NCBI GenBank assembly: GCA_900320055.1
Contig: ONQS01000001.1
Location: 1-64,000 of the forward strand
Reading direction: 5' to 3'
From: an uncultured Prevotellaceae bacterium
GTDB lineage: Bacteria > Bacteroidota > Bacteroidia > Bacteroidales > Muribaculaceae
DNA: 64,000 nt
Part shown: positions 1 to 64,000 of the stretch, in pieces
Layout: each line of letters begins with the position of its first letter
Numbering within the stretch: the first letter of the stretch is position 1
Translations under genes and position numbers: made by a program
Notes under the pieces: model-generated
The model's database searches: none
Seen by the model: only the letters and a program-made list of their open reading frames with translations
Told to the model about the DNA's origin: nothing

Positions 1-294
1 GTCGCCATAGGCCAGCACTTGCTTGGCGCGGTCGTCACCGGCAATGATGATCCAGCCACCACCCTTGATGTTGAATACGTAGAAAGCATTACCCTCTACA
101 CTCGAGGCCTCGGCATGAGCGAGTTTGATGTCGTTAAGCGAGGGGGCCGTCAGCATGTGGGCGGCTTTTTGCTTCAAAAATTGGTTGGCGGCTGAGCGGG
201 CTGCATCGGCACCAACAATGGCAGCGTTGCCCGTAAGTGAAAACATACCTGTGGCTGCAATCACACTGGTAACAATAATTCGTTTTAAGTTCAT
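1..294 (-). CDS. C10 (streptopain-like) cysteine peptidase, partial, N-terminal 98 codons
   Basis: The reading frame is open from an ATG at 294 down to base 1, so the gene continues beyond the window. The 98 visible residues are an export signal followed by the Spi/C10 propeptide region, including the FNIKGGGWIIIAGDDRA block. That block is nearly identical to the same block in the two full paralogues that lie upstream in the same orientation. The catalytic Cys and His are outside the window, so peptidase activity is inferred from these neighbours. The product is expected to be a secreted or surface zymogen. A possible minus-strand -7 element (TAATTTTG, read 374 to 367) lies upstream. Confidence 0.85.
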   Translation of the reverse strand, partial: MNLKRIIVTSVIAATGMFSLTGNAAIVGADAARSAANQFLKQKAAHMLTAPSLNDIKLAHAEASSVEGNAFYVFNIKGGGWIIIAGDDRAKQVLAYGD

Positions 295-468
295 AGTTCT
301 AAGAGTATAAGATATTGGATGATTAAGATATGTTAATGTTCAAATTCTATCTATTGCTTCATTTTGCAAAATTAAGCATAATTTTTCAATTTTCGAGCAT
401 TTTGCCCCCGAAAAAGCGCTAAGACTTATGGCTGTCAATAGTTTTTCTTGGTCAAGCCACTATAAATG

Positions 469-508
469 GGGAATGCGTCACGGCTCATAACTACCATGAC
501 GCATTCCC
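469..508 (-). terminator. Terminator-like hairpin after the second C10 peptidase gene
   Basis: Twelve-base perfect inverted arms (469-480 and 497-508) enclose a 16-base loop, 30 bases past the stop of the gene ending at 539. No strong T-run follows on the minus strand, so this could be an mRNA-end stabiliser rather than a classical intrinsic terminator. Confidence 0.45.
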
Positions 509-538
509 TGATGAGGCTTTGTCGCCGAAATGCGGTGA

Positions 539-2215
539 TTACTCTGCGTTGTCGAGAAGAACGTCGATCAGCGCAGTCACATCCTTGATCGTGAGGTTGG
601 AATTGTCGCTCTCGAGCAGCATGTCGATCAGCGCGGTCACATCCTTGATGTCAAATGCGCTGCCAAACTTAGCCAAGTTGCCTGCCACATGCAACGGGTT
701 GGTCGAGATGGCAGCCGTCTTGATGTTACTTGTGCTGGTGTAGTAAGACAAGTCAACAAAGTAATCGCCAGACTCAAGCGTCGTGGGAAGAACTATCGTT
801 CCGTCGATCGTGCTGCCTTGGGTGAAGCCATTCTTGCTCAGAGTGATGGTATTGCCCTCGCAAACCTTATTACCATTGGCGTCGGTCAGTTCAAACACCA
901 CGTTAACGCTGCTGTAACTGGTCCTGAAAGTGGCATTGATGGCTTGAGCATTCAACGTCTTTCCAAGCACGATGATGCCATCGTTAGTGGCCGTCACGTC
1001 GTCGGCATTAAAGATGCAGTAGTTGCTGGGCTCGAGTTTATAGACGATCTGATGATCTTGGCTAAAGTTCAGTTCAGTCAAGTCGCGGTGTAACATGACC
1101 AGAGCGGTGGTCTTGTACCAGCCATCGCAAGTGCCAAACCATCCCAGGTTGAAGTGGAACATGCCGTCGCTGTTGTAGCCGTCGCAGATAAAGGCATGGC
1201 CACCGCCATTGGGCTGGGGGTCGCTGGCCGAATACAGAATGGGACGGCCAGCGTCGATCTCGGTTTTCAGGATGTTCTCCCATTGGGTGGTGCTGTAACC
1301 GCCGTACCAGCCACTACTCTTGGAGATGAGCGATGCATTCGGGTAGCCGAATGTCGATTTCATTGCTGACTGTTGGTTGCTGGTGTAGGCGCCACTGCCT
1401 TCAGGGCTGTAGCCCATCTGCACAGACTGGCCGCAGTAGCGGCACAATTTTGCCACCTCTTGGGCTTGGGCGTCGGTGTAGGTGTCCTGGATGAGTGCGC
1501 TGTCTTCCCAGTTCCAATGGCAATAGGAGTCCAGCATCAGGCTGTAGTCAAATGTGGTTGCGGGCAGTGCGGGTATCGTCTGGTTGGTTCTGTTGCTGCG
1601 GAATGACCTCAGCGAGGAACAACTCGTGGGGTACTCCCAGTACTTCAGCACCTGGGCCATAGCCGTGGCTACACAGCCCACGACGCAGTACTCGCCCTGA
1701 TACACCGGGCATTGCCAGTCATAGGGATCTTCCTGGCCCCACGTGGTCTTGATGAGCGGTCCGACCGTGCCACTGGCCTTGAATGATGCTGGTGCGGGAA
1801 TCAGATCATTTCCCTCGTAGGTCTGTAGAAACTCGATTTCGCGCTTGTAACCGTCCAGCAGGTCGATAAGGGGGAGTGGCAGATTGTTGAAATCCAGACG
1901 GCCTTTGTCACTGTAGCCCAGCACTTGAGCCGCGCGATCTTCGCCAGCAATGATGACAAAGCCGCCTCCCTTGATGTTGAAGGCATAGAAATCGTTGGCC
2001 CCTGCGACCACGGCCGACGGCTCGGCATGCACAAGTCGCAAGTCGGCTGTGGCGGCGGCATTAAACGAGCCAGGCGATTTCAACATTTTTTGTTTCAGGA
2101 AGTTGTTGGCCGCATTGCGAGCGGCGTTGGCTGTGATGTTGCCAGCATTGGCCGATATGGTGGTCAGGGCCAGCGTGGCAATTGCAAATGAACTCAATAG
2201 ATTTTTAATGTTCAT
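539..2215 (-). CDS. Secreted C10 (streptopain-like) cysteine peptidase with dockerin-like C-terminus
   Basis: The 558-residue protein has a signal peptide (about 1-24) and a Spi-type propeptide (about 25-140) with the KGGGFVIIAGEDRA block. The mature C10 domain has the SpeB-like nucleophile motif GCVATAMAQ (Cys181) and the catalytic-His motif GGHAFICDGYN (His340). A beta-sandwich-like region follows, then two short helices, DVTALIDMLL and DVTALIDVLL, which resemble dockerin repeats but lack the usual DxNxDG calcium loops. It is expected to be exported as a zymogen that self-activates and degrades protein outside the cell. It lies in tandem with two paralogues, each apparently transcribed alone. 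Family assignment is strong; substrate and anchoring are unknown. Confidence 0.93.
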   Translation of the reverse strand: MNIKNLLSSFAIATLALTTISANAGNITANAARNAANNFLKQKMLKSPGSFNAAATADLRLVHAEPSAVVAGANDFYAFNIKGGGFVIIAGEDRAAQVLGYSDKGRLDFNNLPLPLIDLLDGYKREIEFLQTYEGNDLIPAPASFKASGTVGPLIKTTWGQEDPYDWQCPVYQGEYCVVGCVATAMAQVLKYWEYPTSCSSLRSFRSNRTNQTIPALPATTFDYSLMLDSYCHWNWEDSALIQDTYTDAQAQEVAKLCRYCGQSVQMGYSPEGSGAYTSNQQSAMKSTFGYPNASLISKSSGWYGGYSTTQWENILKTEIDAGRPILYSASDPQPNGGGHAFICDGYNSDGMFHFNLGWFGTCDGWYKTTALVMLHRDLTELNFSQDHQIVYKLEPSNYCIFNADDVTATNDGIIVLGKTLNAQAINATFRTSYSSVNVVFELTDANGNKVCEGNTITLSKNGFTQGSTIDGTIVLPTTLESGDYFVDLSYYTSTSNIKTAAISTNPLHVAGNLAKFGSAFDIKDVTALIDMLLESDNSNLTIKDVTALIDVLLDNAE

Positions 2216-2321
2216 AAGATTTTTGTTTAGAGGTTTGCGGTATGTTAATTATTATAGTTGGAGATATTTCAACAATATCAATCGATAGTAGCGTCTTTTG
2301 TCGTATGTTATAATATATTAT

Positions 2322-2350
2322 GACAGGGCCCAATCCGATTGGACCCTGTC
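2322..2350 (-). terminator. Hairpin after the third C10 peptidase gene
   Basis: Fourteen-base arms with a single mismatch (2322-2335 and 2337-2350) lie 12 bases past the stop of the gene ending at 2362. The following minus-strand sequence is AT-rich without a long T-run. It probably marks the transcript end. Confidence 0.5.
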
Positions 2351-2361
2351 ACTTGTAATTA

Positions 2362-4023
2362 TCATCTTCCGCTTCTGAGTAGTGCATCGATCAAGGCTGT
2401 GACATCGTCTATAGTCAAGCCCGAATGACTGCCCTTGAGCAGATAGTCGATCGTTGTGGTCACGTCGTCGATAGTGAATGGAGCGTTGTACTTGGCCAAA
2501 TGACCAACCACATTGAGTTCTCCAGTCTCGCAATCGCTAGGATTGGTGATGCGTGACAAGCCTTGATAGTGATGTAATTGCAGCGAATAGGTCCCCTCTG
2601 CCAGTGTGGTTGGCAAGGTCAATTCATTGCTAATGGTTGAGCCCTGCTCAAAATCACTGAGTGTGACTAAAATGGCAGGACTGCTTGCCATGTGGCGTCC
2701 TTGGTTATTCAATAGGTTGAAAATCAGGTTGATGTTATCGTTGGTGGTCATGATATTGATCCCCGATGCTTGAATAGTCATATTCTCGCCTAAGACAAAC
2801 AGGTCACCAGAGACTTCGAGACCCTCGGCAGAAACGATGCAATAGGTAGGAGGAACCACGCCAAGCAGTATCTCGTGATCAGAATTGAACTTGAGGTCGT
2901 CACCGTCGCGGTGAGTCATGTTCAGGGCCGTCGAGACATACCAGCCGTCGCAGGTTCCATACCATCCGAAGTTGAAGTGCAGTAATCCATCGCTGTTGTA
3001 ACCATCGCAGATAAACGCGTGTCCGCCGGCAGCAGGGTCGGTTGCTGAATAAAGGATCGGTCGGCGCTTGTCGAGTTCCGCCTTGACCAAGGCTTCCCAC
3101 TCGGCTGTGGTGTAGTACTCTTGTCCCCACCAGTTGCTGCGAGATATATCCTCGATGTCGGAACTGTAGCCAAAATCTTTCATGGCACTCATCTGGCTGC
3201 TGACGTAGGCGCCACTGCCTTCAGGGCTATAGCCCATGTTGACGGCTTGCCCGCAGTAGCGTGACAACTTGGCTACCTCTTGGGCCTGTTCGTCGGTATA
3301 GGTGTCCTGGACGAGTTGGCTGTTGTCCCAGTCCCAATGGCAGTATGACGGCAACATCTTATTGTAGTTGAAACTTGCGCTAGGCAGGGCCGGTATCGTC
3401 TGATTGATGTCATAGCAGTAATACGAATTAACACCCTGGCAACTTGTGGGGTACTTCCAGTAGTACATCACTTGGGCCATTGCAGTGGCGACGCATCCTA
3501 CTACGCAATACTCACCGTTATACACTGGGCATTGCAGGTAATAGGGCATCTCCTGTCCCCAGGTTGACTTAATCAGAGGTTCCACACCGCTTCCGCTTGT
3601 GGCTCGCAAGGCGGGGGTGACGTTCAACTCGGGATGCTTCTGAAGATATTCGACTTCTTCCTTATAACCACGCATCAGTGCCTTGAAATTGTCCGGTAGG
3701 CGGTTATAGTCAAGACGACCCTTATCGCTATAGCCCAGCACTTGGCTGGCACGGTCATCACCGGCTATGATGATAAATCCACCGCCTTGGATGTTAAAGG
3801 CATAGTAAGCATTGGCACCATGGCCCGCCACCGATGCCTCGGCGTGTGTCAGGTGAAGGTCGGACATCGCCGGTGCCATCATTCGGCCTGATGCATGTTG
3901 CTTGAGAAAACTGTTAGCGGCCTGACGGGCTGCGTTAGCGTCAACATTACCTGCGCTGACATTGAAACCGAAAGTTGCAACGGCAGCCAGTACAGAAGCA
4001 CACAAATAATTCTTCATATTCAT
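2362..4023 (-). CDS. Secreted C10 (streptopain-like) cysteine peptidase with dockerin-like C-terminus
   Basis: The 553-residue protein is a paralogue of the neighbouring gene at 539-2215 with the same architecture: signal peptide (1-24), Spi propeptide with the QGGGFIIIAGDDRA block, and a C10 catalytic domain with Cys177 in GCVATAMAQ and His335 in GGHAFICDGYN. A downstream aromatic motif, HFNFGWYG, matches the active-site Trp region of streptopain. The end carries two helices, DVTTTIDYLL and DVTALIDALL, again without intact calcium loops. The loop between the catalytic residues and the beta-sandwich region differ from the paralogue, which suggests divergence in specificity after duplication (inference). 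Confidence 0.93.
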   Translation of the reverse strand: MNMKNYLCASVLAAVATFGFNVSAGNVDANAARQAANSFLKQHASGRMMAPAMSDLHLTHAEASVAGHGANAYYAFNIQGGGFIIIAGDDRASQVLGYSDKGRLDYNRLPDNFKALMRGYKEEVEYLQKHPELNVTPALRATSGSGVEPLIKSTWGQEMPYYLQCPVYNGEYCVVGCVATAMAQVMYYWKYPTSCQGVNSYYCYDINQTIPALPSASFNYNKMLPSYCHWDWDNSQLVQDTYTDEQAQEVAKLSRYCGQAVNMGYSPEGSGAYVSSQMSAMKDFGYSSDIEDISRSNWWGQEYYTTAEWEALVKAELDKRRPILYSATDPAAGGHAFICDGYNSDGLLHFNFGWYGTCDGWYVSTALNMTHRDGDDLKFNSDHEILLGVVPPTYCIVSAEGLEVSGDLFVLGENMTIQASGINIMTTNDNINLIFNLLNNQGRHMASSPAILVTLSDFEQGSTISNELTLPTTLAEGTYSLQLHHYQGLSRITNPSDCETGELNVVGHLAKYNAPFTIDDVTTTIDYLLKGSHSGLTIDDVTALIDALLRSGR

Positions 4024-4192
4024 AATGTCTGTTAATCTTTGTTGGTTGATGTCGATTTAATGACTAGCAAAAACCTTTTTTTTGATATTTTGCTGCCAAA
4101 AATACGCTGTTTTTGATAAAATGGCAAATAAAACAAAGAAAAATTGGTGTTTTTTTTTCATTTAGGCCGTTTTAGGTAGCAAAATGCCCACT

Positions 4193-5221
4193 TCAACGAC
4201 CGGCGCCTGCCTCTATCACTTCATAGAGTTTGTCACCAACCACTTTGGCGGCACGATATGACCAATGGGTGTCGTTATACAGGAACAGGTCTTTCTCGCC
4301 TTGCTCGACCAATGGCTCGAGACATTGGTCGGTCAGCAGCCAGTGGGTGTCTTGTCCAAACATCCTGTTCAGGTCATCGTTGACCCTGTTCGCTTTCCAT
4401 GGATTATTGACGATGTGGCGCTGGTACAGGTCATATTTATTGACAGCCACCATCATGATCAGTCGGATGTGGCACTGGCGGGCCTTCTCGAGTAACGTTG
4501 CATAGGCCGCTCTGATCGCTTGCTCATCTTGGATGCTGTTGGCCATGATGTCATCCTTATAGAAATGGAGGCTGCTCGGCTCATCGCTGGAGAAGAAATC
4601 TCTGTCCAAATCGGCTTGTAGGGTAGGACGGTCGGCATATCCGGTTTCCATCAGGATATAGTCCCGAAATCTTGCCAGTGACCATTGGTTGCCGCTAGAA
4701 GAGCCGCCCATCCGCCTACTGGCCGAGGCCTTGGTCGACATCTTGGCATGAGGATTAAAGTCGGTCATGAAGTATTCGAGCGACCGCTCTACGATCTCAA
4801 CTACGAGCACGCTGGTGTTGGTGGAGTCGATGTAGCCGAGATCCATGATTTGATAGGCAAACGTGGCTGGGTTGTAATACAGCCGCCGGTTGCAGTTGAC
4901 TACTTTCAAGCCATGGGCACTCAGGTAGTTTTGGTAGCCGCTGTGCCCGCGTTCAGAGAAAGAGTCACCTACTGTCACCACATCGCTCTGGGTGCCCTTC
5001 AGGTCGCTCACCCTGTCCACGATCGGGAAAATCCTGTCGGGCATAGGGTTCTTGCTTTCTAACTCGATATCATACTCTTGTCCGAACGGAATCAGTGCCA
5101 GTCGTCCGATATCACCACTGAATTTGGGACAGATAATCAGCGAGAACACTGTCACGCTGATGACAGCCACAAGCCAGATCGGTAGCACCGTGTATGTGAG
5201 TTTGATAAGAAATCGTCGCAT
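4193..5221 (-). CDS. AlgJ/AlgX-like SGNH-fold protein (polysaccharide O-acetylation partner)
   Basis: The 342-residue protein has one N-terminal membrane anchor (about residues 8-30). The SGNH-type motif VTVGDSFSERG carries the presumed catalytic Ser, and DTHWS near the C-terminus carries the Asp-x-His pair, as in AlgJ/AlgX/DltD-like acyltransferases. The start lies 3 bases after the stop of the MBOAT gene, so the two form an operon. By analogy with AlgI-AlgJ, the MBOAT protein moves an acetyl group across the membrane and this protein places it on a periplasmic or exported polysaccharide. No polymer-synthesis genes are adjacent, so the acceptor cannot be named. Family confidence is good; acceptor unknown. 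Confidence 0.82.
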   Translation of the reverse strand: MRRFLIKLTYTVLPIWLVAVISVTVFSLIICPKFSGDIGRLALIPFGQEYDIELESKNPMPDRIFPIVDRVSDLKGTQSDVVTVGDSFSERGHSGYQNYLSAHGLKVVNCNRRLYYNPATFAYQIMDLGYIDSTNTSVLVVEIVERSLEYFMTDFNPHAKMSTKASASRRMGGSSSGNQWSLARFRDYILMETGYADRPTLQADLDRDFFSSDEPSSLHFYKDDIMANSIQDEQAIRAAYATLLEKARQCHIRLIMMVAVNKYDLYQRHIVNNPWKANRVNDDLNRMFGQDTHWLLTDQCLEPLVEQGEKDLFLYNDTHWSYRAAKVVGDKLYEVIEAGAGR

Positions 5222-5224
5222 GGC

Positions 5225-6685
5225 TTAGAACTGGAAATAGATAAACGTTTGGACCTGACCAGCCCACATAAACATGATCACAATGGCAATGGCATAAATG
5301 GCCAACCTCAGCGCGCTATACTTGAGCAGTCCGCCTGTCCCTAGTTGCAGCCCATGTTGCCGTTCACGCTGCATCCACTCTATCAGCAACACGGCGAGGC
5401 CCATGAGCAATTCCCGTTTGCCATAAATCGATGCGACGCTCAAATTGTCGGGCAGCGTCTGGACCATGTGTGAGATGAAGCCTACCGCTTGTGTCATGTC
5501 CTCGCTGCGGAATATAATCCAACCCAGGGTGGCCAGTAGCATCGTCAGTGTCATCTGCAGCAGTTCTTTGGCCGATGGCAGCAGGCGCCCGTGTGCCACC
5601 ACATGGGCCTGCTTGGTGTTGATACCCAGCAAGTAATACAGTGCTAGCAGCGTTCCGTGAAAGAGTCCCCAGCATACAAATGTCCATCCTGCACCATGCC
5701 ACAGGCCACTGATGGCCCACACGACATAGATGTTAACGATCACCCGCCACTTGGCGCAACGGTTGCCGCCCATCGGGATGTAAACATAGTCTCTGAACCA
5801 TGTCGTGAGTGATATGTGCCAGCGCCTCCAGAACTCGGGAATGCTCCTGGAGAAGTAAGGGTTGTTGAAGTTGCGCATCAACTCAAAACCAAACAATTTG
5901 GCACATCCGATGGCAATGTCGCTATAGCCCGAGAAGTCGCAATAGATCTGTATTGTGAACAGTATGCCTAGTGCCAGCAGCATCAATCCAGTGTGCTGGC
6001 TGTAGCCGTCCCAATAGATATTCACAATCGTGGCACAATTGTCGGCAACGACAACCTTCTTGAGCAAGCCCCACAGCATCTGGCGCAAGCCATCCACCGC
6101 ATTGCCGTAGTCGAAATGCCTCTCGCGCTGGAATTGAGGCAGAAGGTGTGTGGCTCGTTCGATAGGACCTGCCACCAGTTGCGGAAAGAAACTGATAAAG
6201 GCCAGAAATTCCGTCAGGTCTTTTGTGGGGCGCAGTCGGCCGCGGTACACGTCGATGGAATAACTCAGAGCCTGGAAGGTATAGAAACTGATGCCTACGG
6301 GCAAAACCACATCGGTAGTTACCCAATCCAGATGGTAGCCAAAGACTGACAATAGCAAAGCCTCGAGATTGCTGGCAAAGAAGTCGGCATACTTGAAGTA
6401 ACCCAGCACAGCAAGGTTGATGACGATATTGGCGGCGCTCACCAGCCATCGCATCCGCTCACGGCCTGTTAGCCTGTCGATCAGCAAACCACTCGCATAA
6501 CTGCATACGCTTGTGAGCAAAATCAGTGACAGGAATCGCCAGTCCCACCAGCCATAGAAAACATAACTGCTGCCCACCACCACCAGATTCTGCCAGCGAC
6601 GGCCGTCACGTGCGCGACCGGCTAACCAATAGAGCGCAAACACTATCGGCAAGAAAATCATGAACTGGAAGGAGTTAAACAGCAT
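5225..6685 (-). CDS. MBOAT-family O-acyltransferase (AlgI-like)
   Basis: The 486-residue integral membrane protein has about ten hydrophobic segments. Diagnostic motifs are VAGPIERA, the PEFWRRWHISLTTWFRDY block, and SGLWHGAGW with the invariant catalytic His of MBOAT enzymes. Length is close to AlgI (about 500). It probably transfers acetyl groups through the inner membrane to the SGNH-like partner encoded 3 bases downstream. A near-perfect Bacteroidetes promoter lies about 130 bases upstream (6817-6847), so the pair is probably one transcript with a leader of roughly 125 bases. Confidence 0.92.
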   Translation of the reverse strand: MLFNSFQFMIFLPIVFALYWLAGRARDGRRWQNLVVVGSSYVFYGWWDWRFLSLILLTSVCSYASGLLIDRLTGRERMRWLVSAANIVINLAVLGYFKYADFFASNLEALLLSVFGYHLDWVTTDVVLPVGISFYTFQALSYSIDVYRGRLRPTKDLTEFLAFISFFPQLVAGPIERATHLLPQFQRERHFDYGNAVDGLRQMLWGLLKKVVVADNCATIVNIYWDGYSQHTGLMLLALGILFTIQIYCDFSGYSDIAIGCAKLFGFELMRNFNNPYFSRSIPEFWRRWHISLTTWFRDYVYIPMGGNRCAKWRVIVNIYVVWAISGLWHGAGWTFVCWGLFHGTLLALYYLLGINTKQAHVVAHGRLLPSAKELLQMTLTMLLATLGWIIFRSEDMTQAVGFISHMVQTLPDNLSVASIYGKRELLMGLAVLLIEWMQRERQHGLQLGTGGLLKYSALRLAIYAIAIVIMFMWAGQVQTFIYFQF

Positions 6686-6816
6686 CTATCGCAATTGTGG
6701 GCACCACCGCTAGGCGGGGTGGAGTTAACAGTTTGTCGGTTAGCGGGTCCCCACCATGGAGTGAATGCACTCGATCTCGTCAGGCAGAGGTGCCTGAGAT
6801 AGGGACTTCAGCGCCG

Positions 6817-6847
6817 CAAATGTAGCAAGATTCCCCGACCTGTCAAA
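6817..6847 (-). promoter_or_regulatory. Promoter of the MBOAT/SGNH operon
   Basis: Read on the minus strand, TTTG (6847-6844), a 19-base spacer and TACATTTG (6824-6817) match the Bacteroidetes sigma-factor consensus TTTG-N19-TAnnTTTG exactly. Transcription would start near 6811, giving a leader of about 125 bases before the MBOAT start at 6685. A small hairpin (GGCA/TGCC) lies in that leader. Confidence 0.7.
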
Positions 6848-6948
6848 ATATTTCACGATAGATATCACGCCTCGAGCCATCAACGCCAAGCCGTAATATT
6901 GGTAAAACAATAGATGATTTTGGTATGGATAAAATGGAGTAATCATAG

Positions 6949-6956
6949 TAATTTTG
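6949..6956 (+). promoter_or_regulatory. Putative -7 element for the alpha/beta hydrolase gene
   Basis: TAATTTTG fits TAnnTTTG and lies 26 bases before the chosen start at 6983. No TTTG lies at the ideal spacing. Confidence 0.45.
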
Positions 6957-6982
6957 CAAAAATATATTGCAAAATTCCCGTT

Positions 6983-8086
6983 ATGAATATTAGAATCATC
7001 ACATTACTATTCATCATGGCCATTGTGTCAGCCTCTGGATATGACGCATGTGCTCAAAACTACCAGCATCACATGAAACAGACTCAGATCAAACTTCAGC
7101 AGTTGCAACTCGTCACCAAGTGGGATAAGGTGTTCCCGCAGAGCGACAAGGTAAATCACAGCAAGGTCACCTTTGTCAACCGCTATGGAATCACCCTTGC
7201 GGCCGATATGTTTGTTCCCAAGCAAGCCACAGGACGCCTTGCCGCTATTGCCATGTGTGGCCCCTTCGGCGCAGTCAAGGAGCAATGCAGCGGCCTCTAT
7301 GCCCAGCAGATGGCCGAGCGAGGTTTCCTGACCATCGCTTTTGACCCCTCGTTTACGGGTGAGAGTGGGGGAGAGCCCCGCTACATGGCATCGCCCGATA
7401 TCAACACCGAGGACTTCCAGGCCGCTGTCGATTTCCTCTCGACACTCGACAATGTTGATCCCCAGCGCATCGGCATTTTGGGTATCTGCGGATGGGGCGG
7501 TATGGCATTGAACACTGCTGCTATCGACACTCGCATCAAGGCCACCGCTGTCATGACGATGTATGACATGGCGCGCATCAACGCGCACGGCTATTTCGAC
7601 TCGATGGACGAGGAGGCTCGCTACCAGCAGCGCGTGGCACTGAACAATCAGCGCACGGCCGACTATGCGCGTGGCTATTATGAGACTGGCGGTGGCGTTG
7701 TCGATCCTCTGCCCGACGATGCTCCACAGTTTGTCAAGGACTATTATGATTACTACAAGACCCCGCGCGGCTATCACGAGCGCTCACTCAACTCCAATGA
7801 TGGCTGGAACCAGACGGGTTGCATCTCATTTATGAACCAGCCCATCCTGAAGTTCACCAAGGAGATCCGCTCGGCGGTACTCATGGTCCATGGCGAGAAG
7901 GCTCATTCGCGCTACTTTGCCGAGGATGCCTATCGCGACATGACCTCCTATACCCACTATCGTGACAACAAGGAGTTGATGATAATTCCTGGCGCCACCC
8001 ATTGTGACCTGTATGATGGCGGTAAGGACAAGGTCATACCTTGGGACAAGTTAGAGACGTTCTTCAGTAACTATTTGTTAAAGTAA
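6983..8086 (+). CDS. Exported alpha/beta hydrolase (dienelactone-hydrolase-like)
   Basis: The 367-residue protein starts at the ATG that begins a clear signal peptide (about residues 1-23, ending near CAQN). An in-frame start 69 bases upstream would put extra residues before the signal and was not used. The alpha/beta-hydrolase core shows the elbow GICGWGG, in which a Cys sits where the usual GxSxG Ser would be, as in dienelactone hydrolases (GxCxxGG). A late His lies in the motif GATHCD. Substrate is unknown. It is the first of four closely spaced genes (gaps 60-84 bases) for exported or redox proteins, suggesting one transcript for metabolism or detoxification of small organics. Confidence 0.82.
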   Translation: MNIRIITLLFIMAIVSASGYDACAQNYQHHMKQTQIKLQQLQLVTKWDKVFPQSDKVNHSKVTFVNRYGITLAADMFVPKQATGRLAAIAMCGPFGAVKEQCSGLYAQQMAERGFLTIAFDPSFTGESGGEPRYMASPDINTEDFQAAVDFLSTLDNVDPQRIGILGICGWGGMALNTAAIDTRIKATAVMTMYDMARINAHGYFDSMDEEARYQQRVALNNQRTADYARGYYETGGGVVDPLPDDAPQFVKDYYDYYKTPRGYHERSLNSNDGWNQTGCISFMNQPILKFTKEIRSAVLMVHGEKAHSRYFAEDAYRDMTSYTHYRDNKELMIIPGATHCDLYDGGKDKVIPWDKLETFFSNYLLK

Positions 8087-8170
8087 GTAAGTTTCTATTG
8101 CACCCGGTATCTGATCAATAGATTGGTTTAAATCAAGTTATTGCATTGATTCATAGACAGATATCCAAAC

Positions 8171-8749
8171 ATGAGCATCAAGCATCAACTATTAACCATC
8201 GTTGCGGGCTGTATGGCATTATGCGCCTTCACGACCGCTAACGCACAAAATCATAATGCTGTTATGAGTAATCAAAGCAAAAAGACCTTGGTCGCTTACT
8301 TCAGCGCCACAGGCACAACCATGGAGGCTGCAACGCAACTTGCCAAGGCCGCCAATGCTGACTTGCACGAAATCATCCCTGCAGTTCGTTACACTCCCGC
8401 CGACCTCAACTGGCGTGACAAGAAGAGCCGCTCCACTTTGGAGATGGAGGATAAGTCAAGCCGTCCCGCCATCGCCAATAGGGTCGAGAATATGGAGCAG
8501 TATGACACCGTGTTTGTGGGTTTTCCCATCTGGTGGTATATAGCCCCGACCATTATCAACACCTTCCTGGAGCAATATGACCTTACGGGCAAGACCGTCG
8601 TGCCGTTCTTTACGTCAGGAGGTAGTGGCGCTGGAGAGACAATGCGTTATCTCAAGCCTTCCGCCCCTGGGGCTAACTGGGTCGACCCCAAGAATCTGAA
8701 TTATATGGGCGAAGCCGAGATGAAGTCATGGGTTCAGTCCCTCAAGTGA
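8171..8749 (+). CDS. Exported flavodoxin-family protein
   Basis: The 192-residue protein has a signal peptide (about 1-25) followed by a flavodoxin-like domain. The FMN phosphate loop is YFSATGTT, the second flavin loop region is VGFPIWWY, and PFFTSGGSGAG forms the third. Such NAD(P)H-quinone-reductase or flavodoxin-like proteins bind FMN and carry or deliver electrons. The export signal is unusual for a flavodoxin, though Bacteroidales often carry such versions. It lies between an exported hydrolase and an exported DUF362 protein, suggesting a periplasmic redox role. Electron partner unknown. Confidence 0.85.
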   Translation: MSIKHQLLTIVAGCMALCAFTTANAQNHNAVMSNQSKKTLVAYFSATGTTMEAATQLAKAANADLHEIIPAVRYTPADLNWRDKKSRSTLEMEDKSSRPAIANRVENMEQYDTVFVGFPIWWYIAPTIINTFLEQYDLTGKTVVPFFTSGGSGAGETMRYLKPSAPGANWVDPKNLNYMGEAEMKSWVQSLK

Positions 8750-8822
8750 CCCATTGCATGTGACTTCTTTTTCAGGCAATCGTTCTTCATACAGACACAT
8801 CAACAAGTAATTATTGACAACA

Positions 8823-9767
8823 ATGAATAGAACCAAGTTTTTTACTGCCCTGATGGCTGCCCTGATGGCTGTTGTGGCCCATGCTCAGAGCACAGTTTAT
8901 TTTACTAGCGAGATCACACCCGAGTCGCTTGTCCGCATTTATAAGGCTCTTGGTGTCGAAGCAACGGGCCGTGTGGCTGTTAAGATCAGCACTGGTGAGG
9001 CCGGAAATACCCATTACCTGAAACCTACCTTTATCCGCAACCTGGTGGAAGAGGTGGGCGGCACCATCGTGGAGTGCTGCACTGCTTATGGCGGTTCGCG
9101 ACAAGAAGTGTCCAAGCACTGGCAGACCATCCACGAGCATGGTTTTGATTCCATCTTTGCCGTGGATATCATGGACGAATTTGGTCAGATGCGCATTCCC
9201 GTTAAGGATCGCTCCCATATCAAATATGACATCGTCGGTGACCATCTGGCCAACTACGATTGGATGATCAACCTGGCTCACTTCAAGGGCCATGCTATGG
9301 GTGGTTATGGTGGCGTGTTGAAGAACGCTTCGATCGGTGTTGCCAGCACTGCCGGCAAGGCCTATATCCACTCGGCAGGTTATACCGATGACGCGACCGA
9401 CGCATGGAGCCACATCGAGAATCAGGACGGTTTCCTCGAATCGATGGCCGCCGCTGCTCAAGCAGTTCACAACTACATGGGTGGACATGTTATTTATATT
9501 AATGTGATGAACAATATGTCGGTCGATTGTGATTGTGATGGTTCTCCCGACGAGCCCAAACTCAAGGACATGGGCATCATGGCAAGCCTCGATCCTGTGG
9601 CTCTGGACTGGGCCTGCGTGCAGATGGTGATGAACCACAAGGCCAAGGCAGGCGATGACAATGCCCCCTTGATCGAGCGCATCAACAGTCGTCATGGCAC
9701 GCACACCATCGACTGGGCCGAGCACATCGGTCTCGGAACCAAAAACTACGTGATTGTTAAACTCTAA
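8823..9767 (+). CDS. Exported DUF362-domain protein
   Basis: The 314-residue protein starts at the ATG of the signal peptide (MNRTKFF..., cleavage near AHAQ); a TTG nine bases upstream is a less likely start. The body matches DUF362: a KISTGEAG segment, the INLAHFKGHAMGGYGG block with its conserved His, and a C-terminal part with two Cys (DCDCDG). DUF362 proteins are often fused to or near ferredoxins and may bind metals; activity is not established. The stop codon is the first unit of a tandem nine-base repeat. It is cotranscribed with flavodoxin and alcohol dehydrogenase neighbours by spacing. Confidence 0.82.
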   Translation: MNRTKFFTALMAALMAVVAHAQSTVYFTSEITPESLVRIYKALGVEATGRVAVKISTGEAGNTHYLKPTFIRNLVEEVGGTIVECCTAYGGSRQEVSKHWQTIHEHGFDSIFAVDIMDEFGQMRIPVKDRSHIKYDIVGDHLANYDWMINLAHFKGHAMGGYGGVLKNASIGVASTAGKAYIHSAGYTDDATDAWSHIENQDGFLESMAAAAQAVHNYMGGHVIYINVMNNMSVDCDCDGSPDEPKLKDMGIMASLDPVALDWACVQMVMNHKAKAGDDNAPLIERINSRHGTHTIDWAEHIGLGTKNYVIVKL

Positions 9768-9800
9768 GGACCCTAAGGACCCTAAGGACCTTAAGGACCC
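9765..9800 (+). repeat. Four tandem copies of a nine-base unit at a stop codon
   Basis: The unit TAAGGACCC occurs at 9765, 9774, 9783 (last base changed) and 9792, and another TAA follows at 9801. Because nine is a multiple of three, each copy places a TAA in the frame of the DUF362 gene, so five stops lie in line. It fills most of the gap before the alcohol dehydrogenase start at 9828. Confidence 0.95.
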
Positions 9801-9827
9801 TAATCAAAAAAAAGAAAAATCAGCCCA

Positions 9828-11000
9828 ATGAACAACTTCGTCTATAACATACCTGTTAAGGTTTACTTCGGTGAAAATCAGTTGCAGCACCTCAGTGAGG
9901 AGTTGGCAAAATATGGAAAACGTGTCCTGCTCACTTATGGCGGCGGTTCAATCAAGCGCACAGGCCTCTATGATGCCGTGGTTGCCGAGGTGAAGAAAGC
10001 CGGTATGGAACTGTTTGAACTTTCCGGTATTGAGCCCAATCCTCGCATCGACAGTGTGCGCCGTGGCGCCCAGATGTGCAAGGAACATAACATTGATGTG
10101 CTGCTTGCTGTGGGCGGTGGCTCAACCATCGATGCTACAAAGTTTATGGCTGCTGGCGCTAAGGTCGATCACGACCCGTGGGATTTCTTCAATGAGAAGT
10201 GGGCTCCCATCACCGAGGCCCTGCCCATCATCAGTGTGCTCACCCTGTCGGCAACCGGCAGTGAGATGGATGCTGGTGGCGTGATCAGTAACCCCGAGAC
10301 TAACGATAAGATTGGTCGTGTGGAGTCGCCCACCTTGCTACCCAAGGTCTCCTTCCTTGATCCCACCGTGACCTATACCGTCAGTCCCTATCAGACCGCT
10401 TGTGGCGCGGCCGATATGCTCTCACACATCTTTGAGGTATATTTCAATGTCAATCAGGATCTGTACATGCTTGACTGCTTCATGGAGGGCATGATGAAGA
10501 CGATTGTCAAGTATGCGCCTATTGCTATCAAGGAGCCGGACAACTATGAGGCGCGTGCCAATCTGATGTGGACTTCGTCGTGGGCTATCAATGGCTTTGT
10601 CGACGGTGGCAAGCGTCAGGCTTGGAGTTGCCATCCCATTGAGCATGAGGTCTCGGCTTATTACGATATCACCCATGGATTGGGCCTTGCGATCATCACT
10701 CCGCGATGGATGGAGTACTGCCTGAGCGACAAGACGGTGGACAAGTATGTGCAATTTGGCGTGAACGTGTTTGGCATCGATGCTAACCAGCCGGCCATGG
10801 ACATCGCTCACCAGTCTATTGAGTGCGTCAAGGATTTCCTGTTCAACACGCTTGGCCTCAAGAGTACCTTCACTGAGTTGGGCATCGGCGATGAGCACAT
10901 TCCCACCATGGCGCGCAAAGCCTGTCAAAACAGCGTGTTGCCGGGCTTCGTCCCTCTCAACAAGGAGGATATCGAGGTTATTCTGCGTAACTGTCTGTAA
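9828..11000 (+). CDS. Iron-containing alcohol dehydrogenase (YqhD/BdhA-like)
   Basis: The 390-residue length is typical of the family. It has the NAD(P)-binding motif GGGSTIDATK, the LTLSATGSEMD block, and metal-ligand histidines in HPIEHE and DITHGLGLAI. It lacks a signal peptide, so it is cytoplasmic, unlike its three upstream neighbours. It is predicted to reduce aldehydes to alcohols with NAD(P)H, like butanol dehydrogenase or YqhD, which remove reactive aldehydes. The operon context with flavodoxin and hydrolase favours a detoxification role (inference). Confidence 0.93.
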   Translation: MNNFVYNIPVKVYFGENQLQHLSEELAKYGKRVLLTYGGGSIKRTGLYDAVVAEVKKAGMELFELSGIEPNPRIDSVRRGAQMCKEHNIDVLLAVGGGSTIDATKFMAAGAKVDHDPWDFFNEKWAPITEALPIISVLTLSATGSEMDAGGVISNPETNDKIGRVESPTLLPKVSFLDPTVTYTVSPYQTACGAADMLSHIFEVYFNVNQDLYMLDCFMEGMMKTIVKYAPIAIKEPDNYEARANLMWTSSWAINGFVDGGKRQAWSCHPIEHEVSAYYDITHGLGLAIITPRWMEYCLSDKTVDKYVQFGVNVFGIDANQPAMDIAHQSIECVKDFLFNTLGLKSTFTELGIGDEHIPTMARKACQNSVLPGFVPLNKEDIEVILRNCL

Positions 11001-11164
11001 ATAATGATCTGAGTAAAAAAAATAAGGCTCACTCATTTTATCACAACCACGTCAACTCTGACCTTTTGTGTCAGGGTTGGCGCGGTTTCCATCAAATGCA
11101 TATTTTCGGTATTTTGTGTAAATTAATCGGTAAAATGGGTAATGCCTATTAGCAATAATCATTA

Positions 11165-11172
11165 TACTTTTG
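11165..11172 (+). promoter_or_regulatory. Putative -7 element upstream of the CMD-cupin gene
   Basis: TACTTTTG fits TAnnTTTG and lies 31 bases before the start at 11204. It supports separate transcription of this gene from the preceding four, from which it is separated by 203 bases. Confidence 0.5.
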
Positions 11173-11203
11173 CAATTGTTAGATTGTAATAATTATTTTT
11201 TCA

Positions 11204-12310
11204 ATGAAAAGAATCAAGCAATTTGCATTCATTATCACCTTTTTTATAATGATAGCATCATCTAATTACATCAATGCTCAGTCTCAAATGAACATCAAGA
11301 AGCAAAGTTTAGTTACCATCGCTGCCCTTGAGGCGCGTGGCGATCTCAAGAACCTTGAGCCTGCCCTCAATCAGGCTCTGGATAACGGGTTATCGGTTAA
11401 TCAGGTCAAGGAAGCGCTGTCGCAGTTGTATGCCTATACCGGTTTTCCCCGCTCGCTCAATGCATTAGGGGTCTTGCAACGTGTTGTTGCTGACCGTGAA
11501 AAGCAGGGCAAGGCCACTATGATAGGCGCCGATGCAACGCCGCTGCCGCAGGACTATGACGCCCTCAAGCGAGGTACCGAAGTACAGACGCGACTCACGG
11601 GCCAACCCTTTGACTATGACTTCGCGCCTCAGACCGACTATTACCTCAAGGCTCACCTGTTTGGTGACATCTTTGCCCGCGACGTCCTTAGCGAGGCCGA
11701 GCGTGAGATCGTGACCGTCAGTGCCATCTCGGCGCTGGAGGGTTGTGAACCTCAGTTGGTGGCTCACGTGCGTGGTGCCCGCAATATGGGTGTCACCGAC
11801 GATGAATTGCATGCCATTCCACAAGTGCTTGCCGCTCATGTGGGAAGCACCGAGGCTTGGCGTGCCGGCAAGGCGATTGCCGCCGTCTATGGTGAGAATG
11901 TGGCTGACGGTCGTCCCACTGATGGCACTTGGCCCCGTGGCGACTTCAATGCTGATTATGCACAGTACTTTATCGGCAACAGTTATATCGCTCCGTTGGA
12001 TGCCGACAATGGAGGCCCTGTCAATGTGACATTTGAGCCTGCATGCCGCAACAACTGGCACATTCATCACAAGGCGGTGCAAGTGCTCATCTGTGTTGAT
12101 GGTCGCGGCTGGTATCAAGAGTGGGGCAAATCTCCTGTCGAGATGAAGCCCGGCACTGTTATCGCTATTCCCGAGGGCGTAAAGCACTGGCATGGCGCTG
12201 CTCGCGACTCATGGTTTCAACATATCACCTATATGACTCGTGTCGAGGCAGGGTCTTCAACCGATTGGCTTGAACCAGTAAATGACGACGTTTACAACAA
12301 ATTACCTTGA
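11204..12310 (+). CDS. Exported carboxymuconolactone decarboxylase-like / cupin fusion protein
   Basis: The 368-residue protein has a signal peptide (about 1-25). Two CMD-like helical segments follow (about 30-100 and 145-225; motifs LYAYTGFPRSLNAL and EREIVTVSAISALEG), then a C-terminal cupin (about 265-345) with HIHHKA and PEGVKHWHGA, which supply the usual metal-binding histidines. CMD proteins include AhpD-like peroxidase partners, but no AhpD CxxC is visible here. In other Bacteroidales this fusion often accompanies flavodoxin and alcohol dehydrogenase genes, as here. The reaction is unknown. Confidence 0.87.
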   Translation: MKRIKQFAFIITFFIMIASSNYINAQSQMNIKKQSLVTIAALEARGDLKNLEPALNQALDNGLSVNQVKEALSQLYAYTGFPRSLNALGVLQRVVADREKQGKATMIGADATPLPQDYDALKRGTEVQTRLTGQPFDYDFAPQTDYYLKAHLFGDIFARDVLSEAEREIVTVSAISALEGCEPQLVAHVRGARNMGVTDDELHAIPQVLAAHVGSTEAWRAGKAIAAVYGENVADGRPTDGTWPRGDFNADYAQYFIGNSYIAPLDADNGGPVNVTFEPACRNNWHIHHKAVQVLICVDGRGWYQEWGKSPVEMKPGTVIAIPEGVKHWHGAARDSWFQHITYMTRVEAGSSTDWLEPVNDDVYNKLP

Positions 12311-12336
12311 TTTTGTTGAAAAAATGTGTCAATTTT

Positions 12337-12367
12337 TTTGTGAATAAAAAAAAGTGTTGTAATTTTG
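12337..12367 (+). promoter_or_regulatory. Consensus promoter of an orphan transcript
   Basis: TTTG (12337-12340), exactly 19 bases, then TAATTTTG (12360-12367) form the full Bacteroidetes promoter consensus. No protein gene follows on this strand: the next gene is convergent and a terminator lies at 12524-12558. It therefore points to a small RNA starting near 12373. Confidence 0.72.
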
Positions 12368-12372
12368 TCGAG

Positions 12373-12558
12373 CACTTGAGAATCATATGAGACAATTTAT
12401 TTGTCGGGCCAATTTGGCTTCAAGTGTAAGACATATTAATACGGCTATTTTGGCTTTCCAACTTTTACATCAATTCTATTCAAGTTAAAAGTTAATAAAT
12501 TTGGAGAAATGTTATTTGCAAGGAGTCCATCACGCGTGAGCGTCGTGGACTTTTTTTT
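12373..12558 (+). ncRNA. Predicted stand-alone small RNA (about 185 nt)
   Basis: The segment is bounded by a consensus promoter and an intrinsic terminator, and is rich in inverted repeats. CACTTGA (373-379) pairs with TCAAGTG (420-426; last three digits). This stem encloses hairpins GACAA/TTGTC (391-395/401-405) and GCCA/TGGC (408-411/415-418). AACTTTTA (460-467) pairs with TAAAAGTT (486-493), and the terminator stem follows. The 5' stem begins almost at the predicted first base. A 33-codon ORF (12387-12488) overlaps it, so a small mRNA is possible. I could not assign it to 6S RNA or another known family. Confidence 0.6.
12524..12558 (+). terminator. Intrinsic terminator
   Basis: AGTCCA...TGGACT arms, with an inner ACG/CGT continuation, are followed by eight T residues (12551-12558). 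It terminates the small RNA above or read-through from the CMD-cupin gene. Confidence 0.85.
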
Positions 12559-12609
12559 GTATCTTGTTTTCCGCAATGGGCGTTGCTCACTGCGCTAGCA
12601 GATGAGTGA

Positions 12610-14925
12610 TTAGGGTTCACCCGATGTGAGTTGGCTCAGCGGAAAATAATCTCTCGAGAAGGAGTAGGGTGCATCAAGATCATCCTCGCCTCTCATGTGG
12701 CCTGTGGGCACGGATGTCATCTCGAAGCGGATGTCGGCACCTTGCAGCAGGCGATGGTGGTCAAGGTAATTGAGTGTGTAGTCCTTGCCGTCCAGGGTCA
12801 TCGACTTAATGTATCGGCCATTGCCATTTCGGCTAAGGGTGATTGTGTGTCCGTTCTCCAGATGCAGGGTCACCTTGTCGAGATATGGCGTGCCGATGAC
12901 ATATTGGTTGCTGCCGGGACAAACCGGATAGAATCCCATGGCAGAGAAGACAAACCATGCCGAAGTCTGACCATTATCCTCATCCCCGCAGTAGCCATCG
13001 GGCGTTGCACTGTACAGGCGGTCCATCACTTCAGTGATCCAATATTGGGCCTTCCAGGGCTGCCCGGCAAAGTCATACAGATAGATCATGTGCTGGATCG
13101 GTTGGTTGCCGTGGGCATAGTTACCCATATTCATGATTTGCATCTCGCGTATCTCGTGGATGGTATAGCCGTAGTAACTGTCGTCAAACACAGGAGGCAC
13201 AGCAAACACAGAGTCCAGCATCTGGCAAAACGCCTGTTTGCCACCCATCAGATCGATCAGTCCCTGAGGGTCGTGAAACACACTCCAGGTGTAGTGCAGG
13301 CTATTGCCCTCGGTGAATGCGTCGCCCCACTTGAGGGGACTGAAAGGCGATTGGAAGCGGCCGTCACTCAGGCGACCGCGCATCAACTGGCTCTCAGGGT
13401 CAAACACGTTGCGATAATTCATCGCGCGCTTGGCATAGGGCATAATGATGCTGTCGGGCTTACCTAACGCTTGGCCTAGGCGATAGATGCACCAATCGTC
13501 GTAGGCATACTCCAGTGTGCGCGCCACATTCTCGGTGATGCCTACGTCATAGGGGATATAGCCTAATTCATTATAGTATTCATAGCCCAAGCGTCCTGTG
13601 GATTTCACTTGGGGGTGCACCGCCGTAGTGCCGTGGACGACGGCTTCCCACAATTTGTCGATGTCATATCCCCGTAGGCCCTTCAGGTAGGCGTCGGCGA
13701 CAATCGAGGCGCTGTTGTTGCCCACCATGCAGTCGCGGTGGCCGGGGCTGGCCCACTCGGGCAGGAAACCGCTCTCCTTGTAGGTGTTGACGAGTCCCTC
13801 CTGCATCCATGCACCCATCGTGGGATACACCAGATCAACCAGCGGGAACAGGCTACGGAAGGTGTCCCAGAAGCCAGTGTCGGTAAACATGCGGCCCGGC
13901 AGCACCTGGCCGTTATAGGGACTGTAGTGGATGGGGTTGCCATCTTGGCCAATCTCGAAGAAACTGCGGGGAAACAGCACTGAGCGGTACAGGCACGAGT
14001 AGAACGTGCGCAGGTGGTCGATATTGTTATCCTCGACCTCGATGCGGCCCAGCACCTCGTTCCAGCGCTGACGGCCTTTCTCCTTGATGGTCTCCAAGTT
14101 ATTATTTCCTAGTTCCCTCAGGTTGAGCAGTGGTTGGTCAAGGTTGATAAATGATGAGGCTACGCGGGCATTGATCTGCTCGCCGCGTTGAGTCTTGAAC
14201 GTCACGATGGCTCCGGCATGGTTGCATCCGATGCCCTTTTTGCCCTCATGTATGATGCTGTCCTCAACGACTCGATAAGACGAGAACGGTTTGTCAAACA
14301 TGATGATAAAGAAGTTCTTGAACCCCTCGGGAACACCGCCGCTGTTGCGGGTCGAATACCCCCACACGGCCTGTTGCTTTGGGTCAATCCTGACGACCGA
14401 CCATTGGTCAAAGGCATCGATCACGACGTTGGCCTGGTCAGTCTCGGGAAAGGTAAACCGCAGGATAGCGGCGCGCTCGGTAGGGGCGACCTCGGCAATT
14501 ACGTCATAGTCGGCAAGATATACCTGGTAATAATAGGGCGTCGCTACCTCTGCCTTGTGCGAGAACCAACTGGCACGCTCGTTCTCGTCCCATACAGGCT
14601 CACCCACGGTAGGCATCAGTGAGAATTGGCCGTAGTCGTTGATCCATGGACTGGGCTGGTGTGTCTGTTTGAAACCGCGTATCTTGTTGGCATCGTAAGT
14701 GTATTGCCAGCCGTCACCGTTTTTGCCCGTCTGCGGTACCCAGAAGTTCATGCCCCATGGCATAGCGATAGCGGGATAGGTGTTGCCCGTCGACAATTGG
14801 AAACTCGACTGTGTCCCCACTAGCGGGTTTACGTAATCCACCGGCTCGATCGACCGGCCATGAATCATTACGACGCAGGCAATCGCTGCCATAAATAGTA
14901 TGTATCTTTTGGCCATTAGTCTCAT
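12610..14925 (-). CDS. GH92 family exo-alpha-mannosidase
   Basis: The protein is 771 residues from the ATG at 14925, which begins a signal peptide (MRLMAKRYILFMAAIACVV). The open frame extends to 15018, but the added residues would precede the signal. GH92 hallmarks are DYVNPLVGT near the N-terminus, GNTYPAIAMPWGM, a central GNNSAS/ADAYLKG helical region, and the C-terminal GDEDNGQTSAWFVFSAMGFYPV block, which carries acidic catalytic and calcium residues. GH92 enzymes are calcium-dependent exo-mannosidases acting on alpha-1,2/1,3 and related linkages of N-glycans. Two GH92 genes lie in tandem here, without susCD transporters in the window. Confidence 0.93.
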   Translation of the reverse strand: MRLMAKRYILFMAAIACVVMIHGRSIEPVDYVNPLVGTQSSFQLSTGNTYPAIAMPWGMNFWVPQTGKNGDGWQYTYDANKIRGFKQTHQPSPWINDYGQFSLMPTVGEPVWDENERASWFSHKAEVATPYYYQVYLADYDVIAEVAPTERAAILRFTFPETDQANVVIDAFDQWSVVRIDPKQQAVWGYSTRNSGGVPEGFKNFFIIMFDKPFSSYRVVEDSIIHEGKKGIGCNHAGAIVTFKTQRGEQINARVASSFINLDQPLLNLRELGNNNLETIKEKGRQRWNEVLGRIEVEDNNIDHLRTFYSCLYRSVLFPRSFFEIGQDGNPIHYSPYNGQVLPGRMFTDTGFWDTFRSLFPLVDLVYPTMGAWMQEGLVNTYKESGFLPEWASPGHRDCMVGNNSASIVADAYLKGLRGYDIDKLWEAVVHGTTAVHPQVKSTGRLGYEYYNELGYIPYDVGITENVARTLEYAYDDWCIYRLGQALGKPDSIIMPYAKRAMNYRNVFDPESQLMRGRLSDGRFQSPFSPLKWGDAFTEGNSLHYTWSVFHDPQGLIDLMGGKQAFCQMLDSVFAVPPVFDDSYYGYTIHEIREMQIMNMGNYAHGNQPIQHMIYLYDFAGQPWKAQYWITEVMDRLYSATPDGYCGDEDNGQTSAWFVFSAMGFYPVCPGSNQYVIGTPYLDKVTLHLENGHTITLSRNGNGRYIKSMTLDGKDYTLNYLDHHRLLQGADIRFEMTSVPTGHMRGEDDLDAPYSFSRDYFPLSQLTSGEP

Positions 14926-14984
14926 AGTGATGTTAAGTTGGTGATTTCCAGTGCTATAATTGTTGGCGCTGAAATATTTACCAA

Positions 14985-14992
14985 CAAAACTA
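14985..14992 (-). promoter_or_regulatory. Putative -7 element for the first GH92 gene
   Basis: Minus-strand TAGTTTTG fits TAnnTTTG and lies 60 bases upstream of the chosen start at 14925. The -33 region is only partly matched. Confidence 0.4.
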
Positions 14993-15060
14993 ACCCAAAA
15001 ATTACATATATCCAACATTTTTGATTGAAATTATTCAGCCGTCCCACATTTGAGGTTTAA

Positions 15061-15375
15061 TGTACTCTCACGGGATATAATGTCTATTGCGATGGCCAAT
15101 TGATCGCCTTTGTCGCTGCTCCTGAGACCACGCTGACGACCGAAATGGCCAGTGGAAACGCTACCTATTATGTCACCGCTGTCTATGAGCAGGGCGAGAG
15201 TCTGCCCAGCAACGAGGTGAATGTAACGGCTAGTGGCATCGACGAGATTATGGCGACCATGCCTGCCGATGCCCGCATCTACGACTTGCAGGGCCGTGAG
15301 TTGACTGAACTGCAGCCTGGCGTCAATATCATCCGTTACAGTAACGGTACCGCCCGCAAGGTGTTTGTGAAGTAA
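15061..15375 (+). pseudogene. C-terminal remnant of a secreted protein (Fn3-like plus Por-type tail)
   Basis: The frame is open from just after a TAA at 15058-15060 and encodes about 104 residues with no credible start codon. It begins inside a fibronectin-III-like strand (GYNVYCDGQLIA...YYVTAVY). It ends with a sorting-tail-like segment, IYDLQGRELTELQPGVNI then ARKVFVK, like type IX or Bacteroidales C-terminal domains. The N-terminal part, which would hold the signal and catalytic domain, is missing. It lies on the opposite strand between two tandem GH92 genes and is followed by an intact terminator at 15404-15434. That fits decay or recombination that removed the 5' part of a secreted enzyme gene. 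Confidence 0.75.
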
Positions 15376-15403
15376 ACCCACAAGTTTGCATCATTCAATG
15401 ACA

Positions 15404-15434
15404 AAAAGAGCCTGGCACGTGGTCAGGCTCTTTT
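15404..15434. terminator. Bidirectional intrinsic terminator
   Basis: A perfect 11-base stem (AAAAGAGCCTG at 15404-15414 with CAGGCTCTTTT at 15424-15434) has a nine-base loop. It has T-runs in both directions and lies between the remnant gene (plus) and the end of the second GH92 gene (minus). Confidence 0.85.
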
Positions 15435-15467
15435 GTTGTGGGATGGTGGATGGACTAGGCGGTGTGG

Positions 15468-17642
15468 CTACGGCCTGGACTTCTTGCTGGTTCCCCATTT
15501 GCTGGGCTTGGGACCCATCTGGAGCCACAACGTGCCGCCGGCTACCAGGTCACGATAGTCGATGTAACTCTTGTCGTAGCGCTTGCCGTTGAGCATGGCG
15601 CTTTGGACATACATGTTTTTGTCACTATTACCCTCGGCATGGATAGTGAAGGTCTTGCCGTCGCCCACGTCAATCCTCACCTCGTCGAACAGAGGCGTGC
15701 CGATGATGTACTTGCCGCCTGCCGGTTCCACTTGGTACAGGCCCATCGACGAGAGGACATACCAGGCCGACATTTGGCCTACATCCTCGTTGCCCGAGAG
15801 GCCATCCACGTTGTTGCGGTACTGCTCACGCAGCACTTGGCGGATGAGCGGTGCCGCTTTCCAGGGTTGCCCGACGTAATTGTACATATAGATAATATGA
15901 TGGCTGGGCTCATTGCCATGGGCATACTGGCCGATGAGGCCCGACACGTCGGGTGAAGCCTCCTCGCCCAAGTCTCCCTCGACGATGAATAGCGAGTCGA
16001 GTTTCTGGATAAAGGCTTTCTCGCCGCCAAATAGTTTTACCAACCCGTGCACATCGTGCGGCACGAGCCAGGTATATTGCCAGGCGTTGCCCTCGCAGTA
16101 GTCGTCGTTGCGGTGCTTTGTCGATAACGGGTCAAACTCACTATTGTCGCGGAAGTTGCCTTTACTGTCCTTACCCCGCATGAACTTCAGTGACTTGTCG
16201 AAGTATTTCTCGTAGGACTTGCTGCGGTTCAGGAAATAGTCATGATTCTCCTTGTCGCCGGCTACTTGGGCAACGCGAGCGATGCACCAGTCGGCCAGGG
16301 CATACTCCAGCCCTCGGGCCACAGTCTCCTTCTCGGGCTCTAAATCATAGGGGATATAACCATACTGCTTCAGCAGTCCCATCGACCGCTCGTCGCGCAT
16401 TGCACTGGCCACCATCGCCTTGAGCGCCGCCAGTGTGTCCACATCAAAACCCTTCAGCACCAGGTCGGCCAGAACGGGTATGGCAGGATTGCCGACCATG
16501 CAGTCGGTCTCGTTACCCATCAGGTGCCACACGGGCAGTTTGCCCTGTTGCTCAAAGATGTGAAGAAAAGTCTGCGCGATGTCGCGCTGCTTCTCGCGAT
16601 GGATGAGCGTCTGTAACGGGTGTGCGGCGCGATAGGTGTCCCACAGCGATAGGGTAGTGTAGTTGGTGAAATCACCCTGATGCACCTTGCCGTCGGCACC
16701 GCGATATTGGCCGTTCACATCACAGAAGACCGACGGCGCCACCATCGTGTGGTACATTGCCGTGTAGAACACCTTGCGGTCATCCTCGTTATCGGTGTCG
16801 ATATGAATTTTCTCCAGTTCATCGTGCCATGCACGAGCAGCATTGGCAGCCACAGCACTGAACAACCAGTCGGGATTCTCGGCTTCAAGGTTCTTGATGG
16901 CATTCTCGATGCTCACTGCCGACAGTCCCACCTTAACTACAAGCGGAGTGACTGGATAGATGTTGGGAGCCGAGATGATGCCCGTGGTGTCGCCATTCAG
17001 CTTTTCTAATGTTACTTCTTGCAGGAAATCCATGACAAAGAAGACCTTTTGATCTCGTGCCCAACCGAGTGAATGGCGGTACCCTGCAATGCGATGAGGT
17101 GAGCGTTGCTCCATCATTACTTGTTTGGGCGAGTCCCATCCGATACCTTGGCCCAGGTCGAGACGCAGCAGCATGGTATCCTGATCGCCTGTGAACACAT
17201 AGCGGTGCATCCCAGTGCGCTGGGTCGCGGTGAGTTCCACATTGACATAGGGTTTGCCGTTATCCCTCAGCGTGATGGCATAATAGCCAGGCTTTACTCT
17301 TTCGTCGTCGTGGCTGAAGATGACTTCGCTCTGGTCACGGCTGGTCACCGGCAGCAGGGCCACATCGCCCAGGTCGCCGATGCCCGTGCCGCTCAGGTGC
17401 TGGTGCCCGAAGCCGATGAGCACCGAGTCGCTGTCATGGTAGCCCGAGCACCAGTCCCAGCCTCGGGTGTGCTCGGTGGGACCTAATTGTACATAGCCAA
17501 ACGGCACATTAGCCCCCAGGAACACGTGCCCATGTCCTCCAGTGCCGATGCGTGGATTCACCCATTGGGTATAGTTTGAGTCGGTAGCAATGGCTGCCAG
17601 CGCGCTTAAGGTCGCGATGAAGATGAATAACCAGTGTCTCAT
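15468..17642 (-). CDS. GH92 family exo-alpha-mannosidase
   Basis: The protein is 724 residues from the ATG at 17642, which starts the signal peptide (MRHWLFIFIATLSALAA); ten extra in-frame residues upstream were not used. GH92 signs are YTQWVNPRIGTGG and VPFGYVQLGP at the N-terminus, FYTAMYHTMVAPSVF, GNETDCMVGNPAIP, and the C-terminal GNEDVGQMSAWYVLSSMGLYQV with its conserved acidic pair. It is a diverged paralogue of the GH92 protein downstream and may act on a different mannose linkage. It is predicted to be calcium-dependent and secreted or periplasmic. A divergent promoter pair in the 72 bases upstream separates it from a serine hydrolase gene. Confidence 0.93.
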   Translation of the reverse strand: MRHWLFIFIATLSALAAIATDSNYTQWVNPRIGTGGHGHVFLGANVPFGYVQLGPTEHTRGWDWCSGYHDSDSVLIGFGHQHLSGTGIGDLGDVALLPVTSRDQSEVIFSHDDERVKPGYYAITLRDNGKPYVNVELTATQRTGMHRYVFTGDQDTMLLRLDLGQGIGWDSPKQVMMEQRSPHRIAGYRHSLGWARDQKVFFVMDFLQEVTLEKLNGDTTGIISAPNIYPVTPLVVKVGLSAVSIENAIKNLEAENPDWLFSAVAANAARAWHDELEKIHIDTDNEDDRKVFYTAMYHTMVAPSVFCDVNGQYRGADGKVHQGDFTNYTTLSLWDTYRAAHPLQTLIHREKQRDIAQTFLHIFEQQGKLPVWHLMGNETDCMVGNPAIPVLADLVLKGFDVDTLAALKAMVASAMRDERSMGLLKQYGYIPYDLEPEKETVARGLEYALADWCIARVAQVAGDKENHDYFLNRSKSYEKYFDKSLKFMRGKDSKGNFRDNSEFDPLSTKHRNDDYCEGNAWQYTWLVPHDVHGLVKLFGGEKAFIQKLDSLFIVEGDLGEEASPDVSGLIGQYAHGNEPSHHIIYMYNYVGQPWKAAPLIRQVLREQYRNNVDGLSGNEDVGQMSAWYVLSSMGLYQVEPAGGKYIIGTPLFDEVRIDVGDGKTFTIHAEGNSDKNMYVQSAMLNGKRYDKSYIDYRDLVAGGTLWLQMGPKPSKWGTSKKSRP

Positions 17643-17669
17643 AATGGTGAAAAAAACGGTTAGCAGATG

Positions 17670-17677
17670 CAAATATA
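17670..17677 (-). promoter_or_regulatory. Putative -7 element for the second GH92 gene
   Basis: Minus-strand TATATTTG lies 27 bases upstream of the start at 17642. It is one half of a compact divergent promoter pair with 17701-17708. Confidence 0.5.
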
Positions 17678-17700
17678 GTCATTTTTTAAAAACTTTGCAT

Positions 17701-17708
17701 TACCTTTG
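17701..17708 (+). promoter_or_regulatory. -7 element of a probably leaderless transcript (serine hydrolase)
   Basis: TACCTTTG ends seven bases before the ATG at 17715. Transcription normally begins about this far beyond the element, so the mRNA would start at or within a base or two of the start codon. Confidence 0.6.
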
Positions 17709-17714
17709 CCCCCT

Positions 17715-18836
17715 ATGATGAAGAAGATTTTAGTTTTCGCCGCATTGCTGGCTTCGCTGCTGGCCGCCAAGGCAAGTGACAAGAATTATAACGAAATGAT
17801 CAGTAGGACGATAGATGCCGTGTTTGATGTGGTGTACCACAATCCCGATGAGCCAGGCGCTGCTGTGCTCATCATGCAGGGCAATGACACCATCTACAGC
17901 CGCTGTTTCGGTCTGGCCGATATGGAGACGCGTGAGCCTGTCACCTTCGAGACCAACTTCTGCATCGCCTCGGTTTCCAAGCAATTCTCGGCCGTGGCGC
18001 TGCTGCAGTTGGCCGAGGAGGGCAAACTCTCGCTCAGCGATCCGTTGTCCAAGTTTTTCCCTGAGTTTGAGGCCCCGTTTTTCCGCGACATCACCCTGCA
18101 TCACATCTTGAGCCACACCTCGGGCATTCCCGATGCCCGTCCGCGCGACGATCGCGACTTCGTGCTCTATAGCAACGATGTCAGTTCAGTACAGTATATG
18201 CGCACGCTCGACCGCCTCAATTTCGAGCCCGGCGCCCGATATGAGTATATCAATCCCACGTTCCAGTTAATCTATCAGATTGTCGAGCGTGTGACAGGTG
18301 TGCCCTTCGAGAAGTATATGCTCGACAACGTCTTCCACCGCATCGGCATGCAGTCCTGCTTCTATTTTGATCCCGATCGGCGCATCGCACACATGGCTCA
18401 TGGCTATGAGCGCGACAGTCAGGGTGGCCCTTGGCGGGAATATGACTACGGCGAGGAGAGTTTCTTTGGAACCAAGGCCGACGGCGCTCTCTATTGCTCG
18501 ATCAACGACTTTGTGCGTTGGGAGCGTGCCCTGCGCGACAACCGTGTGTGGACGGCCTCCAGCAAGCGCTTGGCCTATCAGCCATGGGTGCGCATTCCCG
18601 CCGATGCCGAGTACGGCTACCAGCCCTATACGGGCTACGGCTACGGCTTCTTTGTTCAGGACTATCCCGGTCAGCCCACCCACGTCTATCACCTGGGCGA
18701 TAACGGCGGCTTCACCATCTATGCCGGCAAGATTCCCGAGCGTGACCTCATTTTCCTCTTCTTCTCGACCCGTCCCGACATCCATCGGCTCGAGATGGTC
18801 AACAGGGTCTACAGCATCTTGGGCTTCAATTTCTGA
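17715..18836 (+). CDS. Exported beta-lactamase-family serine hydrolase
   Basis: The 373-residue protein has a signal peptide (MMKKILVFAALLASLLA). It belongs to the beta-lactamase/class C penicillin-binding-protein-like family. The SxxK motif is SVSK (Ser86, Lys89), and YEYINP supplies the YxN-type motif. HVYHLGDNGGF near the C-terminus takes the place of the third (KTG-like) motif. These enzymes include D-aminopeptidases and esterases; true beta-lactamase activity cannot be inferred. The start may be 17715 or 17718 (two consecutive ATGs). The convergent sulfatase-type gene ends 74 bases downstream. Confidence 0.88.
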   Translation: MMKKILVFAALLASLLAAKASDKNYNEMISRTIDAVFDVVYHNPDEPGAAVLIMQGNDTIYSRCFGLADMETREPVTFETNFCIASVSKQFSAVALLQLAEEGKLSLSDPLSKFFPEFEAPFFRDITLHHILSHTSGIPDARPRDDRDFVLYSNDVSSVQYMRTLDRLNFEPGARYEYINPTFQLIYQIVERVTGVPFEKYMLDNVFHRIGMQSCFYFDPDRRIAHMAHGYERDSQGGPWREYDYGEESFFGTKADGALYCSINDFVRWERALRDNRVWTASSKRLAYQPWVRIPADAEYGYQPYTGYGYGFFVQDYPGQPTHVYHLGDNGGFTIYAGKIPERDLIFLFFSTRPDIHRLEMVNRVYSILGFNF

Positions 18837-18910
18837 GACAATAGGGGGTATCCGATCCTTTTTTTCTGTCAAGTGGCTGCGGCTCGTGAGGTGATGCGGT
18901 GATCAGCATA

Positions 18911-20920
18911 TCACCGTCCTATCGTCAGCCGGTCGGTGGTCATGCGTTGCATGTATTGCTGTATGATCGACTTCATGTGGCGCTCCATGCTCTCGCGTGT
19001 GGTAGGTGGCATGGTGCCCAGCACGTTGTGGGACAGGGTCGAGTCGGTGCGGAACTGATAGGCTGCGGTGACCTGCCGCCCGTCAAACTCCAGTGCGTAG
19101 TCGCCCCTGACATACTCATAACTGCCGCTCTCGGGTAGCCAGTGCAGCGCGAAGCCGTCGCCAGGGCTCAGCATATCGCGGCCAAAGGCGATATAGGGCT
19201 TGTCGTAGTGCAGATACGAGAGCACTGTGGGCATGATGTCGATCTGTTCCACCACCTGCTGCTCGTCATAGCCATGGAGCGAGGCGTCGCCAGGAGCATA
19301 CAGGATGATGGGCACGCAATAGTTGCCTAGTGTGGTGCGGTAGAACGGGTCGATCTGCTGGCTCACGTGATCGGCGGTGATGACAAACAGTGTGTTCTGG
19401 AACCACGGCTGGCGGCTCGCGGTCTCAAAAAAGCGCTTCAAGGCATAATCGGTATAGGCAACGCACTGCTGCAAGGGGCGTTCGCCCTGCGGGAAACGGC
19501 CCTTGTATTTTTCGGGCACGACAAACGGGTCGTGACTCGATGCACTGAACAGGGCCGTCATGAACGGTTCACGCATGGTGCTCATCTGCTGGGCGAAGAA
19601 CTGGAAGAACTCCTCATCCCAAATGGCCCATGTGCCGTCAAAATCCTTATCGCCGTTACAGTTGGGGTCGGCGTTGTACTCGGTGCGGCCGTAGTATCGC
19701 TGGAAACCCGTGGCGCGGGCAAAGGCCTGGAAGCCCATCGAGCCGTTTTGAGCCCCGTGGAAGAATGCGGTGCTGTAACCCTTGTTCTCGCCCAGTTCGC
19801 GAGCCAGGCCTGACATGGCATTGAGCGAAGCGGGGGTAAGAAACAGCGGTTCGACGAAGTTGGGCAGTGACGACAGCACCGACGGCATGCCCTCGATGCT
19901 CTTGCGCCCGTTGGCATAGGAGTACTTAAACGTCATCGCTCCATTGGTGATGAGCGAGTCAAGAAATGGGGTGAAACCCTTGTAATTGCCCCCGCGCAAG
20001 GTCTTGTTATAGAATCCGATGTGTTGCTTGCTATAACTCTCCAGGATCAGCACCACCACGTTGCGAGGCGTGAAGGCTGCGCTATCGGCGGGCTGATGGA
20101 CTGGGGTGTAGACCGCGGTAGCCTCCTCGTCGCTCATGTAGTCGGGGATGACAAAGGGCGTCTTCTTCAGGGTCCTGAAGATAGAAAACGGCGTGTTCAG
20201 CACGATGCCGGTCTCGGCAGGACGGTTCACATACTGGTTGGCGTTGCTGATGGTGATGGGGCGTGTCGCTTTGGTGAAACCGCCGCGTATGGCACCGATG
20301 CACATCGGAATGGCCACCAGCAGCGAAACGACCTGAGCCAGATAGTAAGTAGAGAGGCGATGTCTGGCGTCCGTTGCGCCACAATTGTTTGCTGGGTAGT
20401 GCTTTGCGTTCTTGCTTGGACGGAACAGTTTCCAGAATGCCCACGTGACCAGTGCCGCAAGCAGCACCAGATACCAGTGACTCACAAACTGCCCCCCGAA
20501 GATTTTCAGCATCTCGCCGGTGCTCTCGTTGCCAAACTCGGCAAACACCGACGCTGTGGTGCGCTTGCCCGTGAAGGGAAAATACACGCAATCCATCAGG
20601 TTGACGCACACGGCGATGCTGTTGACGACCGTATATATCCATCTTGCCACACGATAGTAGCACGAGCACTCTTTCCAGTGCAGCGGCAGCAGGAACATCA
20701 GCAGGATGACGGCATTGGTGTAGAGGATGGCGGGCGTGTCAAACAGCAATCCGGCGCCAAACAGTTCCATCGTGTGGCCAAACGTCAACGTGCCGGCATA
20801 CATGGGCCAGTTGAGTGCCAGGAACACGGCGCGGCACAGCGTGTAGGCGCAATAGACGACCAGCAGATTCCACAAGAGTGCCGTAATGGGCAATTCAGAT
20901 AGCGATATATGGCGTTTCAT
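18911..20920 (-). CDS. LTA-synthase-like membrane sulfatase/phosphotransferase family protein
   Basis: The protein is 669 residues from the ATG at 20920; the frame extends further upstream, but that would run across the prfA promoter region. Five hydrophobic segments (about 1-210) are followed by an extracytoplasmic alkaline-phosphatase-fold domain. Key segments are VVLILESYSKQHIGFYN (metal-binding acidic residue), NGRKSIEGMPSVLSSLPNF (region of the nucleophile) and ITADHVSQ (metal-binding Asp-His). This resembles LtaS and phosphoethanolamine-transferase-like enzymes. In a Gram-negative bacterium, transfer of phospho-head groups to lipid A or envelope glycans is more likely than lipoteichoic acid synthesis (inference). 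Confidence 0.86.
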   Translation of the reverse strand: MKRHISLSELPITALLWNLLVVYCAYTLCRAVFLALNWPMYAGTLTFGHTMELFGAGLLFDTPAILYTNAVILLMFLLPLHWKECSCYYRVARWIYTVVNSIAVCVNLMDCVYFPFTGKRTTASVFAEFGNESTGEMLKIFGGQFVSHWYLVLLAALVTWAFWKLFRPSKNAKHYPANNCGATDARHRLSTYYLAQVVSLLVAIPMCIGAIRGGFTKATRPITISNANQYVNRPAETGIVLNTPFSIFRTLKKTPFVIPDYMSDEEATAVYTPVHQPADSAAFTPRNVVVLILESYSKQHIGFYNKTLRGGNYKGFTPFLDSLITNGAMTFKYSYANGRKSIEGMPSVLSSLPNFVEPLFLTPASLNAMSGLARELGENKGYSTAFFHGAQNGSMGFQAFARATGFQRYYGRTEYNADPNCNGDKDFDGTWAIWDEEFFQFFAQQMSTMREPFMTALFSASSHDPFVVPEKYKGRFPQGERPLQQCVAYTDYALKRFFETASRQPWFQNTLFVITADHVSQQIDPFYRTTLGNYCVPIILYAPGDASLHGYDEQQVVEQIDIMPTVLSYLHYDKPYIAFGRDMLSPGDGFALHWLPESGSYEYVRGDYALEFDGRQVTAAYQFRTDSTLSHNVLGTMPPTTRESMERHMKSIIQQYMQRMTTDRLTIGR

Positions 20921-20924
20921 GCCA

Positions 20925-20932
20925 CAAATGTA
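20925..20932 (-). promoter_or_regulatory. -7 element of a probably leaderless transcript (sulfatase-type gene)
   Basis: Minus-strand TACATTTG is followed by only four bases and then the ATG at 20920. The same TACATTTG-N4-ATG layout occurs before the DUF1893 gene at 23066. Confidence 0.6.
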
Positions 20933-20955
20933 CACACAATTCCGAGAATTATATG

Positions 20956-20963
20956 TACTTTTG
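20956..20963 (+). promoter_or_regulatory. -7 element of prfA
   Basis: TACTTTTG fits TAnnTTTG, 24 bases before the prfA ATG at 20988. It lies back to back with the element at 20925-20932. Confidence 0.6.
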
Positions 20964-20987
20964 CACCCAAAAATCAGAACGATCATC

Positions 20988-22097
20988 ATGGCAGAATCAT
21001 CTTTATTGCAACGCCTGGACGGCTTGGATGCCCGGTTTGAGGAAATCGGGACCTTGATTACCGACCCCGATGTCATTGCCGACCAGAAGCGTTACGTCAA
21101 ACTCACCAAGGAGTATAAGAGCCTCGAGACCCTGTTGGCGGCCACACACCGCTATCGCAAACTGCTGGAAGACATCGAGCAGGCTAGACTCGTGCTCGAC
21201 ACCGAGACCGACGAGGACCTGCGGGCCATGGCGCGTGACGAGATCGACGACATCCAGGCCCAACTGCCCAAACTCGAGGAGGAAATCAAACTCTTGCTCA
21301 TTCCCGAGGATCCCGAGGACAGCAAGAATGTCGTGCTCGAGATACGTGGCGGCACGGGCGGCGACGAGGCGGCCCTGTTTGCCGGCGATCTTGCGCGCAT
21401 GTATATCCGCTATTGCGAGACCAAGGGCTGGAATGTGCAGATGTCATCGTGCAGCGAGGGGGCTGTGGGCGGCTACAAGGAGGTCGTGTTCAGTATCACG
21501 GGCGACAATGTCTATGGCACCTTGAAATATGAGTCGGGCGTGCACCGCGTGCAGCGCGTGCCCGTCACCGAGACCCAGGGACGTGTACACACCAGCGCTG
21601 CCAGCGTGGCCGTGCTGCCCGAGGCAGAGCCCTTTGATGTGCACATCAACGAGGGCGAAATCAAGTGGGACACTTTCCGCAGCGGCGGTGCCGGTGGCCA
21701 GAACGTGAACAAGGTCAATAGCGGCGTGCGACTGCGCTACATGTGGACCAATCCCAACACGGGCGAGCAGCAAGAAATCCTCATCGAGTGTACCGAAACT
21801 CGCGACCAGCCCAAGAACAAGGAACGAGCCTTGGCACGCTTGCGCACGTTCATCTATGACCATGAGCACCAGAAGTATATGGACGACATCGCATCGCGCC
21901 GCAAGACCCTCGTCTCGACGGGCGACCGCTCGGCCAAAATCCGCACCTACAACTATCCCCAGGGCCGCGTCACCGACCACCGCATCGGCTACACCATCTA
22001 CAACCTCCCGGCCTTTATGGACGGCGACATTCAGGACTGCATCGATCACCTCATCGTTGCCGAGAACGCCGAGAAACTCAAGCAGGCCGAACTGTAG
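20988..22097 (+). CDS. prfA: Peptide chain release factor 1
   Basis: The 369-residue protein recognises UAA and UAG stop codons in the ribosomal A site and triggers peptide release. The diagnostic GGQ loop is SGGAGGQNVNKV, and the codon-recognition PxT tripeptide appears as PVT in RVPVTETQGRVHTS, which is RF1-type rather than RF2 SPF. A coiled N-terminal domain and the EIRGGTGGDEAALFAGDL block complete the family pattern. The start is the ATG after the promoter element; the open frame continues upstream but would run back through the promoter. No programmed frameshift is present, as expected for RF1. Confidence 0.97.
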   Translation: MAESSLLQRLDGLDARFEEIGTLITDPDVIADQKRYVKLTKEYKSLETLLAATHRYRKLLEDIEQARLVLDTETDEDLRAMARDEIDDIQAQLPKLEEEIKLLLIPEDPEDSKNVVLEIRGGTGGDEAALFAGDLARMYIRYCETKGWNVQMSSCSEGAVGGYKEVVFSITGDNVYGTLKYESGVHRVQRVPVTETQGRVHTSAASVAVLPEAEPFDVHINEGEIKWDTFRSGGAGGQNVNKVNSGVRLRYMWTNPNTGEQQEILIECTETRDQPKNKERALARLRTFIYDHEHQKYMDDIASRRKTLVSTGDRSAKIRTYNYPQGRVTDHRIGYTIYNLPAFMDGDIQDCIDHLIVAENAEKLKQAEL

Positions 22098-22116
22098 TCC
22101 CCGGCCACGATGGTCC

Positions 22117-22232
22117 CCATTGTGAAAGACAAGAGAGACAGAAACCCATTGTGGAAGACAAGAAAGACAAGAAGGACAATATTATTATCTTTTGGGAATA
22201 ATCAAAAGATTTGTCTTTCTTGTCCTTCTTGT
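22117..22232. repeat. Purine-rich direct repeats with a pyrimidine-rich inverted copy
   Basis: CCATTGTG(A/G)AAGACAAGA occurs at 22117 and again at 22146, where it runs into GACAAGAAAGACAAGAAGG. The pyrimidine-rich segment at 22211-22232 is its inverted copy and can pair in two registers; 157-170 with 211-224 (last three digits) is a perfect 14-base match. It could end prfA transcription as a long hairpin, but no clean T-run follows. It lies 20 bases after the prfA stop. Confidence 0.8.
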
Positions 22233-22380
22233 ATTCAAAAATAGAGGGGTGTCTTGCGGGCTGCCGCAACACAAATTAAGCAACAGATTTCTCTGAAAAG
22301 TCTGAATAATAAGGTATATATAAAATATTGAAAATCAATTATTCATTAAATCATAATATTCAGATATACAGTCGTTTGCT

Positions 22381-22551
22381 ATGGGAGATTATACAGTTGT
22401 TTGCCAAGTGAGTGATGTTTTGCGACAACCGGCCAGAACGATGGCGGCTCTGGGGTTGAGGTTTAGAAGTTGTGTTAAAGATGTGTTAAAACGGCGTTTT
22501 GCTGTTGCAAAACGGCGTCTCGGTGTGTCTATATTGCAGACGACGATCTAA
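22381..22551 (+). CDS. Possible small protein (56 residues), uncertain
   Basis: An ATG-to-TAA frame in the 558-base gap between prfA and DUF1893 encodes a basic 56-residue peptide (Arg/Lys-rich second half, with KRRFAVAKRR and QPARTMAALG). No family recognised. An intrinsic terminator lies 59 bases downstream (22610-22643), so some transcript ends there. No convincing promoter or ribosome-binding site is visible. The overlapping hairpin CGTTTTGC-TGTT-GCAAAACG (22495-22514) suggests the region could instead be structured RNA. Confidence 0.25.
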   Translation: MGDYTVVCQVSDVLRQPARTMAALGLRFRSCVKDVLKRRFAVAKRRLGVSILQTTI

Positions 22552-22609
22552 TGATGAAGCCTGAAGACACAGTCATAATCCTAAAAATTAGTGATGTTTA
22601 ATGAAGATT

Positions 22610-22643
22610 GCGCTGGCGGGACCTTAACGCTAGCGCTTTTTTT
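22610..22643 (+). terminator. Intrinsic terminator in the prfA-DUF1893 gap
   Basis: GCGCTGGCG (22610-22618) pairs with CGCTAGCGC (22628-22636) with one G-T wobble, followed by seven T residues. It lies over 500 bases from the prfA stop, which suggests a second short transcript in this gap. Confidence 0.8.
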
Positions 22644-22655
22644 GTGTTGTCGGGA

Positions 22656-23066
22656 TCAGTGTGCGTCGAAAAACGCCTTTATCTTCTGGATGATTGTGGC
22701 GGGATCGTGCTCGTCGCGGCTGAGCAGTTCCATCGGGCACCAGCCGTCGCCCGCGCGGTTGATGATGTGATCGACTAGGGTGTCATACTCGGCGATAATG
22801 CCATGGGCGCCCAGCAAATCCAGTGCCGGTTCACTCATGACGTCGGCATGCACTTGGCGCACTCCGCCCACGACCATACATGCCGCAGCAGCCTTGCCGA
22901 CGGCCTTGTCGGCAATGAGTGCCCCGTGGAGCACCGCTGGCGTTTCTGTAACGAGGGTCAGCAGATCCTTCACGCCGCGATGGGTGTAGCGGTGCAGGGT
23001 GCCGTCCTCGCTGCTGATGACGAGGGTCAAACCCTCGTGATGCAGGGTATCAATCAAATGTTTCAT
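22656..23066 (-). CDS. DUF1893 domain protein
   Basis: The 136-residue protein starts at the ATG at 23066; six extra in-frame codons upstream overlap the promoter. The whole length matches DUF1893, a small alpha/beta domain seen in bacteria and archaea (motifs LVISSEDGTLHRYTHRGVKDLL and ADKAVGKAAAACMV, then a C-terminal helix). Structures of this family are deaminase-like, but no reaction is established. It has no signal peptide, so it is cytoplasmic. Its predicted -7 element is only four bases upstream, so the transcript is probably leaderless. Confidence 0.82.
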   Translation of the reverse strand: MKHLIDTLHHEGLTLVISSEDGTLHRYTHRGVKDLLTLVTETPAVLHGALIADKAVGKAAAACMVVGGVRQVHADVMSEPALDLLGAHGIIAEYDTLVDHIINRAGDGWCPMELLSRDEHDPATIIQKIKAFFDAH

Positions 23067-23070
23067 GCCG

Positions 23071-23078
23071 CAAATGTA
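23071..23078 (-). promoter_or_regulatory. -7 element of a probably leaderless transcript (DUF1893 gene)
   Basis: Minus-strand TACATTTG is four bases before the ATG at 23066. The layout is the same as for the sulfatase-type gene at 20920. Confidence 0.58.
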
Positions 23079-23099
23079 GCACAATTGCGGGAAAACTTG

Positions 23100-23107
23100 T
23101 AACTTTG
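23100..23107 (+). promoter_or_regulatory. Putative -7 element of mtnN
   Basis: TAACTTTG fits TAnnTTTG, giving a predicted start near 23114 and an mtnN leader of about 218 bases. The leader contains the folded element at 23143-23276. Confidence 0.5.
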
Positions 23108-23142
23108 TGCCATCAAAAAAAAATTAAGGCAATAATATAGAA

Positions 23143-23276
23143 GTTGGCGCAAACCCTGCGGGGCTAATGCGGATTACGTGAATTTGACTCACACACATTG
23201 AGTTTTAACTATAAATTGGTGAGATTCGTCTCATTTTGCACGATTCGCATTAAAAAAAGAATCTGACAGGGTCAAC
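23143..23276 (+). promoter_or_regulatory. Multi-branched structured leader upstream of mtnN (candidate riboswitch or cis-RNA)
   Basis: Nested complementarity is strong (last three digits given). GTTG (143-146) and ACCCTG (153-158) pair with CAGGGT (267-272) and CAAC (273-276) around a six-base bulge. The arm 165-180 pairs with 239-252 over 14 base pairs with a two-base bulge. Inside lie hairpins ACTCA/TGAGT (187-191/199-203) and TGAGA-TTCG-TCTCA (220-233), the latter with a UUCG tetraloop. This makes a three-way junction on a long stem. It lies between the promoter and the start of mtnN, with no T-run, so control at translation or stability is more likely than termination. It does not visibly match the SAM or SAH riboswitch folds I know. 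Confidence 0.6.
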
Positions 23277-23331
23277 TGCTATATCATTTCCAAGAATAAT
23301 TATCAAATCATCAATTTATATATAGAGAGAA

Positions 23332-24009
23332 ATGAAAATAGGTATTATCGTGGCCATGCACAAGGAACTTGAATTGCTCTTGCCGTTGCTCAAAGATAGC
23401 GAGCAGAGCCGCATGGGTGGTTGTGAGTTTTATCGCGGTAGAGTGGGTCATCACGACGTTATCGCCATGCAGTGCGGCATCGGCAAGGTCAATGCGGCAA
23501 TGGGAAGCCTCACGCTCATCAACTCCTTTTTGCCCGATTTCGTCATCAACAGCGGAGTGGGCGGTGGCGCGGACCCGAAAGTCAATGTGATGGACGTGGT
23601 GGCAGGCGCACGCGTGGCTTATCACGATGTGTGGTGCGGGCCCGAGACGGAATTGGGCCAGGTGCAGGGCTTGCCGCTCTACTTTGAGGGAGCGCCGCAA
23701 CTGCTCGAACTCGTGCCCGATGGCGAAGGCATCCACAGGGGGGTGATCTGCTCCGGGGACCAATTTATCGACAAGATGGAGGATGTAAAGCGCATCAAGG
23801 CTAACTTCCCCGATGCCTTGGCTGTGGATATGGAGTCGGGTGCCATCGCGCAGGTGTGCCACCTGAACAAAGTGCCGTTCCTGGCCCTGCGTGTGATCAG
23901 TGATTCGCCAGGAGCCAGTCATGACAACACGCGCCAGTATCTCGACTTCTGGGAAGATGCTCCCCGCGAGTCGTTCTCGATCGTCCACGACATGATCAGC
24001 AACCTGTGA
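23332..24009 (+). CDS. mtnN: 5'-methylthioadenosine/S-adenosylhomocysteine nucleosidase
   Basis: The 225-residue protein cleaves adenine from methylthioadenosine, S-adenosylhomocysteine and 5'-deoxyadenosine, feeding methionine salvage and the activated methyl cycle. Family signs are the N-terminal GIIVAMHKE (Glu12), CGIGKVNAA, NSGVGGGAD, VDMESGAIAQV (Glu168) and VISDSPG (Asp191), matching the catalytic Glu/Glu/Asp set of MTA/SAH nucleosidases. No luxS is nearby. It is a single gene with a long structured leader and is convergent with lon. Paralogous MTAN-like enzymes of menaquinone synthesis (futalosine hydrolase) are an alternative but less likely from the motifs. Confidence 0.93.
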   Translation: MKIGIIVAMHKELELLLPLLKDSEQSRMGGCEFYRGRVGHHDVIAMQCGIGKVNAAMGSLTLINSFLPDFVINSGVGGGADPKVNVMDVVAGARVAYHDVWCGPETELGQVQGLPLYFEGAPQLLELVPDGEGIHRGVICSGDQFIDKMEDVKRIKANFPDALAVDMESGAIAQVCHLNKVPFLALRVISDSPGASHDNTRQYLDFWEDAPRESFSIVHDMISNL

Positions 24010-24085
24010 TGAGGACCATTGATGCGGGGGGTAAGCAAAACTTATCATAGGTGAGGGGTGTTGCAAAACTCGACGCGTTTTTTTT

Positions 24086-24105
24086 AAAAATCGGCCGAAG
24101 GCCGA
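24086..24105 (-). terminator. Intrinsic terminator of lon
   Basis: TCGGCC-GAA-GGCCGA (24091-24105) is followed on the minus strand by five T residues, 75 bases beyond the lon stop. Confidence 0.65.
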
Positions 24106-24111
24106 CCATAG

Positions 24112-24151
24112 CCATGGCGGTGGCTGAGTTTTGCGACAGCCACCGCCATGG
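24112..24151. terminator. Perfect 15-base inverted repeat between convergent mtnN and lon
   Basis: Arms 24112-24126 and 24137-24151 are perfectly complementary with a ten-base loop. It probably protects or terminates both convergent transcripts, acting on the lon side with the adjacent T-run hairpin at 24086-24105. Confidence 0.65.
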
Positions 24152-24179
24152 AGACACCTGATTGCGGTTGATGGATTAA

Positions 24180-26624
24180 TCAGAGTTCGATGGCATCCTT
24201 GACTTTTTCTGGCAGCAGTGCCAGGTCTAGTACCTCCTTGATGGTGTTGACATAGTGGAAGGTCAGCCCGTTGAGGTACAAGGCATTGATTTCCTCGATA
24301 TCCTTACGGTTGTCCTTGCACAGGATGATGTCAGTGATGCCCGCGCGCTTGGCGGCAAGTATCTTCTCCTTGATGCCCCCCACGGGCAGCACCTTGCCAC
24401 GCAACGTGATTTCGCCGGTCATGGCCAGATGGTCCTTGACCTTGCGCTGGGTGAACGATGAGGCCAGCGAGGTCACCATCGTCACGCCAGCCGATGGGCC
24501 GTCTTTGGGTATGGCCCCCTCGGGGACGTGGATGTGGATGTTGTATTTGTCAAACAATTCGGGGTCGATGCCCAGCAGCGAACAGTGGGCGCGCAGGTAT
24601 TGTAGCGCGATAACGGCCGATTCCTTCATCACATCGCCCAAGTTGCCCGTGAGTGTCAGTTTCTCGCCTTTGCCACGAGCCAGCGATGACTCGACAAACA
24701 GGATTTCACCACCCACGGCTGTCCATGCCAATCCGGTGACTACACCGGCAAACTCGTTGCCCTCATACTTGTCGCGGCTGTAATCCGGGGCACCGAGGTA
24801 CTCTTTCAGGTCACCAGCCTTGATGGATGTGGGATAGGCGTCGCCGCTGGCCTTATGGCGGGCGACACGGCGCAGCACTGTTGCTATCTTCTTCTCCAGT
24901 TGGCGCACACCCGACTCACGGGTGTAATCCTCGATCATCTTGAGAACGACCTGCTTGCCAAATCGGATCTCATTCTTCTTGAAGCCGTTGTTGTCCAACT
25001 CCTTGGGGATGAGGTGGCGCTTGGCAATTTCCAGTTTTTCCTCGGGGATATAACCGTTAATCTCGATCACCTCCATGCGGTCGAGCAATGGGCGGCTGAT
25101 GGTGGATAGACTGTTGGCGGTAGCGATAAACAGGACCTTGGACAGGTCATAATCCACATCCAGATAGTTGTCGTGGAAACGGCTGTTCTGCTCTGGGTCC
25201 AGCACCTCGAGCAATGCCGACGATGGGTCCCCCTTGAAGTCCTGTCCCACCTTGTCGATCTCGTCGAGGACAATCACAGGATTATTGCTGCCGCACTTGG
25301 CCAGGGCGGCAATGATGCGGCCAGGCATGGCACCGATATAGGTGCGGCGATGGCCTCGTATCTCGGCCTCGTCGTGCAGGCCGCCTAGCGAGATGCGGGC
25401 ATACTCGCGGTGCAGAGCATCGGCAATCGACTTGCCCAGCGAGGTCTTGCCCACGCCCGGAGGACCATACAGGCACAGGATGGGTGCCTTGAGGTCACCG
25501 CGCAGTTTCAGAACCGAAAGGTGTTCCAGGATGCGGTCCTTCACTTTTTCGAGTCCATAATGGTCCTCGTTGAGTTTCTGCTCAACCTGCTTGAGGTCGA
25601 AATTGTCTTCGGTATAGGTGTCCCAAGGCAGATTAAGCATGTTGTCCAGATAGGCATATTGCACCGAGTAGTCCGGCGTCTGAGGATTGAGGCGCTCCAG
25701 TTTGCGCAATTCTTTGTCAAACTGCTTCTGGATCGTCTCGCTCCACTTCACTTGGCTGGCACGCTGCTGTAATTGCTCGATGTCGTCGATGTCGGTTCCC
25801 AGTTCCTCCTGAATGGTGCGTATCTGCTGTTGCAGGAAGTGGTCACGCTGCTGTTGGGACAGTTCCTCGCGTGTGCGGGACTGGATGTTGGCCTTGATTT
25901 CGACCAATTGTTCCTCACGTGAGAGCAGGGCAAAGAGCAGGTAGGCGCGCTTCTTGATGTCGCGTTCCTCGAGCATGTGCTGCTTCTGGTCTGAGTCAAA
26001 CGAGATGTTGGTGGCCAGGAAATTCATCAGATACATCGGGTTGTCGATGTTCTTCATGGCAAATGCCAGTTCACGTCCGTTAGTGCCCATGTTGCGCAGC
26101 ATGCGCAGGGTCACCTCGGCGATCGACTGCATCAGAATCTCAAATTCCTTGTCTCCGACCAGCGGCATTTTGTCCTCGACCAAGTGTACAGAACCACGCA
26201 GATAGGGCGTTACGGTGAGCACGTTGTCGAGCAGGCATGCCGAGCGGCCCTGCAGGATGACGTTAGTCGATCCATCAGGGAGTTCGAGCACCTTGATGAT
26301 GTTGGCGATGGTGCCGTGGCGGTACAGATCCTTCTCGATGGGGTCCTCGACGTGGCTATCCTTCTGGCAGAAAACGGCGATGGGGCCATGGTTGCCTTCG
26401 GCCTCCTTGATCAGTCGCATCGACTTCTCGCGTCCTACCGACACGGGCATGGTCATCGAGGGGAACAGAACCATGTTGCGTAAGGGAAGGATGGGAATGT
26501 CCTCGGCCTGGCCCTCTTGGATGTCAGAGCCGTCGCCCACTTCGTGTATCTCGGTGATGATGGGCACCACTCTGGCACCGCCATCATTCATTTCAGCGTC
26601 TATGTTATCTAAAAAATCAATCAT
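24180..26624 (-). CDS. lon: ATP-dependent protease Lon
   Basis: The 814-residue length is typical of LonA. Domains in order are the N-terminal substrate-binding LON domain (about 40-245, starting at [13 protein letters not shown]), a coiled segment, the AAA+ module with Walker [10 protein letters not shown] (about 387-395) and Walker B VIVLDEID, and the protease domain. The protease domain has catalytic Ser711 in PKDGPSAG and Lys752 in VGGIKEK. It degrades misfolded and selected regulatory proteins in the cytoplasm. A perfect ten-base inverted repeat lies in its 5' leader (26646-26680), between the putative promoter and the start, and may be a regulator site. Confidence 0.97.
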
Positions 26625-26645
26625 ATTAAGTCAGTTGAGCGGGTG

Positions 26646-26680
26646 TGTCATCATCCAAGACCAGCAACATGATGATGACA
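26646..26680 (-). promoter_or_regulatory. Perfect inverted repeat in the lon leader
   Basis: TGTCATCATC (26646-26655) and GATGATGACA (26671-26680) are perfect complements with a 15-base spacer, 22 bases upstream of the lon start. It is not the CIRCE element. It may be an operator or an RNA hairpin controlling lon. Confidence 0.5.
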
Positions 26681-26696
26681 TACCCTGATTGGACGG

Positions 26697-26704
26697 CAAA
26701 AGTA
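26697..26704 (-). promoter_or_regulatory. Putative -7 element of lon
   Basis: Minus-strand TACTTTTG lies 73 bases upstream of the lon start. A TTTG occurs 23 bases further upstream, slightly beyond the ideal spacing. Confidence 0.5.
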
Positions 26705-26765
26705 CAAAATTCCATCGGATTGGGGGGCAAATGCACACATCATTTATAGAAAAATAACATAACAA

Positions 26766-26797
26766 CAAGCGGCCCGCACCATGAGGCAGGCCGCTTG
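26766..26797 (-). terminator. Terminator of the TolB-like/amidase operon
   Basis: Nearly perfect nine-base arms, CAAGCGGCC (from 26766) and GGCCGCTTG (26789-26797), are followed on the minus strand by T-rich sequence. They lie 22 bases past the stop of the amidase gene. Confidence 0.65.
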
Positions 26798-26819
26798 AGG
26801 ATAGGATGTGGCTATATCG

Positions 26820-29800
26820 TTAGCGGACTCTGAGCAGACTGTCGATCAATGCGGTCACATCATCGATGTTGATCTTGCCGCTGTTGTCCACGTCGGCTGC
26901 ATTGGAGTCGAAGGGCTGAGGATTGGCGCCCAGCAGATAATCGATAAGCGTAGTGACATCGTCGATAGTCGTGCGACCATCGCAGTTGACGTCGCCAACC
27001 ACACCAGCAATAGTGATCTCGCCCATTGCGGGAGTGGTGTGGATGTTCTCGTCGGTCGGCAAGGAGTAGATGCCGATGTTGCCGCCGGCACATACCAGGT
27101 TGCCTGCATAGTCAAATGCCATCTGGAAGATGGAACCTGCACCATTGACTGCGTCGGCCTTGAAGGAGTACTTCGGCGAGATGTCGGGCGTGGTGCCGTC
27201 CCATGTCAGGTCGTAGAATTGTAGTGTGCCACTGCCGTCATTCACAACGAGCATGTCGCAGGCGTCGTTGACGGTAAAGCCGGCACGATCGCTACCGTTG
27301 AGCATCTCGTTATAGGGCGCACGACCAGAGTTGAACGTCACATTGCCCTCGCTGTCGACAAACATGAGCGACGGAACGCCGGCGTCGTTGTTGCCTGCGC
27401 TGCGGTATTGCGCAACCCATACGCCTCGGCCTTGAGCATCGGCCACTACGTTGCCGTTGGTGTTCAACTGCCAAGCGCCGATATCAAAGTACTGGCTGGG
27501 TGCGGTGTCCCAAGTGCTGACGACAGTGCCATCGGGTTGACCGATATTGTAAACACCCACGCCATTGCCGAAGTCCTCCAGGTAGACATACAGTTTGGTC
27601 TCCGCACCTGTGCCGCCAATAGCCACACCGGGTGTGGATGATCCGACGTTCTCACCATTATTGGTGATCAGACCGCTGCTGGCGCGTGTGCCAACAAAGA
27701 ACTCGGTCCAATCTCCAGCGAGGTTCTCAGGATCGGCAATGTAGACGCCCGAGGTGCCATCGCCCCAATCGGGAACGTACAGTTTGCCCTGTGCGTCAAG
27801 ACCCATACGGTAGTTGCTGCTCCAACTGTGGCCGCCGCGATACAGGTCGCTGCTTACGCGCTGGCCTTGTGCATCGTAGAGATAGATACCGTTGCTGGCA
27901 CTGCCGCTCGAGGGACGGTGACCGGCATAGATGGTACCCATCTTGGGGCTGGCCGGAGACTTATCGACTGCCACAAACAACTGGCCAGTGTAAGTCTCAT
28001 TGAGCGGGTTGATGCGCTTGATGGTGGTGATTGGCTCACCCTCGACGGTAACAGACCAGTTCAGTTTGCTGCCAGGCTGTACACCCTCAAGTTCCTTCAC
28101 ATTGATGGTGACAGTGTTCTCACCGGCATGGACATCAGGAACATTGACGGTGGCAACCGCATTGCCCTCACTGTCGGTAAACGTGATGTAAGCGCTCTTG
28201 GCATCATCGTTGGCCTGGAAGGTGAATGTATTGCCCTCGGCAGTCAGACCAAAGGCATAGATGCCCTTGACGGCAGGTTGAGTGTCTGCTGCAGCCTGCC
28301 ACTTGGTCAACTTGTTGTCCTGCATCAGATACAGGTAGATGTCCTCGCCCTTGACAGATGCGCCGGTTGCCATAAACTGGCTGGGAAGCGGCGTCAGGTC
28401 GGTGTTGGTCGTGGCTACGAGAGCCGCTTGGTCAAGGCCTGCGGTGATGTCATACAACTTGATGCCTGCTACGGAGGTCTCGTTCATATAGGGCGTTACC
28501 ATATACTGGTGCTGCGCATACTTGAAGAACGATGATCCCATGGCCAGCGTGTCGGCAGGAGCGGAGGCCAAGCGGCCAACCACCTCGCTGTCTGTGCCAT
28601 TGGCGTTGGCGGTGGCAACTTCCATCATCAGGGTGTGCTCACCATTGAGCATGACTTGGTCATCGTTGCGCGGAGAGAGTACCACTTGAGGAACACCAAT
28701 CTTGCTGCGGGTGAAGTTGCTGCTGGCGGAAATCGTCTTCTCGGTGTAGATGGTGCTGGCAATCTGGTCGTTGGCAATGTTGAGTTTCAGGAACCTCATG
28801 CCGCCGGCGCTCGATGCCGCGTCGTTCGTGCCGATGATGGTGACCGTGCAGTTGTTAGCCTCGCCATTGATAGTGAGGGACTGGGCACGGTAGTAATAGA
28901 AGTTAGCCGAACTCTGGGTCGTTACCCACTGGATAGGATCGCTATCGTAATCTGCCCACTTGTACAGGCGCAAGGTGCCACGCTCATAGCCGGCATTGAC
29001 TTGTCCATCGCCAAACTGGGTCTGAACACAGTTGATGCCCACGAGTTGATCATCGGCTGTGAAGGCGATGTCGTTCAGTCGGCTGTAGAAGCCGGCATTG
29101 TTAGGCTCAACGTCTGCAATGCCAACGATGCTCAATTCCTTGACAATGGCGTTGCTGACATTGTCAATCAGGTAGATATGAGGCGTTGCGTCTTCATCAT
29201 TGGTCAGTACAACAGTGCTGTCGCCACGCACGATCATCCGCTTGATGGTACCGCTCAAATCATAGGTGGTGCCGTCGTCATGGGTGAGTTCGAGACGAGT
29301 GGGTGCAGTGACATACCCGGGCAGTTCAGGCTCAGGATAATTCTGATACAGATTGGTGGGTATCTCATAATCCTCACGCTCGAGCATGGGCACGGCATAA
29401 GTGGTCTTGTTGGCTTCGACAACGATATCGCCAAATGCCTTGTTGATCAAATCCAGCCACTGGCTGTCGACGGTCTCGGCCGTGAATTCGCCGGAAGGTT
29501 TGTAACCCTCGGCAGCGACACTCAGGGTATAGGTGCCGGGAGCCAGGTTTTCAAACACAAACACGCCATTCTTAAGCGTATCGGTGGTGTATGTGCCCAC
29601 GGCGTTGCCGTCCTTGTACAAGGTGACGACCGCGCCATCGATGGGAGCCCATTGGTCTATCGAAGTGGCGTTGTACTTGTACAGGTTATGGACCAGGTGG
29701 TTGTGCATATCCTTGACAGAACCCATGATGTAGCCGGTGCTCTCGGGATTGAGGCCGAAATACTCGCAGATGCCACGGGCGATGCGGATGCCTTCCTGGT

Positions 29801-30572
29801 GGCAATAGTCCATATTCAACGCGCGGTGGCGTGCGGGCTGGTAGGTATGGAAATAACCCTCTACCAGGAAGCCCGGTGCCCCATGTTTGAGCACACCCAG
29901 ATAACCAGTATAGGCGATGCCGGTGTTGGGATCGACACGAGTCGAGGAACTGCCATAGAAGTCGATGTCGCCACGGATGTTAGGACTCGTGGGACTATAG
30001 TAGTTCATCACGTCAATCTCGTTGGTGTAGAATAGCGGCCAGCAAGCCTGAGCCATGTCGCGGCTGCCGGGTGCGTAGTCACCGCCAGCACCATCCTTGC
30101 CACGATACAGTATCAGCGGGTAATTGGTCGATGTGCCGTCGGTGGCAGCGTTGGAGTGGTGCGACAAGAACATGTCGTAGTTGCCCACTTCCACCTCCTC
30201 GCAGATTTCTGACAGAGGACGGTTGTAAATCTCGGCATCGGGTGCGTCTTTTACATAGGGGTAAGGGCCGTTAAACCATCTGGACATGGTGATGTTTTCG
30301 GGCTTCACACCCATCTTGATGAGTGTGGCACGGGTCTGTATGGACTTCCATAGGTTGGTGTTTGACTCGTAGAAGCCATTGGTGTCGGGACGGCCGGTCT
30401 CGGGAAGCATCGGGTAGGGGATGGTAGCCATCGGGCGGTCGTTAGGTCCCCAACTGCCATGACCGGGATTCAGATAGATGCGCACTTCGTCGGCGGTCTT
30501 TGCCTGCATTGCGCCTGCTGCCATGATGGCGGCTACGGCAAGTAAGATAATCTTTTTCATAGCGGTCATCAT
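26820..30572 (-). CDS. Secreted N-acetylmuramoyl-L-alanine amidase fused to a propeller-like region and dockerin
   Basis: The 1250-residue protein has a signal peptide (about 1-24), then an Amidase_3-type zinc domain (about 28-285). Its motifs are IYLNPGHGSWG (His ligand), a Glu in the FYESNTN region, and MFLSHHSNAA (second His). A carboxypeptidase-regulatory-like beta domain follows (about 320-365), then a long beta-rich region that looks like propeller repeats. The C-terminus is a two-unit dockerin with intact loops (DVNCDGRTTIDD and DVDNSGKINIDD). It is predicted to cleave peptide stems from peptidoglycan or its fragments. Its ATG overlaps the stop of the upstream gene by four bases, so the two are translationally coupled. 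The multi-domain length is far beyond ordinary amidases. Confidence 0.85.
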   Translation of the reverse strand: MMTAMKKIILLAVAAIMAAGAMQAKTADEVRIYLNPGHGSWGPNDRPMATIPYPMLPETGRPDTNGFYESNTNLWKSIQTRATLIKMGVKPENITMSRWFNGPYPYVKDAPDAEIYNRPLSEICEEVEVGNYDMFLSHHSNAATDGTSTNYPLILYRGKDGAGGDYAPGSRDMAQACWPLFYTNEIDVMNYYSPTSPNIRGDIDFYGSSSTRVDPNTGIAYTGYLGVLKHGAPGFLVEGYFHTYQPARHRALNMDYCHQEGIRIARGICEYFGLNPESTGYIMGSVKDMHNHLVHNLYKYNATSIDQWAPIDGAVVTLYKDGNAVGTYTTDTLKNGVFVFENLAPGTYTLSVAAEGYKPSGEFTAETVDSQWLDLINKAFGDIVVEANKTTYAVPMLEREDYEIPTNLYQNYPEPELPGYVTAPTRLELTHDDGTTYDLSGTIKRMIVRGDSTVVLTNDEDATPHIYLIDNVSNAIVKELSIVGIADVEPNNAGFYSRLNDIAFTADDQLVGINCVQTQFGDGQVNAGYERGTLRLYKWADYDSDPIQWVTTQSSANFYYYRAQSLTINGEANNCTVTIIGTNDAASSAGGMRFLKLNIANDQIASTIYTEKTISASSNFTRSKIGVPQVVLSPRNDDQVMLNGEHTLMMEVATANANGTDSEVVGRLASAPADTLAMGSSFFKYAQHQYMVTPYMNETSVAGIKLYDITAGLDQAALVATTNTDLTPLPSQFMATGASVKGEDIYLYLMQDNKLTKWQAAADTQPAVKGIYAFGLTAEGNTFTFQANDDAKSAYITFTDSEGNAVATVNVPDVHAGENTVTINVKELEGVQPGSKLNWSVTVEGEPITTIKRINPLNETYTGQLFVAVDKSPASPKMGTIYAGHRPSSGSASNGIYLYDAQGQRVSSDLYRGGHSWSSNYRMGLDAQGKLYVPDWGDGTSGVYIADPENLAGDWTEFFVGTRASSGLITNNGENVGSSTPGVAIGGTGAETKLYVYLEDFGNGVGVYNIGQPDGTVVSTWDTAPSQYFDIGAWQLNTNGNVVADAQGRGVWVAQYRSAGNNDAGVPSLMFVDSEGNVTFNSGRAPYNEMLNGSDRAGFTVNDACDMLVVNDGSGTLQFYDLTWDGTTPDISPKYSFKADAVNGAGSIFQMAFDYAGNLVCAGGNIGIYSLPTDENIHTTPAMGEITIAGVVGDVNCDGRTTIDDVTTLIDYLLGANPQPFDSNAADVDNSGKINIDDVTALIDSLLRVR

Positions 30573-31465
30573 TTGGTTACGTTAATAATAAATGCCTCTC
30601 CGGCAGGAGTGCTGAAAACAATCTTGCCGCTGGTGGCGTGCGGATACATGGCGATGCTGGAATCGTCGGTGAGCACCTGAGTGGTGCCCTCAAGGGTTGC
30701 TGCTACGATGGTCGAGGCGTAGATGAACTCTCCATCATCCTTGTCCATCATGCCCACGATTGTGTTGTCGTCATACCATACGGGGGCACGCATCTGTCCC
30801 ACCTTGCGCGCATTGCTGCCATCCAGGTTGCACACATAGGTGCCGTGGGCAGCCAGGTAATAGAGCACCTTGGTGCCGTCGGGCGACAATGAGGGCCACA
30901 GGTAACTGAATTGATTACCATTGGGCGACAAGTTGCGTGTTTTGCCACCGATGGTGATCTTCAACTGGCCCTTGTCGATAGACAACACGGGAAGGTTCTG
31001 TGCCTTGGCGGTGCCGATGGCCTTCTTGCTGAACTTGCCCTTGTTGACTGCACCGGCACTGACGGCATCAACACTGTAACCCTGCAGATTGCGGGTGGGC
31101 TTGACGAGCACTTGTGAAATCCCGGTTGAGAGATTCACACTCTTGAGCGTTGACATGCGCAGATGCTTCTCATTGATGGTGCTCTCGCGATAGACGACGG
31201 TCTGGCCGTCTGGCGAGATCTTCACGTTGTGGCCAGCACTGGGGGCAGTGCTCAGCGATTGGGTCTGGCCACTCGTCAGGTCTAGTTTGGTGAGGCCTTG
31301 GTTGGTCGCACTGGTCAGCAGCAGGTAGTCACCTTGCGGGCTGATTGCGGCGACGGCCGCTTTGCCAGGCAGATTGACCTTCTCGATCGAGGTCACATTC
31401 AGTACCTGACCCATTGCACTCATCGTTAGACCTAACGCTAATGCGAAAATAATCTTTCTCATCAT
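30569..31465 (-). CDS. Exported TolB-like beta-propeller protein
   Basis: The 298-residue protein has a signal peptide (about 1-20; the start may be the first or second of two consecutive Met codons). Repeated propeller-blade motifs are visible, such as AAISPQGDYLLLTS, VKISPDGQTVVYRES and PSLSPDGTKVLYYL, each with the SPDG turn typical of TolB/WD40-like PD40 repeats. It is likely periplasmic or surface exposed. It shares an operon and an ATGA start/stop overlap with the amidase downstream, so it may assist or localise that enzyme (inference). No Tol-Pal partners are nearby, so it should not be called tolB. Confidence 0.78.
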   Translation of the reverse strand: MMRKIIFALALGLTMSAMGQVLNVTSIEKVNLPGKAAVAAISPQGDYLLLTSATNQGLTKLDLTSGQTQSLSTAPSAGHNVKISPDGQTVVYRESTINEKHLRMSTLKSVNLSTGISQVLVKPTRNLQGYSVDAVSAGAVNKGKFSKKAIGTAKAQNLPVLSIDKGQLKITIGGKTRNLSPNGNQFSYLWPSLSPDGTKVLYYLAAHGTYVCNLDGSNARKVGQMRAPVWYDDNTIVGMMDKDDGEFIYASTIVAATLEGTTQVLTDDSSIAMYPHATSGKIVFSTPAGEAFIINVTK

Positions 31466-31555
31466 ACTTTAGGTAATGGTTTAAGTGTTAAACAATGTTG
31501 GTTATTAAAACTATAAAATTGGTTGTTCGTGCTTGGTTTGTATAAATAATTGCAG

Positions 31556-31587
31556 CAAAAGTAATCAAACAAAATGTAAATAACAAA
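31556..31587 (-). promoter_or_regulatory. Promoter of the TolB-like/amidase operon
   Basis: Minus-strand TTTG (31587-31584), a 20-base spacer and TACTTTTG (31563-31556) are close to the Bacteroidetes consensus. The element lies about 90 bases upstream of the start at 31465. Confidence 0.6.
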
Positions 31588-31706
31588 TAAATTATATTTA
31601 AAAACATTAATTTGTTAGTAACTTGTGACCCGTCTGATGGAATGAAAGAAGAGAGCCATGTTGTGACCCTCTTCTGATATAGAAATAATGATGATTTAGC
31701 AGTATC

Positions 31707-32645
31707 TTATTTGAAAAGGAATACTTCGCTGATAGATTCCTTCATGTGCACATGCTTGATGGTGCGGGCAAAAAGTTTGTCAACGCTCAGGATGCGCACC
31801 TTGGGGCACTTGTCTGTGTCAAAGGGGATACTGTCACTGATCACCAATTCGTTCAGACCGCTGGCCATAACGCGCTCGCTGGCGGGATCGCTCATCACGG
31901 CATGTGAGATATAGGCGCGAACGGTTTTTGCTCCGTGTTCCTTCATCAATGTAGCGGCCTTGCAGATGGTGCCTGCAGTATCCACCATATCGTCGATAAG
32001 AATGACGTCCTTGCCCTCGACTTCACCGATGATGGTCATGCTCTCGACCACATTGGCTCTTAGGCGATGCTTGTGGCACAGCACGAGCGGGGCATTGAAG
32101 TAGGTGGCATAAGAATTGGCGCGCTTGGCACCGCCCACGTCAGGCGAGGCAATGACCATGTTGTCACCCAAGTTCAGCGACTCAATGTCAGGAACAAACA
32201 TTGAGGAGGCATACAGGTGATCGACCGGAACATCAAAGAAGCCTTGGATCTGGTCGGCGTGCAAGTCCATGGTAATCAGTCGGTCGATGCCGGCGGCAAT
32301 GAGGATGTTGGCTACCAATTTTGCGGCAATCGATACACGGGGCTTGTCCTTGCGGTCCTGTCGTGCCCAACCGAAATAGGGGACAACAGCGATGACTTTT
32401 TGAGCCGATGCGCGCTTGGCGGCATCAACCATCAGTAGCAGTTCCATCAGGTTCTCGCTACTGTTGAACGTGGATTGGATCAGATACACTTCTGCACCAC
32501 GCACAGGCTCCTCGTAACACACTTCAAACTCTCCATCGGCAAAGTGCTGGATGTTAAGTTTGCCTAGTTCCACTCCCAGTTGATGGGCAATCTTCAGGGC
32601 TACATAACGTGAGTTAGTCCCCGAGAACACTTTTAATTCAGCCAT
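31707..32645 (-). CDS. prs: Ribose-phosphate pyrophosphokinase
   Basis: The protein is 312 residues from MAELKVFSGTNSRYVA. Five upstream codons are open, but the ATG at 32645 fits the family start. It makes PRPP from ribose 5-phosphate and ATP for nucleotide, histidine, tryptophan and NAD synthesis. Signs are the MDLHADQIQGFFDVPVDHL segment, SPDVGGAKRA, and the PRPP-binding loop VILIDDMVDTAGTI. It is cytoplasmic and apparently monocistronic, with a -7 element 35 bases upstream. Confidence 0.97.
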   Translation of the reverse strand: MAELKVFSGTNSRYVALKIAHQLGVELGKLNIQHFADGEFEVCYEEPVRGAEVYLIQSTFNSSENLMELLLMVDAAKRASAQKVIAVVPYFGWARQDRKDKPRVSIAAKLVANILIAAGIDRLITMDLHADQIQGFFDVPVDHLYASSMFVPDIESLNLGDNMVIASPDVGGAKRANSYATYFNAPLVLCHKHRLRANVVESMTIIGEVEGKDVILIDDMVDTAGTICKAATLMKEHGAKTVRAYISHAVMSDPASERVMASGLNELVISDSIPFDTDKCPKVRILSVDKLFARTIKHVHMKESISEVFLFK

Positions 32646-32679
32646 ATCAAGAAGAATCAAGATTTAGTTAACTTCACGG

Positions 32680-32687
32680 CAAAGTTA
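32680..32687 (-). promoter_or_regulatory. Putative -7 element of prs
   Basis: Minus-strand TAACTTTG fits TAnnTTTG and lies 35 bases upstream of the prs start at 32645. Confidence 0.5.
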
Positions 32688-32781
32688 GTGATTTTAGATT
32701 GTTCTAGCCACATGTTTGCTGCAATATTTTCAAAAAAATGCAAAATAAATGCCTGATGGGCTGAATCTGTCTAGCAAGAGG

Positions 32782-34467
32782 TCAGTCCGTTGTGCATTGG
32801 ATGCGGGAAATCTTGAGTAGGACTGCGCCATGGGCATCGATGTGAACTTGCGCTGAGGAGTCATCAGTAAGAGCGATGCGGCCTTGCTGACCTGTCATGA
32901 GATCGGTGCAATCATAGTCGCCATGGGGCATCTGGGCACAATCCAGCGCGTGCTGCGGTATGCGCACCACCACATCTGCCATCGTGGGCCCAAAGTTGGT
33001 CACAACCAGGGTCATCTCACCGTCGCAATGGCGCAGATAGGCATAGTGCCGATGGGTGTCGAGTGTGTCCTGGTTAACATACATCAAGTCAAAGAACTGA
33101 CCGAATGCCAGCGTCTTATCGTCGCTGGCCAGGCGCAGCACCTTGCGATACAGAGATCGTAGACGGCGCTCGTGAGCCTTGGGCTTGCCGAGGTGCCATC
33201 GGCGCAGGCTGGGAACACTCCAGTAGTCGAAGATAGTCGTTCGGCCGTCCATGCCGCTATAACCCTCGGCATCAGCCGCGGGTTCTCCCAGTTCCTGTCC
33301 CGCATAGACCATAAACGGCGCTGTGCCCATGGTGGCTCCGACCACTAGGGCTGGCAGAGCCTTGAACGGGTCATCAAGGAATTGTGAGGAAGCGATGCGC
33401 TGTTCGTCGTGGTTCTCCAGAAAGTTAAGCATGTGACCTGCGATTCCTTCCACAGTCTGCCAGCAGTGGGTAAGGGCGCTTGCGGGCCAGTTCTCGCACA
33501 TGATTCCGCGCAGGGTGTCATAGAGGGTCACCTTATCGTATAGGTAATCAAAGCCGCCGTCATAGATGTAACTGTGATAGAGCGATACATCATAGATCTC
33601 GGCAATAAACACCATCTTCGGGTATCGCTCCTTGACACGCGCGACAGCCCAATGCCAGAATGCAACAGGCACCATGTGGACCATGTCGCAGCGGAAGCCA
33701 TCGATGCCCTTGCCTGCCCAGAACAGGAGGATGTCGAGCATCTTCGTCCAGGTGGGAGGTATGGGGTCGAAATGAGTGCTACCGTTCCATGGGTCAACGC
33801 CGTAGTTGAGTTTGACGGTTTCATACCAGTCGTCACGGCTCGGGGAGGCCGTGTAGCAATCGTTGCCTGTGGCGCGGGCGGGAAACTCGTGATAGGCTTT
33901 TTTGCCATGGCCCAAATCAATGCCTTTGGGACTGAATTCCTGACCGGTGATATAATAAAAGTTATTGTTCGGGTCAAAGAACATTGTCGGATTATCGCCC
34001 TCTCCCAGGTCTTTTACGCCGATGGGCTTAGCGTCGCTGCCATACTCGCGGGCAACATGGTTGGGTACAAAGTCGATGATAACCTGGAGGCCGGCATGAT
34101 GTGTGCGCTCGACGAGCGACTCAAACTCGGCCATTCGGTTCTTGACATTGACGGCCAGGTCGGGGCATACGTCATAGTAATCACGTATGGCATAGGGAGA
34201 GCCAGCCTTCCCCTTGACCACATGCGGGTTGCAGGGTGAGATGCCATGATGGGAATAGTTGGTGGCGGTGGCATGCTCTATGACGCCGGTGTACCACACA
34301 TGGGTTGCTCCCAACGATTTGATTGAATGGAGTTTGCTCTCGTCGATGTCGTTGAACTTGCCCACGCCGTTTTGCTTTATGTCACCATTGGTCACACAAT
34401 CCTCGGTAAGGTTGGTGAACCAGCGGGGCATCAGTTGGTAGATAATTGCTTTTTTGTTCTTTTTCAT
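32782..34467 (-). CDS. GH13 alpha-amylase family glycoside hydrolase, cytoplasmic
   Basis: The 561-residue protein begins MKKNKKAIIYQ without a signal peptide, so it probably acts on cytoplasmic glycogen or imported maltodextrins. The four GH13 regions are visible: VIDFVPNH, GIDGFRCDMVH (nucleophile Asp), VFIAEIYD (acid/base Glu) and FLENHDEQR (transition-state Asp). A short C-terminal beta domain follows. Subfamily and product are not certain. The -7 element ends four bases before the ATG, so the mRNA is probably leaderless. Confidence 0.92.
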   Translation of the reverse strand: MKKNKKAIIYQLMPRWFTNLTEDCVTNGDIKQNGVGKFNDIDESKLHSIKSLGATHVWYTGVIEHATATNYSHHGISPCNPHVVKGKAGSPYAIRDYYDVCPDLAVNVKNRMAEFESLVERTHHAGLQVIIDFVPNHVAREYGSDAKPIGVKDLGEGDNPTMFFDPNNNFYYITGQEFSPKGIDLGHGKKAYHEFPARATGNDCYTASPSRDDWYETVKLNYGVDPWNGSTHFDPIPPTWTKMLDILLFWAGKGIDGFRCDMVHMVPVAFWHWAVARVKERYPKMVFIAEIYDVSLYHSYIYDGGFDYLYDKVTLYDTLRGIMCENWPASALTHCWQTVEGIAGHMLNFLENHDEQRIASSQFLDDPFKALPALVVGATMGTAPFMVYAGQELGEPAADAEGYSGMDGRTTIFDYWSVPSLRRWHLGKPKAHERRLRSLYRKVLRLASDDKTLAFGQFFDLMYVNQDTLDTHRHYAYLRHCDGEMTLVVTNFGPTMADVVVRIPQHALDCAQMPHGDYDCTDLMTGQQGRIALTDDSSAQVHIDAHGAVLLKISRIQCTTD

Positions 34468-34471
34468 GTCG

Positions 34472-34479
34472 CAAAGATA
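34472..34479 (-). promoter_or_regulatory. -7 element of a probably leaderless transcript (amylase)
   Basis: Minus-strand TATCTTTG is followed by four bases and then the ATG at 34467. The spacing and GC-rich tetranucleotide match those before the starts at 20920 and 23066. Confidence 0.58.
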
Positions 34480-34594
34480 ACATTTTTTATTGACTTGGCA
34501 GTGAGCGGGCCCGAGTTAACAGAAGAGTATGAGTCAAACTGCGAGCGGATGTCATAAACTGAAGACTAAGAACAATAAACTGAAAACAATTTTG

Positions 34595-34602
34595 TACCTT
34601 TG
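34595..34602 (+). promoter_or_regulatory. -7 element of the PLP-lyase gene, in a duplicated 43-base promoter block
   Basis: TACCTTTG lies at the end of a 43-base block (34561-34603) that matches 35780-35822, upstream of tsaB, at 36 of 43 positions. It predicts a leader of about 80 bases. Confidence 0.6.
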
Positions 34603-34688
34603 CGCCATGTTATCAGATGGCTGACCGATGTGGCACAGCCCATGGCAGAATTCAGGATAGATGTTTAACACAAAAAAAAATCAGGACT

Positions 34689-35711
34689 ATGATATCATTT
34701 GAGAGTGATTACAACAATGGCTGTCACGAGGCTATACTCAGAAGGCTCGTTGAGACAAACGATGATCGCGCAACAGGTTACGGATTGGATGATTACTGTG
34801 CCGCAGCGCGTGACAAGGTGCGCCAGGCATGTGGTAAGCCTGAGGCTGATGTCTACTTTCTGGTAGGCGGCACGCAGACCAACGCCACTGTCATCGATGC
34901 CATGCTGCAATCCTATCAGGGCGTGCTGTCGGTCGAGACTGGGCACATCAATGTGCATGAGTCAGGCGCCATCGAATTTGGCGGTCACAAGGTGCTGGCC
35001 TTGCCGTCACACGATGGCCGCATGGATGCAGGCGAACTCAATCAATGGCTGCATGATTTCTATGCCGATCCCACGTTTGATCATATGGTGTTTCCCGGTA
35101 TGGTCTATATCACCTTTGCCACCGAGATGGGAACCATCTACACACGGGCCCAACTGCAAGCGATCAGCGACACATGCCGCAAGTATGACTTGCCCTTGTT
35201 TATCGATGGAGCCCGCTTGGGTTATGGCTTGATGGCTGAGGGCTGTGACATCACTCTGGAGCAACTGGCCGATATGTGTGATGTGTTCTACCTGGGGGGT
35301 ACCAAGTGCGGAGCCTATTGTGGAGAGGCCGTGGTCTTCCCCCGCAATAATGCGCCTGCCCACTTTTTCACGATCATCAAGCAGCACGGGGCATTGATGG
35401 CAAAGGGCCGTCTGCTCGGAATACAATTTGATGTGCTTATGCAGGACGACCTGTACTTCAAGATCGCCCGTCATGCTGTCCGGCAGGCGATGAGGCTACG
35501 TGAAGCCTTTGTGGCTCGTGGCTATGAGATGTATAGCGATTCTCCCACCAATCAACAATTTGTATTGCTCGATCAGGAGACAATCAAGCGCTTGGCTGAG
35601 GACTTCGTGTTTGAGCAATGGTTCCCTGTAGGGGATAAGATGAACTGCCGCTTTGTCACCAGTTGGGCAACAAGGACCGAAGACGTGGATGCCCTGATTT
35701 CAGCCCTGTGA
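34689..35711 (+). CDS. Threonine-aldolase-like PLP enzyme (beta-eliminating lyase family)
   Basis: The protein is 340 residues from the ATG at 34689; the frame is open from 34617, but that part lies in the leader. Fold-type I PLP features are VGGTQTNATVID, the HINVHESGAIEFGGHK region, FIDGARLGYGL (Asp that contacts the cofactor ring) and YLGGTKCGAYCGE, in which the Lys after GGT is the expected PLP anchor. It is probably a low-specificity L-threonine aldolase (glycine plus acetaldehyde) or a related lyase. It is cytoplasmic and monocistronic, 131 bases from tsaB. Confidence 0.85.
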   Translation: MISFESDYNNGCHEAILRRLVETNDDRATGYGLDDYCAAARDKVRQACGKPEADVYFLVGGTQTNATVIDAMLQSYQGVLSVETGHINVHESGAIEFGGHKVLALPSHDGRMDAGELNQWLHDFYADPTFDHMVFPGMVYITFATEMGTIYTRAQLQAISDTCRKYDLPLFIDGARLGYGLMAEGCDITLEQLADMCDVFYLGGTKCGAYCGEAVVFPRNNAPAHFFTIIKQHGALMAKGRLLGIQFDVLMQDDLYFKIARHAVRQAMRLREAFVARGYEMYSDSPTNQQFVLLDQETIKRLAEDFVFEQWFPVGDKMNCRFVTSWATRTEDVDALISAL

Positions 35712-35813
35712 TACTGTCGATGACAGTTGCGCTAATCCTTTATGCTTAGCCTGTTGGCAATGGATGACTCAAAAAAATCGAGGACTAAAAACTGTTAACT
35801 GGAAACTATTTTG

Positions 35814-35821
35814 TACCTTTG
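35814..35821 (+). promoter_or_regulatory. -7 element of the tsaB operon
   Basis: TACCTTTG lies in the second copy of the duplicated 43-base promoter block (35780-35822), 21 bases before the tsaB start. Confidence 0.6.
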
Positions 35822-35842
35822 CACGTTTTTTAGATAGAGAAA

Positions 35843-36553
35843 ATGGCTAATATCCTAAACATAGAGACTTCGACCGAGGTGTGCTCGGTGGCTCTGACCA
35901 GCGAGGGGCAGGTTCTGGATCATCGCGAGAATTATGATGGACAGACCCATGCCACACTTCTGAGCCAGTATGTGCAGGAGATGTTACAGTATGCACGTAC
36001 CCGCGACATCAACCTCGATGCCATTGCCGTTAGCATCGGTCCTGGATCTTATACAGGATTGCGCATCGGGCTTAGTGAGGCCAAGGGGCTGGCCTTCGGA
36101 CTGAACGTGCCGCTCATCGGTGTCAATACATTGCAACTGCTGGTGGTGAGCACGATGTTTAACCACTTTATCGACGAGGAAAAGGTGCTGTATGTGCCTA
36201 TGATCGATGCCCGTCGCATGGAGGTTTACACGGCTGCCTATAATGCTGCGTTGGAGCCCGTGCTGGAACCTCAAGCGATGATTCTCGACGAGCAATCGCT
36301 GGTGGATCTCAATCAGCAGGGTTATACCTTGGTGCTGATGGGTAACGGCAGTGATAAGGCGCATCAAGTGCTCACACGAGATGGCGTGCGCTTTGTCGCC
36401 GGCATCAAGCCCGTCGCCGTCGATATGATGGCTCTTGCCGAAAAATCTTTTCGTGAGCAGCGCTTTATCGATGTCGCTTATAGCACGCCACTCTATCTCA
36501 AAGAATTTCAGGCCACTAAGCCAAAAAATCCAGTGCTTGGCCTGAATGGTTGA
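35843..36553 (+). CDS. tsaB: tRNA threonylcarbamoyladenosine biosynthesis protein TsaB
   Basis: The 236-residue protein has the ASKHA-fold start ILNIETSTEVCSVAL and the SIGPGSYTGLRIGLSEAKGLAFGL segment characteristic of TsaB. It works with TsaD and TsaE to transfer the threonylcarbamoyl group to A37 of ANN-decoding tRNAs; TsaB is a non-catalytic scaffold that binds TsaD. It heads a cluster with DUF4290, rimM and proS, a translation-related set in Bacteroidetes. The next gene has its own probable leaderless promoter. Confidence 0.95.
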   Translation: MANILNIETSTEVCSVALTSEGQVLDHRENYDGQTHATLLSQYVQEMLQYARTRDINLDAIAVSIGPGSYTGLRIGLSEAKGLAFGLNVPLIGVNTLQLLVVSTMFNHFIDEEKVLYVPMIDARRMEVYTAAYNAALEPVLEPQAMILDEQSLVDLNQQGYTLVLMGNGSDKAHQVLTRDGVRFVAGIKPVAVDMMALAEKSFREQRFIDVAYSTPLYLKEFQATKPKNPVLGLNG

Positions 36554-36598
36554 TGCCTCAGATTGCGGAAATGTTTTTCGCGATCGGAAAAAAAGAAT

Positions 36599-36606
36599 TA
36601 TTTTTG
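36599..36606 (+). promoter_or_regulatory. -7 element of a probably leaderless transcript (DUF4290 gene)
   Basis: TATTTTTG ends six bases before the ATG at 36613. A T-rich stretch (TTTTTC) lies where the -33 element is expected. Confidence 0.5.
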
Positions 36607-36612
36607 CAGATT

Positions 36613-37209
36613 ATGTTGACCTATAACTCACTACTCAAGAAACTGGTGTTGCCAGAGTATGGCCGTAACATCCAGCAGATGGTGGATCACTGCCTGACTA
36701 TTGAGGACCGCAACGAGCGTACCCGTTGCGCTTTCACCATTGTCCAGAACATGGCAAACATGTTCCCTCAACTGCGGGCTGAGACTGATTACCAGCACAA
36801 ATTGTGGGACCATCTCATGATCATGAGTGGCTTCAGACTGGATGTGGATTTCCCGTTCGACGATATCATCAAGGAAGAGAACCTTGATACCAAACCGGCT
36901 CCAATCAAATATGAGTTGGAACCGATATCCTATCGCCATTATGGCAAGAACATCGAACGCATGATCCAGCGTGCTGCCGAGTACCCCGAGGGCGAGGAGC
37001 GTGATGCCCTGGTGATGTTGCTCGCCAACCACATGAAGAAACTCATCTACCAGATTAACAATGAGGATGTGGAAGATGCTAAAATCTTTAAGGATTTGGC
37101 CCACTACAGCGGAGGCGTGATCCGTCTCGATCCCGCTACACATCATCTGCACGAGTATCAGGTAGTGAAACCCGTGCAGTCAACTGGCAAAAAGAAAAAG
37201 AAGAAATAA
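36613..37209 (+). CDS. DUF4290 domain protein
   Basis: The protein is 198 residues from MLTYNSLLKKLVLPEYG; the longer open frame from 36550 would overlap the tsaB stop and the promoter. The sequence matches DUF4290, a Bacteroidetes-specific family of unknown role (motifs LPEYGRNIQQMVDHC, YGKNIERMIQ and ANHMKKLI). It is alpha-helical with a lysine-rich C-terminal tail and no signal peptide. In Bacteroidetes it commonly lies near murA and rimM; here rimM follows after 16 bases, so an envelope or translation role is possible. Confidence 0.87.
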   Translation: MLTYNSLLKKLVLPEYGRNIQQMVDHCLTIEDRNERTRCAFTIVQNMANMFPQLRAETDYQHKLWDHLMIMSGFRLDVDFPFDDIIKEENLDTKPAPIKYELEPISYRHYGKNIERMIQRAAEYPEGEERDALVMLLANHMKKLIYQINNEDVEDAKIFKDLAHYSGGVIRLDPATHHLHEYQVVKPVQSTGKKKKKK

Positions 37210-37225
37210 ACCATCGTTCTCTCTC

Positions 37226-37762
37226 ATGATCACACGCGATGAACTCATAGCAATCGGTCATTACAACAAACCGCATGGCGTGGCTGGGGAAATCTCAGCG
37301 ACTGTCGATGTGGACTTTGATGTATTGCGTGCGTTGTCATGCCTCGTCTGTGACATCGACGGGATATATGTGCCCTTCTTTGTCAACAACTGCCGTCCCA
37401 AGAGCATGGACACCGTGTTGCTGACGATTGATGGCATCAACAGCGAGCACGACGCCGCGCGCCTGGTCAATCATGAGATATACGCTCTCAAGCGTGACTA
37501 CAGGCATGAGAGCGAAGAATCCGATGCTGACGGTTATCCTCTCGACTACTTCATCGGATTTGACCTGGTGGATGCTGATGGCAACCCGATCGGGCAGATC
37601 GATGACGTGGACGAGTCGACCGAGAATGCGATCTTTATCGTATCGGATGGAGACAGCAGTCTCATGATTCCTGCCAGCGATGACCTGATTGTGGAATTTG
37701 ATCTGGACAAGCGGGTGATGGTTATGGACCTGCCGCAAGGACTGTTGGACTTGAACAATTAA
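37226..37762 (+). CDS. rimM: Ribosome maturation factor RimM
   Basis: The 178-residue protein has two domains. The N-terminal RimM beta-barrel (about 1-90) carries AIGHYNKPHGVAGEIS, and the C-terminal PRC-barrel (about 100-175) carries LVDADGNPIGQIDDV and ends MDLPQGLLDLN. It assists late 30S maturation by binding the S19 region of the small subunit head. It lies 16 bases after DUF4290 and 25 bases before the OmpA-like gene, in one operon. rpsP and trmD, usual partners elsewhere, are not here. Confidence 0.94.
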   Translation: MITRDELIAIGHYNKPHGVAGEISATVDVDFDVLRALSCLVCDIDGIYVPFFVNNCRPKSMDTVLLTIDGINSEHDAARLVNHEIYALKRDYRHESEESDADGYPLDYFIGFDLVDADGNPIGQIDDVDESTENAIFIVSDGDSSLMIPASDDLIVEFDLDKRVMVMDLPQGLLDLNN

Positions 37763-37787
37763 TGACTTTTTATTAATGGTATTGAAC

Positions 37788-38429
37788 ATGCGTTACCGTT
37801 ATCTATCACATATCATGCTGCTAGCCTTGGCGTCAATGGTTATGATCTGGCCACTGCGACTTGATGCCAAAGACGATTACGATATATATGACTTGTCGCT
37901 CGACGAGAATCTGGTTACGCCGCAGATCAAAAACTCCAAACAGGCCGATAAGATTCAGGACTTCCAGTATGATATGGCCGTGGCATTCAAGCGGTCAAAT
38001 TATGAGGTCGAGGTTATGCGTGAAGGCGAGGTCATCGTGGTCACCCTGCCTGCAAGCCTCTTGTTTGAGCCAAACGATACTGTGTTGACAACCTTAGGCG
38101 AGAGCCAACTCAAGCCGTTTTTGAGGATGATTAAGAATCCTGGTTTCTACAAGTTGCTGCTCGTCATGCACAGCGACAACACCGGCTCATCGGAATACAC
38201 CCTTAATCTCACGCGCCAGCGTGTCAATGTAATCTTTGACTGGTTTGACGAGAATGGCAGTGTCGACTATGTCGTTCCGTACGCCCTGGGCGAGACTGAC
38301 CCCATCGTCGACAACAACTCGGTAGAGAACCGCAAGCGCAATCGTCGCCTCGAAATCTATCTGGTGCCCGAAAAGACCATGATACAGCAGGCCAAGAAGG
38401 GGGTTATCAACATCAGTAAGCATCAATAA
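37788..38429 (+). CDS. Exported OmpA-C-like domain protein
   Basis: The protein is 213 residues from the ATG at 37788, which starts a signal peptide ([16 protein letters not shown]...); an ATG 12 bases upstream is also possible. After a short N-terminal segment, an OmpA-C-like fold is visible: [19 protein letters not shown], then [16 protein letters not shown], then [15 protein letters not shown], matching the peptidoglycan-binding OmpA/MotB family. It lacks a beta-barrel and a lipobox, so it is probably a soluble periplasmic protein holding peptidoglycan. It is cotranscribed with rimM and proS by spacing. Confidence 0.8.
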
Positions 38430-38461
38430 AGAGAAATCACAATACATTATATATTTTAGAA

Positions 38462-39943
38462 ATGGCAAAAGAATTAAAGGATTTGACCAAGAGAGCCGAC
38501 AATTACTCTCAATGGTATAACGAACTGGTAGTAAAAGCCGATCTTGCCGAGCAATCGGCGGTGAGAGGTTGCATGGTGATTAAGCCCTATGGATATGCCA
38601 TCTGGGAGAAGATGCAGCGTCAACTCGATGATATGTTCAAGGCTACGGGTGTGCAGAATGCTTATTTCCCCTTGCTTATCCCCAAGTCATTCCTCAGCCG
38701 GGAGGCCGACCATGTCGAGGGCTTTGCTAAGGAGTGTGCTGTAGTTACACACTATCGTCTGAAAAACGACCCTAACGGCAAGGGCGTCGTCGTTGACCCT
38801 GCCGCCAGACTTGAAGAGGAATTAGTGATCCGACCCACCAGCGAAACCATTATTTGGAACACCTATCGCAACTGGATCAATAGTTATCGCGATCTGCCTT
38901 TGCTCATCAACCAGTGGTGTAACGTCTTCCGCTGGGAGATGCGTACCCGCTTGTTCCTGCGCACGGCAGAGTTTCTGTGGCAAGAGGGCCATACCGCTCA
39001 CGCTACCCGCGAGGAGGCTGAGGCCAAGGCTATCGAGATGCTGAACGTCTATGCCGACTTTGCCGAGAAGTATATGGCGCTGCCCGTGATCAAGGGCGTC
39101 AAGACTGCCAACGAGCGTTTCGCAGGTGCGCTGGAGACTTACACCATCGAAGCCATGATGCAGGACGGCAAGGCCTTGCAGTCCGGCACCAGCCACTTCT
39201 TGGGCCAAAACTTTGCCAAAGCCTTTGATGTGAAATATATCGACAAGGAGAACAAACTGCAGGATGTTTGGGCAACGTCGTGGGGTGTATCCACTCGCCT
39301 GATGGGTGCTCTGATTATGACCCACAGCGATGACAACGGCTTGGTATTGCCTCCTCATCTGGCTCCTATCCAGGTGGTTATCATTCCTGTCTATAAGACA
39401 AATGATCAACTTGAGCAAGTCAACAAGGTGGTAGAGCCTATCGTCAGCAACCTGCGCTCCATGGGCATTTCGGTCAAGTATGACAATGCCGATAACAAGC
39501 GTCCTGGCTTCAAATTTGCCGACTACGAACTCAAGGGCGTGCCCGTGCGCCTCGTGCTTGGTGCCCGCGACATCGAGGCTGGCACAGTCGAGGTGATGCG
39601 CCGTGACACCCTCGAGAAGTCGAGCGAGCAACTGGCAGGCATCGAAAACCGGGTCAAGGATCTGCTCGAGGAAATCCAGCAGAACATCTTCACCAAGGCT
39701 TTGCGCCATCGCGAAGAGATGACCTTCAAGGTTGATACCTGGGAAGAGTTCAAGGCACAGATCGAGAAGGGTGGCTTCATTCTGGCTCATTGGGATGGTA
39801 CCACCGAGACCGAGGAGAAGATCAAGGAGGAAACCAAGGCCACTATCCGTTGCATCCCCATGGATGCCGTCGAGGAGGAGGGCAAGTGCATCTACACGGG
39901 CAAACCCAGCAAGCGCCGCGTGATTTTTGCGCGCAACTATTGA
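38462..39943 (+). CDS. proS: Prolyl-tRNA synthetase (archaeal/eukaryal-type)
   Basis: The 493-residue length is typical of the short type-3 ProRS found in Bacteroidetes. Class II motifs are seen in [26 protein letters not shown] (motif 2 region), [24 protein letters not shown] and [26 protein letters not shown] (motif 3). An anticodon-binding domain and a C-terminal domain ending FARNY follow. The editing (INS) insert of the bacterial type is absent. It attaches proline to tRNA-Pro. It is the last gene of the tsaB-proS cluster. Confidence 0.97.
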
Positions 39944-40007
39944 TTCTCTGATCATGTCGGCCGATTTTTTGACTGAGTCTCCTTAATCGGTAAACAATCC
40001 ACTTCAT

Positions 40008-40137
40008 ATAGCCCCGCATGGGTGACAACGCGTGATGAATCGGATGCTGCGTTTGTCAACCATGCGGGGTTAATTGTGCCTAGTCCCAAAGGGATGGTCC
40101 GACACCATTTCTTGCCAGCGCAGGCGCGCGGGGCTAT
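40008..40137. repeat. Palindromic intergenic element with two mutually exclusive stems
   Basis: The left arm at 40008-40021 can pair with CCATGCGGGG (40060-40069) through its part CCCCGCATGG. It can also pair with GCGGGGCTAT (40128-40137) through its part ATAGCCCCGC; both are perfect ten-base matches. The first hairpin extends inward (GACAA with TTGTC). It fills part of the 540-base gap between proS and the next gene. It looks like a repeat or REP-like element of the genome or a structured RNA; no second copy lies in this window. Confidence 0.6.
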
Positions 40138-40160
40138 CGGAGTAATCGATATGGGATAAA

Positions 40161-40192
40161 GAAAAAAGCACTTCGTTTCACAACGAAGGTGC
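40161..40192 (-). terminator. Minus-strand intrinsic terminator
   Basis: GCACTTCGTT (40168-40177) pairs with AACGAAGGTGC (40182-40192) with one bulged base. The six A residues at 40162-40167 make a T-run on the minus strand. No minus-strand protein gene lies upstream, which implies a short RNA. Confidence 0.7.
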
Positions 40193-40231
40193 CCTAGGAA
40201 AAAATAGTATGAATAAAAGTTTGATTTAAGG
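40162..40231 (-). ncRNA. Possible minus-strand small RNA (about 70 nt)
   Basis: The segment is bounded by a minus-strand -7 element at 40237-40244 and the terminator at 40161-40192, within the proS gap. No ORF of note lies between them. It could extend past the terminator into the palindromic element. It is inferred from signals only. Confidence 0.38.
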
Positions 40232-40236
40232 TTTTG

Positions 40237-40244
40237 CAAATATA
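40237..40244 (-). promoter_or_regulatory. Putative -7 element for a minus-strand small RNA
   Basis: Minus-strand TATATTTG fits TAnnTTTG. A near-match to TTTG (CTTG) lies 19 bases upstream, at 40267-40264. Confidence 0.42.
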
Positions 40245-40394
40245 CTTCAATTTTCGTTATTGGCAAGCATATTCATCGAAAAATGTATTTTTTTGTGCAG
40301 TGTGAGCACCCTGTGATGATGGCGTGGCTCATTTTTTTGAGACAATCAGTGAACAATTTTTATTAATTTAACACCGCAAATCGGGATAAAATGT

Positions 40395-40402
40395 TAATTT
40401 TG
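40395..40402 (+). promoter_or_regulatory. Putative -7 element upstream of the small membrane protein gene
   Basis: TAATTTTG fits TAnnTTTG, 82 bases before the start at 40484. It probably drives the run 40484-43541. Confidence 0.42.
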
Positions 40403-40483
40403 TCGTTTGTAAGTGATAAACGTTTTTGCTCGGAGGTGGTCTAACGGCAAAACAATGGTGTCACACTCATCTTAAGAAATGTA

Positions 40484-40768
40484 ATGAATAACAAGCAAAC
40501 AAATATGAATCGGGGTCTGAAGATGTTCTTCGGCATCTTCATGGTGCTGGTATATCTGGGCATGGCAGTGCTGATGGCGGTTAACTACTTTGATTGGTCG
40601 CTCACTCCACTGTGGAATGCCGTCAGATGGTTCTTTGCCATCATCTTTGCGGCCTATGGCATCTATCGTGGCTACCGCGAGATCAAGGGAGAACACACCT
40701 ACGGCATGCGTCGCTATGACGATGACCAAGACGACGAGCATCAGCAGTATGGCGCTTATGAGAAGTAA
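40484..40768 (+). CDS. Small two-span inner-membrane protein
   Basis: The 94-residue protein has two hydrophobic helices (about 13-35 and 45-65), a Trp-rich linker and an acidic C-terminal tail (DDDQDDEHQQ). No catalytic motif is seen and I do not recognise a named family. It lies 34 bases upstream of a PstS-like lipoprotein and a TPR protein. Equivalent runs in other Bacteroidetes follow exbB/exbD/tonB genes, so it may belong to an energy-transduction cluster, but those genes are not in this window. Confidence 0.75.
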   Translation: MNNKQTNMNRGLKMFFGIFMVLVYLGMAVLMAVNYFDWSLTPLWNAVRWFFAIIFAAYGIYRGYREIKGEHTYGMRRYDDDQDDEHQQYGAYEK

Positions 40769-40802
40769 CTGACCCCTCGACGTACTAATATCGAAAAAGA
40801 AT

Positions 40803-41783
40803 ATGAAAATCAACAAATTACTCATAGCATCATTGTTGCTGCTCTCGATTGTGGCGACCGCCTGTGGCGACCGTCGCCCTAAGAGCACCAGCACGCGTGG
40901 ATTGGCGCGCATCATGTGTGACGAGTCATTCCAGAGTGTGCTTGAGCAGGAGATCGCTGTGTTTGAATACCAATATCCCGAGGCCAGCATTATGCCCGAG
41001 TACATCAACGAGCATGATGCGCTCGATTCCCTGTTCAGGAACCGCGTGGATCTGATTATCATATCACATGACCTGACCAGAGAGCAGAAGGAGAGCCTCA
41101 AGAAGTTGGGGCGCGGCTATCGCACCAAGATGATTGCGGTAGATGCCATTGCAGTAATCGTCAACAAGCAGAACGATATTGACGAACTGTCGATGGACGA
41201 CTTGCGCGACATCTTCACCGGCAAGGTCAAACGATGGGGAGAAGTGTTTCCCACCAAACTCAAAAACGACACCATCAAGGTCATGTTTGATGGCTCCGGA
41301 ACAGGAGTCGTGCATTACATCAAGGATAAATTCCTCAATGGAGCAAAGTTTGGCCCCAATGTCTATGCCAGGTCATCAAGCCAGCAGGTGTTTGACGCTG
41401 TTGAGGAGTATAAAAACGTGATCGGCTTTATCGGCGTCAGTTGGATCACCAGCGACTTGAAGTCGGCCGAGATTCCCATTGCCGAAAAATACGAGGAACT
41501 GAAAACCAAGAACGAGGTGAGCGTGATCGACTTCACCGACCGCATCAAGGTGATGCCCGTCAGAGGTGATGAGCAAGTGCAGGGCGTAAAACCCTATCAG
41601 GCTTACATCAGCAGTGGCGAATATCCCCTGGTACGCACCATTTGGGCTATCGACGCTTCCTACAATGGCATGTTAGACCATGGCTTCTTCACCTTCCTGA
41701 CGGGAGTGATCGGCCAGAAGATTATCCTGCAGACCGGTATCCTGCCCGCTGCCGAGCCGGTCAGATATGTCGAGGTACAGTGA
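40803..41783 (+). CDS. PstS-like substrate-binding lipoprotein
   Basis: The 326-residue protein has a lipoprotein signal (LSIVATAC, Cys21). The body matches the PBP-like domain of phosphate-binding proteins: CDESFQSVLEQEI, the DLIIISHDLT segment, DAIAVIVNKQNDI, LRDIFTGKVKRWGEV and the ligand-loop region DGSGTGVVHYI. No pstCAB permease genes are nearby. In Bacteroidetes, proteins of this type often stand beside TonB or TPR genes, so the ligand may be phosphate or something else. It is probably membrane anchored in the periplasm. Confidence 0.85.
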   Translation: MKINKLLIASLLLLSIVATACGDRRPKSTSTRGLARIMCDESFQSVLEQEIAVFEYQYPEASIMPEYINEHDALDSLFRNRVDLIIISHDLTREQKESLKKLGRGYRTKMIAVDAIAVIVNKQNDIDELSMDDLRDIFTGKVKRWGEVFPTKLKNDTIKVMFDGSGTGVVHYIKDKFLNGAKFGPNVYARSSSQQVFDAVEEYKNVIGFIGVSWITSDLKSAEIPIAEKYEELKTKNEVSVIDFTDRIKVMPVRGDEQVQGVKPYQAYISSGEYPLVRTIWAIDASYNGMLDHGFFTFLTGVIGQKIILQTGILPAAEPVRYVEVQ

Positions 41784-41909
41784 TTGCTGAAACAAAAATG
41801 GCAAACTGTTTGCCTTGCACGCGTTTTTCGAGCAGGTTGGCACGGAATTTGCATTTTGCATATCAAAACATAACTATCAAATAAATATTAACATTAAATT
41901 GTTACTAAA

Positions 41910-43541
41910 ATGAAACGGAAATTCTTTTTTGCATCACTCATGTTGATGGGTGCATCCCTGGTAGCCAACGCACAAGGTTACAAGGACGGTATTGAGTACT
42001 ACAAGGTTGATAATCTTGACAATGCAAAGGAACTGCTCGAGCGCAATCTGAACGCGCCCAGCACCGACAAGGCCGAGGCATTCTATTATCTAGGTCAGAT
42101 CGCCCTGCATCAGGGTAAGGTGGCCGAGGCTGCTGCCAACTTTGAGAAGGGTATTTCGGCCAATGCGATGAACCCCTATAACTATGTGGGTCAGGCCGCT
42201 ATCGCGCTGAAGAATGGCGGTGACGTCAAGACGCTGCTCGAGAAGGCTCGCAAGTTGTCCAAGAAGGATGCCAAGTTGGAGATGGAAATCGCTCGCGCTT
42301 TCTATGATGCCAATCCCACGACCTATGCCAAGGATATTGAGAAGTGCATCAAGAATGCTCGTAAGTGGAATGCTGATGATCCCGACAGTTACATCTTCGA
42401 GGCCGACACCAAGGCCGATCAGAAGGACTGGGGCAATGCAGCCGGCATCTATGAGTTGGCATTTGGCAAGGATCCCAACAACATTGAGGCTTATGTAAAG
42501 TATGCCAACACTTACTTCAATGTGAACCCCACCATGGCCATCGAACGCCTCGAGGAACTCCAGGCCAAGGTGCCTAACTCAGCACTGGTACAGCGTGAAC
42601 TTGCCGAGATGTACTATGCCGACAACCTGGGCGCCAAGGCAGCCGAGCAGTATGGCAAGTATATCAAGAACCCCAACCACTTTGCACAGGACGAGGTGCG
42701 CTACGTGCAGTTGCTGTTCTTCGGTGAGAAGTATCAGGAGTCGCTGGATCTGGCTAGCAGCCTGATCGGCAAACTCGATCCTGCCGACAGCAAGGTCTTC
42801 TACATGAAGCGTATGCAACTCTACAACCTGGTGCAACTCGAGAAGTGGCGCGAGGCCGTTGAGGCTGGTCGTTCCTTCTTTGCCAACGCAATGCCTAAGG
42901 GCTCTAACTATGAGGTTCGTGACTACACCGACTATGGTCAGTCACTGCAGATGGCCGGAATGCCCGAGGAGGCTATCGATGCCTATAACAAGGCTATCGA
43001 CCTCAATCCCAAGAACACCGACCTGATCCGCAACCTCGGTGACACCTATGCCGATGCCGAAAACTTTGTTAAGGCTGCCGAGTACTACCAGCGCCTGGTT
43101 GACATGGGCAAGGACTATTACAAGTCCAACGACTTTTTCACCCTGTCGAACTACTATCTGGGAATTGCCAGCACCGATGGACTCGATGCCGCAACCAAGG
43201 CCGACGCACTTGCCAAGTCTCAGAAGTATATCGACGAGGTAGACCAACTGGTCCCCAACAATGTTCAGATCGTTAACCAGAAGGCTAAGATCGCCAAGTT
43301 CCGTGAGGGTGATAACAACACTGGTGCCGCTTTGAGCGCATACAATGAGTTGCTCTCGATCCTCGAGACTAAGGAGAACAAGCAGGACTATGCACGCTAC
43401 TACAAGTATGCCTACAACTATCTGGCAACTTACTACTTCACCAAGGGTGACAAGGCTACCGCCAAGGAATACTACCAGAAGTGGCTCAAGTATGATCCCG
43501 AAAACGAATCCTTGCGCAACTACGTGAACAGCCTCAAGTAA
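41910..43541 (+). CDS. Exported tetratricopeptide-repeat protein
   Basis: The 543-residue protein has a signal peptide (about 1-22, ending ANAQ). It consists almost wholly of helical TPR units; canonical positions are visible in AEAFYYLGQIALHQGKVAEAAANFEKGI and AIDAYNKAIDLNPKNTDLIRNLGDTYAD. Each fragment has the usual G/A and P-N pattern. It probably acts as a periplasmic scaffold with the upstream PstS-like lipoprotein (126-base gap). A strong terminator 28 bases downstream closes the unit. Confidence 0.88.
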   Translation: MKRKFFFASLMLMGASLVANAQGYKDGIEYYKVDNLDNAKELLERNLNAPSTDKAEAFYYLGQIALHQGKVAEAAANFEKGISANAMNPYNYVGQAAIALKNGGDVKTLLEKARKLSKKDAKLEMEIARAFYDANPTTYAKDIEKCIKNARKWNADDPDSYIFEADTKADQKDWGNAAGIYELAFGKDPNNIEAYVKYANTYFNVNPTMAIERLEELQAKVPNSALVQRELAEMYYADNLGAKAAEQYGKYIKNPNHFAQDEVRYVQLLFFGEKYQESLDLASSLIGKLDPADSKVFYMKRMQLYNLVQLEKWREAVEAGRSFFANAMPKGSNYEVRDYTDYGQSLQMAGMPEEAIDAYNKAIDLNPKNTDLIRNLGDTYADAENFVKAAEYYQRLVDMGKDYYKSNDFFTLSNYYLGIASTDGLDAATKADALAKSQKYIDEVDQLVPNNVQIVNQKAKIAKFREGDNNTGAALSAYNELLSILETKENKQDYARYYKYAYNYLATYYFTKGDKATAKEYYQKWLKYDPENESLRNYVNSLK

Positions 43542-43568
43542 TCACAAGAGACTAATAGAAACCATTTG

Positions 43569-43605
43569 GAGGGTGTGTCTGAATTATGACACACCCTCTT
43601 TTTTT
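43569..43605 (+). terminator. Strong intrinsic terminator
   Basis: A perfect 11-base stem (GAGGGTGTGTC, 43569-43579; GACACACCCTC, 43588-43598) is followed by seven T residues. It ends the TPR transcript and marks the left edge of the accessory island. Confidence 0.93.
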
Positions 43606-43633
43606 ATTTAACAACTTATCAAACAACAATTTA

Positions 43634-43780
43634 ATGACAAGAAAAATGAACAAGATTCAAAGTCTCAAGAACGCTCAGGAATTCCAGGATCTTTTCGGGA
43701 TTCAAGAGCACGCCAAATTAAGTTTTTCCCCTCAAAGATATCCTGCCGTGTCTTTTTCTTTATTCAAGTTGCATGAGTAG
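43634..43780 (+). CDS. Possible small protein or gene remnant (48 residues), uncertain
   Basis: The frame MTRKMNKIQSLKNAQEFQDLF... ends at 43780. The open frame reaches back to 43586, but that start lies inside the terminator. No family is recognised and it could be the 5' stump of a lost gene at the island edge. A bidirectional terminator follows at 43893-43940. Confidence 0.3.
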   Translation: MTRKMNKIQSLKNAQEFQDLFGIQEHAKLSFSPQRYPAVSFSLFKLHE

Positions 43781-43892
43781 TTATTTGATATAACTACTAC
43801 AATTATAGCAGAATGGCAAAAACGTACACTTTTTGAAAATCCCTTAACAGCGAATATAAAAAGTCAAAATCCAATTCCAACTAAACGAAAAA

Positions 43893-43940
43893 GGCCAACT
43901 CTATCAAATTAATGATGGGGTTGGTCTATTTTTCTTTTTC
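43893..43940. terminator. Bidirectional terminator at the island edge
   Basis: GGCCAAC (43893-43899) pairs with GTTGGTC (43920-43926) with one wobble, plus inner pairs. T-rich runs follow on the plus strand (43928-43939) and on the minus strand. It serves the convergent gene ending at 43962. Confidence 0.7.
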
Positions 43941-43961
43941 GGTTCCTCAATTAGAAACTAT

Positions 43962-44648
43962 TTACTTAGCGTGATACATCATTGTCTGAATTATATCGCT
44001 GCTAACTCCATTATCCTTCAAATGCTTTATGGCCTCGGCACTCATATCAAACTTTATTCCTGATGCTAATAACACCTTCCGTTGTATTATGTCCTCTGAG
44101 ATACCGGCTTTTACCATATTGATTACACCTTGATTATTAAGCGATTTATCGAATTCACTATGGTAGCACATGGTTTGAATAATCCTATCGCTGACACCAT
44201 TTTCTTGCAGATCCAAAATGGCGGGTAAACTGGTGTCATATTTAACGCCTGAAGATAGAAGAACTTTTCGGTCAATGGTCTCTTCGTCAATCCCGCTATT
44301 CACCATATCGATGACACCCTGATTAGCCTTATGACGTTTATAGTTGGTGGATATCGGTTTAGAGATCGATTTTGTATTCTGGGGCTTATCTTGGACATTA
44401 TTCCCACTTTTAGCATAAACCATCTCTTCGATAATTGCATTGCTCACATTATTATCCACGAGAACACGTAATGCAGAAACACTAGTATCAAACGTATTCT
44501 TGTCAGTAGAGATTTTTGCAATTATAACCTCATCAGATAATCCCATCTTTACCATATCAATGATGGCTTGATTATCTAATACTTCCTCTTGGGCATATGA
44601 GCAGAAGAAGAGCAAAGACGAAATAATAACGAAGAATATCCTTTTCAT
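43962..44648 (-). CDS. Exported protein with three tandem helical repeats, unknown function
   Basis: The 228-residue protein has a signal peptide (1-19, ending SYAQ). Three repeats of about 55 residues (26-80, 110-165, 172-228) share the pattern NQxxIxMVxxGIxxexI, then KVLLxSGxKxDxSxxAI and NGVSxxIIQTMxYH. Repeats 2 and 3 are the closest; repeat 1 is shorter and diverged. Similar MV-x-GLS-x-x-I-I helices occur in other bacterial exported proteins of unknown role. The gene is AT-rich and lies 27 bases after the 79-residue gene, probably in one operon. Confidence 0.72.
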   Translation of the reverse strand: MKRIFFVIISSLLFFCSYAQEEVLDNQAIIDMVKMGLSDEVIIAKISTDKNTFDTSVSALRVLVDNNVSNAIIEEMVYAKSGNNVQDKPQNTKSISKPISTNYKRHKANQGVIDMVNSGIDEETIDRKVLLSSGVKYDTSLPAILDLQENGVSDRIIQTMCYHSEFDKSLNNQGVINMVKAGISEDIIQRKVLLASGIKFDMSAEAIKHLKDNGVSSDIIQTMMYHAK

Positions 44649-44675
44649 TGCATTAAATTTTGAATATAGTTTTAA

Positions 44676-44915
44676 TCACTCTGTGACATTAAGAAACTGT
44701 AGAGCTTTTTTGGGGGTAGTAGGATAATGATAAACTCCCTTTTCCCTATAGCTCTTGGTCTTGACCACATTGGAGAACACTCTATAGAAGTCAGCTTTTG
44801 TCATGGAAAAAGTGCCTTCTGGAGTATGTACACTAAAAAAATCATTATCAGTTAATGACTCTATCACCTCAGCTCTAAACAATAGCCTTGTAGCTTTATA
44901 CTCATTATTCGACAT
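44676..44915 (-). CDS. Small conserved-type hypothetical protein (79 residues)
   Basis: The protein is compact without a signal peptide. It has a beta-rich N-terminal half (LFRAEVIES, FFSVHTPEGTFSMTKADFYRVF) and a Tyr/Lys-rich C-terminal half (YREKGVYHYPTTPKKALQFL). I do not recognise a named domain. It has its own promoter element (44938-44945) and starts a likely two-gene operon with the triple-repeat exported protein. Codon use is AT-rich, like the rest of the island. Conservation of the YHYPTTPKKAL segment would be the best search handle. Confidence 0.65.
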   Translation of the reverse strand: MSNNEYKATRLLFRAEVIESLTDNDFFSVHTPEGTFSMTKADFYRVFSNVVKTKSYREKGVYHYPTTPKKALQFLNVTE

Positions 44916-44937
44916 AGCTATCCTTTTTTGTTCTTTG

Positions 44938-44945
44938 CAAAGGTA
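44938..44945 (-). promoter_or_regulatory. -7 element of the 79-residue gene
   Basis: Minus-strand TACCTTTG is 22 bases upstream of the start at 44915. No TTTG lies at the ideal distance. Confidence 0.5.
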
Positions 44946-45054
44946 AGCATTCTTTCAAATAATATCTTCAATTTCAGTGATAAAACTTGACTTTCAACAA
45001 ACGGGAAGAATGGTATTGTTTGTTCCTATCCTCCTATTCAACAAGTGCGTAAGC

Positions 45055-45125
45055 CTTTTATCCGACATTCACAGACCCTCGAAGCCTAAAGCGAGAGAGG
45101 GTCGTCAAGTGAATGAGGGTAAAAG
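45055..45125. repeat. Long imperfect hairpin in the 329-base gap after the nuclease pair
   Basis: Nested arms (last three digits) are CTTTTATCC (055-063) with GGGTAAAAG (117-125, one wobble), CATTCAC (066-072) with GTGAATG (109-115), and ACCCTC (075-080) with GAGGGT (097-102). The loop is 16 bases. No T-run follows on either strand. It may be a structured RNA or a recombination site. The rest of this gap (44946-45244) holds one copy of the 17-base direct repeat and no ORF I can support. Confidence 0.65.
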
Positions 45126-45180
45126 TATAGCGAAAAGGTTCTGAGGAGATTCCGAATATAATGAGGAATCGATCAGGTTC

Positions 45181-45197
45181 TTGAGCGGATTGTGATT
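45181..45197. repeat. Left copy of 17-base imperfect direct repeat flanking the nuclease pair
   Basis: TTGAGCGGATTGTGATT matches the right copy at 47209-47225 at 15 of 17 positions (both differences A/G). The two copies bracket the 2.0-kb two-gene nuclease module. Confidence 0.6.
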
Positions 45198-45244
45198 AGA
45201 GAATAGAGAGAACCACAACTAATCTAAGCTCTACAACAAATTTG

Positions 45245-46249
45245 CTAATCGTCCCAATATCTAGTCCGTAAGTAATCAATCATATTGCTTATATGCTTAT
45301 CATTTATGAACGGGGCAATGGTAAGAGGCTTCAATAAATCATATGGATCGATACAGCAAAACAAATCTGGATTATTTAGCATTGGTTTATAGTTATCATC
45401 CACCGACTGACGTAATTCTTCATTTTTGTCTGGAACAACAAAGATGTGGATGAAATGGTCAGCCAGTCCTAATCTGATTATCTGTTCTATCAATAATGTT
45501 TGACGCATCAGTTCATATTGAGGTTCTTTCATGTAGATAGAATGCGGCACACCATCTGTTGGAACTTTCAATTGCTCCGATTTTTCAATTAGATGCTGAT
45601 ATCTTTGAAGACGTTTGGAACATGTCTTATCCTGGTCTTCATATGCTTCCGTATATTTCCATTCAATAGGAATGAGATATATTTCTTCATCTTTTTGAGC
45701 ACGGATCATGGCATCTATTGATGTACAAAAAGCTCCTCTTTGTGCTCCTTTATCACCTTCTCCAAGCAATTCTTTGTTATTATAAGTAAACTCAAAAGCG
45801 ATTAATCCGTCATTGTCCAACGCAGGAAGAATTGAGTCAAATTCGATACCTGTTGCATTAAGCAATATAGCCTTAATCGCTTCTTCATTATTTCTTATTC
45901 CAAAAAGATGATTAAGGCAATGGATCTGAGAAGACAGAACATTACCCGTCGGAGCTGCTGATGACTCTTTTGCCATATGCCACCAAGCTATCTTATGAGC
46001 CTTAAAATAGTTGATAGCATCGTCATATATTGACGATAATAAATTCTTGGAACTATCTTTTAGTATCCACTCTTTTGATGACTCATGTAACAACCCTGAT
46101 GGATCCTTACGCGAAGCCATTCCTCCATTCTCAGCATGATAGAATATATGTCCTTGAGTATCCGACTCAATCAAATGTACCTGACGGCGTTTTTCTGCCT
46201 TCTTGAATTCCGTATCCTTAACTTTTGACTTTATACAATGTTCTAACAT
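45245..46249 (-). CDS. PD-(D/E)XK-type nuclease, PGN_0703-like
   Basis: The protein is 334 residues from the ATG at 46249. A GTG at 46261, overlapping the upstream stop as GTGA, would add four residues and is an alternative start. The restriction-endonuclease-like core is visible: an early Glu in LIAFEFTY (Glu153), Asp179 in CTSIDAMIRA, then Glu196-x-Lys198 in LIPIEWKYTEAY. The pattern and the CLNHLFGIRNNEEA segment resemble the PGN_0703 family of putative restriction endonucleases. No methyltransferase is nearby. It is the downstream member of a coupled pair with another PD-(D/E)XK protein. It is AT-rich and probably horizontally acquired. Target unknown. Confidence 0.75.
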   Translation of the reverse strand: MLEHCIKSKVKDTEFKKAEKRRQVHLIESDTQGHIFYHAENGGMASRKDPSGLLHESSKEWILKDSSKNLLSSIYDDAINYFKAHKIAWWHMAKESSAAPTGNVLSSQIHCLNHLFGIRNNEEAIKAILLNATGIEFDSILPALDNDGLIAFEFTYNNKELLGEGDKGAQRGAFCTSIDAMIRAQKDEEIYLIPIEWKYTEAYEDQDKTCSKRLQRYQHLIEKSEQLKVPTDGVPHSIYMKEPQYELMRQTLLIEQIIRLGLADHFIHIFVVPDKNEELRQSVDDNYKPMLNNPDLFCCIDPYDLLKPLTIAPFINDKHISNMIDYLRTRYWDD

Positions 46250-46257
46250 GTTGGTTT

Positions 46258-47082
46258 TCACACTTCGCTAATGATTGAATAAGTGACTTTTTCTCTTTGG
46301 AGGATTTCTTCCATTCTACATAAATGGGTCTTACGTCTACCTCGTTTATCCATGTATGTCCATCGGTTGAATATCAAAAGTTCTGGGACTGTTGACACCT
46401 TTTGTGGACGAACTCTGGGAACAGGCAGACCCAATTCCTTCTTTATGTCATATACTTTTTGATAATAAGTAAGAATTTGTTCCTTATATTTTGTGATGAA
46501 GTCGGCATAACTCTTCATCTGAAATACAATCTCAGGTCTATCATCTGTTTTCTTTAGCATCCTACCGTCATCAAGTCGTTTCAGTTCCACAAAGACTACA
46601 GTTCCATTTACGCATTTCACGAGGTCAATACGGACGTTATTACCAATCTCATCAGTGTAAGCGAACTCAGAATCAAGATGGGTGTCTCTGTTGTTGATTA
46701 TCAACTGTCCTTGAATATATTTCTCGGACCATGAAGACTTATCAGAACCATTCTTTTGGGAATAATACTGTCTGATCCCATATATTATCGTATCAATCTG
46801 CTTATCTATAGTACTAGCACAGTTCACATATGTTCTGGATTTATCCGCTAAACCGAGATATTTATAATGGGTAAAGGTTTGCAATTCCTTATGTTTGGAA
46901 CAATAATGAACTTTAATGATGCTTCCCCCTTCGAAATAGACATTAATGTTGTTATCCTTTCTCACTTCGATGTAAAAAGCTTTCTCATTTTTACAATACT
47001 GCCACCAAAAGGGATTGTTGTTTTTAAGTTCGTCAAATATCTTGGCGTTGCTTTTTAGTGTATTGAATGTTGTTTTTGCCAT
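46258..47082 (-). CDS. PD-(D/E)XK-type nuclease with RecB-like QxxxY motif
   Basis: The 274-residue protein has a divergent N-terminal half (about 1-115). A nuclease core follows with Asp153 in NVRIDLVKC, then Glu166-x-Lys168 in VVFVELKRL, and after a helix QMKSY (Gln188), which fits the QxxxY motif of RecB/AddB-like nucleases. The C-terminal part is basic (YMDKRGRRKTH). It is predicted to be a magnesium-dependent DNase. Its stop overlaps the possible GTG start of the next nuclease gene, so the two are probably translated together. It has its own promoter element at 47164-47171. Confidence 0.72.
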   Translation of the reverse strand: MAKTTFNTLKSNAKIFDELKNNNPFWWQYCKNEKAFYIEVRKDNNINVYFEGGSIIKVHYCSKHKELQTFTHYKYLGLADKSRTYVNCASTIDKQIDTIIYGIRQYYSQKNGSDKSSWSEKYIQGQLIINNRDTHLDSEFAYTDEIGNNVRIDLVKCVNGTVVFVELKRLDDGRMLKKTDDRPEIVFQMKSYADFITKYKEQILTYYQKVYDIKKELGLPVPRVRPQKVSTVPELLIFNRWTYMDKRGRRKTHLCRMEEILQREKVTYSIISEV

Positions 47083-47163
47083 ATTATTTTTCTATTTAGT
47101 CTTGGTAAATGTAAAACCTCTTTTATCCACTGTTTCTGCTAAGTTAGTGATTTAGTTGACTTG

Positions 47164-47171
47164 CAAATATA
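47164..47171 (-). promoter_or_regulatory. -7 element of the two-gene nuclease module
   Basis: Minus-strand TATATTTG lies 82 bases upstream of the start at 47082. TTTG occurs 15 bases further upstream, closer than ideal. It suggests the module can be transcribed independently. Confidence 0.5.
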
Positions 47172-47208
47172 CTACTTTTCTTTAATCAAATCAATCTGAA
47201 TTAAGATT

Positions 47209-47225
47209 TTGAGCGGGTTGTGGTT
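47209..47225. repeat. Right copy of the 17-base direct repeat
   Basis: TTGAGCGGGTTGTGGTT lies eight bases past the stop of the 225-residue gene and before the nuclease-pair promoter. It matches 45181-45197 at 15 of 17 positions. Confidence 0.6.
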
Positions 47226-47232
47226 CACTTTG

Positions 47233-47910
47233 TCACTCCAAAAGATGACTTATATCTTCACCTTTCTTATTGTTACTCCTGCGGTTACCCTCTAAGGCAT
47301 AGCATCTTATTAGTGTTTTGCCTTCTTTATTGTTGAGCTTGATCTTTCTCTTTAATGAGCCGATGGTTTTTGTTTCTTCATTTCCAGCTGTATATGATTT
47401 AAGTACCTCAATGAAATATGTGAGAATGCCATCACCTTCTTTATCCAACTTTAAAAGATCCTTCTCGTGGTCTGTTGCATCTGCATTGTTAGCTTTGAAC
47501 TCAATCAGGCAAACTCTCTCTTGTTTTTCGTTAAAGATGACCATATCGAACTCTCCGCTACGGCCATTATCATTTTGTTGGGGGTCTGATGAAAAGCCTT
47601 TATACTTTAGTCTGGTTGGCGTTTCAACCGAATAAAACAGATTATTGTCCTTAACGGCTTGCGAAGCATTAAAAGCCTCAACAAAAGCAAACCGAAGCTC
47701 TTGCTCACTTATTCGTGTTTCACCATTGCTAAAGTGAGGAAAAACTATTCTCGTCTTAGTCTCTCCCGCTTTGGGCGCTGAATCATCATTTATTACTCCT
47801 TCACGATGATACTGGTAGGCATAGTTAATACGACTGAATGCATCAACCACAATGTCATCTATAATCCCTTTCAGGATTTCTTTTAAATCGTTTTTTTCTT
47901 TTTCGTTCAT
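47233..47910 (-). CDS. PD-(D/E)XK-type nuclease-like protein (225 residues)
   Basis: The core pattern is an N-terminal helix with Glu71/Glu78 (SEQELRFAFVEAF), Asp122 in GEFDMVIFN, and Glu137-x-Lys139 in VCLIEFKANN, which fits E-D-ExK nucleases. A C-terminal helical and basic region follows (SLKRKIKLNNKEGK). The N-terminal 50 residues are helical and acidic. No named family recognised. It begins 41 bases after the 158-residue unknown gene, so it is likely cotranscribed with the coupled pair upstream. It is the third distinct nuclease-type protein in this island. Confidence 0.68.
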   Translation of the reverse strand: MNEKEKNDLKEILKGIIDDIVVDAFSRINYAYQYHREGVINDDSAPKAGETKTRIVFPHFSNGETRISEQELRFAFVEAFNASQAVKDNNLFYSVETPTRLKYKGFSSDPQQNDNGRSGEFDMVIFNEKQERVCLIEFKANNADATDHEKDLLKLDKEGDGILTYFIEVLKSYTAGNEETKTIGSLKRKIKLNNKEGKTLIRCYALEGNRRSNNKKGEDISHLLE

Positions 47911-47951
47911 AGTTACACGTTATTTTATTGATTGTTTCTCTGTGAATTGGA

Positions 47952-48428
47952 TTATAATCTACTGTCCTTAGTTACCCAATCACGTATGTTTTCGAGATTC
48001 TCTTCATCGACAAAGATGACTCGCAGGGTAATATCGTCTTGGAGACTGCTAGTGCTAAAGAAATGGTCAAATACCATATCCAAGGACTTGCAGTCGTCAA
48101 TAAACCTCAGAATCTCCCTGCTGAATGCCTCGTTGTCACTATTACCGTCTGACATGATGATGTGGATGAAACACAGCAGCCCGTAGTTGGTGTGTATTCC
48201 AGGGATAGGCATCAACATGTTTCTCAATTCACCAAAGAGATCATTAGCATTGTCGTATGTGTATCTGCACTCGACATAATTAACCACATCGAAATCGAAC
48301 ATCCATTCCATGTCGCTTAACCGGCATGAGGATTGTTCAAGACTGGCACCCGCCCCGGGAGCGAATATCTGCTCCAGCAGGGTCAGGCGTTCAGTCGTTG
48401 TCAGGTTCTTGAGAATCCGCTGTTTCAT
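47952..48428 (-). CDS. Unknown protein (158 residues), coupled to the Trp-rich protein
   Basis: The start is the ATG at 48428 (MKQRILKNLTTTERL), which overlaps the previous stop as ATGA. A longer open frame upstream runs through the other gene in a wrong frame. The protein is mixed alpha/beta and acidic (DMEWMFDFDVVNYVECRY, IHIIMSDGNSDNEAF, RVIFVDEENLENI). No motif allows a function to be named. Position suggests it works with the 182-residue Trp-rich protein and the nuclease that follows 41 bases later. Confidence 0.62.
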   Translation of the reverse strand: MKQRILKNLTTTERLTLLEQIFAPGAGASLEQSSCRLSDMEWMFDFDVVNYVECRYTYDNANDLFGELRNMLMPIPGIHTNYGLLCFIHIIMSDGNSDNEAFSREILRFIDDCKSLDMVFDHFFSTSSLQDDITLRVIFVDEENLENIRDWVTKDSRL

Positions 48429-48973
48429 TGCTCGTTCATCTTTAGCCACAGGCGTTCCACTTCTTGTTGGTGGAGGGCGAACTCCAGTTTTGATCCGCTG
48501 AATCCGTTGAGGGGGACTCGCTCGAAGAATTGGGAGTAGAACTCGCGGGCGTCGTAGTCTTCCCATGAGCGCCACGCCATTGCGCTCCAGTCCCATTTGG
48601 CGATGTACTTGCGGACAAGTTCGTTGGTCATTCTCACGTTAGGGTTCGCGGTGAGGGCTTTCCAGTCCCACAGGGGGGCGAGTGCTTCGATTCCTTCGGC
48701 CATTACCGCCTGGCCGTGAGCGCATCTTGAGAACAGGTTCCAGTTCAGTTTGTCTTTCCATCGCAGGGCCATCTCGGTGGTCCATTCGATTTCGTTGTTT
48801 CGGGAGACTTCGTCCCAGAGGAGCTGTTGCTCGTACTTTTCCAGGTGGGTCGCCGTCAGGGGGCGTTTTCGTGAGACGGTCATCCATGCTTGCCGTTCGA
48901 TTTGTTTTTCCAGACCTGCTGCCATTTCCACCCGTCGCATCTCCGCTCGATTGTTGATGATTACTTCGTCCAT
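48425..48973 (-). CDS. Trp-rich WDW-repeat protein, unknown function
   Basis: The protein is 182 residues from the ATG at 48973 (MDEVIINNRAEMRR); a start at 49009 would add twelve. Degenerate repeats are built on W-x-W and aromatic-rich helices: LWDEVSRN, WKDKLNWNLFSRC, LWDWKALTANPNVRMT and KWDWSAMAWRSWEDYD. This resembles repeat proteins of Bacteroidales annotated only as hypothetical. Base composition is clearly richer in GC than the flanking genes, so it has a different origin or age from the AT-rich nucleases. It heads the predicted operon; its stop overlaps the next ATG by four bases. Confidence 0.66.
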   Translation of the reverse strand: MDEVIINNRAEMRRVEMAAGLEKQIERQAWMTVSRKRPLTATHLEKYEQQLLWDEVSRNNEIEWTTEMALRWKDKLNWNLFSRCAHGQAVMAEGIEALAPLWDWKALTANPNVRMTNELVRKYIAKWDWSAMAWRSWEDYDAREFYSQFFERVPLNGFSGSKLEFALHQQEVERLWLKMNEQ

Positions 48974-49371
48974 TTTTTGAGAATTTTTGATTATTAAAGT
49001 TGACTGCATTAAGCGTTTTTGAGTCGCGCTTATATATAGATATACGATTAACGAATGTTAAGAAAAAAACGAAAACGGCCAAAACGAGCCAGAAATGCCA
49101 TCATTCAGCCCTAGAACTAGCCATGTTATCTATTGAAAATAAACTGATTATATTCAATTTAACAATATTTAACTCCACCCTCTCCAACAGCAGTATTTTT
49201 AATCAAGCTCAAGACTCCACCTTTTCTACCCCAAAAACTCAATTTTCGCCTCGTTTCTTCCCATCCACACCACTTCTCATTCTTACATTAAACCCTTATA
49301 TGTAAGAGAATTAGATAACATTTTTATTAACAATTTAAACTAGCATTTACAAACAAAACAGAGAGAAGACA
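48974..49371. other. Intergenic, AT-rich, no supported gene
   Basis: This divergent gap holds the unmapped promoters for the minus-strand island operon and the plus-strand gene at 49372. I see no consensus -7 element, ORF or strong hairpin in it. A pyrimidine-rich stretch (49178-49275) is notable. Confidence 0.5.
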
Positions 49372-49605
49372 ATGAACATTTTACCAAGAATCGTCATGGC
49401 CTTGTTTGGTATATCTGCTGTATTGGATATCGCAGAGAAGATCCACAATTGGGGCCGTGACAAGAAGAACGAGAAAGAAGAAGAGAAGAAACAAGATCAG
49501 CCATCCATTTTTGAGTGCCGGGCTGAGATTACATGGACGAAGAATATGGCAGAGAGATCGCTAATTACATCTTTAGCATCTTCTGTACTAATCCTTTTGT
49601 GGTAA
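49372..49605 (+). CDS. Small membrane-anchored hypothetical protein (77 residues)
   Basis: An N-terminal hydrophobic helix (about 3-20: ILPRIVMALFGISAVLDIA) is followed by a highly charged stretch (DKKNEKEEEKKQDQ) and a tail. The start follows a purine-rich GAGAGAAGACA stretch. The last 24 codons overlap the next gene in another frame, so the C-terminus may be a product of mutation and the original end may have been shorter or different. No family recognised. Confidence 0.42.
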   Translation: MNILPRIVMALFGISAVLDIAEKIHNWGRDKKNEKEEEKKQDQPSIFECRAEITWTKNMAERSLITSLASSVLILLW

Positions 49606-49766
49606 TGAGTTGGGGAATAAACCTGGCTAGCGTTACGGTCGTTGACGTTGGTGTGAAATTCCATGTACAAGGATTCATTCACACTGCATCTGTTGGGTCC
49701 GATGCTGATCAGATTGCCTATGGCGCTAGTAAAGTTGTAAAGTCGGCTTGCAAGTTCTTTTTTTAG
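49533..49766 (+). CDS. Small hypothetical protein overlapping the previous gene (77 residues)
   Basis: The frame begins MDEEYGREIANYIFSIFC, and TNPFVVMSWGINLASVTV and KFHVQGFIHT follow. This resembles a small Bacteroidales family with an SWG and VQGF core that I recall only as hypothetical. The C-terminal third looks atypical for it, so drift or truncation is possible. It overlaps the upstream ORF by 73 bases in the other frame. There is no signal peptide. Confidence 0.48.
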   Translation: MDEEYGREIANYIFSIFCTNPFVVMSWGINLASVTVVDVGVKFHVQGFIHTASVGSDADQIAYGASKVVKSACKFFF

Positions 49767-49801
49767 CACGATAAAGTATTAGCGCTGTGGTTTTTTTTGA
49801 T

Positions 49802-49809
49802 TAAATTTG
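49802..49809 (+). promoter_or_regulatory. -7 element of the subtilase-ruvA-sprA operon
   Basis: TAAATTTG fits TAnnTTTG, 15 bases before the subtilase ATG at 49825, giving a very short leader. Confidence 0.55.
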
Positions 49810-49824
49810 CGGTTTGTAATCGTG

Positions 49825-51942
49825 ATGAGGAGGTTTTTTGTCATATTGACCGTTTGCCTGTGTGCGGTGTCGACAGCAATCGCTGCCGATTCGCTCAGTG
49901 TGGCGTCCAAACTGACGCTCTCCTCCAAGCGGGCTGCAAGCGGGCTCTTCAAGGGTACAAGGCCGATCCGTTACCAGGCATTCGTTGTTCTAGAAAATGG
50001 AGCGGATGCGGGATCGCTAAGTAGCCATGGCATCATTGTTCAGGCTACCTATGGCCGCTATGTGACTGCCTCTGTTCCAGCCAATCGCTTAGGCGACATG
50101 CTACATGTGCCAGGTGTGAGGCATGTCTCACTTGAGCAGCCTGTGACGTTGTGTAACGATAGTGCCAGGGCGCTATCTCGGGTGGATGCGGTTCAGATGG
50201 GTGGCTGGTTTGCCTCTGAACTGACAGGCTGCGGGGTGATCGTGGGCATGATTGACGTTGGTTTTGACTTTAACCATATCAATCTATGCGACCATAATGG
50301 CCGCTCTCGCGTGAGGGCTGTCTATATGCCTGACGACACAACCGGTGTCGCCCCGATAGTCGATGGCTGTGAGTTGCCGGGCAGCAGTTATGAGACGCCT
50401 GAGTCGATTGGTGCTCTGACCACCGACTATACAGGGTCCTCTCATGGCACGCACACAACGGGAACGGCCGCAGGCGGCTACGTGCTCAACGGCTGGCATG
50501 GAGTGGCGCCCGAGGCCGAGATTGTGGCTTGTGGCATGGCGCCCGAGAGCCTGACCGATGTTAATATAGCCAATTGTGTCAAGTATGTTTTTGACTATGC
50601 CGATAGAGTGGGGAAGCCTTGTGTGATCAACATGAGTATCTCGTCAAACAGCGGGCCCAACGATGGCACTTCATTCCTTAGCAATGCATTCGCGACTCTT
50701 TCCGGCCCAGGCCGCATCTGTGTGCTGTCGGCAGGAAATGACGGAAACGTGCCCATCTGTTTCCATCACACCATTGAGGGCGCTAACGATACGGTGACCA
50801 CCCTGCTGAGAGGACCAAGTGGGGCGCTCCGCCGCAATGGCTATGTGAGCATGTGGAGCGATATGGCCCAACCGCATCAGTCCCGCGTGGTGATTATCAA
50901 CAGGCAGTCCCAGACGATTGAATATGCCTCACCTGTGGTCAGTATGATTGGCGCGGACAGCGTCTATGTCATCTCGAGCGAGAGTGACACGCTGTTTGCG
51001 CGCTATTGTTCCGGGCAGTTGGAGTTTGCCAGCGCGATTGAGCCGGTGTGCGATGCCGACGGCGGGGTGGGTCCACAGGAACGCTTTCACTCCTATTGGA
51101 TCATGGATGTGGAGCCTGTCGATGACCAGTATCTCTTAGGCCTGCAATACATGTCCGGGCAAGAGACCCGCCTGGCCGGGTGGAGCACGAGTGGCTCTTA
51201 TTTCTACACCTTCGGTCTGCCTGGGGTCGTAGGTGGGTCTAAATCGGGATCTATCAGTGATTTGGCCACTGGCGATGATGTGATTTCGGTTGGCGCATAC
51301 TGCTCGCGCTCATCCTACGTGGATCGCAATGGAGATCTGGTCACTTTCTATGACTCTAGGCCGACGGCAATCGCGGGATTCTCGTCATACGGGCCCGACG
51401 AGAGAGGCGTCACTAAGCCGGATATTTGTGCGCCAGGGCTCGCGCTGATCTCTTCGGCTAACAGATTTAACAATACTTCAGACCGCACTCGCTGGCCTGA
51501 GCCTGTAGTTGTCGATGGGATTGAGTATCCCTATTATTCCAACAAGGGGACCTCCATGTCCGCGCCAGTGGTTACAGGCGCGATTGCCTTGATGTTACAG
51601 GTCAATCCCCGCTTGACAGCAGCCGATGTGCGGACGGTTTTGTCTCGCTCGGCCTATCAGGACGAATATGTCGTATACGGCGATGCCGAGCGATGGGGAT
51701 GTGGCAAACTGGATGTGCAAGCCGCTATCAGCGAAGTGCTCAGCAGCACTCTGGCGTCAGGAGATGTCAATCATGATGGCGAAGTCAACATTGTCGATGT
51801 GATGGCTATCGTCAAGATCATATTGGGCCAAGCCGATGACGCCGACCAAGGCATGGCCGTGAGAGCCGATGTGGATCACGATCGGCAGATTACAATAACC
51901 GATGTAAACCGTGTCATTAATTTGATACTCAATAATAAATAA
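49825..51942 (+). CDS. Secreted S8 (subtilisin-like) serine peptidase with dockerin
   Basis: The protein is 705 residues from the ATG at 49825; the TTG at 49807 lies inside the promoter. A signal peptide (about 1-20) and a propeptide-like segment come first. The catalytic triad is Asp144 (VGMIDVGFDF), His207 (SHGTHTTGTAAG) and Ser577 (GTSMSAPVV). The C-terminus carries a two-unit dockerin with intact loops (DVNHDGEVNIVD and DVDHDRQITITD). It is exported and probably degrades extracellular protein. The stop is three bases before ruvA, so translation of the operon begins here. Confidence 0.92.
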   Translation: MRRFFVILTVCLCAVSTAIAADSLSVASKLTLSSKRAASGLFKGTRPIRYQAFVVLENGADAGSLSSHGIIVQATYGRYVTASVPANRLGDMLHVPGVRHVSLEQPVTLCNDSARALSRVDAVQMGGWFASELTGCGVIVGMIDVGFDFNHINLCDHNGRSRVRAVYMPDDTTGVAPIVDGCELPGSSYETPESIGALTTDYTGSSHGTHTTGTAAGGYVLNGWHGVAPEAEIVACGMAPESLTDVNIANCVKYVFDYADRVGKPCVINMSISSNSGPNDGTSFLSNAFATLSGPGRICVLSAGNDGNVPICFHHTIEGANDTVTTLLRGPSGALRRNGYVSMWSDMAQPHQSRVVIINRQSQTIEYASPVVSMIGADSVYVISSESDTLFARYCSGQLEFASAIEPVCDADGGVGPQERFHSYWIMDVEPVDDQYLLGLQYMSGQETRLAGWSTSGSYFYTFGLPGVVGGSKSGSISDLATGDDVISVGAYCSRSSYVDRNGDLVTFYDSRPTAIAGFSSYGPDERGVTKPDICAPGLALISSANRFNNTSDRTRWPEPVVVDGIEYPYYSNKGTSMSAPVVTGAIALMLQVNPRLTAADVRTVLSRSAYQDEYVVYGDAERWGCGKLDVQAAISEVLSSTLASGDVNHDGEVNIVDVMAIVKIILGQADDADQGMAVRADVDHDRQITITDVNRVINLILNNK

Positions 51943-51945
51943 AGC

Positions 51946-52539
51946 ATGATAGATTATATCAAAGGCGCAATCGCCGAACTGAACCCCGCTTATGCTGTGA
52001 TCGACAATCACGGCATAGGTTACATGATGAACATTTCATTGTCCACCTATGATGTGCTGGCAAGGTACAAAACGGATGAGGCAGTGCTGCTCTATGTGCA
52101 TGAGGCGATACGTGAAGACGCCCATTTGCTCTATGGCTTCGCCACCAAGAGGGAGCGTGAGGCCTTCCTGTTGCTCATCTCTGTGTCGGGCGTGGGGCCC
52201 AACATCGCCCGCATGGTGCTCTCGTCGATGAGTGTCGATGAATTTTCTCAGGCCATCGCTTCTAACAACGTCTCTCAATTCAAATCCGTTAAAGGAGTGG
52301 GCGGAAAAACCGCTCAACGCATAATTGTTGACCTCAAAGATAAAATAAAACTGGCAGATGATACGTTATTACAACAGACGGGTCAAGTAACGGGCGAGAC
52401 CTTTGATGAAGCACTGGCTGCTCTCGTCATGCTGGGATTTTCTCAGCAGGCCTCGCAGAAGACCCTTAAGTCGCTGTTTGCCAGCAATCCGGCATTAACT
52501 GTCGAACAAGCCATCAAGCAAGCGCTTAAGATGATGTGA
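51946..52539 (+). CDS. ruvA: Holliday junction branch migration protein RuvA
   Basis: The 197-residue protein has an OB-fold N-terminal domain (MIDYIKGAIAELNPAYAVIDNHGIGY), helix-hairpin-helix motifs (VSGVGPNIA and VKGVGGKTAQRIIVDLKDK), and a C-terminal RuvB-binding domain (ALAALVMLGFSQQ). It binds four-way junctions and recruits the RuvB motor. It follows a peptidase gene by three bases and precedes sprA by 47, an arrangement in which ruvA is adjacent to sprA in many Bacteroidetes. Confidence 0.96.
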   Translation: MIDYIKGAIAELNPAYAVIDNHGIGYMMNISLSTYDVLARYKTDEAVLLYVHEAIREDAHLLYGFATKREREAFLLLISVSGVGPNIARMVLSSMSVDEFSQAIASNNVSQFKSVKGVGGKTAQRIIVDLKDKIKLADDTLLQQTGQVTGETFDEALAALVMLGFSQQASQKTLKSLFASNPALTVEQAIKQALKMM

Positions 52540-52586
52540 CCCGTTACCAGTCACGGGTGGCTGGATTTGTTTAGACCTTATCATTA

Positions 52587-55500
52587 ATGCTGAAGAGGAA
52601 AAAAATAATATTTTTTATCATCATTGGCGCCCTCGTTGCGATGTGGGCGGGCAATGATTCTGTGCTGGCCCAATATGTGACCAGTACACTGCCACCGCCT
52701 CCACCGCCTCCCGATACACGCCCTTCTGCCAGTCAGCAGCAAGTGCCGCAACTCGACCTTCACTTTAATGTGAAGCCGACCATACCTCAGACTTATGGGG
52801 ACATCCAGGGCAACGAAGAGTACTCGGCTGACCTCAAGACACCATCCAACATCACCAGTGAAGTGGAATTTGATCCAGAAACTGGATGTTACGTTATCCA
52901 TACCCGTCTGGGTGACTATGATATTGTCACCCCTTACATCATGTCCTCGGACGAGTACAGTAACATGGACTTCCGCCGCTCGATGATGGAGTATTACCGG
53001 CAGAAGAATGCCGAGAGTGCACAGAACCAGGAGAAGGACCCGTTCAACTTTTTGGACATGCAGTTCGGCATGGGACCGCTGGAGTCGGTGTTCGGCCCTG
53101 GTGGTGTGCAACTTAAGACTACTGGCCAAGTTATCATCAATATGGGTGTCAAGAGCAACTCGACTGATAACCCTGCGCTGATGGTTTCGCAGCGCCGCAA
53201 GACTTACTTTGATTTTGAGCAGAAGATTCAAGCCAACATCACTGCCTCGGTCGGTGATAAGATGCGCTTCAACATGTCATATAATACTGGAGCGACATTT
53301 GACTTCGACAGCAAGAACCTGAAGTTGGCTTACGAAGGTAAGGAAGACGAGATCATCAAGAACATCGAAGCCGGTAATGTGAGCATGACTACCGGTTCGT
53401 CGTTGATACATGGTAGCGCTGCCTTGTTTGGTATCAAAACGAAATTGCAATTCGGCAAACTCACGGCAACTGCCCTCGTGTCGCAGCAGAATAGCGAGTC
53501 GAAATCCGTGAGCAGCAATGGCGGATCCCAGACCAGTGAGTTTTACATCACGGCCGACAAGTATGACCAGAACCGCAACTTTTTCCTGTCCCACTTCTTC
53601 CGTGATCATTACGATGAGTGGTGCTCTCGCTTGCCTCTGGTGTCGACGGGTGTGCACATCACGCGTATCGAGGTGTGGATCACCAACAAGCGCAACAATT
53701 ACAATGAGTCGCGTAATATTATGGCATTCATGGACTTGGGCGAGAGCGAGGAGGTGAATATCAGCAACCATCACTGGATAGGCGTAGCCGGTGATGTGCC
53801 ATCCAATGCCTCTAACACGTTGTTCCGCGAGATTGATGAGTCATATCCCGACGCCCGTTACATGAGCAAGGCCTCTACCGCGCTTGAACCCCTCAAGGCC
53901 TACGGCTTTGAAGGCGGTAAAGACTATGAGAAGATTGAAAGCGCGCGACTGCTGTCCTCGTCAGAATACACCTATAACGCCAATCTGGGCTACATCATGC
54001 TTAAAACTGCGCTGGCTAGTGATGAGATTCTGGCGGTGGCTTATTCATATACCTACAATAACCAGACCTATCAGGTGGGTGAGTTTTCGGGAGACATAAC
54101 CTCGGCCGATCAGTCGCTCTACGTCAAGATGCTCAAGAGCACCACATCTTCGCCCTATTATCCCATGTGGGATTTGGCGATGAAAAACGTGTATGCGCTC
54201 GGAGCCTATCAGATACAGAAAAATAATTTCAAACTCAATATCAAGTATCTGAGTGATACCACTGGTAATGAGTTGATTTATATCCCTGCTGGACGTATCA
54301 ACGGCGTGCCCCTGTTGCAGGTAATGAATCTTGACCGACTGGATGCTAACCAGGAGACCAACATCGATGGCCGATTTGACTATCTGGAGAATTACACGGT
54401 CCAGTCATCAACCGGTAAGATCATCTTCCCGGTAGTCGAGCCTTTTGGCGAACACTTGCGCAGCAAGTTTGGGGATGATGCCCTTGCCAAGAATTACATT
54501 TATACCGAACTTTATGACTCAACATTGACTGTCGCTCAGCAGTTCAGTGACAAAAACAAGTTTGTGCTTGCTGGTGAGTATCAGTCCAGTTCTGGTAGCG
54601 TCATCAGGTTGGGTGCTACCAATGTGGCTCGAGGGTCTGTTGTTGTCACCGCTGGAGGTGTACCCCTGACCGAGAATAGTGACTACACTGTAGACTACAC
54701 GATGGGAACGGTAACCATTATCAACCAAAGTATTATCGATTCCCAGACACCCGTCAAAGCCGACTTCGATGATCAATCCACATTCAGTATGCAGCGCAAG
54801 ACGCTTTTGGGATTGGATCTGGATTATGCCTTCAACAAGGATTTTCACATCGGTGCGACAGTTATGCACTATGGTGAAAAGGCTATTGGTGATAAGGTTG
54901 CCATCGGTAGCGAGTTGGTCAATAATACCATATGGGGCGTGAACATGTCCTATAACAGCCAGTTTATGTGGCTAACGAATCTGCTCAATAAGATTCCCAC
55001 TGTCAATGCTGTGGCACCATCGTCTGTAAGTTTTACCGGTGAGTTCGCGCAACTGCTTCCTCATCAGGCCAAGACTGGATCCAACTCTGGTAGTTCTTAC
55101 ATCGATGACTTTGAATCTACACAATCGGGTATCGACTTGCGCAGCCCATACTCCTGGTTCCTGGCTTCAACGCCTTTTGACCCGTCGCCTGGTGCGTTAT
55201 TTCCCGAGGCAGCCAACAGCGATGTCAGTTATGGCAAGAATCGTGCTTTGCTATCATGGTACTACGTGGACCGATTGTTTACCCAGCGCAACTCCTCATA
55301 CGCGCCTGGTTATATCAAGAGTGACCTGGATGCGCTGTCCTATCCCTATGCACGCGAAGTCGCCTTCAGCGAGGTGTTCCCTGGTCGAGAACTCAATTAT
55401 GGCGAATCGTCTGTAATACAGACACTTAACTTGTCGTTCTATCCGCAAGAGCGTGGCCCTTACAATCTTGATGGCGTCTTTGTTGATCCTAATGATGGCC

Positions 55501-58500
55501 ATCTGCTGAACCCAGAGAAGCGATGGGGCGGTATCATGCGTAAGATAGACAATACCAACTTTGAGCAGTCCAATATTGAGTATATCCAGTTCTGGATGCT
55601 TGATCCGTTTATGGATTCCGAATTGAAAAACCAGGACGGGGGTTCGTTATACTTCAACCTGGGCGAGGTGAGTGAGGATATCCTCAAGGACGGTCTTAAG
55701 AGTTACGAGAATGGTTTGCCCATCAATGAGGATACTACCTATGTCTCCAATACAGTTTGGGGCAAAGTGTCTACAAAGTCATCGCTGACCTATGCCTTTG
55801 ACAACACCAACGGCGCCCGACCCAGGCAGGACGTTGGCCTGGATGGTTTGTCCAACGCCGAGGAGTTTAATCACCCCTCCTATAAAACGTTTATCAACGA
55901 GTTGAACTCGGTTTTGAACCAGTCGACCATCGATGCGATGAAGGCAGATCCGTTCTCGCCTTATAACGATCCGGCCGGCGATAACTATGCCTTCTATCGT
56001 CACAACTATTATGACCAGAACAGGTACTCGATCATCGACCGATATAAGCATTACAATGGTACAGAAGGCAACTCTCTGTCCCAAAGTGACGTCGACGACG
56101 GTCAGTACCAGACTTCTCGTTCTACGCCCGATGTCGAGGATATCAATCAAGACAATACGCTTAACGAGTATGAACGATACTTCCAGTACCGGATAGCCAT
56201 TCATCCCGACTCGTTGCAAGTGGGCATGAACTACATCACCGACAAGCAAGTCGCTAATGTGCATACCCGCAATGGCGAGACCCAGATGGCAACATGGTAC
56301 CAGTTCACCATACCATTGGCAGATTATCAGAAGAAAGTAGGATCGATTCAGGACTTCTCGACCATCCGCTTCATGCGTATGTTCATGACCGGTTTCAAGG
56401 CGACTACCCACTTGCGATTTGCTTCACTCGAACTTGTGCGTGGTGAGTGGCGCAACTACAGGTATAACCTCAACATGCGTGGCGAGCATCCTGCCAACGG
56501 AAGTATCAGCATCAACACGGTCAATATCGAGGAGAACGCCTCGAGAGAGCCCGTCAACTATGTGCTGCCCCCTGGCGTGTCGCGTATCATCGACAGCGGC
56601 CAATCCCAGATCACGCAACTTAACGAGCAGTCGATGCAACTCACCATTGATGACCTTGATGCCGGCGATGCTCGTGGTGTGTACCGCAACACCGAGATGG
56701 ACCTTCGCACCTACAAGCGCTTGCAGATGTTTGTCCATAACGAGGCAACCATCGGCAACGAGACCAACCTGCGTAATGGCGACATCTCACTGTTCGTGAG
56801 GTTGGGTTCGGACGTGAAGAATAACTACTACGAGTATGAGATCCCGCTGACCGTAACGCCAGCAGGTCATTATAGCACCAACAGTTCTACCGACAGATAT
56901 AAGGTCTGGCCCGAAGAGAACATGCTTGACATCAACCTGGATGTACTGGTCAATGCCAAGAAGAATCGTAACGCCGACAAGATGGCTGGTGCGGAAGGTG
57001 TTGGATATGCAATCCGATACCAGGATGTGGACGATGATCACCCCAACAATAAAGTCTATGTCATAGGTAACCCCTCGTTAAGCAAAGTCAGGGTGATACT
57101 CATCGGTGTGCGCAACAATTCGCCGACGAGCAAGAGTTGCGTCGTTTGGGTGGATGAGTTGCGAGTGACCGACTTCGACAGTGAGGGTGGTTGGGCTGCC
57201 AAAGCATCCATGACGCTCAACATGAGTGACATCGCGACAATTAATGCTGGTTTCCACAAGGAGACCGAGGGATTTGGATCGGTTGACCAGAGTTTGTCTC
57301 AGCGCCGACTGGACAACTATGACCAGTATAACATCGCTGTGCAAGCCGACCTGGGCCGCTTTATTCCAGAGAAGGCCAAACTGCATGCTCCCATCTATTA
57401 CTTATATAATAGTGAGAAGACAACACCCAAGTACAATCCTCTGGATCAGGACGTGCGGCTCAAGGATGCGGTAGACATCTGTGAGACACAAGCCCAGAAG
57501 GATAGCATTATGGACTATGCAGTGACTAAGCGCACATCTCAGAACTTCTCGATCTCGGGACTTAAGTTTGATGTAAAGACGATGAAGAATCCCATGCCAT
57601 GGGACCCCGCCAACTTCTCGTTTAGTTACTCCTTCAATAAGCAGCACATGAATGACCCCGAAAATGTGTATGACAACACTAATGATTATCGAGGCAGCAT
57701 TCAGTATAGTTGGACGCCTTATGCCAAACCGTTCAAGCCCTTCTCGCATTTCGTCAGCGAGAAGAACAAGAACATGAAGTTCTTCAGGGATTGGGAACTT
57801 CACTGGCTACCTACCAGCATCGCTTTCAATACCAACATCTCGCGTTTCTATCATGAGCAGCAGACGCGTAACGAGACTGGAATTGATATCGACCTGCCCG
57901 TCTCGGTCAGTAAGAGATTCTTGTGGGATCGCACCTTTGCGCTCTCGTGGAACTTTACAAAGTCGCTCTCGATGACGTTTAACAGCAATACAACGGCCCG
58001 TATCATGGAGCCCGTCGGACAAGTCAACAGGAAACTGCTTCCCGACAAGTACCGCGATTGGCGCGACTCTGTGATGACTTCGATTAAAGGCTTGGGTACG
58101 CCATGGGCTTATGCTCAAACCTTCACAGCCAGTTATAAGGCTCCGTTCAGTCAGATTCCATTCTTGAGTTGGATTAAAGCCAATGCTTCTTATAATTCCA
58201 CTTATAATTGGGAACGAGGTGCAGTGGTCGATAGCATCTCTTCGGGTAACACTATCACAAACCAGACGGTTCGGTCGCTTGACTTCGGCTTCAACCTCGA
58301 GCAATTCTATGGCAAGGTGCCTTATTTCAAGAAGGTGGACGAGCGCTTCTCCTCCAAGAACACCAAGCGAGGCAAGCAACAGCCCAAGAAGGAGAAAGCC
58401 AAAAAGTATAACCGCACCATCAAGTTGAATCCCGATTCGGTCACTGTGATTAATCACAAATTGGGCGTGAAGAATGTCAAGGTTACCGCAACCACTTCTG

Positions 58501-60056
58501 AAAATGAGCCCTTCAAGATAGAGTATAAGATTCTGGACAAGGATAATGTCGAAATTCAGACCAAGGGAACTGAAAACCTTAAGTTCAGTATCGTTGAGGT
58601 TCAGAAGGAAGAGACCAAAAACTTCTTTACTGAGGCTGCCCAATATATGACCCGCGTGCTGATGAGTGTGCGCAACGTCAATGTGAGAATGAAGCATACC
58701 TCGTCGCTCACTGTGCCGCAGTTCCTGCCAGAGATTGGTGACATCTTTGGCCAGACGACACGCTACGACGTGATGTCTCCTGGTCTGGACTTCGCCTTTG
58801 GCTTCGTTGGCCAATCCTATATTGAGAAAGCAATGAACCATGGATGGCTGAAGGGTGATAAGAATCAGACGACACCGGCGCTGTATGGACGCACCCATGA
58901 GTTCAATTTCGAGGTGCAACTTGAGCCCATCGCGGGTCTTAAGATCACGCTTAATGGTAACCGCACCGATAACCGCACCAATCAGATTCAGTTCATGTAT
59001 GAGAATCCTACGATTATCTATGGCGGTAGTTACACTAAGACTCATATCGCACTGGCGACGGCCATGAAGAGTTTCAAGGCCAATGACAATTACCGGAGCG
59101 AGACTTTCGATCAGTTTTTGGCTAACATTCCCGTTGTTGCCGATCGCCTGCAACAGCGCTATATGGGCACAACCTATCCCGATGTGGGATTCCTTCATGG
59201 TACAGCCATGGCGGGTAATACCTATAGTATTGAAAATGGAGAGATTAACAAATCGAGCAGTGATGTGTTGATCCCAGCCTTCATGGCAGCGTATTCAGGC
59301 CGTGACGCTAGCAAGATTGACCTGAATCCCTTCCCTGGAATCAAGTCAATCCTCCCCAACTGGCGCATCACTTATGATGGTCTGATGCGTATACCGTTCT
59401 TCAAGAAGATCTTCAAGTCCTTTAACCTGAATCATAATTATCAGTGTGTCTATAATGTGGGCTCATTCAGTTCATTCAGCGATTGGGTGACCATTGGCAA
59501 CGGCTTGGGATTTATCAAGAACGTGCGTACCGAGGGTGCGATACCTTCGTCGCCTTACAACATCGCATCGATTTCGTTGACTGAAAAGTTTGCACCGCTT
59601 ATTGGCTTCACGGCAACCTTCTTCAATGACATCACGCTCAATGCCCAATACGATGACCAGCGCACACTGACGTTGAACTCGTCGGCAGGACAGTTGGTTG
59701 AGGCAACAAGCAAATCATTCACCCTGGGTGGCAGTTACAAGATCGCCAACTTCAACAAAGTGCTCAAACTGAAGACAACCCAGCAGAACGTGAACAATGA
59801 TCTCACCTTCAACCTCAATGTGAAGATGTCGAGCAACACAGCCTTGATCCGTATGATTGAGGCCAATACGGCTCAGGCCACTAGCGGCACTCGCACATGG
59901 AGCGTGAACTTCACGGCACAGTATGTCGTGAGCAAGCGCATTACAGTGGGAGCCTACTTTGATTACCAGACCAATACGCCGCTCGTTTCCACCTCATCCT
60001 ATCCCACTACCAATAGCAACTATGGTCTCTCGATCAATATGTCGCTAGTTAAGTAA
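52587..60056 (+). CDS. sprA: SprA (Sov), type IX secretion outer-membrane translocon
   Basis: The 2489-residue length matches the very large SprA/Sov proteins. It has an N-terminal signal (about 1-28) and a proline run (PPPPPPP) near residues 36-42. Long beta-barrel and periplasmic domains follow with conserved segments such as NMGVKSNSTDNP, STQSGIDLRSPYSWFLAS and NRTDNRTNQ. In Bacteroidetes it forms the outer-membrane channel of the type IX system, which exports proteins with a conserved C-terminal domain and is also needed for gliding in some species. No porL-N or other T9SS genes are in the window. It is the main gene of this operon. Confidence 0.95.
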   Translation: MLKRKKIIFFIIIGALVAMWAGNDSVLAQYVTSTLPPPPPPPDTRPSASQQQVPQLDLHFNVKPTIPQTYGDIQGNEEYSADLKTPSNITSEVEFDPETGCYVIHTRLGDYDIVTPYIMSSDEYSNMDFRRSMMEYYRQKNAESAQNQEKDPFNFLDMQFGMGPLESVFGPGGVQLKTTGQVIINMGVKSNSTDNPALMVSQRRKTYFDFEQKIQANITASVGDKMRFNMSYNTGATFDFDSKNLKLAYEGKEDEIIKNIEAGNVSMTTGSSLIHGSAALFGIKTKLQFGKLTATALVSQQNSESKSVSSNGGSQTSEFYITADKYDQNRNFFLSHFFRDHYDEWCSRLPLVSTGVHITRIEVWITNKRNNYNESRNIMAFMDLGESEEVNISNHHWIGVAGDVPSNASNTLFREIDESYPDARYMSKASTALEPLKAYGFEGGKDYEKIESARLLSSSEYTYNANLGYIMLKTALASDEILAVAYSYTYNNQTYQVGEFSGDITSADQSLYVKMLKSTTSSPYYPMWDLAMKNVYALGAYQIQKNNFKLNIKYLSDTTGNELIYIPAGRINGVPLLQVMNLDRLDANQETNIDGRFDYLENYTVQSSTGKIIFPVVEPFGEHLRSKFGDDALAKNYIYTELYDSTLTVAQQFSDKNKFVLAGEYQSSSGSVIRLGATNVARGSVVVTAGGVPLTENSDYTVDYTMGTVTIINQSIIDSQTPVKADFDDQSTFSMQRKTLLGLDLDYAFNKDFHIGATVMHYGEKAIGDKVAIGSELVNNTIWGVNMSYNSQFMWLTNLLNKIPTVNAVAPSSVSFTGEFAQLLPHQAKTGSNSGSSYIDDFESTQSGIDLRSPYSWFLASTPFDPSPGALFPEAANSDVSYGKNRALLSWYYVDRLFTQRNSSYAPGYIKSDLDALSYPYAREVAFSEVFPGRELNYGESSVIQTLNLSFYPQERGPYNLDGVFVDPNDGHLLNPEKRWGGIMRKIDNTNFEQSNIEYIQFWMLDPFMDSELKNQDGGSLYFNLGEVSEDILKDGLKSYENGLPINEDTTYVSNTVWGKVSTKSSLTYAFDNTNGARPRQDVGLDGLSNAEEFNHPSYKTFINELNSVLNQSTIDAMKADPFSPYNDPAGDNYAFYRHNYYDQNRYSIIDRYKHYNGTEGNSLSQSDVDDGQYQTSRSTPDVEDINQDNTLNEYERYFQYRIAIHPDSLQVGMNYITDKQVANVHTRNGETQMATWYQFTIPLADYQKKVGSIQDFSTIRFMRMFMTGFKATTHLRFASLELVRGEWRNYRYNLNMRGEHPANGSISINTVNIEENASREPVNYVLPPGVSRIIDSGQSQITQLNEQSMQLTIDDLDAGDARGVYRNTEMDLRTYKRLQMFVHNEATIGNETNLRNGDISLFVRLGSDVKNNYYEYEIPLTVTPAGHYSTNSSTDRYKVWPEENMLDINLDVLVNAKKNRNADKMAGAEGVGYAIRYQDVDDDHPNNKVYVIGNPSLSKVRVILIGVRNNSPTSKSCVVWVDELRVTDFDSEGGWAAKASMTLNMSDIATINAGFHKETEGFGSVDQSLSQRRLDNYDQYNIAVQADLGRFIPEKAKLHAPIYYLYNSEKTTPKYNPLDQDVRLKDAVDICETQAQKDSIMDYAVTKRTSQNFSISGLKFDVKTMKNPMPWDPANFSFSYSFNKQHMNDPENVYDNTNDYRGSIQYSWTPYAKPFKPFSHFVSEKNKNMKFFRDWELHWLPTSIAFNTNISRFYHEQQTRNETGIDIDLPVSVSKRFLWDRTFALSWNFTKSLSMTFNSNTTARIMEPVGQVNRKLLPDKYRDWRDSVMTSIKGLGTPWAYAQTFTASYKAPFSQIPFLSWIKANASYNSTYNWERGAVVDSISSGNTITNQTVRSLDFGFNLEQFYGKVPYFKKVDERFSSKNTKRGKQQPKKEKAKKYNRTIKLNPDSVTVINHKLGVKNVKVTATTSENEPFKIEYKILDKDNVEIQTKGTENLKFSIVEVQKEETKNFFTEAAQYMTRVLMSVRNVNVRMKHTSSLTVPQFLPEIGDIFGQTTRYDVMSPGLDFAFGFVGQSYIEKAMNHGWLKGDKNQTTPALYGRTHEFNFEVQLEPIAGLKITLNGNRTDNRTNQIQFMYENPTIIYGGSYTKTHIALATAMKSFKANDNYRSETFDQFLANIPVVADRLQQRYMGTTYPDVGFLHGTAMAGNTYSIENGEINKSSSDVLIPAFMAAYSGRDASKIDLNPFPGIKSILPNWRITYDGLMRIPFFKKIFKSFNLNHNYQCVYNVGSFSSFSDWVTIGNGLGFIKNVRTEGAIPSSPYNIASISLTEKFAPLIGFTATFFNDITLNAQYDDQRTLTLNSSAGQLVEATSKSFTLGGSYKIANFNKVLKLKTTQQNVNNDLTFNLNVKMSSNTALIRMIEANTAQATSGTRTWSVNFTAQYVVSKRITVGAYFDYQTNTPLVSTSSYPTTNSNYGLSINMSLVK

Positions 60057-60070
60057 TCATCCGCGCAGTT

Positions 60071-61228
60071 ATGATACTGAGTCTCATCGTCTATACTCTC
60101 ACCGCAGCAGCAATGGCGTGGCTGGGTTGGCATGTGAGTAGACGGGAGCAGCGATTGATGTCCCAGGGTGGGGGAGAATTGCCTTTTGCCTCGTGGGAGA
60201 TAATCATGGCAATGCTGATCTATGTTGCGGTCTCATCGGCCCGATGGCTCACTTCATGGGACTACAACATGTATTACAACTACTATGTGAGCATGCAGTC
60301 GCTGGGCGAGTATTCCAGAGCGAATTTTGAACCTGGTTTTGCATGGATTACAAAGTTGATGGCTCGATTGGGATTGCATTTCGCCTTCTATTTTGCATTC
60401 TGGGCGATTGTCCAGATCTCACTGCTGTTCTACGCACTGCGTCATCGCAAGGCCCTGCTGCCGTGGCTGGCACTGTGTGTGTTTCTGGGACCCTACTACA
60501 TTTTCTGGATGGGGTTCGTGAGGCAGTCGGTTGCCGAGGCTATGTTTGTGGTCATGGTGGAATTGATAATCCGGCGTAAGTTTTGGATCTACTTGCTGAT
60601 GTCGATTGTGGCCATGTCCATCCACAAGATGTGTGTCTTGTTCGTTCCGCTCTACTTTGTGCCTCTGCTTCCGTTGCGGGATGTGAAGCGCTGGGTGCCC
60701 ATCGCTTTAATCATGGTATGCGTTGTGCTTGGATCTTTTCCGCAGTGGATTAAGTTGTTGTTTGACAGGCTCGGCTCGATGGCCGATATGCTGGGCTACG
60801 GCCATTATTATCGTCTGTTTATGAGCGATAATATGGAGTATGCCTTCAGGGCTGTGATAGGTCCTGCGCGATTGTTCCCGCTGCTGACGTGCCTATGCGT
60901 GATCTGGTACTACCCGGGCATCAAGCGGATGCATCCTCATGATGCGTGTCTGCCTGCTTTATATGGCTTTTCGGTCCTGTATATGGGCTACATCAATTTG
61001 TTTGCTAATACCACTCAATACCTGACGCGCCCCGGTGAACTCTTACGGACCGTGTTTCTGGTGATGGTGTGCTACACGTTCCACTATCTATGGCGTGAGC
61101 GCAAGTGGTTGCCTCTAGGTGCAATGGCTGTCCTGAATTTCTACTATGTCTATTATGAGATTTTCAAGGCATATCATATAGGAGGCAGCATCTATATGCC
61201 TGAGTTGTATCACACGTTTCTTCTGTAA
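60071..61228 (+). CDS. EpsG-family polytopic membrane protein
   Basis: The 385-residue protein has about ten hydrophobic helices. The early segment WDYNMYYNYYVS, a NFEPGFAWITK-type motif and an FRQSVAEA-like segment (FVRQSVAEAMF) match the EpsG family, found in exopolysaccharide gene clusters and thought to polymerise or modify glycans. It begins 14 bases after sprA, so it is cotranscribed; no other polysaccharide genes are here. A strong bidirectional terminator follows. Function is inferred only from family. Confidence 0.78.
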   Translation: MILSLIVYTLTAAAMAWLGWHVSRREQRLMSQGGGELPFASWEIIMAMLIYVAVSSARWLTSWDYNMYYNYYVSMQSLGEYSRANFEPGFAWITKLMARLGLHFAFYFAFWAIVQISLLFYALRHRKALLPWLALCVFLGPYYIFWMGFVRQSVAEAMFVVMVELIIRRKFWIYLLMSIVAMSIHKMCVLFVPLYFVPLLPLRDVKRWVPIALIMVCVVLGSFPQWIKLLFDRLGSMADMLGYGHYYRLFMSDNMEYAFRAVIGPARLFPLLTCLCVIWYYPGIKRMHPHDACLPALYGFSVLYMGYINLFANTTQYLTRPGELLRTVFLVMVCYTFHYLWRERKWLPLGAMAVLNFYYVYYEIFKAYHIGGSIYMPELYHTFLL

Positions 61229-61271
61229 TGCGATGTTCTGATGGCGTAGTGTGACGCTGCTACAATCTGAC

Positions 61272-61307
61272 AAAAAAACTCGCCCAAAATCAGGGACGAG
61301 TCTTTTT
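61272..61307. terminator. Bidirectional terminator
   Basis: ACTCG (61278-61282) pairs with CGAGT (61297-61301), with CC/GG pairs inside. An A-run precedes and a T-run (61303-61307) follows, serving the EpsG gene and the convergent nitroreductase gene. Confidence 0.75.
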
Positions 61308-61325
61308 CTGTAGATTGCAGGTGTA

Positions 61326-61958
61326 TCACTTTTGCTTTGCTCCAAACTTGTTGTAACTGATGTTTTCCTCCTTAAACTTGTTTTTGGGCTCGGGAGATTC
61401 GTCAGGATATCCCACGCGCACAACTGCCAGAGGAACGATATTCTGTGGGCAGTTCAGCACATTGGCTACCTCGGCAGTGCGATCCATGGCCGGGTAAACG
61501 CCTGTCCATACCGCACCGAGGCCAAGTGCATGAGCGGCAAGCAGCAGATTCTCGGTGGCTGCCGAAACATCCTCAACCCAGAAGTCGGGCAACTTGGTGC
61601 TACCGTCGGGCAACATGGTCTTGTCAGTGTCTCCACACACTGCAATCATCAGCGGCGCACTGGTGGGTTGCTTGCCCGATAACAGAGCAATTGTTTCCTT
61701 GTCATTGATGACAATGAAGTGCCAAGGCTGCAGGTTGAGGGCTGAAGGGGCGGCCATTGCGGCTTTGAGCAGTATGTCGACCTTGTCTTGCTCGACTGGT
61801 TGTGCTTTGAACTGTCTGATGCTCGTACGGGTCATGATGTTCTCGATAGCGGCTTGGCCGTTATCGATCTTCACTTCACTCTTCTCTTCATTGTTCTGGG
61901 TGGTGCAGGCACCTAGTGCCAGTAGGGCTGTTGCCATCGTTAGTAGTAACTTTTTCAT
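61326..61958 (-). CDS. Nitroreductase-family lipoprotein
   Basis: The 210-residue protein has a lipoprotein signal (LLALGAC, Cys18). It then has a nitroreductase-like FMN domain: RTSIRQFKAQPV (N-terminal FMN-phosphate-binding segment), APSALNLQPWHFIVI, and the C-terminal AAHALGLGAVWTGVYP. Such enzymes reduce nitro or quinone compounds with NAD(P)H. Membrane anchoring in the periplasm is unusual for the family, since reducing power there is uncertain. It is likely monocistronic. Confidence 0.9.
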   Translation of the reverse strand: MKKLLLTMATALLALGACTTQNNEEKSEVKIDNGQAAIENIMTRTSIRQFKAQPVEQDKVDILLKAAMAAPSALNLQPWHFIVINDKETIALLSGKQPTSAPLMIAVCGDTDKTMLPDGSTKLPDFWVEDVSAATENLLLAAHALGLGAVWTGVYPAMDRTAEVANVLNCPQNIVPLAVVRVGYPDESPEPKNKFKEENISYNKFGAKQK

Positions 61959-62004
61959 TTTCTGATTGTTTGAATCTGGTTAAAATATCAATTGGCGGAT
62001 GATG

Positions 62005-62421
62005 TCATCGCTCTAAAATATCGTGGAATGATTTTGGTAGGTCAATATTATCTACCGACAATGCTGACCTGAACAGCGGCGCGATTTCTTCATCGGTAAA
62101 TCCGGCGATGCCACAACCGATACGGGTTACATAAAAGAACAGGTCGGGTCTCGATAGGGCAAACTCGATAAACTGGTCGACATAGGGTTTGATGGTTTCA
62201 ACACCGCCTTGCATGGTCGGTATGGCATAACTTTGGCCTTGCAAGCCTATGCCTTGCCCCCACACGGCGCCAAACTTGTCCATCGCGGCTCGTGCTGCTC
62301 CGCCGCCATGAAAACCGCCTAGGTTGCTGCCGAATACAAACACCTCGTCCGGCGCCAGCGATTGAATTCTCTCAGGAGTGAATGGCCCAAGTGAGCCGGT
62401 TCTCATCTTATTTTGTTCCAT
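62005..62421 (-). CDS. A1S_2505-family (macro-like) protein
   Basis: The 138-residue protein (an alternative start at 62406 removes five residues) has the segments FVFGSNLGGFHGGGAARAA, YAIPTMQGGVETI and FFYVTRIGCGIAGFTDEEIAPLF. These match a small family often labelled as phage non-structural protein, related in fold to macro domains that bind ADP-ribose. The glycine-rich loop is intact. Role is unknown; ADP-ribose-derived nucleotide handling is a guess. It lies 46 bases upstream of the nitroreductase gene in the same direction, possibly cotranscribed. Confidence 0.85.
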   Translation of the reverse strand: MEQNKMRTGSLGPFTPERIQSLAPDEVFVFGSNLGGFHGGGAARAAMDKFGAVWGQGIGLQGQSYAIPTMQGGVETIKPYVDQFIEFALSRPDLFFYVTRIGCGIAGFTDEEIAPLFRSALSVDNIDLPKSFHDILER

Positions 62422-62528
62422 ATTCGTTACGGGATGATGATTAGACTATGCTAACGGCAAAGATACAAAATTTTCTGATTTCTATGACCTAACACGATAT
62501 TTTACAAATATTAATTGGCCGTGTAGAG

Positions 62529-62558
62529 TTTGTATTTGTAAATTAATGTGTATCTTTG
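62529..62558 (+). promoter_or_regulatory. Promoter of the Yip1-smpB unit
   Basis: TTTG (62529-62532), an 18-base spacer and TATCTTTG (62551-62558) closely fit the Bacteroidetes consensus. The start codon at 62577 is 19 bases past the element. Confidence 0.65.
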
Positions 62559-62576
62559 CAGCCGCAAAATTGAGAC

Positions 62577-63125
62577 ATGAGCATATGGCGTAACATATTT
62601 TGTGTAATCACCGCACCAAAGTACGGGTGGGAACTGATTAATGAGACTAACATACCTACGGGCAAGGTGCTGCATAGCGCTTATCTGCCGTTGCTGTGTG
62701 TGTTGGCATTATCATGTTTTGTGCCGATGCTTTATGACCGTACAATTGGTTTTGGTACCTCGCTGATGACCGGTATCGTGATGTTCTCGACCTATTTTAT
62801 CAGTTACTACATTATTATTTATCTGTTAGGCGGTTTCTATCCTGAACTTGTCAAGACTGAGGGCGCGACAGCGAGGTTAAACGATTTCATATTGTATAAT
62901 CTCATCTTTCTGGTATTGCTCATCATACTGCGCAACCTCTTGCCCAGCGATTTCACACCTGTGCTGTTTCTGATGGTCTATCTGCCGTGGATGGCCTATC
63001 GTGGTACCGACCACCTGTTCGTCAAAAAGGACAAGGAGGCGAAGTTTGTCATCATATCGTCGGCCCTGTTGTTGGGTTTGCCCATCGTGCTAAAGGCAAT
63101 CTTGGGACTCTTCATCATTAAATAA
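62577..63125 (+). CDS. Yip1-family membrane protein
   Basis: The 182-residue protein begins MSIWRNIFCVITAPKYGWELI, a typical start of Yip1-domain proteins, and has five predicted membrane helices (LPLLCVLALSCFVPM, FSTYFISYYIIIYLLGGF, FILYNLIFLVLLIIL, PVLFLMVYLPWMA and a C-terminal one). Function in bacteria is unknown. It precedes smpB by 24 bases, so both are probably expressed from the promoter at 62529-62558. Confidence 0.82.
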   Translation: MSIWRNIFCVITAPKYGWELINETNIPTGKVLHSAYLPLLCVLALSCFVPMLYDRTIGFGTSLMTGIVMFSTYFISYYIIIYLLGGFYPELVKTEGATARLNDFILYNLIFLVLLIILRNLLPSDFTPVLFLMVYLPWMAYRGTDHLFVKKDKEAKFVIISSALLLGLPIVLKAILGLFIIK

Positions 63126-63149
63126 CTGAAAGGGTTATAACTATTTACT

Positions 63150-63620
63150 ATGTCATCAAGTAAGACTAATCATAACAATACGATCAATATCAAGAACCGC
63201 AAGGCCACCTTTGACTACGAGATCATCGAGACCTTTACGGCTGGCATTGTGCTTACGGGTACCGAGATTAAGTCTATCCGTCAAGGCAAGTGCGGGCTCA
63301 CCGATACCTACTGCATGGTCATCAATGGTGAGATATGGGTCAAGAACATGTACATTGCAGAGTACAGTTACGGGTCCTATAACAACCATACCACGCATCG
63401 CGACCGCAAGTTGCTGCTTAACCGCAAGGAGATACGTCACATCGCTAAAGATACCATGCAACCCGGATTCTCGATTGTCCCGTTACGTCTGTTTATCAAC
63501 GACCGTGGACTGGCCAAGGTGGTCATCGCTATCGGTCGGGGTAAGAAGCAATATGACAAACGACAGAGTATCAAGGAGCGTGAGGATAAGCGCACGATAG
63601 ATCGCATGTTCAAGAAGTAG
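63150..63620 (+). CDS. smpB: SsrA-binding protein SmpB
   Basis: The 156-residue protein has the SmpB core: [35 protein letters not shown] and [19 protein letters not shown]. The basic C-terminal tail ([15 protein letters not shown]) enters the decoding centre. It binds tmRNA and rescues stalled ribosomes. No ssrA gene is seen in the window. Confidence 0.96.
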
Positions 63621-63665
63621 AGGCGGATTTTTAAATCGTGTAATTTAATTCAAGCGCAAAATACA

Positions 63666-63695
63666 AATCAGGCGGCCCGAGCGGGTCGCCTGATT
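63666..63695 (-). terminator. Terminator of oadB
   Basis: AATCAGGCG...CGCCTGATT arms with inner GACCC/GGGCC-type pairs lie 25 bases past the oadB stop. T-rich sequence follows on the minus strand. It may also stop smpB transcription. Confidence 0.7.
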
Positions 63696-63719
63696 CTATT
63701 CTCGGTGGGGATTGTCGGT

Positions 63720-64000
63720 TTATCCCAGGAAGCCAAGCAGCACACCAGCGGCAACTGCCGAACCGATCACACCAGCCACGTTGGGGCCCATGGCGTGCAT
63801 GAGCAGGTAGTTGCTGGGGTCAGCCTTCAGACCCTGGTCGTTACTGATGCGGGCTGCCATAGGCACAGCCGATACGCCAGCGTTGCCGATCAGCGGGTTC
63901 AACTTCTTGCTCTTGGGCAAGATGAGGTTGAAGATCTTCACAAACAGCACGCCTGAGCATGTAGCGATCACAAATGCACAGAAACCGAGGAAGAAGATGA
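63720..64000 (-). CDS. oadB: Sodium-translocating decarboxylase beta subunit, partial (C-terminal 93 codons)
   Basis: The frame stays open to the window edge, with no start codon in view. The C-terminal segments [55 protein letters not shown] and the end GVLLGFLG match the OadB/MmdB/GcdB membrane subunit. It couples decarboxylation of oxaloacetate or methylmalonyl-CoA to sodium export. Which decarboxylase it serves depends on the neighbours outside the window. Confidence 0.92.

Follow-up and report, generated by a model that had tools for sequence, protein, structure and literature searches.

What are five adjoining genes for, three of them encoding PD-(D/E)XK proteins of different kinds, and do they make up one system? 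The genes lie together in the order p5-p4-p3-p2-p1 on the minus strand of a 64-kb stretch of DNA from an uncultured Prevotellaceae bacterium (the window), and an original prediction had read them from the sequence as a single undescribed cassette of defence type. We compared the proteins and their surroundings with other genomes, with domain and structure collections and with known defence systems.

Gene layout and the nuclease of p1

The head of the cassette is p5 (48425..48973), a Trp-rich repeat protein with 12 Trp in 182 residues, and it is followed by p4 (47952..48428), an uncharacterised protein of 158 residues; the two genes overlap at an ATGA, as predicted. Behind p4 lies p3 (47233..47910; 225 residues), a putative PD-(D/E)XK nuclease that is weakly VRR_NUC-like. 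The last two genes also overlap, by 4 nt (GTGA), and encode p2 (46258..47082; 274 residues), a PD-(D/E)XK family without a name that has an N-terminal alpha/beta domain, and p1 (45245..46261; 338 residues from GTG), a PD-(D/E)XK nuclease. The promoter expected between p3 and p2 corresponds to a promoter-like site of Bacteroidetes type, TTG-N20-TATATTTG, at 47164..47194 on the minus strand ahead of p2-p1. A pattern scan without shuffled control gave 10 matches to TTG-N18-22-TANNTTTG on both strands of the 64 kb. The GC content is 55% in p5, 45% in p4 and 36-38% in p3, p2 and p1, and the block is therefore a mosaic.

All three predicted nuclease motifs are present and invariant in alignments in which the window is one row: D183/E200/K202 of p1 in seven rows, E139, D153, E166, K168 and Q188 of p2 in 49 rows, and D122/E137/K139 of p3 in five rows. 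Numbering of p1 is from the GTG, and the same residues are D179/E196/K198 from an ATG four codons in. The three proteins do not match each other (blastp, E<=0.1), in keeping with the claim that their cores are unlike. Among the seven proteins scanned between 43962 and 49009 there is none with a match to a methyltransferase, helicase or transposase model; a methyltransferase beside the endonuclease is thus missing there, and the view that this is not a standard restriction-modification system holds. No ATPase was found among the cassette genes, the cassette proteins gave no match to a model for a protease, STAND NTPase or cyclase, and no tRNA or Rfam RNA was found in the window.

By Pfam score p1 belongs to REase-ARP (PF22558; E 1.3e-31, 110.7 bits against a curated cut-off of 27), and it also matches PDDEXK_13 (PF20796; E 1.1e-14). 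Solved structures searched by sequence returned two unrelated matches for p1, both at E>0.06. A nuclease-like partner, as read by eye, is found in 5 of 23 other p1 neighbourhoods, and homologues of p1 and p3 also occur within hsdM/hsdS loci (L137, L151).

p2 is a PD-(D/E)XK protein with exchangeable partners

No Pfam, NCBIfam or PADLOC model passes for p2, its PHROGs matches are all at E>=0.06, and solved structures searched by sequence gave no match at E<=1 for either p2 or p3. The AlphaFold (AF2) model of p2 is of high confidence (mean pLDDT 94.1, pTM 0.90) and has the helix-beta-beta-beta-helix order, with the motif residues on the three strands. With this core-strand order in the predicted model and a conserved D-x(n)-E-x-K, p2 is assigned to the PD-(D/E)XK superfamily, its predicted fold being intact. 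Foldseek with the model gave no match at E<=0.001 against the PDB or against viral models. Several of the top 50 viral entries carry the name of a PD-(D/E)XK or restriction protein, their TM-scores being low.

Scanning some 85,000 species yielded 60 p2 loci besides the window. In 46 of these a beta-CASP metallo-hydrolase (MBL, RNase J-like) lies within three genes of p2, and in eight p1 stands in place of the MBL, adjacent or, in four cases, fused to p2. The remaining loci have neither partner (three), an MBL remnant (one) or a contig end (two); p2 likewise has no partner at L028 and L029. An MBL is found in all eight further divergent p2 loci, in one as a short piece. The p2-MBL pair also occurs on one IMG/VR element, where recombinase-like and integrase-like genes flank it, and on a Rhizobium plasmid, where it adjoins an Eco57I-type methylase protein. 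Across an alignment of 26 rows the MBL retains HxHxDH together with other metal-ligand positions, and it is nearest to enzymes of the RNase J/CPSF type; the substrate may be RNA, because the partner resembles ribonucleases.

The AU test rejects a tree in which the p1-type p2 proteins form one clade (p-AU 0.00018), and at least three changes are needed. Given this rejection and the partner tally in the 60 loci, p2 has interchangeable partner nucleases. Between L051 and L054, p1 is 87% identical and p2 38%. At the level of genomes, p1 and p2 occur together in 2 of 344, about 1 being expected, and we dropped co-occurrence as an argument since this is chance level; what links p1 and p2 is that their genes adjoin or are fused. 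The predicted structure of a p2-p1 fusion is of low confidence (pTM 0.56) and uninformative on contact.

Of 64 loci, 17 have a WYL-type regulator upstream of p2. The PADLOC candidate PDC-S10 is matched by the L055 member (E 8e-65) of the neighbour cluster c7, whose genes adjoin those for p1, MBL and p4 at several loci. A PADLOC scan of flanking genes was run without a control set.

A p5-p4 head precedes an exchangeable nuclease slot

Within the family p4 was found in 4 of 149 genomes, counting its own, and these four belong to the window's genus; it is further present at L038 and in G492. In 6 of 6 loci the next gene after p4 encodes a putative PD-(D/E)XK nuclease; these nucleases are of five kinds, p3 being the one here, with the call for several slot genes made by reading the motif by eye. 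A GIY-YIG match in L033 is below the cut-off (E 0.091). Membership of slot nucleases in an NCBIfam family was a guess that four tested proteins did not support.

Exchange at gene boundaries is seen at the level of DNA. In G095, G040 and G135 the genes either side of the slot are 81-93% identical, and the middle gene has no DNA similarity at E<=1e-5. In G492, of the same genus, p5 is intact and p5-p4 has 91% identity with the window; identity stops at the p4 stop codon and everything downstream differs.

The match of p3 to VRR_NUC (E 0.0074, 16.8 bits) is below the cut-off of 23.8. In 344 Bacteroidales genomes p3 occurs in four, its own included, one of these within an hsdM/hsdS locus. We rejected the idea that p3 belongs to the p2 system as a fixed component; of the p2 loci read, only the window, L038 and L028 have p3 close to p2, the last in a different arrangement. 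The p5 frame is interrupted in the L038 assembly. Diverged p5 homologues are present in 8 other genomes of the 149, with no p4 beside them in the six neighbourhoods examined.

The cassette is best described as two modules and a head, namely the p2-p1 pair and, separate from it, the p5-p4 head with p3 in the slot behind p4. The original prediction stands as regards a cassette of unlike PD-(D/E)XK proteins that is undescribed and of defence type, and falls as regards one five-gene system.

The cassette moves by horizontal transfer

The p5-p1 block recurs in a Prevotellaceae bin of another family (L038), where the unit in common with the window (45022..48987) has 92.9% DNA identity over 3971 aligned columns. 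Homologues that never co-occur had been named as grounds for giving up the cassette; this is not the case, because 8 of the 60 loci have p1 next to p2 or fused with it and the five-gene block recurs. The inserted region (43542..49806) has flanks that are contiguous in four same-genus genomes, where genes for what we read as a TPR-protein and an S8-type protease are direct neighbours. From these sequence comparisons, the cassette moves by horizontal transfer.

Distribution of p2 is patchy (17 of 344 sampled Bacteroidales genomes). The window p2 had no match in the phage or plasmid collections, p1 none in the phage collection and p3 none in the plasmid collection; among plasmids p1 had one weak match, in Phenylobacterium, with no p2 or MBL profile match nearby. 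In IMG/VR the p1 alignment, the p3 alignment and a single p2 sequence found nothing, and the p2 alignment gave one match.

Comparison with known systems

Type IV restriction systems such as GmrSD encode their pair as separate or fused genes. The likeness of the cassette to type IV restriction (GmrSD, McrBC) lies in this and in nuclease proteins without a methyltransferase; however, neither a McrB-type GTPase nor a GmrSD-type domain was matched in the seven window proteins scanned, and the p2-MBL form pairs two different nuclease folds. Shedu (SduA, DUF4263) is a defence PD-(D/E)XK protein and the highest-probability Foldseek match of p2 (8ps4; rank 6 by E-value, probability 0.96, E 0.033, TMq 0.36). 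Shedu acts as a single protein. Membership of p2 in Shedu was rejected, with no DUF4263 match at E<=1. REase-ARP/PDDEXK_13 is a domain family and not a system; here it replaces the MBL beside p2, fused in four loci. PDC-S10 is a metallophosphoesterase and is absent from the cassette itself, its match being the neighbour cluster of related loci.

An MBL nuclease as an exchangeable part of defence loci is also reported for the trypsin-MBL modules of Hachiman, AVAST, Lamassu and DRT, and canu, where it was acquired repeatedly, is compared with the ComEC nuclease and is paired with a protease (PMC12799240). The MBL of the p2 loci differs: it is beta-CASP/RNase J-like, has p2 as its partner and can be replaced by REase-ARP. 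The window cassette itself matched no model of an MBL or a protease.

None of p1-p5 has a match in PADLOC-DB 2.0.0 at E<=0.01, the best of the seven window proteins being p3 (E 0.026). One p2 relative tested had no PADLOC match, and of three MBL relatives tested one matched, to LmuA (6e-4). A p2-MBL or p2-REase-ARP pair is not described in the literature searched, which left out many subscription papers and most preprints.

Discussion

Taken together, we infer that the cassette probably belongs to an undescribed family of mobile, methylase-free, modular nuclease defence. In the mechanism we propose, p2 would be the constant PD-(D/E)XK protein acting with a second nuclease encoded adjacent or fused to it, usually the beta-CASP metallo-hydrolase and here p1. 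Most likely p2 would recognise or nick something in invading DNA that is missing from the host's own, such as a modified base or a structure of replication or entry, which would serve as the trigger, and the partner would then degrade that DNA in the manner of type IV restriction. Such a recognise-then-degrade step is possible and somewhat doubtful. The p5-p4 genes form a separate coupled head in which p4 may be a nuclease-independent regulator or sensor, and behind it one of several PD-(D/E)XK nucleases is inserted and exchanged.

In abortive-infection and toxin systems a constant upstream protein with a variable nuclease is a usual layout, which the cassette matches. The genes might accordingly encode indiscriminate nucleases, p2 with its partner and also p3, that p4/p5 or a WYL regulator restrains and infection frees to kill the cell, the constant proteins being sensors or antitoxins. 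This is unlikely on present evidence, even with WYL-type regulators ahead of p2 in 17 of 64 loci and with MBL nucleases of Hachiman and AVAST that are reported to act so after proteolytic activation (PMC12799240). The cassette proteins match no protease, STAND NTPase or cyclase model, and the partner MBL is RNase J-like rather than ComEC-like; moreover p4 persists where the nuclease beside it has been replaced outright, a poor fit to a nuclease-specific antitoxin.

It is improbable that the genes are defence-island debris, that is, orphan endonucleases and restriction-modification fragments brought together by chance, with p2-p1 functional and p3-p5 as bystanders. The hsdM/hsdS settings of p1 and p3 homologues, the mosaic GC content and the interrupted p5 of L038 would fit such an origin, but all five genes lie within one unit at 93% identity, a putative nuclease follows p4 in 6 of 6 loci and the motif residues are conserved. 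We hold it equally improbable that RNase J-like MBL and PD-(D/E)XK protein are an accessory RNA/DNA processing pair on mobile islands, serving replication, repair or competition between elements. The kinship of the MBL with RNase J and CPSF, the p2-MBL pair between recombinase-like and integrase-like genes of the IMG/VR element and its presence on a plasmid with a MobF relaxase are consistent with this, yet an unrelated PD-(D/E)XK nuclease can take the place of the MBL, and destruction therefore fits better than the processing of RNA. The nuclease-like genes of varying kind and the gene of PDC-S10 type that lie alongside, and the patchy distribution (17 of 344 genomes), also argue against it. 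These readings overlap with the nuclease defence that we prefer and are not exclusive.

More broadly, we tentatively suggest that nuclease defence of this kind represents an undescribed and widespread type of two-nuclease immunity. A constant p2 would work with interchangeable partners whose folds are unrelated (a beta-CASP RNase J-like protein or REase-ARP, either separate or fused), without a methylase, ATPase, protease or second messenger of its own; the pool of nucleases would be held in common with a second constant protein, p4, and arsenals would be rebuilt by cassette exchange at gene boundaries. Phage defence in Bacteroidales is poorly mapped. If the proposal is true, it would add a defence family that has no PADLOC-DB 2.0.0 model and whose central protein has no Pfam family. 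The same head with different nucleases would be a natural experiment on how a cell's own genome is spared without a methylase, and on whether a single constant protein can serve to drive partner nucleases of unrelated kinds.

A five-gene cassette with three nuclease-like proteins

The original prediction described five minus-strand genes forming a candidate undescribed defence-type cassette. All five are present as described: p5, encoding a Trp-rich repeat protein (48425-48973), p4 (158 aa; 47952-48428), p3 (225 aa; 47233-47910), p2 (274 aa; 46258-47082) and p1 (338 aa; 45245-46261). Four-base overlaps couple p5 to p4 and p2 to p1, and a promoter-like TTG-N20-TATATTTG lies upstream of p2. GC content is 55% in p5, 45% in p4 and 36-38% in p3, p2 and p1, with 50% for the window. 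The p5 frame is intact in the window and in the related genome G492, and is interrupted in the assembly of L038, a Prevotellaceae bin.

Pfam identifies p1 as a REase-ARP/PDDEXK_13 protein and gives p3 a sub-threshold VRR_NUC match. For p2, p4 and p5 no model passes in Pfam, NCBIfam or PADLOC; p5 has weak matches to PHROGs of unknown function. The PD-(D/E)XK motif residues originally assigned to the three proteins proved invariant in alignments of 49 (p2), 5 (p3) and 7 (p1) rows, window included. The predicted model of p2 (pLDDT 94.1, pTM 0.90) combines an N-terminal α/β domain with the order of a PD-(D/E)XK core. When this model was compared with the PDB by Foldseek, nothing matched at E≤0.001. 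R2 retrotransposon proteins and Cdn1 came lowest in E-value, and Shedu SduA had the top probability (rank 6, probability 0.96, E 0.033, TMq 0.36). Thus, p2 is not closely related to any solved protein. The structure model of a p2-p1 fusion was uninformative.

Insertion and transfer of the cassette

The gene for a TPR protein ends at 43541 and that for an S8-type protease begins at 49807, both named by reading of the sequence. These genes are directly adjacent in G492, G109, G489 and G493, the four genomes whose stretches were read out of 12 others of the same genus that were searched, and 43542-49806 is therefore an insertion. Transfer is seen in L038, where 45022-48987 is present at 92.9% DNA identity directly behind a transposase-like gene; the usual caution on host assignments applies, L038 being a metagenome bin and the window genome a draft of 73 contigs. 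Adjoining the cassette in the same low-GC insertion are two minus-strand genes (43962-44915) for which no Pfam model passes, one of 79 aa and the other for a repeat protein of 228 aa whose start is signal-like. Upstream of p5, short pieces of the insertion (49270-49684) are found elsewhere in G489 and G492 at 85-90% identity.

Partners of p2

A scan of ~85,000 species with a ten-row p2 alignment used a single peptide pattern, and detects only p2 genes keeping that pattern. It yielded 118 stretches and 61 confirmed loci, or 60 after removal of a contig-edge piece (L096); these are loci and not independent events, because several are near-identical and six lie in genomes that also carry G handles. 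An RNase J-like β-CASP metallo-hydrolase (MBL) is encoded within three genes of p2 on the same strand in 46 of the 60 (gene calls show it in 44, tblastn in L068 and L072). The REase-ARP nuclease p1 is found in eight, beside p2 as its own gene in L038, L051, L053 and L057 and fused to the end of p2 in L048, L052, L054 and L055. One locus has a degenerate MBL (L089), three have neither partner (L047, L063, L087) and two end at a contig edge (L064, L067). Outside the scan, MBL accompanies all eight divergent p2 genes found only by the 49-row alignment, as a 277 aa piece in L176, and it is also present in L030 and an IMG/VR element; L028 and L029 have neither MBL nor p1. On a Rhizobium plasmid a profile confirmed MBL (E 4e-86), and the p2 relative was found by tblastn only (E 8e-6) and not confirmed by the p2 profile. 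The HxHxDH site of MBL is intact in 26 rows, and its PDB relatives are EF2904 (2az4; E 3e-34) and RNase J (E 9e-28). L094 and L095 have MBL genes that are short or whose end is altered.

Several other genes were observed near p2. In L158 (4179-10150), an IMG/VR contig, overlapping p2 and MBL genes precede one for a restriction-type protein of 198 aa, the unit being flanked by serine recombinase-like and integrase-like genes (by reading of the sequences). A sigma-70-like protein, c3, occurs within or beside many p2 loci (L039-L046, L050, L051, L054, L055), before p2, between p2 and MBL or after them, with ten members of 121-218 aa and three of 287-307 aa. Cluster c6, near p2 in L060, L048, L063 and L046, resembles on reading pieces of DNA polymerase III alpha; its L081 member has 1170 aa. 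The 145 flank proteins gave 63 PADLOC families at E≤1e-8, 25 of them among the matches listed, this being a raw count by family; two flank proteins match REase-ARP in Pfam.

Exchange of partners between p2 and p1

Partners have been exchanged on both sides. At least three changes of the MBL/p1 state are required on the p2 tree, and a single clade of all p1-linked p2 proteins is rejected (AU test, p-AU 0.00018). On the p1 tree (29 rows; three that were partial or weak are excluded, and the distant p2 relative of L137 is scored as p2) the p2-linked proteins fall in separate groups, with a minimum of four changes. The p1 proteins of L051 and L054 are 87% identical, whereas the neighbouring p2 proteins share only 38%.

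Other nuclease-like partners of p1 were seen in 5 of the 23 p1 neighbourhoods fetched outside both the p2 scan and the window, the rest having mostly unnamed neighbours. In L138 and L144, next to a WYL-type gene, p1 has a different protein fused at its N-terminus, in which a PD-(D/E)XK-like motif was read. In L033, p1 is preceded by a GIY-YIG-like protein (E 0.091, under the cut-off), and in L034 by a c7 gene, in front of which stands a protein that shares the L033 N-terminal domain and has a different nuclease-like domain. These two family genomes have a WYL-type/membrane protein/nuclease-like/p1 locus in common. An hsdM/hsdS locus in L137 contains p1 and a distant p2 relative between its two genes, and then a 772 aa AAA_13 protein. 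Among 344 Bacteroidales genomes p1 occurs in 21 and p2 in 17, and both in 2, against 1.04 expected.

Variable putative nucleases behind p4 and a WYL-type regulator

The searches gave six p4 loci, four in the 149 family genomes (the window's own included) and one each in L038 and G492. In every one p4 is followed by a putative PD-(D/E)XK nuclease, and five kinds occur: p3 in the window and L038, a DUF6946-like protein in G095 (blastp to Pfam-matched relatives), a c18-type protein in G040, a distant relative of c18 and c30 in G135, and a relative of L043_10 in G492. Among G095, G040 and G135, DNA identity is 81-87% for the p4 stretches and 91-93% for the metallophosphoesterase stretches across the slot, and the gene between has no DNA similarity at E≤1e-5. 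The p5-p4 units of G492 and the window are 91.4% identical; this similarity runs from the p5 start to the p4 stop codon, and the genes beyond differ.

We examined 64 p2 loci (the 60, the window and L028-L030) and found a WYL-type regulator, assigned by Pfam for one member and by clustering for the others, up to five genes upstream on the same strand in 17. Twelve of the 17 have, between the regulator and p2, a gene of 200 aa or more (sigma-like c3 excluded). These genes form six groups with no mutual match at E≤1e-3; one is DUF6946 and the remainder are putative PD-(D/E)XK proteins by motif reading. In the window p3 stands at this position, with no WYL gene. Some gene types are common to p4 and p2 loci, namely the c7 metallophosphoesterase (whose L055 member matches PADLOC candidate PDC-S10), the L043_10 type and a gene of 121-127 aa (L201, L051). 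Both kinds of locus therefore draw on one common gene pool.

Proposed working

The principle of exchangeable nucleases in defence loci is already known. The p2, p1 and MBL proteins and their pairing appear to be undescribed; the literature searched yielded no description of p2-MBL or p2-p1 pairs. The nearest printed idea that we found is the trypsin-MBL module (PMC12799240); its MBL is of a different type and, unlike the p2 pairs, it uses a protease.

It is very probable that p2 and p1 act together. We suggest that p2 may recognise or nick a DNA feature that the host lacks and that its partner nuclease would then complete destruction of the DNA, as in type IV restriction. That the partner may be of unrelated fold argues for destruction as its job and not a specific reaction, and since the cassette has no methyltransferase, self would be spared via target choice or regulation. 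A nuclease-specific antitoxin is an unlikely role for p4, which is kept while the nucleases change; a regulator or generic sensor is more likely. The type IV-like scheme is preferred, tentatively and with considerable doubt, over an abortive scheme and others. The cassette probably functions in defence.
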